A DNA stretch of 64,000 nucleotides from Allacma fusca. Its lineage: Eukaryota; Arthropoda; Collembola; Symphypleona; Sminthuridae. The notes beneath the pieces are model-generated. The model was not told the DNA's origin and ran no database searches. It saw only the letters and a program-made list of their open reading frames with translations. Shown piece by piece: positions 1-64,000 of this stretch; the first letter of the stretch is position 1, and each line of letters starts with the position of its first letter. The stretch is taken from contig OX359245.1 of NCBI GenBank assembly GCA_947179485.1, forward strand, positions 34,459,067 through 34,523,066, written 5' to 3'. The position numbers and the translations under genes were made by a program.

Positions 1-327
1 GGTTTTCAGTCTGAACCTGAACAAAATAATTTGCTGCAGCAAGTTCGACGAGTTATTGTGGCCATGTTTAATTTTTTGTGATACTTAACTCGAATTATCA
101 AGTTCAAGTCGTGTTCAAGTCATGGTCAAGTCAAGTTCAAGTCAAGTTTGGAACTTTAACTACTTGATCGAGTTCGGGTCTTACAAAAGTTACTTGATTA
201 CGTGAACTTAACAAGTCAAGTAATTACACGAACGCGAGTTATCAAGTTCAAGTTGTGTCTTGAAAATTTCTTAAAGTTTCGTGGTCAAGTCAAGTTCATG
301 AAATTACTTGACCCGATCGCAGCACTG
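1..327. mobile_element. Right end of a hAT-like element filled with CAAGT motifs
   Basis: The stretch is a degenerate array of CAAGT/TCAAGT units. It stops abruptly at CGCAGCACTG, whose reverse complement CAGTGCTGCG matches the ends of the better-bounded CAAGT elements at 28037-29029 (TAGTGCTG) and 57253-59835 (CAGAGCTGCG). The left end lies outside the window, so no target duplication can be checked. Directly to the right a different dispersed repeat begins. Confidence 0.5.
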
Positions 328-690
328 CTTGTGGATATAGCTGATTAAAATAGTTAATCGAAAATTACATTTTAAAGAGGTACACGAGTCATTAGAATCA
401 AAGGGAAGCACGGGCGACCAAAACAAATCTGGGACGGACCTCTTAAAATTATTTTAAATCCGCTTTGATTTGCAGTATTTTAAATACTGGCTTCAGAATT
501 GGGTGCGTCTAATACTGGAAGTTTAGCAAATTGCAAAAACCAATACATTTCACCAGAACGATTTACCCAATTTACATTTAAAACGTCGCAAACAAATTGA
601 GTGATAGTATTAGGTGAAGATGGATGAAAGTGTATCAAATATGACAAAATAAACAACCATATTGGATACACTAGAATACCGATTATTCAA
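328..690. repeat. Dispersed repeat R1, copy 1
   Basis: It begins CTTGTGGATATAG and runs through a GGGACGGACC block. Recognisable relatives lie at 4728-5060, 27680-28020 and 39412-39540, in the same orientation. No coding capacity is seen. Identity is roughly 60-75% by eye, so the copies are old. The family is not recognised. Confidence 0.5.
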
Positions 691-1722
691 ACAGTTTATT
701 CACTGTGGAATTATAAATAAGTTTATGATCTTATAAAACTCAATATAAGTGATATTATGGCTAAAAATCATCGCTACGCGATAATTTGAGGCTTCGAGTA
801 GGGTGGCGTCAGCTACCGCCGTCAAAGTGGGACAAGTTTTTTTCGAAATTTCAGAATTGTTTCCGATAAAACTATCGGGCTGATGTCAACCACATAGACA
901 ATAACAATTACTATTTACATAAGCAATATTCACAACAAATTTCAATGAAATACATTCAGTAGTTCTGATAACTATCATTTGACTTAAAGTCCAAAATTCA
1001 AAACTATCCGGCCGATTTCAACCAAATACGAACTAAGCCTTACTTTTCATACAAATAATGTCCATAAAAAATTTCATTGAAATCGGTTTAAGAGTTTTTG
1101 AGTAATCGTGCGGTAGGACCAGTGCCTCTCATGAGTACAGGTTTTACCCGGGTATTTGGGTACAGCAGTGTATCAGGCACGTACGTTTTGTACCCACCCA
1201 ATTTGGGTAAGGTTCAGGTTCAGTCGTTAGATACCTGAAAATTCAGGTTCAGGTATAGGTACAGGTACAAAAATCTATCTTTTGGGTATAAACCCACCAG
1301 GTATGGGTTCACACTGGGTAAATACTGCAATTGTCGGTGCAAGTGCAATTTCGGTGTATTTAAATTTAAATGACGACGGCATTAAATGCTCGCAATTACC
1401 GGTTAAGCACAATTGGAATTGCAAGAAACTCAATTGCAATTACAAGTGCTTGCACTGCAAAAAGTTACAAGAAGTGATTAATGAGTCATTGAGTGCAAAA
1501 AAAAATTTTAATTTGTCAGCATAATTTTGCAAAATTAGAACTTTTGTCATTATGAAGTTCAAAAAAAAAGAAAAGTAACATCAACTAGCACCTTCTGAAA
1601 TTTTGTCTGAATTCATTGGGAGTTACGAAAGTACAATGGTTCTTGCTTTGATTTCCTTAACAATACACAAATAGAGTATAAGCTGGTTTTTCGTTTTGAC
1701 GTTTCATATATCTGTATTTCAG
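691..1722. repeat. Non-coding stretch with GGTACA and CAATTGCA low-complexity blocks
   Basis: No gene is seen. About 1138-1335 is rich in GGGTA/GGTACAGGT units. It is bounded by CAGGTTTTACCCG on the left and a partly complementary ACTGGGTAAATACTG on the right, but has no matching 8-bp duplication. About 1330-1500 is rich in CAATTGCA and GTGCAATT units. Both resemble the motif-filled transposons elsewhere in the window but are too degraded to bound. Confidence 0.35.
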
Positions 1723-2226
1723 GTACCACTGCATCCGAATGGATACAAAACGTTCAAACACGCTGGAGAATATACGTTCACAAGTTTTAAAACTGAGATT
1801 GGCAGAGTAAATAAATGCATTGCCGACTACCGTCAATTGCAAATGTTAGTAACAGCATTTAACGTTTTGTCCTCAGACGTGGGTCCTTTGATTCAAGTGG
1901 CGTGGATAGGGGAAACAACATCCTCAATAATTGGCCTAATGATATCCAGGCAATGGCATGAAGTGTTCCCGTTGTTTGTGCTTTTTTGCCTGAATATGAC
2001 TATTGGGGTTATTTTTAACCAGTTTTCGGGAACTATTTATGAAGAATCAAAGGAGGTATTGTTTCGTTGGAGAAAGCTGTGCAAATTCAAGCATAGTAAG
2101 ATTCGCCTGAGAGCTTTGCAACCGATTAAGATTATGTGCGGATATATTTTCTTGTTTGACAAAGGGATCACTGTAACATCTATGCGGATCATTCAGGACT
2201 GGACTACTACGATTTTACTATCGTGA
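1723..2226 (+). pseudogene. Chemoreceptor last-exon fragment, frameshifted (copy A)
   Basis: This is a copy of the last exon of the local chemoreceptor family. A TTTCAG acceptor precedes 1723. From 1724 one frame reads like the start of the 5826-7342 exon 3 (shared T-K and L-E-N residues). The similarity then jumps to another frame near 1775-1805 and continues through RVNKCIADYRQ, IYEESKEVLFRWRKLC, LRALQPIKI and IIQDWTTTILLS to the stop. One small indel is needed to join the two halves. No first or second exon is visible in the 1.7 kb upstream. I read it as a broken relic. An alternative acceptor that restores the frame is possible but not seen. In the family these exons encode the last membrane helices of a seven-helix receptor. 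Confidence 0.7.
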
Positions 2227-4144
2227 GACTTTCCTGTGCATTTGGTAGTGTTTCTTAAAAGTTAATAGCATATTCAATAATACTTTGTTCAAAATACCAC
2301 ATGATGTGAAAAATGGCTGTAGTAAAGTACGTACGTATAATTATATATAATTATATATTTTTTATCATTTATTTTATGGTGGAGGACAATAGCTTATATT
2401 CATGTAGTTATGCATTTGACATTCTACTCCCATATAAACTTGTGGTACTTGTAGCCTAATACCTTGACCGTACCGTCCACAATATCCAAGCTATCCTATG
2501 AGGATATAGTAGAACCCCCAAAAGACACGTTACACAGAAGACGTGGTGGAAGTTCACAATTACTCACAATTGTATTTTGGTTACCGTGACCACGAGTTAG
2601 AAAACCATTATAAAATGTTGAATAACATTTTTAAAAAATGTCAAAAAACAAATGGTGTATTGTTCAAAAGAATATTCTGTCGATATAAAGGTCAACTTTA
2701 AAGGTGCTTTGAGTTGAGTTTTCATTGTTTGACAGCAATAATATTTGAGTGATTATTTTTAATAAGATGTTTGCGTCCATGATAATTGGATTGTAACTAA
2801 ATCTGTTTTCTAAGGAGTGATTTAAACGTTATCGCTAAAGAAAATGTTTTTGTTCCACAACACGCAAAATAGGTTTGTACTCTTATTTTCTAACCTACAT
2901 GGTGGTTAGCTTCAGAACCTCTACGAATATAAAAGGCGTGCTCAGTTTACGATTGTTTTCCAAAATAATGTTATATTAACAATCGACTAACCATTTTCAA
3001 TCAAGAGTTGATGCGTAAGTGGAGAGTAATCCATTTTGTTTCCCATATTATTGACGCACAGATATGTACATATTTAAAGATAATGTGTTTTGCTCTACGG
3101 ATAATTACAATTAAATTCAACGATTGAACCACCTGTATTTACGTCCTTATTCGGAAAGTGTATCGCTTATTTCGAGGTAGATATGTTATCCAGATTTACA
3201 CTTGGGGAAGGAGAAGCACTGGCATTTTCACCTAATTTTTTAATAACGTAAAACTTGCGTATTTGAAAAAATAAAACCCGCGGATAAAAATGTGCACCCA
3301 ACACTGATAATACATAGTTCTATGTATAGAACACATAGAAAATATCCATCTCTGACTATGTATTATTACTGTTTGTAAAATATGGATACGTAAGTACAAT
3401 TATTATGGTTATCGAAGGACATTTTATTGGAATATTTGCACGTTCTGTCAACCCAAATGGTGAGTTTGTAATGTAAGACATTATTCCATGATTACATGCA
3501 AAATCAAAAAGTTTTGATTTTGTAACTACTTAATTGTTAATTATTCGAATAATTTACCGTTATTTATTAAATATTATTTGGGGACTTATTCCTTGATTAT
3601 TCGATGGTTCCACATTTATTTGCATAATTAATTAGATTATTATCTTTTCTGTTATTATATTTAGAAGCAATTGCTTTCAGTATCCACAAAACGTGGCATT
3701 GTAAAACATGCAAATATGTTTATACCGATCAATTTCTTCAAGCATTTTCCAATGGAACCCATAGGCCGATATACATGTTTGCTTTTATTCATTGTTTTAA
3801 AATATTACAGCTGGAATAAATTCGTTTATTCTCGTTTTAATACCCTTCAGTACGCTGTACAAAACTATCGTTGGGAAAAAACATATAAAAGAAATGAAAA
3901 TATAAATGAATTCAGGGTATAGTTGATAATTACAAATTTATATACTTAAGAAACAAACTTAATAAGAGAAACACAAATAGGAAGTAAACATCACGTTAAT
4001 TTGAACGCATTCATACACACAAATGACTGGTAAAATCTGGCACATACAGTAGTTCAGGACTGAACAAAATTTCTAGAAATGGGATCATATTAATTACATT
4101 TTAAAGCCGCATTTAACTTTTACAGATATTTATACAGATGACAC
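2227..4144. other. Intergenic, no gene recognised
   Basis: AT-rich sequence follows the chemoreceptor relic. An 83-codon open frame on the plus strand at 3671-3922 has no recognisable domain, no splice partner and no similarity to the neighbouring receptors that I can see, so it is not called a gene. TA-rich runs lie near 2335-2370. Confidence 0.5.
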
Positions 4145-4482
4145 CAGGGTTGCACAAATGAAAATGCCCTGGGTTTTGTGCCTGCCCACCTCAAAATGCC
4201 CTTAAAATAATGCCAAAAACCCCGCAAATGTCCTGAAAATGCCCTACTTTGAAAATACCCGACATTTTGGGTATTTTGGACAGGCATATTCGGCATATTC
4301 AGGAATTTGGCAGAAATAATTAATAGATAGCTAAAGCTCATAACAACAAATCGGGGAGAAAATGCCTGCCCTACGGTGAATATGCCCAAAATGTCCAAAG
4401 TACCAAAAATGATCAAAATGCCATCAAATGAAAATGGCATAATGCCGAAAAATTCCATGACATTTTCAATTGTGCAACCCTG
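4145..4482. mobile_element. 338-bp hAT-type MITE with AAATGCCC motif array
   Basis: The ends are inverted: CAGGGTTGCACAAATGAAAA on the left, and CATTTTCAATTGTGCAACCCTG on the right read in reverse. The interior is packed with AAAATGCCC/TGCCC units, the same motif found at both ends of the autonomous-type element at 33213-36339. The flanking octamers (gatgacac and gtcccaac) do not match well, so the target duplication has decayed or the insertion is a recombinant. It carries no coding capacity. CAGGG ends are typical of the hAT superfamily. Confidence 0.7.
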
Positions 4483-5060
4483 GTCCCAACTTACGAGAAA
4501 GGATCCGCAACTGTCTCAGAAATATTCTGAAACTTTGATCGATTAGTTGATGAAATTATTGTTTACCTTTTACTGACTCCGTGAAATCTCTATCCCTAGC
4601 CCGATAGTTTCATTCGAATTAAGTTCGAGGTGTTCATTCTATTCAGGATTATACATGTATCCATTTTTTTTCCTTTAACGACGATGATGCAGTAATACAT
4701 TTTAATCATCTGTATTAAAAAAACAACTTGTGGATATTGTTGAGGAAAAGCGTCAATCAAAAATTTCATTCTAAGGAGGTAAATGAGACACAAACATTAC
4801 GGCAAATTACCCTAAAAAGCCTCGGACAGAATTTGTTTTTAAAAATGCGCTTAGGCTTGAAAAAATGTAATTCTAACCAATTTAATACGGGCTTTGGAAA
4901 TAGCTTGTTTAAACCTGGAAAAGCAAGTTTAACAAATTACAAATGCCAATAAATTTCCATAGTCTATAGAAGAATTCACCCTATCAATACACATGTAAAA
5001 TGTGACACATTAATTTTGTGATAATATATATGTATGTGATAGTAAATAAAATTGTTTTTT
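4483..5060. repeat. Composite dispersed repeat R2 plus R1
   Basis: The left part (CCCAACTTAC...CGCAACTGTC...GACTCCGTGAAATC) is repeat R2, also seen at 7858-8391, 27480-27660 and 31845-32165. The right part from 4728 is R1. The R2-then-R1 order recurs at 27480-28020, so the two may be parts of one older element. No open frame has a recognisable product. Confidence 0.5.
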
Positions 5061-5084
5061 TAACTAATTTTTTTAATTAACTAA

Positions 5085-5450
5085 AGATTGTTTTGGCTCC
5101 AATTTTTCAGTTTAATAGAATTTTATAAAAATACGTTGCTCACTATTTGTCCTTAACTTGTACTTCCAAGGGAAAAATAGACTGTATACAAGATTGTTGT
5201 TTCAGGAAATTTAAATCTCATCTCAGAAATACTAACTTCTAATGAAATGGATAAAGAAACGTCATGTACGGTCTTTTGATGAGTCTAAAATTTACAAAAT
5301 TACTGAATCTTCCAAGTGCCTAATTGTCAGCTGTAAAATAACCTCAAATGAATTACGAATAAATTCAATAATACTGTAGATAATTATCGTGCCAAGTTGA
5401 TTCTCAACATTAGTTTTTCTGTAATAATTTCTAGGAATGGAAACAAAAAA
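5085..5450. repeat. Duplicated block paired with 29155-29505
   Basis: Shared landmarks, in order, are GGCTCCAATT, TCTAAAATTTACAAAATTA, TGAATCTTC, TAAAATAACCTCAAA and a TTTCTAGG/TTCTAGGG end. It directly follows the R2+R1 composite in both places. I read it as one arm of an old segmental duplication and not as a transposon. Confidence 0.45.
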
Positions 5451-5825
5451 ATTCAAAAAGTCAAACCGTTTATTGCATTACTTGACCATTACATTAATAT
5501 TAAACACTTGTGATTTAATGGATTTATACGATACATAATAACCAGTTTCAGAAAATGCAGTAATTATATATAAATATATTTTTTTAATTGCTACCTTTTA
5601 ATTCGAAAACCTTCTAGGAACAAACAGAAATACCCTACTGCATAAGAAATAACCCAGTTTTAACAGACTCTCGCTGGAAAAGCAAATTAAAATAATGATT
5701 CCGAAATACAAATGTATCTTCAAACATTTAACCTGGATTTAAACAATATCGCGATCTTATTTTGCACAGATTTCAAACTTTATTATACTTTTGAAGCCAT
5801 ATTACCAAGTGCATACAAATAGGAT

Positions 5826-7342
5826 TCAAGAGAGTAAAATCGTAATAGTCCAGTCCTGAATGATCCGTATACTCGATACAAAAATTCCTCCATCAAAAAA
5901 GAAAAGAGGTCCGCACAAAATCTTAACTGGTTGCAAAGCTCTCAATCGGAGCTTGCTTTGCTTGAAGTTACACAGCCTGCTCCAACGAAACAATATTGCC
6001 TTTGAATCCTCATAAATAGTTCCAGAAAGCTGGTTATAAATAACGCCAGTAGCAATGTTCACGAAAAGGAGAACCAATAGTAAAAACATTTCATTCCATT
6101 GACCGGACTTTAGCAGGGCAATTACCGTTGCTGTTGTTCCCCCCATCCACGTCACTTGAATCAGAGGACCCAGTTCTGAGCACAAAGCGTTAAATGTTGT
6201 CACTAATATTTGCGTTTGACGGTAGTCTTCTATATACTTATTTACTCTGCGAGTTTCATTTATATATTTCTTGGACATATTTTCCAGCTTGTTTAAATTC
6301 TTTGTTTTTATTGGGTTGCTCTGGTATCTGAAATTAATAAAACATCAAAAAACAAACATAATATTTTACAGTCTACTTTTAGTTTTTTTAAAATCAAAGA
6401 TAAAACAATTATTGTCAAATTAATTGTCGAAACTCTGTTCGGGGTTTTATTTTCAGACGAAATTTCAGAATCTACCCTACAATCTATCTAAATTACGGGT
6501 AATGAATGTCATTTTACGTTTTTGGCGGTTTCTGAAAGAATATGGTTCTAATCTAACAAAAGCACACTTATAAGTTTATTTTCACTTACAAATGATCCCG
6601 CAAGGCGCCTTTAACAACGAGTAGAACAGGCAGAAATGTGCTGCCAGAAACTATTAAAACGAAAAGACGTGTTGTGTAGCAATACGTAACAACCATTGAT
6701 GATACAACATACTTAGCAGCCATTGGGATTGTTTCTATTGGAAACTGCATTTCAAATATGTGTGGTGGCAAATGGGGGCGCACCATGAACAAAATTAACC
6801 AAAAGAAACAGGAAACCCAGGCATAGTACATTATTCTAGTAAAACTATCAAATGTTGAATTCCCTTTAAACTGTGGATCTGAAATACAAAGAGACTCATT
6901 GATATGCATGTGTATGCAATCACGCGAATATAAGTGAATGATATTCATATAGCAATGATTTGTTACCTTCGAAGCGCCTGTAGAATAAGAAATATTGATT
7001 GTACAACAATGGGATGAGAGTGAAGACATAAATACATTTATAATAAATGCAGGCACAGAGCAAATCTTGTGAGAAATTTATTATAAGACCTGCCTTTATT
7101 TGTAAATCCAACAGATTCCATTGGTTATGTATCCAACGTTGAGCCATTCTGAAGAAATTATTGATAAAATACGCAAAGAAACAAAACATCGATAGTATCC
7201 AAATTGCAACCCGAGGTCTGCTTTTCGCAACTTCGGGGCACTGTTGAATAAAATTCCACTTAATGGGCAGACATCCAGTGTAATGACTCCATTGCATTGC
7301 GCGTTTTAAATAACGGGTAGATAACGGTCCTAATATATGCAT
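5826..7342 (-). CDS. Seven-transmembrane chemoreceptor, gustatory-receptor-like (copy B)
   Basis: Probable membrane ligand-gated chemoreceptor of the arthropod gustatory/odorant superfamily. Three exons on the minus strand, 7342-6967 (376 nt), 6878-6590 (289 nt) and 6327-5826 (502 nt), join in phases 1 and 2 to give 388 aa. The start ATG at 7342 begins MHILGP, as in the sister gene 36995-38757. Hydrophobic segments fall near residues 45-63, 83-102, 140-160, 173-200, 250-275, 290-310 and at the C-terminus, fitting seven helices. Family marks are HYTGCLPIKWNF, YRRFE at the first junction, EDYRQTQILV, NQLSGTIYEDSK, LRALQP and a terminal IIQDWTITILLS. The classic TYhhhhhQF motif of insect receptors is absent, so assignment to the superfamily is an inference from topology, size and C-terminal pattern. 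Splice sites are GTAACA/TTTCAG and GTAAGT/TTTCAG. No defects are seen. Confidence 0.68.
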
Positions 7343-7857
7343 TATTACGTTTTCATGGGAAACGTATTCTGAACGTGCAGGTTCAGGAGGTTAAATGAGA
7401 CTAACTCAATTTGCATCAGTTTACAGTTCAGTTCCAATTATATTGTAATTTATTATATTTATTGGATTTATAACATTTGAGCTTCGTATTTTCTGTCCAA
7501 TTTATCTTCTACTCAAGAAATAAGATAATATATATGCATTCGTTAATCACATTATGGACTATTCCATATCATGTCAAAGTTGTAACGAAATATTGAAAGA
7601 TATTATATATAATATATTATATTTATATTATTATATTTTATATATAAATATATTATATTATACCAGAATATGAAACATTTTATTTATTATTTTAAAATGA
7701 AACCAGACGCTCCGGAGGGTGGACCCGAAAAATTAAGGGGTTACTTCGAACAGAGGATTAAAATTTAAATATTGGCTTAAAATCTTTTTACTGTTATTAA
7801 AAACGTGTGCGTGTATTCCACAATTTATATAAAGATATATGTACATAATTGTATGTC
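7343..7857. other. Upstream region of receptor B, shared with receptor F
   Basis: It contains short blocks (GACGTGCAGGTTC-like, ACTCAATTTGCAT, TTCGTATTTTCT, ATGGACTATTC) repeated in the same order at 38758-39310 upstream of the sister gene. Those could be promoter remnants of the duplicated unit. A TA-rich run lies at 7590-7670. No TATA box with initiator stands out. Confidence 0.35.
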
Positions 7858-8391
7858 CCAACTTACCAGGAGCGTTCCGCAACTGTCCCAGAAATATACT
7901 TCTGAAACTTTGCTCGACCAGTAAGTACCGTTTCTGCCCCCTTTTTATAGCGTAGCACGGGGCCCCAGTAAGTAATTGAATCCTAAATAAACAGGAACCA
8001 AATAATATTAGAATATCACGTTTTGAGCTTGACTAGAATTTATTTAAATTTTTCTGAATATATGGGATTCACTAGTTTTATTTAACAACTGCATACATTT
8101 TAGACTGATTTTCTCGTTCCCGGCCGCGATTCTAAATTATAGTCCACCGTTTAGTGACTCAAGGAAATCCCTGTATCAAGTAGACGGTCCTATTATATGA
8201 ATTGCCAATTTTCTGAAGCACATTTGCGAATTTAAATTAGAATATCTAACATCATTAGCATTTAGGTTAATTGTTTATTGCTTTCTGTTCAACAAGTCTC
8301 AATTGGATTTTTCCATTTTAACGGAGATAAAACGCTGCAATTTGCACTTGTATAGTGACTCAGGGAAATCCCTGATTCAAGTAGGCAACGG
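7858..8391. repeat. Dispersed repeat R2, longest copy
   Basis: It starts CCCAACTTACCAGG and includes CGCAACTGTCCCAG, TAGCACGGGGCCCC and TTTCTCGTTCCCGGCC. It ends with TAGTGACTCAAGGAAATCCC near 8151, which recurs within the same copy near 8352. Other copies are at 4483, 27480 and 31845. A decayed gag-like frame follows immediately, so R2 may be a terminal part of an old retroelement. That link is inference. Confidence 0.45.
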
Positions 8392-8447
8392 TTTGAATTA
8401 TCCATTTTCCAGAACAAGTGTGCTTTCTACGTGCACATTCGCGGTTT

Positions 8448-8759
8448 TCAGAATTTCAGGATAAAGTGTCTCTCTGACTTGCAAATGTCCTCTTCAGTTG
8501 CAGTGCGGTGCACTTGATTGTGTAAATTTGTCATTTCGCACGCAAATGCTTCAAATGGCTGTGTAACCTGCTTTCCGGTATACAGTAATGTTTTACGAGC
8601 TATGCGTTGCTCTTCCGAGACGTATTTGTTTAAAAAGGCATCTTTGAAGTCATCCTAGTCCGAGAAGCACTCATGCTTCCATTCGAACCAAGACTCCTGA
8701 TCTCCCTTTAACATTAACGCGACGACATCTATCCAGTGCTCCTCCACTTCCTCTTTCAT
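8448..8759 (-). pseudogene. Retrotransposon gag fragment with an in-frame stop
   Basis: Read on the minus strand from ATG at 8759, the frame shows the pattern of a Ty3/gypsy-type retrotransposon capsid domain. It has HWIDVV, LKGDQESWFEW, then DDFKDAFLNKYV, QRIARKTL and PFEAFACEMTNLH. That is the usual hydrophobic and W...F...Y...R spacing of Retrotrans_gag. A TAG at 8655-8657 replaces the tryptophan expected before DDFK, and the frame ends at a TGA at 8448. No nucleocapsid, protease or polymerase is found nearby. It is an isolated, dead remnant. Confidence 0.6.
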
Positions 8760-9004
8760 CTTAAAAAAATCTCTTCACTTTTTTCAAGAAATTGGCTCAT
8801 GAAACTACTTGAGGATCAAATATAGGAACTTTTCCTCCCAGTACAATAGTCTGGGATTTATTACATTAGCTTTTCATATCCAATTACGGATCTTACATAC
8901 GTTTTTATTCGCCCTAAATTGGAAAATGCTTTCTCAGCCGTCGCGGAGCAGATTGGGAGCACGATTAGAATTTTTTAAAAGTTCGGAGAATATTTGACAA
9001 ACTT

Positions 9005-9480
9005 CTCAGACGCAGACTTTTAACCTTGACAAAATTCCTGCTATAGGATTTCCTCTACTCCTTCAATCCGATAAATCATATTCAATCGAAGAATAAGTCT
9101 CAGAACTGAACTGGTACAAATCGGATATAGCATGTACTTACTACATCTCCCTGGAAGACCATTTCTGAATTTCCCTGCTGAATATTATGACCCTGCAGGA
9201 GCTTCTTAACGGTTTCAAAAATCCCTGTTGGCAAAAATACTTTCCCTGCAAGACGTCGAATCCCTGCCAAATTAGGCCAACCAATCTAAAAATCCCTACT
9301 GAAATAGCAAATTGTCCTGCAACACACCAACAAATTGAACATCCCTGCTAGAAAAGATCAGCGAATTTAAAAATCCCTGTCCGTGAAAACAAATCCTTTC
9401 CCTCTGATATTTCCCTGTCAGAAATATATTTTTCGATGGGAAGAATCTTCCCGTCTTCCCACAAAAATCTGACTCCTGAA
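9005..9480. repeat. Irregular TCCCTG-motif cluster
   Basis: AATCCCTG/TTCCCTG hexamers recur more than ten times at loosely regular spacing of about 20-40 bp between roughly 9040 and 9420. No gene is visible. The density recalls the subterminal arrays of the hAT elements in this window, but no terminal inverted repeats were found around it. Confidence 0.35.
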
Positions 9481-10060
9481 GCTCACTGAAAATGTTGTTA
9501 CCTTTCTGATTTCTAAAATTGTCAATGCATTGAAAATGTTTCGTTCCGTTTCCAAAAGCAGAACGTCGGATTTCTAAAAATGCAAAGGTAGCTCCTGGTT
9601 GTATATATTAAACTATAAACTATGGATTTAAGCGGAATACGTATTAGACAGTTCTCATTAGTAGGGCTTGTTGATTTTTAAATGCATTAGGTATTTTGCA
9701 TGCCCGGTATTTTTTGCCAGCAGCAAGGCATAAAAACAATTAATGCCTTCACATCGCCCTTAAAAAAAAGCCGGGCAAAAAGGCAAAAAATGATCTAGAC
9801 TTGCAGGGTATGTTGAACTTCAGTATTGTTCCATGAGGAAATCAAACCTGTTAACCAGATTCAACAACATTGAATACGATTTCGTCGGTTTCATTTTCAT
9901 CGCAGAAATATACAAACGCTCCCAAATCGTGTAGTCTTAAATTGCCGGAATTGTTACGGAATTGTCTTTCAATATCCACTGAAGCTTCCTTGAACATTGA
10001 TGTGGGTATTGTGCATTTAACTGTATGCTTTCTTTGAACATAATAAAACAAATATATATA

Positions 10061-10540
10061 TTTTGTGGAAACAGTTTGTTTCTATCATGGTATCACGTAA
10101 TCCAGTTTTAAATGATTAAAATTATCAAATTCGTGATATGAAAAACTCTTTGCCTCTTTATAATCAATCCGTACTGGTCGGAATTCAAGTTTTGTAAATA
10201 GCTGCTCCGTTGAGCACCATGGATATTGAGATGTAACCATCTCTTTTCCAAAAATCAAACATTGAATTATTTCGAGCAGCAATTAAAGTTGAGAAAGAAT
10301 ATTTTTATTTTCTACGTCAATCTTCATTCTGCCACTGACGGTTCACGAAGTCAGTCGCTAGTCATTTTTTTCTGTTTGCGCTGTACTGACGAGTCCCAAA
10401 TAGGACGAAACACCGGTGTCTGCAGCTAACAAGGTTTCTGGTCTTAAGTATCAACTGTTAGTGGTCGCCAGAATTAATCCTTTTGTGGAAACAGTTTGTT
10501 TCTATCATGGTATCACGTAATCCAGTTTTAAATGATTAAA
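10061..10540 (+). mobile_element. Retrozyme-like element with 60-bp terminal direct repeats
   Basis: The 60 bases at 10061-10120 are repeated without a visible change at 10481-10540. This gives a 420-bp period, i.e. one full unit plus a 60-bp partial second unit in head-to-tail order. A hammerhead ribozyme fold lies at 10373-10431, about 50 bp before the second repeat. Flanks are AT-repeat sequence on both sides, so a target duplication (ATATATA) is possible but not diagnostic. No open frame has a product. This partial-dimer plan with a type I hammerhead is known from animal retrozymes and from Penelope-like element terminal repeats. Which of the two this is cannot be told here. A diverged relative is at 63501-63672. 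Confidence 0.7.
10373..10431 (+). ncRNA. Type I hammerhead self-cleaving ribozyme
   Basis: Every conserved core position can be placed. Stem I is 10380-10385 (GCTGTA) with 10421-10426 (TGCAGC), including one G-U pair. It extends beyond a 3x1 internal loop by 10373-10376 with 10428-10431 (TGTT/AACA). The core CTGACGA is at 10386-10392. Stem II is GTCC 10393-10396 with GGAC 10403-10406 and a six-base loop. GAA is at 10407-10409. Stem III is ACACC/GGTGT at 10410-10419 with almost no loop, followed by C at 10420. Cleavage is expected after the GTC, between 10420 and 10421. Short stem III with open stem I is the form seen in animal retroelements. Folding was done by hand and activity is untested. 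Confidence 0.82.
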
Positions 10541-11007
10541 AATATATATTACATTTTACATTACACGTTCTAGAATTTGAGCCCGAAACTTCGTTCCAGT
10601 GTAACCAGATTATATTTTCCAGTCGTCCCCTCGTTTTGGTTACCATATAACTGACAGTAAGATAAGATGGCGATAAACCCCAGAAAATTAAACTAATACA
10701 AACGAGTGTATACTCAAACAATATTCAGTTCGATGCGTTTTGACTTGCTACTACGTGCATTGAGAAACCGGTACTTTGCAAGTGTTACACATTTGAAAAT
10801 TATACATGGTTGGAGCAAGCACCAATGATGGCGGAAATAGAGCCTTCCATGAGCATCGCTTATTAATGCCAATTTTGCCAATGCAAAATATATTATATGC
10901 CAATTCTGCCAGAATGGCATAAAAAATCATTTTATACCCATGTGAATAAATGCCCTAAATGCATACCAAATATGCCTGCCTAATTTGTCATTTACCCTAT
11001 TCATTAG

Positions 11008-12199
11008 AACATCCTACAGAAGTTAGTATTCGTACCGACTTAATTTTAAATCAGTTATTATTGTAAATTCTTTGTTGTACTTGTAAAATTGACAATAATA
11101 GTAGCTAGGTTTACGTATTACGTACCACATTCCTTCAAATCAACGTTTATTTAAACCTTAAATAAATTGCAAGAATAAGTGGACGATGTTTGTTCGCGGT
11201 ATGTTTCAGTTTATTTCTTTATTGAGTTAGGATATATGTATATAATATATAAACATTAAATATTATTAAAACAGACGTTCTAATACTTGTAGGAAAGCAT
11301 TTTGAGTGTATGCGTGCAATTCATCACTAACAAAAAGGGCAGACAGATATTAGTGACACCCCAATGTATGTACGGTCATCTGAGGATTTTATAAGCTTTT
11401 GGTGGAACTTTCTCATTCAATTTGCTGCCGAATATTTGAAGAAACGAGAGAAATTGAGTGTTGTGCTAGAAAATGAAACGTCAAGGACTTCACGGGTTAT
11501 AAACGTTCATCCCATGCATGCAACAATTCATTCAATGAACTAGTTCGTTAATTGAACGTGTGTTCCTATAGATTCAAGTGTTCCAAGCCAGCAAAGAACT
11601 AAATATTTTCGACAGATGTCCATGAAAAATCATAACTTTCACCTAAAAATAAGATTCAGGAAGAACTTTAAATTAAATATTTATGATTGAGACGGAAATT
11701 CTGAACATGAATTAAACTTTTTATTTTAAAGTTCAATTTGAGTGAAAGCAACTGAACCCAAAAATACTTTTTTATGAATATAACTGATTGTAAATGCTAT
11801 AACCAATAACAATGACCTGAGTATGACTGAACGCTGCGCGGAAAAATAATCATCTGAACTTGACTTGAACTTTTCCGCAAAGTTGCATGCATGTTTTATC
11901 CAGTTATGTACCCCCGTTTTTATTTACTTATAATCAAATGCTGAAGTCTTGCTCTAGTAACCACCAAATCTCTTGTATTTGAACGTGTGTGATTGATTGT
12001 AAAATCAACCACAATACTAAATTGCAAACATAAATTGTTCTCGAACCTAATTTAAGTAAACACAAAAAGTAATTCAAAATTGAATTAAATTTGAAGCCAA
12101 ATTAAATCATACAAATAGTGTCTAACATTCAGAATATTCACTCCTGATTTGATTTCAGCGGTTGGACATTCAAAGTGCTTATTCTCTATAGAATTTGCA
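11008..12199. other. Intergenic, upstream of receptor C
   Basis: No gene or clear repeat is seen. A TTTCAG at 12153-12158 could be the acceptor of a 5' non-coding exon joined to the receptor that starts at 12200. GTTCAATT-like words recur near 11530-11770. Confidence 0.4.
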
Positions 12200-14236
12200 A
12201 TGCGTCTGTTTGGGCCCTCATCTATTCGGTATTTTAGAAAGGGCATGCTATGGACTCATTATACGTCGTGCCTGCCAATTCAATGGAATTTTGTGAAGGA
12301 ATGTCCGGAAGTTTCAGAAAGTGGGACTCGTATCTCAATTTGGATACTATCGATGCTCTATTATTGTTTATATGCATCCATGGGATTCTATAGACTATTT
12401 CAGTTACGGATATCAAGCCAATGGATTTCTTTGCCTTTGGAAAACAAGGCAGCGGTTTCCATGAATTTTGTGCAAACTTCGTTTTGTGTCAGTGTTTACT
12501 TGTGCAGTGTTTCTTTTTACAAGCTCATCCCATTGATGTACAATCAAAATTTCATGTATTATAGGAGATTTGAAAGTGAGAGTTTTAGGGATTTGCAGCA
12601 TATGCATATCTATATTACGAATCAAACTTTGAATAACCCTAGTCGGGTCGCATATGTTCAAACCAAGTTGCTTGGTGTATATAAACGTTTGATGTAATTA
12701 TATTTTTTACAACTTTTGTTTTACAGATCAATGGGCCCGGATGAATACGACATTCGATCTAATTTTAAGAAACGTTTACTATATTCATCCTGCATGCTTA
12801 ATAATGATTTTGGGAGTCATGATGAATCCCCGGTTGCCACCTCACGTATTTTCAATGCAGTTTCCAATTAACACAGTCCCCTTGGTATTCAAGTATATGG
12901 TATCCTTTGTCATGATAACATACGCCTACATTCTCAATCTTGCAATTATATTGATTGGCTACAATACTCTTCTACCCGCCCTACTCGTGTTCAAGTACGC
13001 CGTTCGTGATCATTTGTAAGTTATATTTTAAAACCTTAGTTGGATTTAGGACTAAAAATAATTGCTTGCGGTATTTCCGGAAAGCCCAGATACAAGTAAT
13101 GTTAGTAAATGTGTACATCTGCAAATACTTTCATGATAATGAATCTATTAACCGAAAAGTAATCAAAATTGGACTACTACTTAGATGTGACGTTTTGAGT
13201 CTATAAGTGTAGTGATATTTTATATGTTAGGGATGGCGGAGATCTTGGGGTTACAGATAGGAGACATTAGGCAGTGGGTTGGTTAGATTCGTAACTACAT
13301 TCTAGACATGCCATTAGTTTGATATCTGATGTCTCCATTCCACTGAAAACAAGTGGGGCACCCCCGTTCTATGAGTGACCGTAAGGGTGGGCAAAAATAA
13401 TTATTCACTTCAATTTCATGAAACTTGAATCCACTATTTCTGACTACATAGTTGGTTACTTACGCTTCAAACGGAGGTAAAATTACCTTGCACATTCAAG
13501 CAATGAGGGTCATAAGCAGGTTACTGAATTCTAATTCCCACAGTGAGCTAATTGGAATTAAGTAGTAAAATTATATCGACCTACTTTAACCAGATATTCT
13601 AGAACGGGTTTATTTAAATAAAATTTAGTTGCTATAAAATTTATAAGCTAAGAACATCTAGTAGATCTACATGTAATAGATAAATAGCCAACAAATACAA
13701 AAGCTATCATGTATGTGACGGTGTGTGATTTCAGACACCACAGCATCGCAACGCAATTGGCGGGATTTCGCAGGCGGCAGAATATCTTTAAAGCCACAAG
13801 ACAGGAAACTTCGGACGTTACAGGATTTATTAAGGACTACCGTCAAACGCAAATACTGGTCTCAACTTTTAACGCGTTGTGTCTTAATCTATCACCTTTG
13901 ATTCAAATTACATGGATGTCTGGAACAACCGCCATTATTATTTATTTAATAAGAACTAATGTATGGTACGAGAGACTGGCAGCATTTATCTCAGTAGTAG
14001 TGAACCTCGGCGTTGGCGTTGTTTTTGACCAATTTTCAGGGATCGTGTTCGAAGAATCAAAAGAGACATTGTTACGCTGGAGGAGTCTTTGTAATTTCAA
14101 GCACAATAAACGGCGTATTAAAGCTTTGCAACCAATCAAGATTCGCTGTGGATCGTTCTTCTATTTTGACAGGGGAATCATCCTTTCAGCTATACGAATC
14201 ATTCAAGATAGTACTGTAACAATATTGCTTAGTTGA
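12200..14236 (+). CDS. Seven-transmembrane chemoreceptor, gustatory-receptor-like (copy C)
   Basis: Probable membrane chemoreceptor. Exons 12200-12575 (376 nt), 12727-13015 (289 nt) and 13735-14236 (502 nt) have exactly the lengths found in copy B on the other strand and give 388 aa. The start ATG opens MRLFGPSSIRYF. Donors are GTGAGA and GTAAGT, and acceptors TTACAG and TTTCAG. Conserved blocks are HYTSCLPIQWNF, IPLMYNQNFMYYRRFE, LPPHVFSMQFPI, KDYRQTQILV, DQFSGIVFEESKETLLRW, IKALQPIKI, CGSFFYFDRG and a final VTILLS. Introns are 151 and 719 nt. A sequence that reads on as an open frame past the first donor is intronic. No frameshift or stop is seen. Superfamily placement rests on topology and the C-terminal pattern. 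Confidence 0.68.
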
Positions 14237-17200
14237 ATCCATTCTCGTTGAGAGCAAAACATGTCATAATATCTTAATTAATTTATATTAACGTGGGAGT
14301 TATATAAAATCACTCAGTCGTTGTTCATATGTATGTGTATAATTAAGTTATTTTTAACAATGTCTAAAGCACATCAAAATAGTGAGCACAATACAGAATA
14401 CAAAGTTTGGTAGCAGTGAAATATTTTTGTTGACACCATGTTCTAATTGTGAGCTTAAGTGTACATTTTTTGTGATATTAGTTATCTTGTAGCACTTCAA
14501 AGTATTTAGCAACTTACGTTTTTTCTTATTTCAAGTATTTACAAGGATTAGTTCTTCGATTCAATTTAGGTCTCGGGTGCGGAGGACAAGATGGTCTTAC
14601 TTGTGTGCATCAAATCAAAAATGGAAGATGGCGTCGTACTCATCTAGGCTTGCAAAGTGAGCATAGATCATTCCGATAACATTTAAAAGCTAGACTGTTA
14701 TATGTGGGAAGGGTTTGGCAATAATCGTAGTTGGGCAGTCCATTTGGGTCCTGGTGTATGTTGTTACAGGACGACTGGATATTCCTGGTTACTTCTCCCA
14801 GGGGCTAAACAACGTTGCCCAAAATTGAAATGGATAAGATGTACTTACCTATTGGTAATATAATTGAGAGCTTTAAATCCTTTTATTCCGCCACCTAAAG
14901 GTCCTTTAGATAATCCTTTTATTGAAAGGGACTAAAACTTGCAAGCTGTTTGTTTTCGACAAAACATTTTTTTTAAATAACTTTTGGGACTAAATTTTGG
15001 GAAATTGTATGGGTTTTCTAGGTAGCCATCCCATTTGTCGTTATACGAAAGACCCCTTTCCCCTGAACGGGAGGAATTTCTAGTCTTGCAGTTTTTTAAA
15101 TGAATGGTCCGACGTTCACAATGTATCATGAAACGCTTTGCGTTTCTCGTTTTTCCATTGGCAAATACAACTTTCTTCCAAAGTCAAACATTTCGATCTC
15201 AAAATGTAAAAATGTGATGCAAGATTCAAAAATTTATTCAACTCTTAACAAGAATTCGTAAACTTTGCTGCATATTTCTGGCTCATGATTGATGTAGAAT
15301 TTACAATAAAGTTATACTATTGAGTAATGTGCCAGTTCATGAATCCTAGGAAATCTCGACATTACATTAGTTTTTGGACTAATTATGACGACAAAAATTT
15401 CAACTCGAGAAAATGAAATTTCTTTAAAATTTGCTAAAAGACTTGCTACCACTCCGAGCAATGTTTTACGTATTTAGTTCTCTCTTCGCTGTTATGGTAG
15501 CAACTATTATAATCCACATTATTTAGTCAAGTTAAATATGTATTTACACTCCTCGTGAATAACGATCAGCATATTCATTTCCGAACAAATAAACCTAAAT
15601 AACATGTGAAAACATAATGTTACAAGAATATTCTTGTCAAACTAAAATTTTGTCAGACAAAATGTATTTACTATTATCCATTTCTATCCATGCCTACTAT
15701 CCATTAACTTTAAAGCGAAAAAATTAAACTGATTAAAATGTAGAAAATAGGGGCAGAACAAATACAAAAGATGTTCCTACGTAGTGAGAAAGACAATATT
15801 CATCTCTAAAGACCTGACATCTTCCCATCTGCAAGTCAGTTAATTAAGTGTTTAAATCTGATGAAATTTATTATCTGTCTTGTCGCAATTGTCCACCCTG
15901 TAATTATTTCAACTAGATTATGTTACAGAATACTAAATTTGAACAGCTATTAAGAACACGTGAAGGAAATTACTTCGAGAAATATTAAAATGGCAGAATT
16001 TTAGACATTTTGAAAGGACATTTTAGGAATATTGTGCAGTCAACATTTCCAAACAAAAATGTTTATAATTCCCATTTTTTTATTTTTGTAATAATCAAGA
16101 TTTTAAATAATTCCTCAAAAAACTAGTTGATGGGTGAGTACAAGTTGAGGCGGGCTTTAAATTGAAAATTTGACGCTTATGTACAATATGCCAGAAATTT
16201 CATTTCCGAATGCCAAAAATACCTACCATTTTAACATTAACACATCTGCTTCACGTGTTTTTGACAGTTGCTTGAGTTTTTTAATCTGAAACCTAATGCA
16301 TGTTTGTTTTAATGATAATTACGGCCTTCACGGTAAGACGTGTGATAGAATTATATGTTTAACTAGCTACTTGTCATAGAATAAAGAGTATTTATATGCA
16401 ATAATGCTAGTAAATACTATCGTTTAGCCTTTATTTCAAAAATAAATTTACAAAAGCTATAAGACCAGTTTCAACCAAGTAGAAAATCAGTGCTAACGTT
16501 GACTTTATTAATATCTGCAAACCGTTTCAATGAAATGGGTCAAGCTGCTTTTGAAATAACCATTTTATTTTATTTACATAGTTCTAAGAATAGGTTTCTC
16601 AAAAACTATTTAATTTTATAACTACTACGATTCTAACCAAATACGAAATCGCCCTTACACAAATAATATACACAAGAAGTTTCAAGGAAATGGTACATGG
16701 AATCGGTTTTTGAGTTATCATGTCCGTGGACACACGGACACACATGATGTATAGAACGTAAAGATATCTATCCCTCGGGTATCTTATAAGGAAGCTGATG
16801 ACACCCTAAAAATCATTAACTATGTATCAAACCCTAAAAAAATAGTTACATGAGCAGTTGTACATTTGTGTACATGAACACGACCCGTATAACAGAATAA
16901 TTCGCTGAATGATCAATACTGCCAGATTAAATTACACTCAGAAATTTTGGCTTATTAATAGTTTGCCGTTAAAACCACCATCCGGAAGAATTAATAAAAT
17001 TAATCTAGAAGATTACTCAAACAGCTTATACTAACTTTTACCATTTAGTTCCTAAATCGTGGGCAGTTGTGTGAACCTTTCAGTTTTAAATCTTAAAGTA
17101 TTGTATTTGCAAAGCAGGGTGGAAAGTTTGGGAAGAAACAATGCACGGTAGAACTTTCGGTGACGATAAAATACCCAAAATGCAAAACACCATAATAATA

Positions 17201-17279
17201 TTTTTAACTATAAAATGTAAATACAATATACCGAATGTATTACAAATATTAACCATTTTAAAACAGTATTTAAATGTAT
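14237..17279. other. Long intergenic stretch, no gene recognised
   Basis: AT-rich sequence with no exon of the receptor family and no bounded transposon. An open frame at 17086-17310 on the minus strand is hydrophobic but has no match to the receptors by eye. The part from about 17140 leads into the duplicated block that recurs near 21500. Confidence 0.45.
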
Positions 17280-20262
17280 TCCACAGATCTTTAAATTGGG
17301 CATCAACCAATAGACATGTGAAATCAGATTTGCATTTGGATTCGTTAAATATATTCTAATAGGTTTATAAATGCGGCAAAAACTTCATATGACGCAATAT
17401 TAGTTACATGTTGCAGGTTTAAAATGAATTCTTTATGTGCTTAGGATATTCAAGAAACGTGAATCATTCTCTGTTTCTAAATTCATATTTTTCTTATATA
17501 TTTCAATTATTATTTGTATTTACTCTTTAATATAATTTAAACACATTATTCTACCAATTGTTGAAGTTATAGTACTGGGTAAGTATACTATATCCTAATC
17601 GAAACTTCCATTATTAGAATATAGTTAAGGTTCGTGATTAAATACTAAATAATGGGCACCAGAAATGTAATACCAACCAATAACTCTGGGTTTGAAAAAT
17701 GAAGCTGGGTGTACTACTATACAGATTTTATAGATGTAAATGCCAGCACTTACAGAGTGCTGAAAAGTCATTTTTCTTCCCATGGTCCTAACATGAACGG
17801 GTAGTAATATAAAAATTAAGAATAATTGATTAAGTGTCCAAACATATTTGCTTCCAGATTTTCAAAATTCCGGTGGTCAAACGCTTGAAAAACAGCAGCC
17901 AAAAAGTAGAGAAAAGTCGTGAAACTTGTATTTTAAATTTGTTTGTGATTCTCGTGAAAATCTAACCAAAATGTATAGTACAACTACGAATGTAATACAA
18001 ACTTGCAGTAAATAATCTAAACATTTAAAAATTCAATATTTTTTAAACAATGCAACACTTCTCTCTTTTCTCTTGGTCGCTATGTTAATAAATCAAGGAC
18101 AAATTTGGGTGAAAATTGGATAAAATATGTAGGATATTTAAATTCGAGTATCACCTCGATTTATATGGTTCACTAGTGCCCTACACTAGACTATGTGTTA
18201 AAAATGTATTGACTTGAACAGACAAGCTCCATACACAGTTTGGACAGTCTAGACTAGACTTGACTAGGACAAAATATCCTAATCTTTTCGTAAACTTAGT
18301 TCGTAACATTCTGCATTGTACAAGATGATGTTTTGTTTTGCAAAAGTACTCAAACCTTTCTTCCATGTTGATATGTAAAAAAGAAACATGCAAAGGAAGG
18401 GCATCACTGCTTCATAGAATCCACCAACCGCTACCCAATAGTAATTTGTCGGTGAAAAGGCAAAATTAGCTAAAATTAAATTTTTGATGATACGCAGCAT
18501 GTTCTACAAGATATTTTATTAGAAGTAAACTGAAATACGTATGCCATTATTATCTTAACATTTAATAAGGCACATTTGAATTGTCCACTGTGAATACAAA
18601 ATCGTCACGGTGAATTTTGTCAATTTCTAGCGGGCTTTCTTCGGAGAAACATCTACCGTCAGGCTTATAAATCACTGTCGCTGTAATTCGAAAACTATAA
18701 AAAAATAAATACTAATACATAAAAGCGAAGTATTTCGCGTAAGAAACTCAAACTCACTAGGGTACATTGACGGTAGCGCAAATGTTTTTTAAAACTTTGA
18801 ATTTTGCGTACAGTACTTCCACCCTTGCGCTCGTACACGGAAATCAGAGTATAGACAAAAATCTGCGCATCGTACGGGAAAAACAACTTAAAATTTTCTA
18901 CTGATCAAGGCATTGTTTTTATCCAAAACACTACTATAAATACAAAATATTTAGATTCTTTCAGGGTTTGTTTACATCGAGGACTACTGGAAGAAGGAAT
19001 ACGGATTTAAAAATGATGCCAACGGAACGATGATTGATGTTCAAAAATGTATTGAAAATATACTTATTATCAAAATAATTGTTGTTTGTAAGAAATTTAA
19101 TTATTAAATAGAATTTGACCCTACCTGATATCATTTTCGACGTGTCATAAACCACATCATTAGAGCGTTAGACGAAAAGTTTAAAAAATATCCTCATATT
19201 TTGTTTGTGGTGTTGTCGAAAATCAAAGAAAGCCCACATTCATTGAAGAGAGCTATCCCTAAAGCAATAGGTTTTCCCTTTCTTTAGTCTTAATCTTCTC
19301 CCTATTTGTAGCCTATTTAATTGATTTTTATTTTTCAAGGGAGCATGGCAACCTAAACAGGAATTATTTCCTTGCAAATGGAAATCTTCGGGGATCCATC
19401 GGTCATAAATTACAAATTTAGAGTTAACAGTTGTCCTGAAAATGACTATTTACAATCGTTGTAACGGTATATGCACTATGTACAATGGACTCTATGCTCT
19501 AAATTAATGGTCCACTCAAAAATTGTTCATGTCAATAGAGAACCAATTCAAGCTAATCAAAAAGTTTCATAAAGTAAAAACAGTTTTCAAGGTCTATGAC
19601 TATACGTTTCCGGATTTTTATTATCTTTTGAATTCCTCATGCGGAATTCAAGGTAATGCTCCAACGGGGAATGTCATATTTATGGAATTAACACAGGGAG
19701 CAGTACACCGAATACGGAGTCATCGTATGACTTTTCCATTTATTTTAACTTGATTGCATCCCTAATAAGAATGAACTATAATTCCATTATGCAAACGGAA
19801 TACTAGTCGTTTTAGTACCAATTGGACATATGATAGGAAATTAGTAGAAAAACTAAACTACTCCTTCGAATTTGAAGTCGGAATTACTGGAGTCAACAGG
19901 AAGAACTTATGTCTAAAGGAAATTAAATTCAGGCAAAATCAAATTTTTGATATTTCGCGCAATATGCATTATTTAGTCAATTTTTCTTCAGCATCCCTCA
20001 CTTGCCCATTTAATACGTTGGTATGTTGGTTCCTTAAATGCAGTGTACTTATTCGGTCCAGTTGCTAACCGTTACATTGAAAAGGGTCTTCTGTGGTGTC
20101 ATCACAAATTGTCTACCATTTCAGTGGAATTGTGTTCAAAACCACCCTGAAGTTACCAAAAATCAAGTTCGTCTTGTAATTTGAAAACTATGCGCTCTCT
20201 TTTGTTTCTCATGTTTATTCATTAAATTCTATAGAATCACACGGCTGTGGATTGACGATCAA
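17280..20262. repeat. Segmental duplication, first copy
   Basis: Four blocks recur further right. 17280-17800 pairs with about 21530-22080 (landmarks AGGATATTCAAGAAACGTG and TTTGTATTTACTCTTTAA). 18765-18850 pairs with 22180-22265 (TTGCGTACAGTACTT, CCCTTGCGCTCGTACACGG). 19180-19760 pairs with 20925-21490. 19500-20262 pairs with 22350-23110, including a receptor first exon. The order is a-b-c-d here and c-a-b-d in the second copy, so the duplication was shuffled afterwards. It includes minus-strand frames at 18279-18500 and 18961-19155 that I could not assign. Confidence 0.6.
20041..20262 (+). pseudogene. Chemoreceptor first-exon relic (copy D)
   Basis: It aligns base by base with the first exon of the copy at 22884 (YLFGP, ANRY, then WCHH). 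The start codon position reads GTG, not ATG. A deletion shifts the frame after WCHH, before the block that reads CLPFQW in relatives. The similarity ends near 20262, so the rest of the exon and both later exons are missing. It is a clear dead fragment within the segmental duplication. Confidence 0.75.
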
Positions 20263-20924
20263 GGGGATTACACGCAAACATTTATGAGTAAACGAGTAAT
20301 AAAGTGGGGCTTCTCTTTTCCTTGAAATAGATTCCAAGAACGAGCTCGTACACGGAATTATCCACCATTAACCTAATAAAAAGGAGCTATAAGAAATCCA
20401 CGTATTACAAAAACATTTAGTACACTGGAAACGTCTTGCTTGTAAATGTTAACAAAGAGTGTAATTCAGACAACAGAAAATCAAATCGAAACCAAATTTT
20501 CGGGTTTGTATAAACTCAATCAGGAAATATTCTCGTTTAAAGTTCGTACATGCTCATCTAAGTAAATGCATATGAACTTCCATAAAATTAATACTAAATT
20601 TGTGACCACTAAATTCAGAATGCATAGCTAATGGAATTATTTGACATGAATACACGGATTATAAACCCGTCATTTGTATTTTCAAGGAAATTTTTGTAAA
20701 CCTTTAATAGTTCTAAATTTATAATGTATCATTCTCAACATGTATTTTTGTAACTTTTGAGTTGTACCTATGAAATTGCTGAGATGTAAGGCTTATGAAA
20801 TTGGGTCCGGTTCCAATCAACTTACAATAATTTTTATTACCACCATAAATTAATTACAAGAATAATTGGAAATAATTCCAGCATGATGATTTTTCACTGC
20901 ATTTCTTTACGTTATACGAAAAGT

Positions 20925-22883
20925 TAAAAATATGCCCACATTTTGTTTGTGGTATTTTTTGTCCAAAATCAAACAGAGCTCCCCACATCCGTGAAGAGAT
21001 CGGCTTTCCCTCCAGCTAAAGCTTTCCCTTTTCCGTAGCCTTACAATTAATCATTCTCCCTATTTCTAGCCCATTTAATGGAATTATTTTAAACGGAACC
21101 GGCATCCCCAAAAGTAATTCTTGCCTTGCCAATGGAAACCCATGGGGATCCATCGGTCACAAATATAAGATTTAGTGTTCACAAATAACAGCAGCTATTT
21201 CAATAATAGGCGTCCGGAAAATGGCTATTTACCATTACACTGCTAAACATAATAGAAATCGTAGTAACGGTATACAATGAAATAAGTACACTAGACTCTA
21301 CTCCTCTAAATTAATGGTACACTCAAAAATTGTTCATGTCAATAGAAACCCAATTCAAGCTAATCAAACAATTGCATAAAGTAAAAACAGCTTTCAAGTT
21401 CAGTGACTACGTTCCCGGAAATATATTATCTTTTGACTTCCTTAACCGGAATTTAAATTACCTTTCGGGAATGTCGTATAGTTCTTTTTGTGACCATCAA
21501 CTTAAGTAAACTTAATTACAGGAATTACCCACAGAACTTTAAGCTGGACATAAACCTATAGATATGTGAAGGCAGAATTGCAACCGAATTCGTTAAAACT
21601 ATTCTAAATTGCTTTTAAATGCCGCAAAAACTACTTTTACTAAAAAGATACTTTTTACAGTTTAAAATGAAGTCTTTATGCGATTAGGATATTCAAGAAA
21701 CGTGGATGATTCTCAGTTTCTGGAATGATATTTTTCTTATATATTTCAATTATTATTTGTATTTACTCTTTAATATAATTTAAACACATTATTCGACCAA
21801 TTATTGCCGATACAGTACTGGGTACGTGCAACATATCCCAATTGAAACTGCCCATATTACAATATAGTTAAGGTTCGTGATTGAATACTAAAATATGGGC
21901 ACGAGAACTGTAATCCAGTCAATAACTAGGGTTTAAAAAATAAAGCTGTGTGAACTCTTACGGGAATATGGGGATTTTGTGGACGTAAATACAAGCACGT
22001 ACAATGTGCTTCAAAGTAATTTGTCTTCCCATGGTCCTAACAAGAACAGCTAGTAATATGAAAATTATGAAAATTTGGTTAATTTCCCAAAATATTATTT
22101 ATTTTACTAGGTTCATTTGAATTGCTAAACCCTAGAGGTTTATATATATGTATTAAATATATTTTCATACAGTATGATAAGGCCACAGTGAGGGTAGCGC
22201 AAATTATTTTTCAAACGTTGAATTTTGCGTACAGTACTTTCACCCTTGCGCTCGTACACGGAAATCCCCGTAGACAAAAATATTGCTAAACATACTATAA
22301 ATTGCAGTAACGGAATATGCAGTAAGTGCGCTGATTGCGTACTTTAAATTAATGTTTCACTCGTTTGCTAATGTAAATAGAGAAGTAAATATTCAAGCTA
22401 ATCAAAAACGGACATAAAATTAAAAGGTTTCAATTTCAAAGACCACGTTCCCGGAAATATATTATCTTTAGACTTCCTCATGCGGAATTCAAAGTAATAC
22501 AAATTTGGGTAATGTCATATTGCTCTTTTTGAGACTATCAACTTAACTATACTTAATTAATGGAATTACTATAGGGATTCATACATACTTTGTTATAAAT
22601 AGTCTAATTCGATTGCATCCTAAGTAAGAATGAATGATTAAACTCCATTATGCAAACTGAATTCTAGAGTCGTTTTAGTACCCATTGGAGGGAAAATTAT
22701 TTTAAAAAAATTAACTATTCCTTCGAATTTGAAGTTGGAAGTATTACTGTCAACAAGAACAACTCATGTATACGGGAATTTAAATTCAGACTAAATCAGC
22801 TGGACGGTCGGTGCATTATTCGTACATTGCTTCTTCAGCATCCTGCTTACATGCACATTTAATATTTTTGTTCCTTAAACAGG
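20925..22883. repeat. Segmental duplication, second copy (rearranged)
   Basis: It contains block c (20925-21490), block a (21530-22080), block b (22180-22265) and the start of block d (22350 onward), which continues into receptor copy E. The phrase TCACTCAAAAATTGTTCATG occurs at both 19510 and 21320. A third, weaker relative of that part is near 22350. No gene of its own is seen. Confidence 0.55.
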
Positions 22884-24837
22884 ATGTACTTATTCGGTCC
22901 ATCTGCTAACCGTTACTTCAAAAGAGGTTTCCTTTGGTGTCATTACACAGCGTGTCTACCATTTCAGTGGTATTTTGATCATAACCGCCCCGAAGTTACC
23001 AAAAATTGAGTTCGTCTTGCAATTTGGAAATTGTCAGCTCTCTTTTGTTTCTCATATTTATTCATTCATTTCTATAGACTAACCCGGCTGTGGATTGAGG
23101 ATCAATGGGTGTTCTTACAACCAGAAATAAAAGTAGTGCAAGTAATGACGTTCCTGCAAAATATTTTTGCAGCTTGCATTTATGCAAAGTCGAGTCGTGT
23201 ATACGACATGATTCCGTTGATGTACAACCAGTACGTCTAATTCTATCAGAGGTTTGAAGGTAAAGCCGGTGATAGCTTAAATTTATAGTGTAATAGTATA
23301 TTATTATATAAATTAATATCCGTACATACGAATTTAAATACAATTAGCGTATTCTTTTACTACAGATCAACCAACCCATGGGAAAGCTAAATTCGATGAC
23401 CTTGCTAGAATTCTGTACTACTTTGGTGCCTCGTGCGTCCTTTTTGCTCTGGCGTGCATGTGTTATCCCCACTTGTTCCCGCATATATTTGACATGCGAT
23501 TGCCAATAAGTTCATTAGAAATGATCGTTAAGTATATTGTGTCATCACTCGTAATTACTTACGCCAATATTAACAATGTTTCTCTATTACTGACGGTGGC
23601 ATACAGCACGTTTCTACCATCACTGCTCGTTCTTAGATGTCATGTTCGGAATCTGTTGTAAGTGGCATTTAAATTACATTTATAAACTCAAAATTATAAT
23701 GAATCTGTTTCCGGAAGCAAGAATAGTAAACCAAATGAGCAAGTGAAAAGCGTTTTGAGCCGTTTTGTAAAGTTTCAAGTTGAAAAATACAACCAAATAT
23801 TATTAGAACTTTCTGCACAAAACTTTATTTCGTACCACCCATTATGTATTGCAATTATTTGGATATGGTTTAAAGTAGAACCCGCCCCCAGGAAGTGCTA
23901 ATTTTTATAAAATAAAATATAATCAAAGGTGTGGATTATACATTATTTGTTTAATGAAAATGCGAATTCATTTCCAACAACCTAAAATGCAGATATATTA
24001 AGAGTCATTTTAACAAATTTAAACAAAATACAATTGTACTCTCAAATTTACGGGTAAATACCAATTAGTCATTGTCAGGTCTTTAAAAGAGTCAGCCTTT
24101 AGTAGGTTCGAAAATTTTTTGAAATTATTCTATATTCAAAAACATACAATGTACATTAGCTGGCAAACGTAAGGTAAGAGGCACTTAAATAGAGTGTGAA
24201 TTTGTGTAAATCAAAGTTCATATTTCTCCATGCTTTTTCCATATTTTTTAAAACTATGCGCTTCCTTGCACGTGTAAGCATTGCTAATAACGATCTGGCT
24301 AGGATTAAATATTGTGTAGATATACATAGCTGACAATTCTGGGATAAACAATGTTTGTTTGACAGTGACTATAAATGGTTGATTTGATTTCAGGAACCAG
24401 ATTAGTATAACAGAAACTTTCGGAGTGAGCACATGGAAGAACGTGTTCAAAAGCGTTCACATGGAAAGTAACAATGTTATAAAGTTTATTGAAGACTACC
24501 GTCAAGCGCAAATACAAGCTGCAACAATGAATGACCTGTACTCTGACATGGGTCCTCTGGTTCAAATTTCCTGGATGGCTGCAACAACAGGCTCTATAAT
24601 AATACTAATACGGGCAAGCCTTTGGTACCTTCGGTTGTTCTGGTATGTTTTCTTCATTGTCAACGTGTTCAGTGGCATTGTGTCCAACCAATTTTCAGGA
24701 GCTATTTATGAATACTCGAAGTATACTTTGCTGAGGATGAGACGGCTCTGCCATTTTAAGCGGAATAAAATACGATTGAGTGTTTTACAACCCATCAAGA
24801 TTTACTGTGGATCATTCTACTATTTTGATAAAGGAAT

Positions 24838-25949
24838 TTTTAATGCTTTACACCTCAAGAAGTTTGCGAGGATTGCATATGTTTAATGCTCAATGGGAAG
24901 TGTTTTTACAACATTATAATATTTGTGTGGCATTAGTGAATTCCAAGGTTAGTGCTATTCCCTATGTTCGCAACTGCTTTGCTGAAATGGAGGAATGTAG
25001 GAATGCATTAGGAATAAGCACTGAAGATATGATTTCTTGGAGGATTTTAATTTCAAAGTCAAAAACTAAAATAAAAATTACTAAAATGATGCGAGATAAA
25101 TTAAGAAAACAACAATACGACGAATGGTGCAGTAAACTACATCGTGGTGCTGGAGTTGTGACGTACCAAGAATGTACTTTTGGAAATAAGCTTATTTTAC
25201 ATAAGCAAGGCCTTACTGGTTCTGAATGGATTTCAGTATTGAAAATGTCAACTAATGTTTTCCCTGTAAGAGATCTTCCCGGTAGGAGTCAGGACGGTTC
25301 CCGATGCAGACATAATGGATGCTTTCGGAGAGAAACCCTTGCGCACGTCCTTGGTTCCTGTGATAAGGGCAGTCTTTTACGCAACAACAGGCATAATGAT
25401 ATTAGGTCAATAATTGCAAAATATCTGAGAGACAGCAAGCAATGGATGGTGGTCGAAGAAGTACATTGTATTGGAGAGAATGATTCTACTAGACGAATTG
25501 ACATTTTATGTTTTAATGAAGTAACCAAAGTAGGTTACATAATAGACCCAACTGTTAGATGGGAACAAGATAGAAATCAACCAATGGAAGTGGATCATGA
25601 AAAGAAGCAGATTTATCAACCTTGTGTTCCTTTCTTTAAGCAGAAATACAATTTGAAAACTATTGAAGTTATTGGACTATTAATTGGAGCTCGTGGAACT
25701 ATTTTTGAACATTTTGAACAATTTAGACAACGATTTAATTTATCTAAACAGCTTATAAACGATGTAATTATTACCACAATTCGTGGATCTTACAGGATAG
25801 CATTTCATCACTTGTACAATTAGTATGTTTATAACCAAGTTTATAACAAATATTTTTTGTGTTAAAAATGTTTGAAATTATTATGTACTGTGTCGTAAGG
25901 CAAATACTATTGTGGTATCAGTGAAATAAATTATTTCTTTCTCTCTCTA
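24838..25949 (+). mobile_element. 5'-truncated R2-type LINE inserted in receptor exon 3
   Basis: The foreign segment begins after the receptor codons for KGIF and ends just before the codons for ITALQ/ALQIIQD. It holds only the 3' part of a non-LTR retrotransposon, as expected for incomplete target-primed reverse transcription. The 3' end is TTTCTTTCTCTCTCT-like and lacks a poly(A). The exact junctions are uncertain by several bases. A short GCTTTACA/GCCTTACA likeness at the two ends may be a target duplication or chance. Confidence 0.8.
24840..25823 (+). pseudogene. R2-type LINE ORF, C-terminal zinc knuckle and endonuclease
   Basis: About 327 codons of LINE origin, open to the stop at 25823, in a different frame from the receptor it cut. 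Visible parts are SLRGLHMFNAQWE and YDEWCSKLHRGAGVV, then GLTGSEWISVLKMSTNVFPV. A Cys-Cys-His-Cys knuckle follows (C-RHNG-C...H-VLGS-C), then RHNDIRSIIAKYL. Next comes a restriction-like endonuclease region with RRIDILCF and YIIDPTVRWEQD, and a tail EKKQIYQPCVPFF and LLIGARGTIFE. This C-terminal order is that of RLE-type (R2-like) LINEs found widely in arthropod genomes. The reverse transcriptase itself is missing, so it cannot move unaided. The good open frame points to a young insertion. Confidence 0.8.
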
Positions 25950-26002
25950 TCACAGCCTTACAAATCATTCAGGATAATACTATTACGATTTTACTGACTT
26001 AA

Positions 26003-27479
26003 AATCATAATTAGTCGATGCACCAACAGAAATTCGATTGTTCTGTGTGTGCCCAAAAATACCCTAGTCGAGAACAGAGCTGCGTTAAAGTTCAAGTCAA
26101 GTAGATGCCAGTTCGTAAATTGGATCTTGAACAAATTCAAGTAGGTAAATCATTTTAGCTTTAATTTTTAAGTTCAAGTTCCAGAAACATGTTTAACGAA
26201 TCTCCGCATACATACGAGTGCATGCGTGTACAATTTCTGACAGAATTAAAACACATAGATCATGTAAACCTCAAAAACAAACCAAGCTATAGGAAAACAT
26301 TCACAGCAGAAACCTACATCATTATGACTAGGATGGAGCTAAAGCACTAATGAAAGAATCCAAACAATTATATTTACGCAAACTAAAAGACGACCTCATC
26401 ATTCAACATACCGAAGACAATTTATTATGAACGATAGCAAAGGTTTTTTGTGAATTGAACTATTTAAAACTAACAAAATTAATTTAGTTTTAAGATATAT
26501 TAGCTATATATACATATATTTCTGCCACTTGCTGTTTGTGGTTGAAGGTGACAGTCCGTTAGAGCTCGAAGGTTATTAATATTATTTCCACGCCATTTAA
26601 AAGGTCCGAAAACATTCCTTTCAGCCATTTTCAAAACGAGGATGATGGTAATAAACCCGAATAGACAAAAGTCAAGTCCAATAAAATTAAAGTATAAATA
26701 GACAACTACGTAACAAATAAATAACTACGTGTGAACAAATTGCGTTTGTTTATTACTAGTACGGACAAAAATAATAATTTAACATATCATTGATAATGGT
26801 CCTCATCTGTTCAGTTAGCACTGGAAGATGGAATAATACGCGATTAAGCAGCAGGTTCGGAGTCAAAACTAGCATTGGATAGAATATTTTAGTGAGATGG
26901 GGAAATGGTGAGAGGTGAGAGTCACGCACTTTGCATGTGATTTATTTCCGGGAGTACGAAGAGTCTCTTGAAATAAACCAGTACCAAAACGTTTGCCGTC
27001 CACATTATATATGTAGTGCAATATAATATTAGATAGCTTACATTTCTCCCGTTATGGATCTGATTCTCTTGTAAAATATTAAAATATGTGGTTACCCAGA
27101 AGATGTGTACCAAAATTCGTGATTCCTGTGAGTTTATCATACAATCTATTAATGTGATAGTTAAGGGTAGTTTCCAAAACGTGTTTGTGCAAACATTTGT
27201 TGGACCTTCCCCTCCTCCTTATTTACCTTGTTTTTTCAAACAAGTTCTTAGAATCCCGAGCGGTTTGCACAATATGTATGCACAATAAAATGCAGCACAC
27301 TTTTCAATACATTACGTTACGTTTTTTATAATTTATTGGCAAATTTTGAATGTGTACTCTCCAGATTACTCACGTAAGTGATGATCGTTAATCTGATGAT
27401 CAATCTCAATTAGTAATGTAATTAATAACTAAATCCGATTAATTAACTATTGTCGACTATCTATGTTGAACATCGTCCC
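26003..27479. other. Intergenic with a CAAGT-array fragment at 26075-26190
   Basis: CAGAGCTGCG at 26075 followed by TCAAGTCAAGT units matches the left end of the element at 57253. No opposite end was found, so it is a truncated copy. The rest is AT-rich without a recognisable gene. Frames at 26922-27288 overlap on opposite strands and look spurious. Confidence 0.4.
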
Positions 27480-28020
27480 TCGTGTAGCTCTGGGGCTCCA
27501 TAGTCAATTTAGTCATAAATAAACAGAGACCAAGTTATATTAACATCCATTTTTGAGCTTGTACTAGATTTTACTTAAATTTGTTTTCAATATATGGGTT
27601 TCAATTGTTTTATTTAGCAACTGTAAACATTAATTTTCTAAAAACATAATAACCATCTGTAGAATCATTCATTTGGGTAAAGAAAACTTTGTTTAAAATA
27701 AAACTATGCTTAATAAGCAGAAATCAAAAATTCATACAGAAAAAAAAAAGATAAATTACTATAAATTGGAAGCAAGTTCCAGTCCGAAAAATCGGGACGG
27801 ACCGCATAAAATTAATTTAAACCCGCTTGGGTTTGAAGTATTTTAAATATTGGTTTCGGAATTGACGTGTCGAAAACTGGAAAGTAAGCTAAATAAAACA
27901 AATTGCAAAAACCTATAAAGTTCACTAACTTCTAGAATAATTTACCCTACCGACATGTAAAACCGGACACATTGTGTGGTGATGGCTGAGTGATACTAAA
28001 TAAAGTTGTTGCAAATATAG
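27480..28020. repeat. Composite dispersed repeat R2 plus R1, second copy
   Basis: 27480-27660 matches R2 (AATAAACAG, TTTTGAGCTTG, ATATATGGGTTTC). 27680-28020 matches R1 (CGGGACGGACCGC, AGTATTTTAAATA, GCAAATTGCAAAAACC-like). The order and orientation are those of 4483-5060, and the 29155-29505 block follows as in the first locus after removal of the element at 28037-29029. Confidence 0.5.
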
Positions 28021-28036
28021 CAAAATGACTGCCGGG

Positions 28037-29029
28037 TAGTGCTGTTCTCGGGTCAAGTATTTATGAAGATCCGACCACAAACTTGACTTGACCCCGACTT
28101 CTCAAGTACGTGTTTAGAGATTACCTGAACTTGATATTTCCAGTTCAAGTAATACTTGAATGAAACAAGTTCGGGTTTACAAATAATTCTCAGATTACTT
28201 GACCATGATTTTATACGCGCTTTTCGGGTCATCTTGCACTTGACTTGACCATGACCCGAACCTGACCATGAACTTGAACTTTCAAGTACAAGAAACCTGA
28301 TTTGTAGGACACCGAAATACTTTATTTCGGTATTATAATTTTATTGGAGAAAAATTTATAATTGTAATGAAAGTGAACATAGGTTTCTAACACAAACTAG
28401 GTTTCACCCTAGGTTGCGAGCAACCGCCTCTAAAAATAATAAATGTATTTTTGGTTCATTTCAATGAATGTAGAATGATGGTACACTGGAGATCTATTCT
28501 TATTTCGTGTACCCGGCAGGTCTGGTGTCCCAATTGACATTATCGGTAACACAGAACTATTTCTACGTTTTGTGGACACATAAATGTAAAAATGAGTGCG
28601 AAAATTTTTAAATCAATTTCTAAGGAACCATATGAGTGTTGCGCGTTCTTTTATATTTGCGTACACGGAACTAGTTAACAAAGACCTCTTAAACTGATGT
28701 ACTAAAATGAAGCTTTAAGTGAATTGAAAATTGCCTCAACCATGAAGACTTAACAAAACAAAATTACTTGAGCTTGTACACGAACAACTCAAGTTCGTGG
28801 TCAAGTACCGCTTAATATTTAATTGAACGTGACCAAGTACTATGGTTCAAGTAAAATAATTATTCTTGGCCGAGAACTTGACTTGAGGTAAGAAATCATG
28901 GACAAGTCCATGAATTACCTGAGCACGACCCGAGCCGTTCATGGTTCTAAATTTATTTACTTGACCACGACCCAAACGCGTACTTGACTTGAAATACTCG
29001 TGGTCTACTTGTACTTGTGCGAAGCTCTG
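28037..29029. mobile_element. 993-bp hAT-like element with CAAGT arrays at both ends
   Basis: It is flanked by ctgccggg (28029-28036) and ctcccggg (29030-29037), which agree at 7 of 8 bases. It starts TAGTGCTGTTCTCGGGTCAAG and ends GTGCGAAGCTCTG, a degenerate inverted pair. About 250 bp at the left and 300 bp at the right are CAAGT/ACTTG units. The middle (28310-28720) is unique AT-rich sequence without a protein. It inserted into the old R1/block duplication and so is younger than it. Confidence 0.65.
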
Positions 29030-29154
29030 CTCCCGGGAAACAAACTTATTAGCTATATTTTAATACTGATTACTCATACAATTCAGTATTCATGGTCGAA
29101 TAGTAATTATGTATAGGTACATATGATTCTTATAAAACACAATAACAAAACGAT

Positions 29155-29505
29155 ATTGTGGCTCCAATTATTCGGTTTAAAAGAATTGTATTTAAATATC
29201 CTGCACAATATATTTCTGTAAGTTGTGCTTTAACAAGTATAATAATAGGATGCACGGCTGATTGTCGTTTCACAAAACTAAGATCTGATTTTAGAAATTA
29301 TAACATTTACTGAAACGGATAATGAAAAGACCATTCTGGTCTTTAAAGAGTTTAAAATTGACAAAATTAATGAATCTTCAAATTGCTTTTTGGTGGATGT
29401 AAAGTAACCTCAAAACGTTAATGAAGTTAATAATTGATAATTATCATGTTATGTTGCATCTCAAATAAAATATTCCTGCAATAATGTTTCATGTTCTAGG
29501 GGAGC
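29155..29505. repeat. Duplicated block paired with 5085-5450
   Basis: It carries the same ordered landmarks as the 5085-5450 block (TGGCTCCAATTATTCGG, TTTAAAATTGACAAAATTAA, TAAAGTAACCTCAAA, GTTCTAGGG). It follows R2+R1 in the same order. A 69-codon open frame starting near 29484 has no recognisable product. Confidence 0.45.
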
Positions 29506-30277
29506 CATGCTGGTACACTAAAATGCCATCTATATCTACGTATGCTCTAGTCAACCACGTAAACATGCGAAATGAAATTAATAATGCACATGACATTTGT
29601 AATACGAAAGAGTTTTATGGACAGGCTTTTTTCTCACATGTAGCCTATTGCGACTTGTATATAGACACTGTAATAGGTTGTGCTCAGAAATAGCAGAATT
29701 TCATGTCCAAGTCACTCGTGACAAAATGTTAGCGGAAAAATATACTTCAAGAAACAATCTACATCTTGAAAATGATTCCGAAATATAAAACACGGTAGGG
29801 TTGGAAGGATTTCAGCATTGAATAAACCGGTAGCTCCAGTTTGTAATGCTGGACACTGTCCACACAACAACACAATTCCAGACCTAGGAGAAACAACTTT
29901 TGAACGGTTCAATTAAAAATTGTTAAACAAGCGTAGAATGTCTCATGTAAACCCTAAATGTGCCACTTGAGTTTACATTTTTAAATCACAATTTTTAAAA
30001 ATTCTGAATTTTTAAAAAATTATAGAATTTAACTCGTATATTAGATGCCATACAGCCACATTTTTGAAAAACTTCCGGAAACTTAGAAAGTATTTTGAAA
30101 ATTTCAGTAACATCACAAGACAGCCACAATGATTGTCTTAGATGTGATATAGGTATAATATTCAATATTTTGAATTTAAGCTAGCTTCGCTCTCCATGTG
30201 ATTACAAGATTCAGATTTTTCATATATGTATCATGACAAAGCTAATAACTAGTTCCGTTGATGTTAACTCTTTATAC

Positions 30278-30405
30278 TTCATGTGCTAATTCACTTTAGC
30301 AAAAAGTATCGGCGATACCCGATATTATCGCAAATATCGCAAAATTGCATTCTACCGATACCGATATTCCCGATACTGACAAACTGGCGATACTTGCCAA
30401 CCCTA
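30278..30405. mobile_element. Fragment of a CGATA-motif element, right end
   Basis: CGATA/TATCG units fill about 100 bp and stop at CTTGCCAACCCTA, whose reverse complement TAGGGTTGGCAAG looks like a hAT end. A TAGGGTTGGAAGG at 29796 could be a distant partner, but the flanking octamers (aacacggt and ctggacag) do not match, so I do not join them. Confidence 0.4.
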
Positions 30406-31844
30406 CTGGACAGGTTACAAACTGGATTACTCGTCACTGAAGAAGGTTTTCAAATATTGTTTCTTCAAATGCATGAATATATTAACTTCTTGAATTGATT
30501 TGAACTTGAATTAACTTCAAATATATGAATGCTACAGTTTTAAGCCGTGCTGCTGCGTTTGCGTGATATCTAAATAGATGTAATTAATACAAAAACATGC
30601 ATATAATTATATATTCACAGAACCGAAATCCAATGATCGATTATAAGTTATGTACTAGACGCTGACAAGATTATTCCAAATCGCAACACGACAATGTGTT
30701 TAGACGAGCTCTTTCAAAGTTTCTTTTTACAGGGTCGATTATTTCAGCAGTCATATGTCGTTATAGTGAATTTGGAATGCCAACAAAATCGCGGTCCAAC
30801 GTTTAGATCCTATAATATTGTACAAGAAACTTGCTTCGTCTTCTTTTAATTTTTTAAAATTCCTTTTATCAAACAAACTAGTCAAATGTTTTGGAGCAAG
30901 TGTAACAACTCCTGCGATGATCCGCGTATGAAAGGGAAATTACGTTCCCGGCATCTGTGCTTACTATCACGTGGTTAAATTATAATAATTTTGTCTGCTC
31001 ATTGTCAGACAAGGAAAACGCTATTACTACTCACCTTTCGCATTACTGCGGAAATCCTGAAGTTCCTAAAGCTTCTTTAATGACGTGATTTAATAGCGGT
31101 ATTCGGATAGAATTTAAGATTAGGCCTTACATAGCAACCATAGTAAAAGTATAGCTTGTTGAAATCTTAAAAAAGACAATATTAATTTAACCGGATTCCC
31201 GCCATTGACTTCCAGAAGGCATTCAACGTGCTTCGAATCTTGTGTCCATCTGCGCTTTTGAAATGCTAAAAAAATTCACCTGCAGTATTTTACGCTAACG
31301 TTCGTCTTAGTGAACAATACTTGCAGCGCCGTGTACACACGGTAAAATTCTTGCAGATTCACCCGTTACGTTTATCGTACTGTTTCAGTAACGATTATTT
31401 CAGAACAATTTTATTATAAAATCGCTTTTGAAGATGGTCAAAAAACAGACAGACAAGAACAAGCTATTCCATGAGGCACCAAGAAGCCAGAGTTGTATAA
31501 TATAGTAAATCGTGTATTCGTTCCGAGTTCCAGTAAAATCGCTTGGTTAGCATTGAAAAGTAAATATTATTGCATTTCAATACTGCTGGACTCTCGCTAA
31601 CCTACAAATCATTCTGTTTCCCTTTGACGATTTTCTAAATTCAATGAGTACATTTGAAGATAATTCCATTAGGACATATTTGTCACACACATTTTTTTAA
31701 ATGTTTTTGTGCCGCAAACATTGTTTTGCAGCGAACTTAAAAATCGTAAAATTTAAACGTGATCCAAAAATTTCTTGTGGCTCTACTTTTCGAATTCGGA
31801 ATGCATCAGGAATGTTCTACATCGTTTCATGTATTTTCCTCCTT
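30406..31844. other. Intergenic, no gene recognised
   Basis: It has no receptor exon, transposon end or RNA gene that I can support. Short frames at 31701-31957 overlap in two frames and run into repeat R2. Confidence 0.4.
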
Positions 31845-32165
31845 ACAATGAACGTTGCGCAACTGTCCCAGAGATATGTTTCTTAAACTTTATTCGAAAA
31901 ATGCATTCCATTACTGCCACTTGTTTAAATCGCGTAGCGCGGGCGACCAGCAAATAATTGGAACCTAGATAAACAGGAAGCCCAGAACATTAAAACATCA
32001 AGTTTTGAGCCCGAATAGAAACTATTTAATTCTTCTCAAAATATGGAATTCAATATTAACGTTAATAACTGCAAACATTTTAGACTGCTTTTCTCGTTCC
32101 CGGCCATCAAATTAAAGTCACCGTTTATTGACTCCGTGAAATGCTTGATTTAAGCAGACAAGCAA
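31845..32165. repeat. Dispersed repeat R2, fourth copy
   Basis: It shares GCGCAACTGTCCCAGAGATAT, CGCGTAGCGCGGG, AATAAACAGGAA-like, TTTTGAGCCCGA, CTTTTCTCGTTCCCGGCC and GACTCCGTGAAAT with the copies at 4483 and 7858. Confidence 0.55.
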
Positions 32166-32678
32166 AGAAATTCATGGAAAAGGAATTGCAATGATAGACT
32201 TTGCCGTTTCAATATCAGTAATTTGTTTATTTTCTTGTAATTCGCAACTGTTCAAAAAATATAGTACACACGAATTATGTATTTCCGGAATTTCCTTTAA
32301 ATATTATAATTTTTGCCAAAATCTTTTTCAAATGTAGAGAAATATTATATCCCGTAATTTGTTTCCTTCTTTGCTTGAATATTAAAGTTGATGCGTACAA
32401 ATAAATCCAGTCCTGGTTGATTTGCAGTTGTTTATTGAATATAAATGTTTCGTCATTACAATATTGCTGTAGTAGAATTTGATACCCTCAAATATATCAC
32501 AGCTATGAAATATCCTATGTTATTATTGACCACTTCCTTTCAGTTGATTTAAACTTTCGCGGCCTTGGCTTTATAATTCGAACCTTCGCGGCTCATTTCA
32601 CTATATAGCAAGCGTCTATGTATGTACTAAATTATTTCACTATATAGCCAAGCAAGCCGATGGTATACTTATACAGCA

Positions 32679-32758
32679 AGCCGAGAAGCACACCGGGCTG
32701 AAACTCTGTCGCAGAGGAGAGCTTTTTCAGCTCGCTCAGCTCGCTGTGCTTCTCGGCT
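32679..32758. repeat. GC-rich inverted repeat (hairpin)
   Basis: AGCCGAGAAGCACA at 32679-32692 is perfectly complementary to TGTGCTTCTCGGCT at 32745-32758. A second inner pair, GGCTGAAA with TTTTTCAGC, can extend the stem across a loop of about 25 bases. It is a compositional island in AT-rich sequence. Its function is unknown. Confidence 0.6.
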
Positions 32759-33212
32759 TTAAACCAACTGCTTGCAGCATACTGGAAGCTCGCAATATTA
32801 CGCAATTTTAGATTATCACTTAAAAGCGCTAATCATAATTATTATAAACATGTATAGTTGGAGCGTTTAATGACGACATGGCAAATGTTTCCGACTGTTC
32901 GAATATTTATGGTCAGGTCTGGTCGAAGCAGCGGACCTACCCATAAATCCATTCCACACACTCCCAACAAGGAATATAGCCCTGAGGAGGAGTTTTTTTA
33001 CTCCAAAAAATATGATCTGGTCAATTTATCTGAATAGACCTTTTGGACCAAACATTAGCGACGATGAATTATTTGCAGGAAAATATCCACCAGTCAGCTG
33101 GTTAGGATTTATTTTGGTAGTTAGGATTTTCTCTTTAAGTCAATTCTATCCTTGTTCTTTGTTCTTACTAGTGCATGCAAATTTTGAACTCTCATACTTT
33201 CTTGTCCACGGT

Positions 33213-36200
33213 TAGGGAATGTCGATTGAAAATGCCCTCTCATATATGCCTGCCAAGCTGAATATGCCCAAAATGCCTGCCAACGTGCCATATTTTTGGG
33301 CATATTGGCACATTGGGAAAATGCCCTGAATTTGGGCATTTTCGGCAGGGCATATTCGGTATTTTGGGCATTTTCAGCCGAAAATATTAAGCAAATCTGG
33401 TAGGTAAAACACAGCAATGCAATCACATCAAAAATGCCACTATTCACTATTACAATAAAATCTTCGAACTTCATTAAAAAGGGGCGACATGTCAATTCAG
33501 CTTGAAAGAATTTTATTTCAAAATATGCTCGACGTGTATAATACAGTCGACGATTAAATTGACGATTCAAATTCTGTTGCTTTTTGTATTAAGCTATTCA
33601 GGAGACTCTAGTTCTTCTCGCGTGTATGCTTCTTCAATGATAAAAGCGTCCTCAAAAAAATCCTCCCCATCAGAACTCTGATTAGTAGAACTTTCATCCT
33701 CTGCAGCCGTTGCTTCGTCTTCGGCTGAAATGATATTGGCGAAAATGAAATTTCTCAAATCAACGTTTTCTGAGAAGTACTTCGTTGTTTTCTTCTTTTC
33801 AGCTCTTTTAAGGGCCCACTTTATTTTCACAACTTTCTCGATCTTGATCTCCGGGAGACGGTTTCGAGTTTTTGTGTGAACCCCGGACTGCACCGAGAAA
33901 CTTCTTTCAGCCCCTGCTGAGCTCGTGGGAATGGAAAATAAGCGCAAAGCATATTTCGATATCAGACTCGCTTGAGAAAATGCTGACATATTTCGCCAAT
34001 ATACCAACGGATCATAACTGGAAAGCATTTCAACTGCAAAAATACCCTTCTTGAGCCGAAACAGGGTCAATTGGTTAGCCAGCTCTGATTTTTCGGCAAA
34101 AGAGGAAGCGATTCCACATTCAGAAGCCATCGAGTCCATAGAAGATAAAGTTTCGACAAGTTTGTCCTCATTCCCCATAAACAGTTTTCCACGATAGCGC
34201 GGATCAAGAAGGTTTGCTACATTATAGAAACTGGGGAAATTATTGCTGCTCAATCTTGACTTGAAAATAGTTTTAACTTTGCCCCATTCCGTGGATGTTA
34301 ACAACGTTGGGCACAAAAATTTGATACTTGCTTCAGATTCCTCAGTCAATCGATTTGAAAACAAACCAATTATTTCTGTGATATCAGAGAGTTTTGTTGA
34401 ATCTTTTTCAATAAAGGAAATGCCTGAAAATAAACAATGATGACAACGTCTACTAAAATCTTCTACGCCTACGAAAATATTTTTGAAATGCCGACCACAT
34501 TTTAATGAATATAAAAGATTATTCCTTACTTTTAAGAACTGGAGAAAGGAACAAGAATGCCTGGTTAAGTTTCTGCCAGAATACGTCGTCTTTGATAGTG
34601 TTGCGGACAGTAGCACACAAATTGATTTCGGGATCAATCGCCATTCTTAGTAAGACATCTTTTGATTTCCGAAGTTTTAGCATCATATCGCGGTAACCAA
34701 ACTAACGCATATCCGAAGGGAGTGTCAATGAAACTGGAGTTAATTTTCGACCCTTCAACTGCTGCTCGTCTCTGTACTTTACAAACTCCTCCTTGAAGAA
34801 CTTCAGTTTATTTTTGGATCCTTTGATTTCAGTTACAATGGCACGGCCTTTTTTAAGGACGGCATTTAAGCTAGGAAGTTTTGTTAAATCCTTTGCCAAA
34901 AGATTAAATACATGGGCTCAACAGGTAACAGAGAGGATGCTTGGAATCCTTTTGTGGAACTCTTTCCGGGCTTTCAAGTAGTTGCCACCTTGGTCACTGA
35001 TAATTGCAACAATCTTTTCTACTCCAATCTCTTGTATAACAGGTTCCAGGTGATTCATAATGGTAAGGTAATCCTGGGGCTCTGAGCCTGCATTGAATGT
35101 AAAATTGTACATTGTACTTATAAATAAGATTTAATTAAGAAAAAAGTAACAACGTTTTTTCACACAAAAAGGACGGCATGAGTATGAAAATAAGAGATAT
35201 TACAACAATATGGTACCTGTTTCAAAACTCTTGTACAAAATTCGGGATTCTGTGGTAGACAGTAGAATATTCATGACACCAAGTCCAGCAACATTTTTCC
35301 ATGAATCAACTTCTATTGTAACAAAGTCCATATCTCGAAGCTCGTTCTGAATGTTAACATTTACTTTGGTTGCGATGGAATTCAGCAAAGACCCGGAAAG
35401 AACTCTAGGCGAAGGAATTTTGAACCCACTCCCCAATTTTTCAAAAAATTCTTGCAGGTAAGGATCACTTGTCCAATTAAATGCGATGTTTCCATTTAAC
35501 ATGGACTTTGCAAAAAGAATTTCTAATTCACTTTGTTTTACTTTGGAAATTCTTGACACATCCAATTTCATCTGTTTAAAAGGGGGCTGTTCGGATAATA
35601 ATATCCTGGAGCATGAAGGGTTTGAATCCTTTTGTAAATCGGTGCTCGCTTCGCCACAACTTGCTTCACTATCGTAATCTTCTTCGAGAACGTGTATCTC
35701 TACTGGCAAAAGAGTTTTTTGAGCAGCCTCATGAAACTCTTTTCGAACATTTTTGTCCGCTCTGGTGCACTTCGATGTATGCGATTTGCATTTAACTGCA
35801 TGCTTGCGCTGTTTATTATCACAGTAATTGCACTTAACCAGATGTTCTGTTGACCCCTGGACAGTAGTCCAGTGCAACCAAATTTTGTCACCAGCACGTG
35901 GCATAGTTTATTCCAAAATGTAAGCTTTATTTGATTACAAAATTAAAACCGATTCTGTAACAATTTCGACGTTGAAATGCTTAACCACCAGCCAAGTACC
36001 AACAATGGCTAGCAGTTGTTCCTACAAGTAAGTAACTCCTACAAGTGTATACTGACCAGACTTACTTGTATGGTAAAAACGTCGAGTTATCGTTTTGAGT
36101 TGCGAGTGGAAGTAGCTGTAGAAACCAATAACGTATGAAAAGGTAATCGACCGGAGAATTTGAATTGAATATGCCCAAAATGCCAAATATGCCCGGGAAT

Positions 36201-36339
36201 GAAAATGCCCAATATGCCCATGCCCAATATGCCCAAAATCTACGTATTTGCCCAAAGTTGAAAATGCCCAAAATGCCCTGGCATTTTGGGCAGGCAGGAT
36301 GCCCAATATGCCATGGCATTTTCAAATCGACAATCCCTA
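33213..36339. mobile_element. Full-length hAT transposon, 3127 bp, with AAATGCCC arrays
   Basis: The element is bounded by an exact 8-bp target duplication, tccacggt, at 33205-33212 and 36340-36347. The ends are inverted: TAGGGAATGTCGATTGAAAA on the left, against TAGGGATTGTCGATTTGAAA read from the right. About 140 bp at each end are dense in AAAATGCCC, CATATTCGGCA and related units, and a minus-strand hAT transposase fills the interior. The same motif array is seen in the 338-bp MITE at 4145-4482, which it may once have mobilised. Exact duplication and good ends suggest a fairly recent insertion, though the transposase carries stops. Confidence 0.88.
33594..35904 (-). pseudogene. hAT transposase with BED finger, two premature stops
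   Basis: It cuts and pastes DNA in its active form. The first exon is 35904-35217, with the BED finger near residues 1-50 (IWLHW, C-x2-C, H/C pairs). The middle part runs from about 35116 to 34530 and holds NAGSEPQDYL, IISDQGGNYLKARK and AHVFNLLAKDL, the RNase-H-like core region. The last exon is 34423-33594 and holds NLLDPRYRGKL, then YDPLVYWRNM and LRLFSIPTSSAGAERSFS, the hAT dimerisation block. The 3' intron is GTAAGG...TTTCAG. Defects are TGA at 34918-34920 (in place of a cysteine before AHVF) and TAG at 34702-34704 (in place of the tryptophan after SDMR). In addition, the obvious join between exon 1 and the middle part is out of phase. It is therefore probably inactive. Confidence 0.85.
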
Positions 36340-36347
36340 TCCACGGT

Positions 36348-36994
36348 CACACTCGCTACACTAATCTGGCTTGGCAGACTTCTTTCAACCTATCCATAAC
36401 TTACACAGAAACGATTACTGACTGGGTCAACCGAGATATTTTGTCAGCTTAAGAATTTTGAATCGTTCTGGAGACCATTGAAATGATCAGCCATCTCGAA
36501 AGATATCCGCGGAGAGAGATTGAGGCTTCACCGGTGTTAATACCTCTTGAGAAGAGAGGCTCACCATCTCGGGAACAACTCGTTTTTCATTGCAGCCGGT
36601 GTCATTTCTACAGCAATCCTATCCTCCCACATGTGTTGCCAGATGTTATTAAACACAGTGTTGTGTTTTGGATTTATTAGATTGGCAGATAAATTCATAC
36701 GATGCATAATAACTAGTTTCATAAAATGTAATACAAACATCTGAAAGTGCTTCTTATTGATTCGAAAACCTTTTAGGAATAAATAAAATTAATTTACCGT
36801 ATACGGATCCAACCCAGTTTTAAAAGATTTATGCAGGAAAATCTGGGTTAAAATTTTATTACTCTTTTGAAATACAAATACCTCTCTAAACAATTAGCAA
36901 GGACACCAAAATTATATCACGCTATTTTATTTTGCACAGATTTCAAACGACATTAACTTTTGAAGCCACACTACCAAGTGCATACGGAAAGGAT
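36348..36994. other. Downstream flank of receptor F, paralogous to that of receptor B
   Basis: 36679-36994 matches 5515-5825 in order (ACGATGCATAATAACTAGTTTC, TTCGAAAACCTT, AACCCAGTTTTAA, TTTTGCACAGATTTCAAAC, CCAAGTGCATAC). This shows that the receptor and its 3' flank were duplicated together. 36348-36678 has no gene that I recognise. Confidence 0.45.
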
Positions 36995-38757
36995 TCAAGA
37001 TAATAGAATCGTAATAGTCCAGTCCTGAATGATCCGTATAGCGGATACAAAAATTCCACCATCAAAGAAGAAAAGTGATCCGCACAGAATCCTAATTGGC
37101 TGCAAAGCTCGCAGAGTAAGCTTGCTTTGCCTGAAATTGCACAGCTTGCTCCAACGAAACAACATTGCCTTGGAATTTTCATAAATATTTCCAGAAAGCT
37201 GGTTATAAATAACGCCAGTAGCAATATTCACGAAAAGGAGAACGAATATCAAAAACATTTCATGCCATTGGTCTGATTTTAACAGTGCAATTAGTGTGGC
37301 TGTTGTTGCACCCATCCACGTCAATTGAACCAAAGGACCCAAGTCTGAGCACGAAGCATTAAATGTTGTCACTAATATTTGCGTTTGACGGTAGTCTTCT
37401 ATGAATTTATTTACTCTGCGAGTTTCATTTATAAAATGTTTGGATTTATTTTGCAGTTTGTTTAAATTTGTTGTTTTCATTGGGATGTTCCGGTATCTGA
37501 AAAATACAAAATACACATAAAACAACAAATAATGCACAATAAAACATAAATAAAGAGACACACAACCTTCTACCCTCTACTTTTAGTTTTTATGAAAACA
37601 AAGCTAGAACAATTCGGGAGTGGAAAACGTTTGCGAACCCGCGATCCTGGTTCGTGCATAAAACGATCATCAAATGGTACCCAGTTTTGAAAAAAGGTCT
37701 CTGCACAAACACATGTCCAATTTTGGAAACAATTCCCTATACGTATACCTCGGAGAACATGCCCACTTTCGGAAAAATTTGATTCGTGCCCACTTTGAAG
37801 CTTTTTCCACCCCCGGAACAATTGTCAATTTAATTTTCGTAACTCCGTATGGGGTTTACGCGGTTTTATTTTCATACAAAATTTCAGAATCAAGAATAAA
37901 ATCTATCCAAATTACGGGTAGTGAATGTCCCTGTACTGTATTTTGGGTTTCTGAAAGATAACATAGAAATCATGCAGATACAATACTTTTTATTCACTTA
38001 CAGGTGATCCTCCAAGGCGCATTTAACAACGAGTAGACACGGCAGAAATGTGCTGTAGCCAGTAACTATTAAAACGAAAAGATATGTGGTGAAGCAATAC
38101 GTAATAAACATTGACGATACAACAAACTTAGCAGCCATTGGGATTGTTTGTATTGGAAACTGCATTTCGAATATGTGTGGTGGCAACTCCGGGTGCCCCA
38201 GTAACAAAACTAACCAAAAGAAACTGGCAGCCCAGGCATAGTACAATATTCTAGCAAAAATATCAAATGTTGAATTCCCTTTAATCTGTGGATCTGAAAT
38301 ACAAAGAGGCATGTTAACAGGCGTGTATAATTTACGCATATCAGCGTTAAGTGAATGCTACTTATAGTAATGATTTCTTGCCTTCGAATCGCCTGTAGAA
38401 TAAGAAATATTGGTTATACAACAATGGAATAAGATCGAAGATATAAATGGATTTATAATAAATGCAGACACCGAGCAAATCTTGTGAGAAATGTATTATA
38501 AGCCCTGCCCTGATTTCTAAATCCAACAGATCCCATTGATTATGAACCCAAAGTTGAGCTATTCTGTAGAAATGATTGATAAAATACGCAGTGAAGCAAA
38601 ACATCGACAGTATCCAAATTGCAATCCGAAGTCTGCTCTTTGCAACTTCTGGACGCTGTTGAACAAAATTCCACTGGATGGGCAGACATCCTGTGTAATG
38701 ACTCCATTGGATCGCGCATTTTAAATAGCGGGTAGACACAGGTCCTAACAGATGCAT
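36995..38757 (-). CDS. Seven-transmembrane chemoreceptor, gustatory-receptor-like (copy F)
   Basis: Closest sister of copy B, about 80% identical by eye, and probably a membrane chemoreceptor. Exons 38757-38382 (376 nt), 38293-38002 (292 nt) and 37496-36995 (502 nt) give 389 aa. The extra codon is the tyrosine in GYSTFLP. The start ATG opens MHLLGPVSTRYL. The first intron has a GC donor (AAG|GCAAGA) in place of the GTAACA of copy B, with a normal TTTCAG acceptor. GC-AG introns are a known minor class, so the gene can still be active. Conserved blocks are HYTGCLPIQWNF, YNQYFLFYRRFE, LPPHIFEMQFPI, IEDYRQTQILV, YNQLSGNIYENSK and IIQDWTITILLS. No stops or frameshifts are seen. Confidence 0.68.
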
Positions 38758-39310
38758 TGTTACATTTGCACAGGGAACGTATTGTGACACGTGCAGGTTC
38801 TGGAGGTATATGAGACTAGCTCAATTTGCATTAGGCTAAAACTCAGTTGCTTTTTATCGCAATTTTATTTATTGATTTATTTCATTTGAGGTTCGTATTT
38901 TCTACTTATTTTCTGTCCGATTTATGTTTTCAGCTTACTCAATAGATACCATATTTGGAAAGATGTGTAGGTTTTTAACGGCCCTTGTTATGACTATAAT
39001 GACTGGGAACCCTTTTACCTACACCAAACCGGCTACCATGCTACTTTATACTGCCACACTTCATAATTTTATTTTTACAATTTATCAAAACAATATAAAG
39101 AACATGTATATTAGCTATTTTACTTTAATCATTTTCAATTTTAAACTCGTATTTGCAATGTGCAGGTTGTAAGGGCTAAGACCGAATCGACCAGTAAATA
39201 CCTATTTATCTACCTACTCATTAGATAATTACAGTAATATACATTCCTTAATTATACTATGGACTATTCTATACTATGTCAAACTTGTAATGAAGTATCT
39301 ATTGAAAGGA
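38758..39310. other. Upstream region of receptor F, shared with receptor B
   Basis: It repeats in order the blocks found at 7343-7620. An 82-codon frame beginning near 38924 after a TTTTCAG has no recognisable domain and falls within this duplicated non-coding flank, so it is not called. Confidence 0.35.
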
Positions 39311-39411
39311 CAATTTACCATAATATAAAACATGTAACTAGTTATTTAGTCTCTATAAACATTTATTTTGTTTAGTAAAACCTGGATATTTCAATGAGCA
39401 GATCTAATCTT

Positions 39412-39540
39412 GTGGATATAGTTGATAAGAATAGTAAATTGAAAATTACAATTTGAAGAGGTAAATGAGATATTAGAAACTAGGGGAAGTAGATACCCGT
39501 AACCCAAAACATTCTGAGACGGACCGCATAGTACGTAGTC
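39412..39540. repeat. Dispersed repeat R1, short copy
   Basis: CTTGTGGATATAGTTGATAAG through GAGACGGACCGC matches 328-450. It is truncated on the right. Confidence 0.5.
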
Positions 39541-39869
39541 AAACAGTTTAGTCCTTTAAGAGAAAATACTCTCATATGTGCGGTAATAATATACATATGT
39601 ACCCGGTTGTGTAATTATCACTTCCATGAAATTTGAATATGGAAAATGGACATACATACATACATACGCATATGTGTGAAAGCTAATTTAGAATGGTGAG
39701 GACAAATGGTCCACATCAGCTCCAAGTTAATCATTTCTACGTAAGACTTAAAAACCGTAGTGATAGTCAGTCGAGCAAATGGCTTTTTCATAGATTTTAC
39801 ATACATATGTATCTCTGGAAATATTAGACTAGTTAATTTCCACTTTGCCGCTATATTCAACTGATTTCT

Positions 39870-40040
39870 AAGCGGTCCTAGTAGCGTCTTAAAACTTCAG
39901 GTCCATTTGATCACATTTGCATTCGTATTGGACTATCTACATATACGACTTTTTCAGCCGTCAAATATTATTTTTGTGCAGGTGTTGTTGTTAAAATTCT
40001 TAATTTCAATTTTGAACTAGCAGGTATACAAATCAAATAA
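39870..40040 (+). pseudogene. Relic of the receptor G first exon
   Basis: It aligns with 42270-42410: ACATTTGC-TTCGT, CGTCAAATATTA, TTTTTGTGCAGGTGTTGTTGTT and AAATTCTTAATTTCAATTT against the receptor codons for MTFAFVV, TIKYYFCADAVVKI and LNFNLQQ. The reading frame is broken, and no later exons follow before receptor G. It probably marks a tandem duplication of that gene. Confidence 0.6.
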
Positions 40041-41682
40041 AATTATATAATTAGCCTTCGTTTTTTGTAAAATTTAAATGTTAAAAGCATTGAAATGTAA
40101 AAATTTAAGAAAAAAATATACTTGACGTGGAAAGTATAAATATTTGATTCACTGTGCCTAACCATAGTTAATGCTCATATTTGAATTTAATTTTCAAGAA
40201 TGTTTGTTCCGGTTTTGTTATAATGACAAACAACATTTTTACAGGAGCTCCATACAGTATGAAGAATGAATTCTTATATTTGTTTTGAGGTAATTATTTT
40301 AAAAGTCCTCAGTTCAAATGGCATTTTGTATGTGTATCAACCAATCCCAAAGCTACAAGTGAACTTCAGAAGAATTCAAAGAGTTCTCAGCTTGCGCTTC
40401 ATTTAAATATGGAAACTTACATTTGTTGCGTTTGCAGACTGTTAGCTAAAAATGAGATTAACCGTGTCCATGTTTTTTTTTTGCCGAACGCAGTCTCTCC
40501 TATTTTCCTATTGGTAAATAGATTTCTACTAAATTTCATAGCATTTCTTCTTTTCGTCATTAAAACGGTTCTTAATCACCCACTGAGGACATCCTGCAAA
40601 GCTACATGTATTGTACCGAGGAGTGCAAAACGTTTATACAAATTAATTGCCCACAAAAGTAAGCAAACATTATTTGTATCGTCAGCCAACAGGAATCATT
40701 TTTGACGTATTTATCCTGCATTATTGATTTGTAGCTTACGCCATTTACTATAATTTTTCGTACTGTAAGAGAGTTCCGATTGCGTTTTTATAGACGAAAT
40801 GGTGGAGGGGAACACAATCGGACTGATTCAAGTGTTACCTGGAGCGGCTAGAGGGAAATATCATGTTAAACATTCAAACTGATTGTAGAATCAAATATGT
40901 CTCTTATTGGTTATTGTTGGAAACCTGGCTTGGAGTGGCAAATTGTATTAACTACCATGACTCATTGACTTGGAAATTTACTTGTAACTGAAAGTAGTGC
41001 TCACAACCGGGGTATGAGCAAGCTATAGTCTTGGTGGAATTTCGAAAATCTAGACGGGTACCAAATAAGGTTTACTTGTGGGTGTTATTCAACGTTTTAG
41101 CTTCTCTTATTTTGAATACTGCTGCTATGCGAGAGACAGAAGTTAATCAGTTATTTATGGGTCTTTATAAATTATCTATTTACTCAGGAAGACATTTGAT
41201 TTAGGGAACATTTTATAATTAATAAGTAATAAGTATTAAATGGAACTTTCCGCTCCAATAACATCCAATAAAGTTTTTTTCTTCAGGAAATACGCACAGA
41301 AATAATTGTGAAAGCGCTTACTTAATCTTTATAAAACCTGGTCAACATTATGTGTTGTATAACATTCAAACTAATTCGACTAAAGTCAACAATCGGTATT
41401 TTTGACGTCCTCATGATAGGCAATATCAATTAGGCAAACCTCTGTATTAGGAAGCAACTGGCAATCATACCGTTTCTAATTAAATACATACATATTTTAA
41501 ATTAACTTAGAGTGACTAACGGAATACCCAGGTGTGTTATAAGAAATTGCTCAAAATTTATGAAGCAATTATGGACTTTATTACAACGTCCCTAAATTCA
41601 TATCTCATCGAGACAAGCATTAATTTCTAGGATAGTCCACACGTCTTATGAAGGTACCTCTCAAATCACTAGAATTTAACTG
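40041..41682. other. Intergenic, no gene supported
   Basis: A 98-codon frame at 40409-40705 (+) has a central hydrophobic stretch but no family resemblance and no convincing splice partners. Nothing else stands out. Confidence 0.35.
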
Positions 41683-41961
41683 TCATCCCTTAACAGAATA
41701 AAAATAAAATATTTCAAGTTCTCGGGAAATGTTTTCAAAAATTTCTGCATTAGAGAAAAACTCCACTGCAAAGTGAGCATAAAATACTATCGGAGCAAAT
41801 AAATCGTCTATGGAATCTAAAACTTGATACATTTTGTAAACATTCAAAGGCTTATTTAAGCCGATTTCGTTAAATTCCGTCAGTTCGGATCTACGCATTT
41901 GTATACGTATGAAATTCTGACAAAAAACGGAATAGTGAATTAAAGGGTTTAGCACATTCAC
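41683..41961 (-). pseudogene. Possible chemoreceptor fragment on the minus strand
   Basis: The minus-strand frame contains YKMYQVLDSIDDLFAPIVF and a following hydrophobic run. It recalls the segment that precedes helix 5 in gustatory receptors (in copy G, ECHVLITLFNQLNGAVIFLF). A GTTAAG donor-like site follows at the end. No companion exons are found downstream on that strand. It is either a single-exon relic or chance. Confidence 0.3.
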
Positions 41962-41966
41962 ATCAA

Positions 41967-43404
41967 ATGTATTTCCTTGAAAAATACAATAATTATTTAA
42001 AGAATATAAAAAGTTTTCTGAAAGCTAAAACAATAGTCCACATCAGAATGTTAGATTTACATAACCTTCAACTCAATCTGTATGCATTTAAAATTTTATC
42101 AACTCTGGCCCTAATACCAGTGGATATATCACTTAACGATCTCAAAGCTTCAGTTGTAACAAGTCCAGTGAGGAGGCTTATGCTACAATTTTTCATGAGC
42201 ATTAAAATATTCGCCTTTTCATTTGCACTGTGTCGTTTAATTCAAGCAATCGTACTTCCCACTAGGGATTTGGAAGTTCGTGAGCTTTTGATGACATTTG
42301 CGTTTGTAGTGCGTTACCTTATGGGGGCTTATTCAACCATCAAATATTACTTTTGTGCAGACGCTGTGGTTAAAATCCTTAATTTTAATTTGCAACAGGC
42401 GGGTAATTCAATCATAAAACTCGTAACATTAAAAGTTCATTTTATCCTTGGATTGTTTCGACTTTTTTCAATTTTTTTTTCAATTTCTGAAAAATGTTTA
42501 AGGTAAAAAGGTGAAGGGAGGACATGGATTGCGTTGTCGACACTCCTTATTGGAGTTGATTATAATTATACTCCCAATTAGCCTCACACTCGGAATGCTG
42601 CACACCCAAATGGTATTCTTGGCATCTTCCAAAAACTTGTATTATTTTTCTTCCCTGGTTGAAGACCGGCAAACGTTTCCCGTTTTGACGATTTTTCTTG
42701 GCGGTTTTGATATGCTGGTCATAGCTATACTTGTAGAGCCAATGGTACTCGTGGGATTTATTTGGCTTTTTACATTTCAAACCGTTTTTGTAATTACAGA
42801 GAAGCAAGATAAGCTATTACGGTACAAAAATGTAGAGCATCCTAAATTATTTATTCACTCCAAAAGCCTATATGTGTACATATATGCCTGGGGTGATAAA
42901 AATTATGATTTTCATATTTTCAGACAGGTGAAAGGTTCTTATGGGAAAATTACTGAAGCAACAAAAGCTTGTTTGGAATGTCACGTTTTAATAACCCTGT
43001 TCAACCAACTCAATGGAGCAGTCATATTTTTATTCAAGCATAGCTTTTCTTTTCTTTCGATTTGTTTACTATACGAAGCCTTTAAATTATTGGAAAAATC
43101 AGAGGGTTTCAAGGCTATTTCGCATGCATTGCCCGGGTTTCAAGTTCTAGCCACTTACGTCATCTACTTCAACAAGGCATTTCAAGTGCCTGAGAGTATT
43201 GGGGATCTGAAAAGAGAAATCCGAAGGAGAACCTGCGAGTTAAGACTGCCGGTCAACAAAGCCCTCATTTTCAGGAGAGTGAAGGCAATTCCTAATTTGG
43301 GAGTTAAAGTCGGTGGTTTTTATTATTTTGAAAGGGACTCAACACCAGCTTTTATTAGTTTCGTTTTTGAAAAGCTAGTCAGCCTGATTTTAACTTCAAA
43401 GTAG
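41967..43404 (+). CDS. Divergent seven-transmembrane chemoreceptor (copy G)
   Basis: A second, distant receptor type, again probably a membrane chemoreceptor. Best model: exon 1 41967-42402 (436 nt), exon 2 42503-42875 (373 nt) and exon 3 42924-43404 (481 nt), 429 aa. The first intron (100 nt, GTAATT...TTTAAG) is required, because the frames on its two sides differ. The second would be only 48 nt (GTACAT...TTTCAG) and could instead be read through to give 445 aa. It is favoured because it places the junction in phase 2, as in copies B, C, E and F, with the first junction in phase 1. Hydrophobic runs at LMLQFFMSIKIFAFSFAL, LELIIIILPISLTLGML, MLVIAILVEPMVLVGFIWL, VIFLFKHSFSFLSICLLY and the C-terminus fit seven helices. 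It ends GGFYYFERD...LVSLILTSK. It is unlike the other copies except at the C-terminus. Confidence 0.6.
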
Positions 43405-44237
43405 AAATATGTAAGATGTGATAATTATTGTTATCTGCTTAGACATAATTTTTCTCAAAATTACTCTCCTGTAAATGATGGAATTAAATATTAAGCTTGA
43501 AATCATTCATTATAAGTCATTTAATGCATGGCTGGTGGATTGGAGATAAATTATTATCTACATTAAAAAAATTGCCATAACGCCTGCTTTAAACTGCTCT
43601 GTGAAATAAAAATATTTCTCATTCCCGGATGCATTAAATTGTTCAGATTTCTGTTTCAGACATCTCTGTTCTGGTTCCCTATTCTTACTGGTCAGAACTC
43701 GAGTGTTTGTTTACACATGGACCAAACATGATACTTTCTGAAAAGTCCCATACATTTTTTACAAACAAATATGTCAGTAAAAATTCGGTAAGGAAAGAAA
43801 TGGATGAACTCGAAATCGTTAAAATATTCTAAATTAATTTTCTTCATACTATAACCCTTGTAACCCTAAAAATTGAAGAAACTGAGTAATTTTGGAGACC
43901 TAATATGGTAGTTACTATTTTAAAGGAGATTTTCCGATCACAATCTTGTAAACATTTAAATTGTAAATACTGAAATCGATGTATTAAAAAAATTTAATTT
44001 CTGATGCATTATACCTTCGAAATTTTTTGAGTTAGCCAATTTTATTCATAAATATTAATGGTAACATTTAATGAGGTATTCAGTTTACACAGTGAATATA
44101 ATCAAATTGTTTTTTACTATTATGGACGCAGGTGTTGCTTACTTAATGATTAAGTTCTGCACGCTTCAAAGTTCGCACATAATTTGAAAGAAAAATAAAT
44201 AAATTTTTGGTGCTGATACATTCTGGTGACAACCTCC
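43405..44237. other. Intergenic between two converging genes
   Basis: AT-rich. AATAAA at 43605-43610 may serve as the plus-strand polyadenylation signal for receptor G. No other feature is seen. Confidence 0.35.
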
Positions 44238-46465
44238 TCAATACAAAACAGTATACTTCAAGCAAAACCCAGTATTCTGACTTTCAGCAACTTCGAAGAT
44301 TGACAGGGCGGGGTCCGTCATGCAGAACTGACCTTTAGAAACCCCCTCATCGCTCAAGCAAGGTAACACAGAGCTAGGTGGGCCATCAGATGTCACCACT
44401 TCGTTATTCTTTGTCACACAGAAGGCTCCCACAGGACACCCAGTTTCCGGATTGATCAGTGTATTACGCTCATTAAAAAATCCAGTCGCAGTCTCCATTT
44501 GATCGAAGTTCACATACATTAAAAATGGTCTCGCCGTACCTGGAATATGCCCAAAAATAGTTTAGAACCCAAAGTCAAATTTGTGGCCGGAAGTGCTGGG
44601 AACACGAAGTTCCCTGCATGTCCCATGAATGTCCTTACTTTCAACACCTTCTGGAAACAATCCACCACAGTATCGTCCCATTTGCGATCCTGGAATGTCC
44701 ACGTAATCAACGGACTCACAATCTTTACCTGTTTTTGAAGTTACAGGTTCCACATCTGAAATGAAAAATCCATCGCCTACAGCGCAATTCTGCCACTGAA
44801 ATACATTGAAACAATTTTAGAAATTTTATACATCAACCTTGAAAATATTACGGAAATAATTTGAAATTTACTGTAATCTTCTTTGATCCCGGGGGTGTCC
44901 TGATGCAAACAGTGTACTGCTGATTGTTAATTTGGGCTTGCATTTTTGGTGTAGCATCGGGTTTGACGTAGTTAAAACTTTTTACCATACCGGAAGCTGC
45001 GGTGTAGTACTGATCACAACCAGATGGAGCTGGTGAGATACGATTTAACAGAGTTATAATAGGAATCAATTTATATCCTAATATTATTTCACTGGTTAAC
45101 ATCACCCTCTTTAAATAAGACCAATTCTTAAAATTACCAAGTTCATCATCCAAGTCTGCATTGGTATTTGCTTCATTACCACTGGCCTCATTGTAGCCAG
45201 AGTTAAGCCTTTTCCCGGAACGTTTTCCTTTGGAGCAAGGCAGGAAAGTTGCAAAGAGGTCAAAATTGGTAGGGTCCGTAGCATCGTTGTTTACATTAAT
45301 GTTTAAGGTTATCATGTCCGACTCCCCATAGTGTAGGTACACTGTGGATATAACAGTGTAAAAAGAAGATCCAGCAGCTTTGGTTATTTGTAAAACTCAC
45401 AATAATTGCTACAAAATTAATAAATATTCATTTCTTAACAAAAGCTTACAACGCTGGCCACTGGCTTTTCCGCAAGTTTCAAACCCCTTTAGATTTTCTG
45501 CATTGATGGTCATACCGCCCTTGAGACAATTGCCATTGGTAGTCTTCTGATCATCTGGAGCAGGTAGGTTGAAATCAATGAAGTCCAAACGAATTTGACA
45601 GATATTTTTACTTGTCTGAAAGCAAGAAAATAGTTTAGCATCAAAAATTATTGGCGAGCTAAAAATTCCCCAGAATTTGTCTCAAGAAAAATCTCAGGAA
45701 ATAAAATAACATCTCACCCTTGGAAATTTAATTTCACAACCTCTATTGACATTTGTTGCTGAACCTGAGCTGGCGCTGCGTATGTGACTCCCGGATTGAC
45801 GAATCGTGACGATATTATTATTTCCGTTACTGTTTGTTGGACATGTTACACTGTCTGTTTCATACAAGCACTTCCATTAAATTTTATTCAAAAGTTCATT
45901 CATAATACAAAAAATTTTGTAACTTACAAGAACAGCACACTCTTTTCCCGGAACAATTTCCACCAGCAATGACCTCTCCGCGTTGTTTGGTACACTGGCT
46001 CCTAAGTATTTTAAAACCCAAGAATCAGTAAAATTTCCTGAATTTTATTCAATGCAGATTTATTGAAAGAGTTGAGTTCAATTTAAAGTTTTCGAAAAAT
46101 TGTCTCTTGAAAATTATAAGGAATCAAATATGGGAACTTACTGAGTGCGGCAGATCCCACTCATACCATTATTCTGGCCGGAGGTTGAAGATGTGCAAGA
46201 TTCTTCAGAATTTTTGCTTGATGACGAGGATGAAAACAGCCCTGAAATCATTTTAAAAAGTTTGTTAAAAGTAAAAATTCTTTAAAGTAATTAAAAAATA
46301 ATTATTGGCTTAAATTTAGCTTGCATTAATGGCTGAGATGAAAAATAACTTACACCGTCCTTCCCTACCCTCCAGAAGTTCCTCAGTTGTCTCATTGCCA
46401 GCGTTGAAGGATGCTCTGGCGTTGCAGACCAAAGCTAATAGTAACAAATTTCCTGTGATCTTCAT
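44238..46465 (-). CDS. Secreted CUB-domain protein, arthropod type
   Basis: Probably an extracellular protein of unknown ligand. Eight exons on the minus strand close in phase to 505 aa: 46465-46354, 46241-46142, 46001-45928, 45854-45718, 45615-45450, 45341-44872, 44795-44639 and 44539-44238. A signal peptide is evident (MKITGNLLLLALVCNARA). Then follow a Ser-rich linker and a small Cys-rich motif (SGICRTQSQC, GGNCSGKRVCC). A CUB-like region begins ICQIRLDFIDFNL and continues with PSGCDQYYTAASG, VKSFNY, QYTVCIR, CESVDYVDIPGS and RYCGGLF. A second Cys-rich tail ends GFCLKYTVLY. This order is that of a family common in insects and crustaceans. The stretch between LFATF and APSGC, about 75 residues rich in G, N, K and D, is longer than I expect and may hide an in-frame intron. 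A TATA box lies upstream at 46537-46546. Confidence 0.75.
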
Positions 46466-46536
46466 GCTGGCAAGAAGCAATAGTTGCGTCCAAGGTACGG
46501 GAGTAAAATTAATATTTTTTTTTGTGACGGAAGTGC

Positions 46537-46546
46537 TTTTATATAC
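46537..46546 (-). promoter_or_regulatory. TATA box of the CUB-protein gene
   Basis: Read on the minus strand this is TATATAAAAG, about 72 bases before the ATG at 46465. That would place the transcription start near 46508-46512. No clear initiator was assigned. Confidence 0.55.
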
Positions 46547-46566
46547 ATTCGGAAGTGCGTACCCTC

Positions 46567-47847
46567 CTTAACAAAATTAGTAAGGCAAACAGATTTTTAA
46601 TGGACTTTGCATTACAGGGCTTATTTTCTGCTGAGGTTGACAATAAAAAGGCTCTAATTTATTACAGTGCGTAAATAACCTTATTTGATCTGTCCATTAC
46701 CCATAAACCGTTACAAAATAGAGGTTTGTTTGTAGTCAAAACCATTATGCGTGTTTACTAGAGGTATGAACGTGTTAATCATTTCAGTGCGTAAAGCGAT
46801 CATTAGGTTATTGACTGAGCAATGTTTTGTCTCTTCAGATTATAAGGACCTGATTTGGGCTAATATAAATTTTATGCTGTTAAGCTGCCTAATTTACGCA
46901 TGTGCTAATAGGTACTCAGTAGGGTAAAAATACAATAGAAAAATATGTGGTTTATTTCCACGCATTGATCTTTCAATTCAGCCTAAGCATCAAAATGCTA
47001 ACGTTACATTCCGTATTGTGTATATTTTTTTGAGGATGCAACGATTTTAATGTGAGCATTATCATCTAATGGAATTTTTTTAATCGAGTAGTAAAATCTG
47101 ACATATAATTCTCTTAAGATATTGAAAATTAAGATTGCGGTAAAGAGGAGTGTGTTTTAATGGTTTAGCCCGTATGCAGATAGAGACAATTGTTTAATAT
47201 CACTATCGTTTAAAGCTTGCGTCCGTATTGTAATCTCTTTTGTAACTTTAAAAATCCTGAGCTCATCTGATAAAATGTAGCATTAAGGTAAAATGGTAAG
47301 TATCCTAATGTTCAACTACGACTTGTTTTTAGAGTTGCTAAATTAATGTCTGTGTAAATACAGATTTAATAAACACAATGTAAGCTTTGAGGTCATTTTA
47401 AGAATTTCGTCGTGAGCAAGTAGTCTGCTTTAATGAAGTATCAACTTGAACTCACTCATATTAAACTAAGCCGAAATGTTAAACTATACAAAATGTCCCT
47501 ACAAAGCCCTGTAAATTAATAAATTATGACAGTCACGCGGGAGTAAAAAATACACTCCAATTCCTAACAAGACCACATATTTATCGGTACGAAGTAAATA
47601 TAAAAAAACATATGTGACTTAACAACATAATTTAAAATCTTTAGAGTAACAATTTATTACTAGATCGAACATTCAAATAAATAGTTTATTAAGCTCATGG
47701 TTCTAACAAACTCAAGCGATAGGCCATCACATTGAAAAAACTACAACCGGTCCGTAAAGCCAATTTAGTATTAATGAATTGTAAATGTCTGGCAAATAAG
47801 TATTTTCATTACAAGGAAGTATATAAATATTTCACACTAACGTATAC
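46567..47847. other. Intergenic, no gene seen
   Basis: AT-rich sequence with scattered stops in all frames. No repeat, RNA gene or promoter element could be supported. Confidence 0.45.
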
Positions 47848-49296
47848 TTATACTCGGATACGTTCAGCGCTACAAATCTCACAGATAATGTGACTTTTGA
47901 GATGAGAGTAATAAGAAGAGGACTGTCGGAAAGACTGAGCACAGTGTGGGCAAGGGAATGGACGATCCGTTGTGTGAACCACAGCATGACTCTGCAGCTC
48001 CCGGTGAGTGCAGAACTTCTTGTCACATTTACAACAGCCGAATTTCTTTTCCCCATGTCGAGTCAAGTGACGCTTCAACTGCCTCTCCGTAACATAGCCA
48101 TTTCCACAAGACGTGCATTGGTACCGGTATTCAGAAAGGTCATGAGGAGAGACCCTGGTTTGGAGACGTCGGATCCTTCGGTGCCCGATCAGACCGTCAC
48201 AACAGATGCAACGGTAAATGTGGTACATGGAAGGGTAAAGATGTTTTATATGTACGGTCACTTCAGCAGGGTCATCATCGTCTCCAATGGTGATTACAGG
48301 AATATCTGTAGGTTGGAAAATTTATTGCAATATTGAAGGAACAACAATTTGGAATAAATTTTAGCTGGCAAAATAATGATTACAGCCTTCCGTTAGTTTA
48401 AATTTAAGCTTTTGCCATATAGCGTTCGAGTTTTGAGGAGTCTGATCTCTGCGGTATATAGAATTGTAAATGGTAAGAATAATTTTCTTACTATCCAACA
48501 TCTCCTCTTTTGAGGTCTGCGTGCTCCCAGCCCACTGGATGACGCTAGTGGACCTTAAAGAATCTTCTGATTGGCTGGGTGACTCCGAATCTGATGCAGA
48601 AGTTTCTCCCCGGGGAGGATATTCCCCAATGATTTCGCATGAGATGTCATCATAATCTTCTGTTTTGATGATCACTTGCACATCATCTGTGGGATTTTTG
48701 TGAAAAGATCTATTGTCCATATTGCTGCCAAAATCCATTTCGGAATAGGTTTCCTTGAAGGTTGAGCTTTCCCCTGAATCAATATCTGAGTACGATTCAA
48801 AACAATATTAATTCCAATTAACTAACAATTATTCCGTAGATACATGATCTTCATTCGTCAATAATTTTCATTTGAAGCAATTATTATATAAACACTTATG
48901 ACGGTACAAACAAAATTGCTCAAGTTACTTGAATGTGCTATCGCATTCCTTTGGAAAATAATTTCCAAGTCCACGTTGTCTTTAGTATCGTTTTCTTTGA
49001 CCTCACTGTGACTCATCAGTACATTATCATGCGTTGGATGAGCAGTTTCATGGTTACTTTCGTCGTCGGAGGAATCTGACAAAATCTCCGCCTCGGGTAG
49101 GGACATTTCATTGCTGTCGCGAATATCGGATCGAAACTCTACTTCAATCATTTCAGCAATGTCAGGAACAGGGAATTCTGAGGGCAAACAAGAAACAAAA
49201 ATAGTAAAAAATAACCAATTCATTAATTAATCTGGGAAATTTATACGCACTTAACTTATTACCTGTTTTATCACATAGCACGCCTTCCATTGTCAT
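47848..49296 (-). CDS. C2H2 zinc-finger protein, three fingers
   Basis: Probable nuclear DNA-binding protein. Four exons, 49296-49263, 49177-48929, 48773-48492 and 48305-47848, all meet in phase 1 and give 340 aa. Donors are GTAATA, GTAACT and GTAAGA, and acceptors CTCAG, TTCAG and TACAG. The first two-thirds is acidic and serine-rich (SDSSDDES, KTEDYDD, SDSESPSQSEDS), without a ZAD or SCAN domain that I can see. The C-terminal third has a degenerate C-x2-C start (YRCICC) and then three full fingers: YQCTSCGNGY...H-LTRH, FGCCKCDKKF...H-AVVH and FPCPHCAQSF...H-LKSH. It ends soon after with ICEICSAERIRV, perhaps a truncated fourth finger. A second ATG two codons downstream (49290) is an equally good start. 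The target is unknown. Confidence 0.75.
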
Positions 49297-50049
49297 ATTA
49301 ATCAATGCTCCATTAGAGAAATGAAGTAAACGCAATGATCGGACGCAGCTTGTAACAACTTTGATTTCCGGAATTTATTTATTCAACAAGTAATAATTCC
49401 ATATAATAAATACCTTGACAATGTTGCAATGCCATTCGCATTATCCTCACAAGGAAACTTTTCTTTGCACAAAATCCAGATGAACTTTAAATTTCAATCC
49501 CTGGAGGGAAGACACGTCATGTTCATCTGTTCATGAACATGCTCACGAGTATTTCATTATCTCTTCTTGATTTAAATACTTAACAAATCTTATCAAATCT
49601 AAATATATGTGGGTATACGTGGTACATAATTATATTTATGTAAGAAAAAACACTGAATGTAAATAACACTGATTGTGAGCAAATAAATACACTTCTTGAG
49701 ACTTACATAATTTGCATTTCCCAGAACATGCACTATATATTTTCACTAAAATTATGGACAGCTTGTTATTTAAATTAACATAAGATAGTTCCTGATCAAC
49801 TGTATTTTGCATGACTATTGTATGTAAGGAAAAAATTAAAATCTTGATAAGAAGGGCTAAAATTAGTCTTTAAATGAATGCATGCTTTGAATTTCTTAAA
49901 TTCACGTAAAACTTGAATCAATAACAACATGAATACTTGAATAAAACTTAAAATGACTCATAACTATTCATTATTTATGACTTTCTTATTAATAACAGTG
50001 TTTCTTGATAAATCACATTAGTAAAACATCTCTTGATTAGTCAACAAAC
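49297..50049. other. Intergenic between zinc-finger gene and the unassigned gene
   Basis: Contains the likely promoter of the zinc-finger gene and the 3' end of the next gene on the same strand. ATTTCAATCCCTGG and CATGTTCATCTGTTCATGAACATG near 49,518-49,545 form a short palindrome (TTCATCTGTTCATGAAC). Nothing else is recognised. Confidence 0.35.
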
Positions 50050-51814
50050 TTAAAAACTTTTTCTCAATTCTCTCTGACTAATGCTGCTCTGAGGTCGGTA
50101 ACTGGGAACATACTTGGGTTTTCGACTTGGAGGGAAACGGCTTTCAGGCAGTAAAACAGGATCAGTGGCACGGTACGGCAGTTTGATAGAAAGCAAGCTG
50201 GGCTTGCCATTTATCTCTTCGAAGTTATACTCAGACAGTGTTTTGTACAAGTTCAAGCGGACTTGTAAAATTATTTTGGCCAGGTTTTCCAAAATTGGAC
50301 TGAGCCAATCTGAAATTTGGAAACAACCTTTTAATTACTTGATCAGAATCATGCAATCTTTAAAATAATAATTTAGCAGGTTTAATTTAATATACTAGCA
50401 GGTATTTACTGACCTAGTTTAGGCTCCCGAGAACTTCCCATTGAACTCGAGACATATTGGTATATCAACCCCTGAGTGGTTTCCCATGACTTGAGTAACT
50501 GATTATCCTGGTCCCAAGTGTAGCTCAAATGAGAGTAGTAATCTCTAGATTGATGATCTTCCTTAATGAAATTAGACTTCAAGGTCTGGATCAAGTTACC
50601 GTAGGCGCTGCAACGGTCAGGTTGATTTAATAGATTGTGGAACCTTCCGAGTTCTACCTTGCATAGACTAATCACTTCCAGGATATCTTTTTTCTACACA
50701 ATTTAAGAACTAAATTATCTTCAGGATCCACAAAATTTAACATTCCGAATATAAAATCCATGGCAAATGTGTTTTCTTGTCACACGTTTGAAAAAGGGTT
50801 AACCTGAATCTCCGGAAAAAATTCTTTTGCTTCGAATCGCGTTCCCCTCGAAGGCAGTGCGATCAGGCTCTCAACAAAGTGTCTGTCCCACTGGAAATCG
50901 CACAGGGTTGAGTAGCAGTCCGAGAGGACAACCACGATGTGATCACTATCACACAAATATAAATTGAATTACAAAAAATGAAAAAGTTAATCATGTTTTA
51001 AAAACAATACTAACAACAAGTCTATAAATTACCACAACCAAGTAACAAACACCTTGTTCCAGCAAATATAAACAGTACATACATGCTTATGAAATACACT
51101 CTTTATTTTCAAACCCTTCTGAACAAATCCGAACTCAAAGCGATACCTTAGAATAAGGCAAACCCCGCACTATTCTCTTACGAAGAATTAAAACCATTTT
51201 CTAATACTGAGTGATTTAATGAAACCATCAATTCTTCTTTAATTCTTTAATAATAATGATAGTTTTTTTAAAAAAGCATGAAACACTGCCAAAGCTACAC
51301 ATATTTTCGAATTACCTTCCATTAACAAATGACTCTGTCCCGTCCTGGTCCGAAGGACAGTCATTCCTGGGACTTAAAGACATTCCCGAAAAATCCCCAC
51401 TAAAATAATCACTCCCTGCAGAGTCAGAGTTACTGGAACTCCAGTTTCTATTGCCACCAGCCTCAAATTTTGAATGTTGGAAGATCTCCCTGTGACTGGA
51501 CCACATCTTTAAGAAATCCGAAAAACTCAAATCACTCACACTTACAAATCCAACATTCCGAAGCATACAAAAACGATTAATTGAACCACAACTTACTTGA
51601 ACTCCCTCTGTAATAATTATAATCATTTAATAAATTACAAGATTACCGAATACTCCGTCTCTTCTTCATATTGCGGCTCAAAAAGATTCCATGGCTTCTC
51701 TGGTGACCATCCCAACAGATCAGCTCCACCTTCAACAATTAAATCCCTGCCATAATTCGGTGTCGTCGTATTTAGTGACTGCCAGAAGTTGGTTGCCCTT
51801 CCTGATGCCTTCAT
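50050..51814 (-). CDS. Unrecognised 361-aa protein, six exons
   Basis: The function is not recognised. Exons 51814-51647, 51607-51597 (only 11 nt), 51540-51316, 50945-50804, 50693-50414 and 50309-50050 join without any phase error, which is good evidence for a real gene. The protein starts MKASGRATNFWQ and has an acidic, aromatic stretch (LLGWSPEKPWNLFEPQYEEE) and then a Ser/Asp/Gly-rich segment. A central helical region follows (CYSTLCDFQWDRHFVESLI, KKDILEVISLCKVELGRF), then DWLSPILENLAKIILQ and a basic, proline-rich tail ending QRELRKSF. It has no signal peptide or membrane helix, so it is probably intracellular. An alternative start joins an ATG directly before GTGAGT at about 52046 to GCATCAGG, replacing MK by M. 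Confidence 0.65.
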
Positions 51815-52640
51815 ATTAATTAAAATCACATCAAATAAATATAAAACAACAACAATCCAAAAGCATCAAATCAAGCAATTACAATAATAAAAAATAATAA
51901 TAATAATAATTGCAATTTGCAACTTAATAAAAATAATAATCTAAAACACATTAAAATATTCACAAATCCCGAACAAGATTCAATCAAAATAATCAAATGC
52001 CTCATTATGAACGTAATAAAATAAAATAATTTTTCTTAACTCACCATAATTAATAATATGCCGCCAAAACGCTTTATTTAAAAAAATATCCGGGACTTCT
52101 AACACGTCACTTGTAATAAAAATTAATCTTCGCGTTAATATCTACTAATGACTGGAGTTTAAAATAAAATCTAATTAATTGTTTAAATATTACTTTTTTG
52201 TCATTAGCAAAATAAAACTATCCTCCGAAGACAGTCACCTCTGGAATTAATTTAAAGGAATGGACTTTTGTTTGAAACTGCGGGAAAAAGTGAGTGGGAC
52301 TGATGAAAGACGCGAGCCAATAATTTGAGACGTAGTCTTTGTCAAAGCATTTTTTACCAGGCACTGAATATAAGCTTAACCCTCCAGAAGAGCTGCGGGA
52401 GATACCACACAGCCTGGAACACGCGACGCAGATAACAGTTGACAGATGCCAAGCGTATAGAAGCTACACGCAACTTAAATTTCCTTGGGGTCAGGCGCAT
52501 AAAACGTTACGAAACTGTACCAATAATTGTGGAGATGCTTTCAAACATCGTTATCTTCCAATACGCTTGAATAAATTTGTATGTTACCTAGCGTCACTGC
52601 CATGGTTAGTAATGTATGTATATAGCCAATTTTTATTATA
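51815..52640. other. Intergenic and likely promoter region
   Basis: AATAAT/AAT repeats at 51885-51945 precede the gene on the minus strand. A 100-codon frame at 52339-52641 (+) lacks any recognisable domain and runs into the satellite edge, so it is not called. Confidence 0.4.
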
Positions 52641-52682
52641 ATAGTTTATTTAAGCTATTATAATATACTTTATATTTTTATT

Positions 52683-53200
52683 ATAGTATAGTTTTATTAT
52701 AGTATAGTATTATTTTACGTTATAGTTTTATTATAGTATAGTATTATTTTACGTTATAGTTTTATTATAGTATAGTATTATTTTACGTTATAGTTTTATT
52801 ATAGTATAGTATTATTTTACGTTATAGTTTTATTATAGTATAGTATTATTTTACGTTATAGTTTTATTATAGTATAGTATTATTTTACGTTATAGTTTTA
52901 TTATAGTATAGTATTATTTTACGTTATAGTTTTATTATAGTATAGTATTATTTTACGTTATATTTTTATTATTATAGTATAGTATTATTTTACGTTATAG
53001 TTTTATTGTAGTATAGTATTATTTTACGTTATAGTTTTATTGTAGTATAGTATTATTTTACGTTATAGTTTTATTGTAGTATAGTATTATTTTACGTTAT
53101 AGTTTTATTGTAGTATAGTATTATTTTACGTTATAGTTTTATTGTAGTATAGTATTATTTTACGTTATATTTTTATTATAGTATAGTGTTATTTTACGTA
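52683..53200. repeat. 34-bp tandem satellite, about 15 units
   Basis: The unit reads TTATAGTTTTATTATAG followed by TATAGTATTATTTTACG. Units in the first half are nearly identical. From about 52990 a variant with TTATTGTAG takes over, showing two homogenised sub-arrays. One unit near 52965 has a 3-bp ATT expansion. The last unit is degenerate. Confidence 0.92.
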
Positions 53201-53289
53201 ATGTTTTTAAGAGCGAAGCGATATAATGGAATGATCACGGTTCTGACCTTGTGGACACTAAGGCTTCAATGCTATTCAACTTACAATTA

Positions 53290-53860
53290 GCTGAAAACCA
53301 ATTTCGGTACCACAACCTCCTGACCACGTAAATGTGCAAACCACTTCAAAATTTCAAATTTTCAGAATTTCGAAAAAATTTCGAAAAATTTCAAATTCGA
53401 TATTTACGATTCAAACTCAGTTTACACGTTCCCCTGACCTTGTGAATGATCAAACAACCACTTCGAATTTCCCAGTTTTCCCAAATTCCAAAAATTATGG
53501 GAAACTTCTCAACAAACGAAATCCTGGAGAGATCTCGGTTTTGGCCTTTTGGACACAAGGGCTTCTATACTAATAAGACTATGTGAAAACAAATTTGCCC
53601 AACACAAACTTCTGACCATGTTGATGTGCAAACCACTTCGATTTTTTTCATTTTTCGAAATTTTGAAAAATTTCAAAAGCACTTTTTCGGCTTTAAATTT
53701 GGCTTGCACATTTACCTGACCACGCAAATGTGCAAATCATTTCAAATTTTTCAATTTTCAAAATTTCGAAAAAAATTTCAAAATCGATATTTAAGCTTCA
53801 AATTTGGTTTACACGTTCCCCTGACCTTGGGAATGATCAAACAATTATAAATCACGCGAC
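53290..53860. repeat. Diverged tandem repeat with TGACC...ATGTGCAAACCACTTC units
   Basis: Blocks of about 110-160 bp recur, each with CTGACCNNGTAAATGTGCAAAC-like and TTTCGAAAAATTTC-like parts. More units follow at 55045-55198 and 56180-56430, once contiguous but now split by the element at 55199-56179. No coding function. Confidence 0.6.
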
Positions 53861-54819
53861 AGAAATTGATTTTGAATGAGTAGCACATAAAAAACCATAT
53901 CTGAAAGGTTTCGGAAGCAAATTTTAATAAAGTGACTTGAACATACAATTTCATTGCCAATTCTGCATTGTTAATTTTTAAAGTAAAATCATTGCCAATA
54001 ACTTGTAGGCTTCAATCTATGCATGCATAATTTTAGTTTAGTTTGCAGATAGGATTTGATTCCGACAAAGATGTACATATGTCGATTGTAGGTAAGACAA
54101 TTCTCGGGAATGATGTATGCAGGTTGTTGGTAGGGTCAAATCTTGGGAGTGATCTATGTATACATATTAGCCTATAGGTTCTACGTTAGAACTTAAAAAT
54201 ATGTAGGATTTAGTGTACGTGATTGTTTTGCCCAGCTTTGATGCAGGGGAGATCAAGATTCAGCAGAGAAATATAGAAATGATTTTCCAGGGAGATTTAC
54301 AAAAAATCGTCCCTTGCATGATGATTATTTGCATCAACCGAGGTACAAATATAAAATAACAAATGTAGTTTACAACATCAATACAAGAACAATGTTCAGC
54401 AAGACTTTTTAGCAAGTAACAATTTTGTCAGCCTATAGTTAGTTTTGGCAACTTTAACAGGAAAGTGTTGATTCAAATTTTTGTAAAAAAAAGAGCTTTA
54501 CAATAAGTTATCTTAAGCTTAGTTGCAATTTAAAAGGAATTCATAAAAACTGTTCTGGAAAAAATAAAACTTTTAAATATAGAAAATAATGCGGGAAATG
54601 TATCCTAGCTTTCATTATAATCAAATGCATTGTTAAAGAATAAATTATAACTAAAAACTAGATTCTCCTAAACGTGTTTATATTTCTCAGCGGACAATTT
54701 CATGTTCTGGTCCTTCGAAACGAAACCATATATATATACTTACGCATACTAAACTTTACTGACGATGCAATTTCACCCTGGCTTAATAGCTTTGATTTTC
54801 AGCTAAATGCGGGAGCCTC
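53861..54819. other. Intergenic, nothing recognised
   Basis: AT-rich, no gene or transposon end. It leads into the CAAGT-rich tract. Confidence 0.4.
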
Positions 54820-55044
54820 AAGTAATTGTGACTTGACTAGCTTTTACATGAAGTCATGCAAGTCAAGTCAAGTCAAGTCATGTGATTTCGCAAGTTGCCC
54901 GAGTCTATTCTAGTCAAGTTTTATAATATTAACACCGTGCGTAATCAAGTCAAGTCAAGTCTTGTACATGCAATTTGCTTCGTAGACAAGTAAAATCTAG
55001 ACTTTTCTAGTCAAGTCTGACTAGACTAGGGCAACAGTGCTCTG
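54820..55044. mobile_element. CAAGT-motif tract with one hAT-like end
   Basis: TCAAGTCAAGTCAAG units and CTAGACT variants end at GGCAACAGTGCTCTG. The reverse complement CAGAGCACTGTTGCC resembles the CAGAGCTGCG ends. To the right the diverged tandem repeat (acctcataaattatcaaacc) resumes, as expected for an insertion into it. No left end with a matching octamer was found. Confidence 0.4.
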
Positions 55045-55198
55045 ACCTCATAAATTATCAAACCACCACTTTGAATTTCCCACTTTTCCAAAAATTACGG
55101 GAAACTTTTCAACAAACGGAATCCGGGAGCGATCTTGGTTTTGAACTCGTCGCTAAGCTGGAAACAAAATTCCCCAACACAACCTCCTGACCATGTAG

Positions 55199-56179
55199 TA
55201 TAGCTCCTCACGAGTACGAGTAGATACTCGAGTTTCGAGTTCGAGTACGAGTACGGGTCGAGTACGGTATCAACTTAAATTGGTACTTGTACTCGTCGGG
55301 CGAGTATCCGTTTTCGTACTCGAACTTGAGTATATTTCTAACGAGTATCAGAGCGAGTACGAGTACGTTCAAAGTACTTGAACCAAAGCACGAGTACGAG
55401 TTCGGGACATAAATTCAAAAGTACTTGAACCCGTACTTGGATTTACATTTGATACTCGAGTAATTTCCTCCAGCACAAAGTCCACAGCCATATTTCCTAT
55501 ATTACAAAAAAGTTGTTTTTCCGAAGCAAAAAAGGAAAAGCGGTTAAATTCAAAATGACTACGAATATCATGAAACGTTACACCTACAGCGTAAGTTATT
55601 GTTCCAGCTCCGAATTGATTACTACTGTAGTTACTAATTGTAAGTATTTACCTATCGCCGTAAAATATAATGGAACAGGAGAATAGGGCGAAATTAATGG
55701 AGATTAGAATGAGATTGACCTGACTGAAGAGAATCCAGTCGATATGACTGGCAGAATCAAATCTTGATCTATTGTTCGTCGGCATTTTAATCTCAGTGGA
55801 GACATTTTTCATTGCAAACACTGTTCGTAAGTTGCAGTTAAAAATTCTTTTTAGTGAAATCTACTATTTGTTTTCTATGGCAATCTCTCTTTAACAAAAA
55901 ATAGTGTCTAAAAAATTTGTTTTCGGTGTACTTGATACTCGAGTACGGTTCGAGTACGAGTTCAAGTACGGGTCGGTCGGTATAAACGTTTTATACTCGT
56001 AAGTACGGTCCAAGTTCGGTAAAAAGTTAAGAAATATAATACCGTACTCCGAGTACAGAATTTTTTACTCGTACTTGAAGACACAAGTCCGGGTCAAGGG
56101 GGAATTTGACCCGACAATTCGAGTACGGTTCCAAGTACGAGTACGGTATGGATAACTACTCGACCCGTGAGGAGCTATA
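55199..56179. mobile_element. 981-bp hAT-like element built of CGAGTA motifs
   Basis: An exact 8-bp target duplication, ccatgtag, lies at 55191-55198 and 56180-56187. The ends are inverted TATAGCTCCTCACG and CGTGAGGAGCTATA. The outer 250 bp on each side are GAGTACGAGTACG arrays and their complement, with a unique middle part (about 55480-55920) without a recognisable protein. It split a unit of the diverged tandem repeat, whose sequence continues on both sides. Confidence 0.85.
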
Positions 56180-57387
56180 CCATGTAGATACGCAATCCGT
56201 TTTGAATTTTTCGATATTTCGAGATATTTTGAAAAGTACATAATTTACGCTTTAAATTTCACTTGCACATTTCCCTGTACATGTAGTTCAGTAAAACGCT
56301 TCGAATTTTACAATTTTCGAAAATTCGAAAAATAGAGGTATCATACAAACTGGGATTGGGTTTTAAACTTCCCTGAAACATTTCCGCCTGCGTGTATGTA
56401 AACCAGTTCAAATATTTCTGTTTCTGAGAACTTTGGCATTTCGCTCATAAAAAACAAATTGCGTTACCACAACAAGCTGCGAAAATAATTTTCATTTATA
56501 CTCAAGTGAAACGCATACGATTCCCATCGATTCGCTCATTGAGCTGTCGGTCAACCGATTGCAATTTACGATTTTTTAATTTGTATTAATAATAAAAATT
56601 TAATTATCGGTCGTCCTCCTAAATGCACTCATACTGGTTTGCCTTTGGGATTACTAAGTACCACGATAGCTAACTAACGGGCTTATTTGCAGTATGTATG
56701 TACTTTCCGGCGAAGCCGATGTCTCTTTTTTCCCCGAGCAACTTCGAAGGAAAAAAATATGTTTAAAATAATTATTAACGCGAAAGATAACCAAGGGAAA
56801 TTTCTAGGTGAAGGAAATGACGCTTACACACTCAACCTTGTCTAGTCAGAAATGTTGCAGTTTCTTAAAAGTTATTGTCACCCTGAATAACTTCACCAGG
56901 AGTATTATCATCCGCATTTGAGGATGGCCTTACTGCTAGTGAGCTGGATAGTGAAAGTGACGGTAAGAATCAAATATTCGCGCACTCTAGACGCGCATTG
57001 ACGACCATAGCACTGCGCAGCCAGGCTATTACTTGCAACTATTTACTACCTTCCCAACTTAAAATTACCTTGTTGAGCCAGAAACTGCCGGCAGTGCTGT
57101 GCTCGTGAATATATAATATGATACTGTACCTATGTAATAGCATCTAACCTAGGGATGCCAATGGTCTGGTCCGGACCATTATTATTTATCCGTTATTGGT
57201 CTGGTCCGGTCTGATCCAACACTTGGACCAGACCAGACCACAGGACCATGGTCAGAGCTGCGGGCAAGTTCATGTTAAAACTTGACATGTTCATGTCAAG
57301 GTCAAGTTCATGTCAAGTTCGGTTTGCAAATAGGACCATCTACAACACCCGCATTTGTAAAAAAAACTCAACGTGCTTATTCCCATC

Positions 57388-58226
57388 CAGAGATTCTGTT
57401 GGGGACAAAATTCTTGTCCCGTCCCCGTCCCGTCCCGATATTTTTAAAAAAACCTTTGTCCCCAGTCCCGTCCCGACAATCGGGACACGGTGACGAAAAC
57501 CGTGTCCCCGTCCCGTCCCCAAAAAATTATAAAAACGTTGTCCCCGGTCCCGTCCCGAAAGTCGGGACATGGGGACAAAAACCTTGTCCCCGTCCCGTCC
57601 CCAAAATGTTTAAAAAACATTGTCCCCGGTCCCGAAAATTGGGGCATGTGAATAAAATTCCTGTACCGTCCCGATAATTGCTAAAAACAGTCATACCGAA
57701 AATCGGAACATGAGGAAAATTTCGTACTAAAAATATTTGTATTAAAGACATGAAAAAACACATTTATAAAATCGTGGCTCCAAGATTCTTCCTTAACTTT
57801 TTGAGCAACGAGCTTCATTTTCTACAACCTAAAATCGAATGTCTTACATTCGGTGAAATAGTTTACTCATTAGCATTAAAGCTGAATCGTTATCCTTGTT
57901 CTGCTATGCTTGCTCGTCCCGTCCAGTTATACAGTGTACAGGACCAAAAGGCATCTCCCGTCCCGAATATAGCGGGGACAATTTTTTTTGTCCCCGTCCC
58001 GTACCGAATATAGCGGGGACAATTTTTTTTGTCCCCGTCCCGTCCCGAATATAATGGGAACATTTTTTTTTGTCCCCGTCCCGTCCCGAATATAATGGGG
58101 TCAATATTTTTTGTCCCCGTCCCGTCCCGAATACAACATGGGGACAATTATTTTGTCCCCGGGGACGTCCCGTCCCGGTCCGTCCAGTGTCCCGACGGGA
58201 CGTCCCTGTCCCCGGCAGAAGCTCTG
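57388..58226. mobile_element. 839-bp nested element built of GTCCC motifs
   Basis: An exact 8-bp duplication, ttcccatc, is at 57380-57387 and 58227-58234. The ends CAGAGATTCTGTTGGGGACA and (reverse) CAGAGCTTCTGCCGGGGACA match at 16 of 20 or better. Both flanks are GTCCCCGTCCCGTCCC arrays. On the right they form a roughly 41-bp tandem unit with GAATATA. Long frames through the array on both strands arise from the repeats and are not genes. A short unique core lies at 57690-57930. Confidence 0.85.
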
Positions 58227-58631
58227 TTCCCATCAACCGCATGGTAAACTAAAGTCATCTCATAAAAAGCTAAAATACATAATAAGGCATATAAATTGAT
58301 TCTAAGCAATATCCACGTATTCCAATTATTTCAACATGGTTGATATTATAGCTAAAATACAGTCAATAAAATCAATAGCTCATTAAACTAAGTTAATTAA
58401 AAGTGGCCCACATTGAAGCTACTGAAAAAATGTCCAGTGGTCAGAGTTGCAGAGAAAATCCTGGGGGAATGTTGATTAAAATATTATGGTTACTAATTTT
58501 GTCTATTGCATTTTAAGCTGACATAACAATGCATTCCAAAAGGTTACAATGTTGAGTCCTTACTTAATTTATTTTTTACCCGCATAACTTTAAATTCGTG
58601 ATCATGTTCAAGTTCAAGTGCATGTTCGGGT

Positions 58632-59630
58632 TAGGGCTCCTCACAACTTCAAGTAGTAATTGCAACTTACAATTTCAATTACAACTTCAAGCCAACTTCA
58701 ATTTATTAAAAAATTAAATTGTAAATTGAAGTCAACTTCAAGTTGAAACCAAATTTTTAGTTGAACGTTCAATTTCAACTTCAATTCAACTACCAAATAA
58801 AGCTTTTCATTTGAGAAGCATAATCAATTCAACTTCAACTTGCTGAAGTACAAATAATTGACAGTTCAAGTTGATTAATTGTCAATTTCTGAATCCATTA
58901 AATATGCGCGTTGGAAAAAGCATTTTTAATGAACAGAAGATACTATGCCACGCTGTTGGCAACGCAAAGCTCCAGAAATCTCTTTCATATACAATCTATG
59001 ATGTCAAAATAACTCATGAGTTTAATCAACGATAATATTATGTGTGAGGAAAGGGAGAAAATTGTTGATTTAGTTGTTTGTGGAGATTCAAGATGGTTCA
59101 AGCAGACAACTAAATACAAGAAACCCTGTGACATAAACAATCATTATTTATTCACCAACGGAGTTTAGGGCTATCTGAAATTTCAAAACCATTAGGAGTT
59201 TTTGAATCAAAAATCAAATTGGTGTTTCTAAAAACTCGGGGAAACTTATTAGATTTACTATAATGGTATTAAGTGTAACTTCTTGTAATTTTACGTTTTA
59301 AAAGATATAAACAAACACTTGATAAACCATTATATTTTTTAGTTTGATATTAAGTATAATTGTTTAATGGCACGTTAAATTGTTCGACTCAATTTAAATC
59401 AACTTCAAGTCAATTTCAATTCAACTTCAATTTGTACAAATATTATTACTTGTAATTGTCAACTTCAAATATAGAAGATATTAATTGGTTTCCGATAATT
59501 GACTGTCAATTAAAAAATTGATTTAAAATTGTTCAAATACAACTGTTGGGCCGAAACTGAGTTGAAAATCCAATTTCAAGTACAACTTCAAGTTCAAATA
59601 CCATGATAACTTGAGTTGTGAGGAGCCCTA
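58632..59630. mobile_element. 999-bp nested element built of CAACTT motifs
   Basis: An exact 8-bp duplication, gttcgggt, is at 58624-58631 and 59631-59638, inside the CAAGTTC array of the outer element. The inverted ends are TAGGGCTCCTCACAACTTCA and, from the right, TAGGGCTCCTCACAACTCAA. The outer parts are CAACTTCAA arrays on both sides, with a unique core at about 58900-59380. The ends share GCTCCTCAC with the element at 55199, so the two are relatives that differ in motif. Confidence 0.87.
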
Positions 59631-59843
59631 GTTCGGGTCAAGTAACGGAGCTAACTTGATCTTCATGTTAGCACCATGTTCAAGTTCGGTGAAATTAACT
59701 TGAACTTATCATACTTTCATGGTCAAGTAACAACGTGAACTTGAAGTACTCACGCCATGTTCAGATCGTGGTTTGTTTAAAATTGTCATGTTCATGTTCG
59801 AATCGCTATTTGAACCGAACATGAACGCAGCTCTGACCATGGT

Positions 59844-61763
59844 CTCAAAAGTACGAAAAATAAAAATTTATGAGTTAATAAAATCCTGTGGAACAAATTA
59901 AAAATGTCATTTCTGGTTGATGCAAGAAGAATTTGACTGGGTAAAATGTGATTATTTAATTCCTCTCAATGGTTTTCTGAACCATGGTCTTTGGTGTGGT
60001 CTGAGCTTTGGATTATCTAATTTATATATATATAAAATTAAAAATACTGAAATAATTCTCAAGAATTTTTCAATTATGGCACACGCCTACATCCATGTTG
60101 CATTTGAAAGTTGTGACCTGTAATGTCACTGGACTGCCGTATTGTAAATACATAAGTACAATTTAGCAAAGCAACAGTGGGATTCAACATAATTAGCTTT
60201 GCAATGGTGCTAATAAATAGAAATAGGCATTGCACAAAGCCAGCCTGAACACACTGAACAGTATACAAGCTTACATTCATTCAAAGTCAGTACCAAGAGT
60301 TTGGATTTGGATGACAATAGTATACTAATTATAAAATTATAAGTTCAATAGAATGTATTTACATTTGTAGTTGGTCATGGGTGAAAACCCTGGGGACCAA
60401 TTAAATAAATATACAAATATTTACATTTGTAGTGTATACATTTATTTCTATAAATAACTCAAACGTTGTAGCATGTTCATTAATCTTCGATACAAAACGA
60501 ATGTGCACTAGCAATAAGTAACTGAGTGTGTAGCCTACAATAAATCCATGGAAATGATCACATCTGTCAGCCTAATTACAAAGGTGGTACTCCCTGCCAC
60601 TGAATTCAAACTTCAGTGACGAGCAAGAGCACGGAAATTTTTCTAATATAGGAAGTAATTATTTTTTTGTATCCCAGATGTACTACTACATATACTTATG
60701 CAATACAATGTGGATTGAATTGTGAGAGGGGAAGGTAGCAAATAGAAGTTGAAAAGTAATTGTTTCAAATGCAGCGTGGCCACAGTATAGCCACTACACT
60801 CACTCCTGTCAGCAATGTGTAATGTAAGTATACATATTCACAGTTTGGCTAAAGGCAACCATATGTGTTGTTGCTGTTCTTGTCTATGGGTCTAGACTGA
60901 GTGCTAAAATGCCCAAATCTCCAAGAGTAATACGATTTTTGGAGGTTTTATTAACAAATCGGTTTGTCCTTTAAGAGACCGCTTTACCTGCCACCAGAAC
61001 ATGTAACAGCAGACATTGCCTTTTGTTGTTTGTGTGCTCTCTGGCTTTATCACAATCAAATACTATTTTTTCCAACCCTTCTCTCAACGTTCAACTTTGT
61101 TGTTACATTTCGTTCCATGCGTACATGAACAAAGCCCATAGCTTGTAGTACGACCATTGTTTCTGTCTCCAAAGGTGCGTCCGTGACAGTCTCACCTTTT
61201 CTACGGTGAAGGGATTGATGCCAGCGAAAAGGTATTCTCTTGCCAATATACATACATACAAACATACATACATCCGTACCGTTCAACGTATTTGGTTTTT
61301 CTTCAGATATCAATCCATCCATGAGTTATTTTCCTTCGAAAATATACGTACATACTAATTGCTCCTCATATGTGCTTCTATACGCGGTGGGCCTATTACT
61401 TTAAACTTGATCTGCAAAATGCAGTAGATAATTTCATAACAGTTATGCAGCATGTACATACATACGTGGAACGAGATGCATTATTGAATTTGGTCAGAAT
61501 TAACTTTTTTCTCTCAAATTAGATTTGAAGGTGTAATAACATTGTATTACCTACTTCCAATGGTGCTTGCTGGTCTAAGTACAGATTAAAGTCATTATAT
61601 CCAAAGTTTGTGGTTAGAGCTTACTTAGAGGGATGCACAGTTTTCTAACAGGTACATATTGCAGTTATATCCATGCAATTGACTACACTGATTTTCGTCA
61701 TCCAATTTGTAGATATCATTATTTTATGTACAAAAACGGAAGGTTGCAACTATTTTCTGCATG
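59844..61763. other. Intergenic, no gene supported
   Basis: A frame at 61056-61322 (-) and one at 59917-60123 (+) lack recognisable domains. Two short near-copies of ATTTACATTTGTAGT lie at 60357 and 60419. TACATACATA runs occur near 61245-61275. Confidence 0.4.
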
Positions 61764-61800
61764 TATAAAAACCTTGCAGGAAGGCGCAAATGTCATCAGT
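61764..61800 (+). promoter_or_regulatory. Core promoter: TATA box and initiator
   Basis: TATAAAA at 61764-61770 and an arthropod-type initiator TCAGT at 61796-61800 are about 30 bp apart, the spacing expected for a focused promoter. Transcription would begin near 61798, leaving an 80-nt leader before the ATG at 61878. Confidence 0.75.
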
Positions 61801-61877
61801 TTATCATTAGCTTGAGCTCTGAAAGCCAAAAATTTTGAATCCCTTCAAACAAATAAAAATAAACAACCGTTATCAAA

Positions 61878-62352
61878 ATGGCCAAACTTTTCGTAAGTTT
61901 TTGCCCAAATATTTATCTCGATCTTTTGTATAAACTTTGATACATATTTTGAATCTCGGTGTTTGAGAACATAATTTTGAATATTGTATTAATGATCATG
62001 TTTTCAATGGAAGGTTATCGCTGTCATCCTCGCCGTCGCTGCCTGCGCTTGCGCCGCTGAAGAAAAGAAGGAGGAGAAGGAACTCCAAACCGCTGATTCC
62101 TATGGTCTGGGTTACGCCGGTCTAGGATACGGAGGAGGTTTGGGTTACGGTGGAGTCGGACTTGGCTACGGACGTGGTTTGGGATATGGCGGTTATGGTC
62201 TCGGACTCGGATATGGTCGTGGTTTGGGCTATGGCGGATACGGTCTCGGTTACGGCCGTGGTTTGGGATATGGCGGCTACGCCTTGGGAGGTTTGGGCTA
62301 TGGTGGTTACGGTCACGGCGGACTCCACGGTGGATACGGTTACCTCGGTTAA
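61878..62352 (+). CDS. Small secreted glycine/tyrosine-rich protein
   Basis: Probably a structural extracellular or cuticle-associated protein. It could also be an antimicrobial-type glycine-rich peptide. Exon 1 is 61878-61892 (five codons, MAKLF) and exon 2 62014-62352, with a 121-nt phase-0 intron (GTAAGT...GGAAG). The product is 117 aa. Residues 1-19 form a signal peptide (VIAVILAVAACACA). A charged segment EEKKEEKEL follows, and then about 85 residues of GLGYGGYGLGYGRG-type repeats with no cysteine, ending HGGYGYLG. A short signal-peptide exon split after a few codons is typical of insect cuticle genes. The codons are unusually GC-rich for the window, in keeping with high expression. A strong TATA/initiator lies upstream and AATAAA downstream. 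Confidence 0.85.
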
Positions 62353-62541
62353 ATAAATATAACTTAAAAGTTTTTCAAAGGCTACTCAACGCTTTCTTTG
62401 AAATCTTCTCCAGTATGCTTATATAATGTAAATTGTATTAATATGGAGATTATTTTTGTACTGAATTTCAAATTGGTTGTTGCTGTAAAATTATCCTCAC
62501 ATTGGTCTCGTCATTTGGATTTGAAAATATTGGAGAAACAG

Positions 62542-62547
62542 AATAAA
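62542..62547 (+). terminator. Polyadenylation signal of the glycine-rich gene
   Basis: AATAAA about 190 bp after the stop. It is followed within 20 bp by a T-rich stretch. Confidence 0.5.
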
Positions 62548-63500
62548 TAATTGGCTTTTTTACAATTTTGAAGTATATATTTGGTGGTTTATTTAGTCGA
62601 GTCGTGGAGTGTTGTGCAACATAATAATGTCATGTTATATAGTCATACTTCGTCAAAATTTTTATGGTTGCACTGCACTCCCTTTTCCTCTTTGAAACTC
62701 ACAAAAGATTCGAATTCACCTAATCAAGCACATGTACATATGTAATTTAGAACAGACATACTATAGTGCATGTATACCCAGAATTTTAACAAACCTGTTT
62801 TGTCTCTGTTATAATACGATTTCGACTCTGCTTTTTCTGAACATTTTCAAAAATAGCAGCACAAACTATTCCCATCCCACCGATAGGGAATACTATAATT
62901 GTTAAAATCCCAACATAATTAAAAATTATTTTTGAAAGTCATTCTTCTCAGTGAGACAAATCCAGACCATGAACGGTTAATTTAACAATATTAATTACTC
63001 CAAAGTATATTCGCCAATCCCAGTTCCGGTAAAAACTGGCAATTTTGATGGTTGGTAAGAGCTATGTTTTATATTATATTTATACTTATATAATTTCCCT
63101 ACTATTATCTGATTTGGTGTGGATATGAAAAAGTCTGAATAAATCCAAAAGTACAAAGGATAGAAGCAAGTACAATGTTTAGTTTAGTCCAAACCGTTAG
63201 TGGTAACCCGGAATCAAATTTTGATCTAAATTTACGGGTTTCCAAAATATTGATCGCGAAATTTTGAAAAAAAAACCCTCAATTTTGGACTATTATTTCG
63301 GGACATCTTTGCGATTTCCTGACGTACTTACTATAGTAAGTACCGTAGAATAAAGTGCAATACCTCGATCGAACCGCCTTAGTAACCCCTTAAAACCTTG
63401 CAATCATGTACGGATTCAAAATTGTGATAGGAAATGTTAAAAAAATCTTCAATTTTGTAGCGTTTTTTTTTAAATATTTGCTTAAAGTAAAAAAATAGAT
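62548..63500. other. Intergenic, nothing recognised
   Basis: AT-rich. CAATTTTG-containing words recur at 63,279 and 63,450 but no bounded element is seen. Confidence 0.4.
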
Positions 63501-63672
63501 TTTTTCCTGTTTGCGCTGTAATGGCGATTCCCAACTAGGACGAAACACTGGTGTATGCAGCTAACAAGATTTCTAGTCTTAAAGTATCAACTGTTAGTGG
63601 TCGCCAGATATAAGCCTTTTGTGGAAACAGTTTGTTTCTATTATTTTATCACGTAACCAGTTTTAAATTAAA
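63501..63672 (+). repeat. Relic of the retrozyme-like element with a mutated hammerhead
   Basis: It aligns with 10366-10540. Stem I (GCTGTA 63515-63520 with TGCAGC 63556-63561) and stem III (ACACT/GGTGT) are kept. The core reads ATGGCGA in place of CTGACGA, stem II loses its first pair (T with C), and the cleavage-site base is A in place of C. Changes at core C3 and A6 should abolish cleavage. No second terminal repeat is present, so this is a partial, dead copy. Confidence 0.7.
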
Positions 63673-64000
63673 AAATTATTTTATATTTACATATTTATAC
63701 CTAGAAGGAATCCCCTGAGACCTGGCCCTCCCCCCTCAGGATAGTCATTTTATGACGGAGTTCTTATAAGTATTTACAAATTTAAACAAAATTTAAGAAC
63801 ACCAAACGATCCTTACGAGCAGGATAGAGGGTTGCGATATATAGGTTACACTTCGTTGAGTAGAGCGCATTTTTGATAATTAGCTCATGATAATCTGATA
63901 ATCAGATTTGCAGATATCCCATCCCGTGTTAAAGTTGAACGAAAGAGGAGGGCTTATGGGGTACCAAAACATAAAAACCTGGGAAATTTAAAAATTAAAG
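63673..64000. other. Window end, nothing recognised
   Basis: A short GC-rich run (CCTGGCCCTCCCCCCTCAGG) at 63720-63739 is the only compositional oddity. No feature could be supported. Confidence 0.4.

What the first reader, a model, noticed from the sequence alone, without database searches (positions are those of the whole stretch)
10373..10431. Complete type I hammerhead ribozyme in an unannotated repeat
All invariant core bases are present: CTGACGA at 10386-10392 and GAA at 10407-10409, with stem II GTCC/GGAC. Stem III is ACACC/GGTGT, stem I is TGCAGC/GCTGTA, and GTC sits at the cleavage site 10420/10421. Distal stem I re-pairs (AACA/TGTT) after an internal loop, the layout that supports loop-loop contacts in natural ribozymes. 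That many matches arising by chance is very unlikely. The short closed stem III is the type known from animal retrozymes and Penelope-like elements.
Basis: partly seen in the sequence, partly recalled or inferred. Interest (0 to 1): 0.92.

Follow-up and report, generated by a model that had tools for sequence, protein, structure and literature searches.

The report
Self-cutting ribozyme in a jumping element
The window holds a genuine hammerhead ribozyme inside one copy of a small non-coding jumping element (a retrozyme); such elements are known from many animals, and the added interest is that its insertion scars fit its being pasted in by the genome's own Penelope-like retrotransposon.

Summary
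The ribozyme is real: Rfam Hammerhead_1 matches window 10380-10426 (+) at 46.8 bits (cut-off 34), E 6.4e-9, with the core bases in place. It lies in a 420-nt unit present as 1.15 tandem units (10061-10545) with a 10-bp target-site duplication. The same 392.7-Mb genome holds at least 69 hammerhead matches and 122 places with a 25-nt word of the unit. Of 68 copies examined, 66 end at one internal point (unit 415-420), 121 nt past the cleavage site. Their 5' ends are truncated anywhere, and lengths thin out sharply after 1.16 units. Tandem parts within a locus differ by 0.95%, against means of 1.9-8.7% between loci. The scars fit reverse transcription started inside a circular (or multimeric) RNA. 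The genome also has a young Penelope-like element (849-aa ORF, RT + GIY-YIG) whose copies end at a fixed internal point too. Both families show a T-rich zone 10-20 nt downstream; one LINE family tested does not. Mobilisation by this element is likely but unproven. Self-cleavage and circular RNA were not testable.

The parts
10061..10545 (+). retrozyme copy, 1.15 tandem units of 420 nt (last letters overlap the target-site duplication)
10380..10426 (+). type I hammerhead ribozyme (RF00163)
10373..10431 (+). hammerhead with outer stem I (UGUU/AACA)
10420..10421 (+). predicted cleavage site, after GTC (unit 295/296)
   Evidence: position by the known hammerhead rule, not tested
10061..10125 (+). 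upstream partial unit (direct repeat)
10481..10545 (+). 3' end of the full unit (direct repeat); family-wide 3' end at about 10540-10545
10050..10059 (+). target-site duplication, upstream copy (AAATATATAT)
10540..10549 (+). target-site duplication, downstream copy, overlapping the element's terminal A-run
63499..63680 (+). second, 5'-truncated copy (unit 239 to about 418) with a broken ribozyme core (CTGACGA reads ATGGCGA)

Best explanation
One copy of a non-autonomous, non-coding, non-LTR retrozyme. Shown: a complete hammerhead; a 420-nt unit dispersed over all six large contigs; a fixed internal 3' end; 5' truncation; target-site duplications; partial and near-complete dimers with near-identical units; a young resident Penelope-like element. 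Inferred: loci with two ribozymes (five found) are transcribed, the ribozymes cut out 420-nt monomers, a host ligase closes them into circles, and the reverse transcriptase/endonuclease of the resident Penelope-like element cuts AT-rich DNA next to a T-tract. It primes inside the circle near the A-rich foot of a predicted hairpin (unit 413-420), copies round the circle, and stops early, or after 1.0-1.16 units, or rarely near two. My odds: retrozyme identity 0.95; circular or multimeric template 0.75 (circular 0.6); Penelope-like partner 0.6. The confidence below is for the whole account except the named partner.
For: Hammerhead. Family: at least 69 matches, 122 word matches, 0 with the word reversed. 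3' end at unit 415-420 in 66 of 68. Duplications: score 7.5 or more in 29 of 68 against 21 of 334 mismatched flank pairs. Thirteen of 65 spans at 428-486 nt, one at 487-580, six longer. Tandem parts in 13 loci differ at 18 of 1904 positions, between-locus means 1.9-8.7%. Two exact ribozymes 420-421 nt apart in four loci, and one in each half of a fifth, split locus. Penelope-like element. T zone at +10 to +20: retrozymes 0 of 5000 rotations, Penelope-like 2 of 5000, LINE 3370 of 5000.
Against: No RNA data. Lowest-energy fold of the ribozyme and of the circle is not the hammerhead (forcing it costs 5.4 kcal/mol). Ribozyme columns are not significantly less variable than the rest: 25 of 1878 against 2.2%, 127 of 363 windows as low. 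No sequence shared with the Penelope-like element. The fresh nine Penelope-like flanks alone are not significant at +10 to +20 (1201 of 5000), and T peaks of the two families differ by a few positions. The LINE control is one family, n=14, with imperfect tail trimming. Five starts at unit 356-361 could mark a linear transcript's 5' end.
Confidence: 0.72

Rival explanations
1. SINE-like element: a linear RNA of about 485 nt, starting near unit 356 and ending near unit 416-420, is the template; the ribozyme is a passenger or trims transcripts, and no circle is involved.
For: Five of 68 copies start at unit 356-361 and the span distribution drops just after 486 nt.
Against: Six further copies stop 8-22 nt past one full unit, six exceed 580 nt up to two units, and tandem parts are near-identical. 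A single ribozyme in such an RNA would cut it.
Confidence: 0.2
2. Same retrozyme, but mobilised by a LINE of the genome, not by the Penelope-like element.
For: 5' truncation, duplications of 9-19 nt and an A-run at the 3' end are usual for LINE-type insertion (general knowledge). LINE reverse transcriptases are present.
Against: The T zone is absent after one LINE family, n=14. The retrozyme's 31-nt tail word occurs 76 times, fewer than the 122 of the inner word, so no abundant second family shares it at that stringency.
Confidence: 0.3
3. Satellite DNA with a hammerhead, spread by unequal exchange.
For: Hammerheads occur in a satellite DNA of cave crickets (PMC2837043, search listing and start of abstract only).
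Against: Copies are dispersed, mostly single, 5'-truncated, end at one point and bear duplications; the longest among the 68 is about two units.
Confidence: 0.03

Closest known systems
Metazoan non-LTR retrozymes (Cervera and de la Pena 2020, PMC7229834)
   Same: Type I hammerhead in a small dispersed repeat with partial or full dimers, no LTR, duplications longer than 4 bp, low G+C, co-resident Penelope-like elements.
   Different: Unit of 420 nt is slightly above their about 170-400 nt RNAs (within their 150-450 bp repeats); near-complete circles with one fixed internal 3' end are documented here; expression unknown.
Penelope-like elements (PMC11167929, parts 1-2 of 4 read)
   Same: Hammerhead upstream of an internal initiation point, fixed internal 3' ends, tandem or partial-tandem copies, AT-rich targets.
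   Different: Those encode RT and GIY-YIG and carry minimal hammerheads; this element has no stop-free frame over 71 codons and a canonical hammerhead.
Plant LTR retrozymes (PMC4918200, search listing; features as described in PMC7229834 and PMC7761336)
   Same: Non-autonomous, ribozyme-processed, thought to pass through circular RNA.
   Different: Type III hammerhead, LTRs, 4-bp duplications.

Membership tests
Hammerhead ribozyme, type I (RF00163) | covariance match over the whole model above the curated cut-off, with invariant core | tested here: met
   46.8 bits, cut-off 34, model 1-45 of 45; core bases
Hammerhead ribozyme, type I (RF00163) | self-cleavage after the GUC | not testable with these tools
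   needs transcription in magnesium
Hammerhead ribozyme, type I (RF00163) | loop-loop tertiary contacts | not tested
   an internal loop in stem I is present; no three-dimensional test was made
Metazoan non-LTR retrozyme | type I hammerhead in a repeat of 150-450 bp, many copies | tested here: met
   420-nt unit, at least 69 matches
Metazoan non-LTR retrozyme | tandem (dimeric or longer) copies | tested here: met
   13 loci with repeated parts; five loci with two ribozymes; none longer than about two units among 68
Metazoan non-LTR retrozyme | non-coding, G+C below 50% | tested here: met
   G+C 36.7%, longest stop-free frame 71 codons
Metazoan non-LTR retrozyme | duplications longer than 4 bp | tested here: met
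   9-19 nt in 28 copies, median 12
Metazoan non-LTR retrozyme | no LTR, primer-binding site or polypurine tract | tested here: inconclusive
   no LTR layout in the 68 copies; no dedicated search for the two short motifs
Metazoan non-LTR retrozyme | co-resident Penelope-like elements | tested here: met
Metazoan non-LTR retrozyme | highly self-paired circle | tested here: inconclusive
   -91.3 kcal/mol, z -1.88, 2 of 60 shuffles as low; 58% of bases paired
Metazoan non-LTR retrozyme | expressed as linear and circular RNA | not testable with these tools
   no RNA data
Penelope-like element | ORF with reverse transcriptase and GIY-YIG | tested here: not met
   no frame over 71 codons in the window copy; works beside such an element, is not one
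Plant LTR retrozyme | type III hammerhead and 4-bp duplications | tested here: not met
   type I is the best clan match; duplications 9-19 nt

The most novel reading that the evidence does not exclude
The retrozyme is mobilised in trans by the resident Penelope-like element: its GIY-YIG endonuclease cuts beside a T-tract, its reverse transcriptase starts inside the circular ribozyme RNA, goes once round and stalls when it meets its own start. That would link animal retrozymes to a named enzyme and make 1.0-1.16-unit copies a footprint of circular templates.
Probability: 0.45. Interest if true: 0.65.

Novelty: new member of a known kind. Interest (0 to 1): 0.42.

Why it matters
Which enzyme moves animal retrozymes, and whether circular RNA is the template, stand as proposals in the papers I read (PMC7229834 Discussion; PMC7761336 passages). 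This genome offers a tractable case: roughly a hundred copies, a young Penelope-like element with long reading frames, and insertion scars that can be read statistically. The copies end at an internal point unrelated to the ribozyme cut, and lengths thin out just past one circle. Both can be tested with one purified protein and one RNA.

Tried and rejected
Purifying selection on the ribozyme: its columns are not significantly less variable than the rest, so no claim is made. An optional 3' 'tail' as in Penelope-like elements was at first suggested by two copies (L019, L038). L019 proved to be one half of a retrozyme split by a LINE, L033 being the other half; only L038 remains, and the idea was dropped. 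Shared sequence with the Penelope-like element: none. Rfam on that locus: no hammerhead up to E 10, although a CTGANGA..GAAA arrangement is visible at L092:645 (judged by eye). PDB relatives of its protein: none at E 0.01. One exact hammerhead pattern in viral contigs and one exact word of the unit in bacterial/archaeal genomes: 0 matches each.

Limits. The genome search counts are lower bounds (74 of 49186 candidates scored; 40 of 444; 40 of 308). Three of the 69 hammerhead places were not fetched. Copies were found through the ribozyme or through long matches, so short copies without the ribozyme are under-sampled, and the absence of starts at the cut site among the 68 is largely built in. 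The fair test is the 13 extra loci, where 11 have unclipped starts and the nearest to the cut (295/296) are 294 and 298. The T zone at +10 to +20 was noted in retrozymes before Penelope-like flanks were fetched; +13 to +18 was chosen after seeing data. In that test I dropped the retrozyme rows L065, L078, L077, L019, L038, L062, L068. Penelope-like flanks were cut at L092:740 even where the match ended a few letters away, and four or so of the 14 LINE flanks kept tail-like letters. Dropped from the within/between comparison: L058, L062, L068, L077. For the 65 spans I removed L019, L033, L065, L078, L058 and put in two spans reckoned from coordinates (854 for L019+L033, 323 for L058). The tree was shown without support values.

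Full report
OBSERVATION. Core bases are at the stated coordinates. Rfam's Hammerhead_1 model matches 10380-10426 on the + strand over its full length with 46.8 bits (cut-off 34), E 6.4e-9 for the 64-kb window, where it is the only match at curated thresholds; in 3 kb, E is 3e-10. The stretch from CUGACGA through stem-loop II to GAAAC equals the family consensus. Stem III is 3 bp closed by CCGG, since ACACCGGUGU is a palindrome that cannot close with 5 bp in cis. Energy folding alone prefers another structure (native -10.3, best -14.0 kcal/mol for 59 nt; z -0.22 for 73 nt). The case for the ribozyme thus rests on the covariance model and on its recurrence, not on stability.

THE ELEMENT. A 65-nt direct repeat (10061-10125 and 10481-10545, spacing 420) shows that the ribozyme sits in 1.15 units of a 420-nt repeat, G+C 36.7%, with no stop-free frame over 71 codons. 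A 10-bp duplication AAATATATAT flanks it at 10050-10059 and 10540-10549. The window lies in a genome of 392.7 Mb in 91 contigs. From its size, its six very large contigs and a hAT transposase remnant in the window I infer an animal, probably an arthropod; no tool named it. The genome has 69 hammerhead matches (64 over cut-off, 44 of equal top score; a lower bound), and none of 14 control genomes has one. A 25-nt word of the unit occurs 122 times with up to three mismatches and 0 times reversed. A second copy in the window (63499 to about 63680) has two changed core bases.

ANATOMY OF 68 COPIES. Copies came from the hammerhead search and the 420-nt search plus the window, 68 after removing overlaps, lying on all six large contigs and C48. 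By BLAST segments 66 of 68 end at unit 415-420, where the unit reads ATTAAAA(TTAT). The exceptions are L019, explained below, and L038, which ends near unit 43 with a good duplication. Five-prime ends fall anywhere from unit 262 downwards and on into a second unit; spans run from 157 to 848 nt. Duplications of score 7.5 or more are found in 29 of 68 copies against 21 of 334 mismatched flank pairs, and of score 11 or more in 11 of 68 against 0 of 334; median length 12 in 28 of them. In 24 clear cases the duplication tends to end in AT and to be followed by a purine and a T-tract (T 50-75% at positions +2 to +10).

WHAT THE LENGTHS SAY. After merging duplicates and split copies 65 spans remain. 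Thirteen lie between 428 and 486 nt (1.02-1.16 units), one between 487 and 580 (L068, which has an internal deletion), and six beyond. Six of the thirteen stop 8-22 nt past one full unit; five start at unit 356-361. Each of the 68 copies runs upstream across the ribozyme cut at unit 295/296, so none of these was copied from a monomer cut there; but most copies were found through the ribozyme, so this says little about how common cut templates are. Among 13 further loci chosen because they were not yet held (one insertion counted twice), 11 have unclipped starts, from 211 to 298, with 294 and 298 nearest the cut and none exactly at it. The template of the copies seen is a circle or an uncut multimer. 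The pile-up just past one unit favours a circle; a linear RNA starting near unit 356 is kept as a rival.

ONE TEMPLATE PER LOCUS. In the 13 loci with repeated parts the two parts differ at 18 of 1904 positions (0.95%); the same columns differ between loci by means of 1.9-8.7%. For short overlaps other copies are often as similar (up to 31 of 63 for L020); for the five overlaps of 140 nt or more, 0 to 5 other copies are. The two parts thus come from one unit, as expected of a polymerase going round a circle; a homogeneous dimer source is not excluded. Nineteen columns carry variants shared by at least three of 40 copies, none of them within the 47 ribozyme columns; overall variability there is not significantly reduced. 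The copies of 463-486 nt fall in at least four places of the tree (no support values), so their length is not one inherited state.

TWO-RIBOZYME LOCI. L011, L013, L024 and L047 carry two exact ribozymes 420-421 nt apart. A fifth is the pair L019/L033: the tree groups them, L019 stops at unit 49, L033 begins at unit 35 about 5 kb on, and next to L033 lies a LINE end with RVT_1 and a (TTGAA)n tail; the shared unit 35-49 is its 15-nt duplication. The middle of that LINE was not read. Only such loci could release a 420-nt monomer by themselves (inference).

THE LIKELY PARTNER. The genome has 59 GIY-YIG matches, 20 of them in stop-free frames of 500 codons or more. [quoted passage not shown] Of 40 scored hits to its 5' region, 95-100% identical, 30 stop at L092 735-748, about 13 nt inside the ORF, and 10 run on. 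Its copies thus also end at a fixed internal point. PMC11167929 (parts 1 and 2 of 4 read) reports that a lizard Penelope-like enzyme starts reverse transcription inside its RNA at AT-rich targets. From ribozyme cut to initiation it is 85-92 nt there (reckoned from its text) and 121 nt in the retrozyme (10420 to 10541). That paper also found unprocessed RNA to be its dominant substrate and HHR cleavage unnecessary in vitro, which speaks for caution about the role of cleavage here.

A TEST OF THE LINK. I noted a T-rich zone 10-20 nt downstream of retrozyme insertions before fetching Penelope-like flanks. Retrozymes, n=61: T 0.487 at +10 to +20 against 0.308 at +22 to +45, 0 of 5000 rotations as high. 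Penelope-like, n=29: 0.448 against 0.309, 2 of 5000 (first 20: 0 of 5000; fresh 9: 0.394, 1201 of 5000). LINE, n=14: 0.338, 3370 of 5000. Window sites after ATTAAAA, n=66: 0.309, 4569 of 5000 (all). At +13 to +18 the fresh nine give 230 of 5000. The profiles correlate (r 0.50) but peak a few positions apart. This supports a common endonuclease without proving it; the LINE control is one small family.

COMPARISON AND NOVELTY. The defining features of metazoan non-LTR retrozymes that I could test (PMC7229834: abstract, Results parts 1 and 2 of 3, Discussion read) are met, except that self-pairing and the absence of primer-binding and polypurine motifs are inconclusive; RNA-level features were not testable. 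That paper and PMC7761336 (passages seen) already propose circular intermediates and Penelope-like partners, and the former lists insects among hosts, so the kind is known. In searches for retrozyme with target-primed reverse transcription, with Penelope and tandem repeats, and with GIY-YIG or target site duplication, the listings showed me no paper on insertion-site evidence linking a retrozyme to a Penelope-like element; most listed papers were not opened, and the library is open-access only.

VERDICT. The finding is real and correctly read. It is a new family of a known kind, with insertion scars that make the mobilisation question testable.

Noticed in passing
L092 1-3601 (G000 C10:10138700-10142300): Tandem Penelope-like element, 849-aa RT + GIY-YIG ORF, repeated parts identical over the 300 nt reported; a CTGANGA..GAAA hammerhead-like core at L092:645 that Rfam does not score.
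   Followed up: partly
G000 C8:17850905-17856730 (L019, L033): A two-unit retrozyme split by a LINE of about 5 kb with a (TTGAA)n tail and a 15-nt duplication.
   Followed up: yes
G000 C1:62.96-63.97 Mb (L065, L066, L078 and others): At least 15 copies of one word on the same strand within 1 Mb; the three fetched share the same downstream flank, so a retrozyme seems to ride in a larger duplicated block.
   Followed up: partly
L058 2641-3674: A retrozyme interrupted by a nested insertion of about 700 nt flanked by a 10-nt repeat of unit 205-214.
   Followed up: no
L034 about 1476-1500; L024 about 1174-1196: Filler of 23-25 nt between the upstream duplication and the 5' end of the element, rich in short A/T repeats.
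   Followed up: no
window 33594-34637 (-): Remnant of a hAT transposase (Dimer_Tnp_hAT, 2.5e-8).
   Followed up: no
window 52687-53207: A 34-nt tandem array of 15 copies, 96% matches.
   Followed up: no
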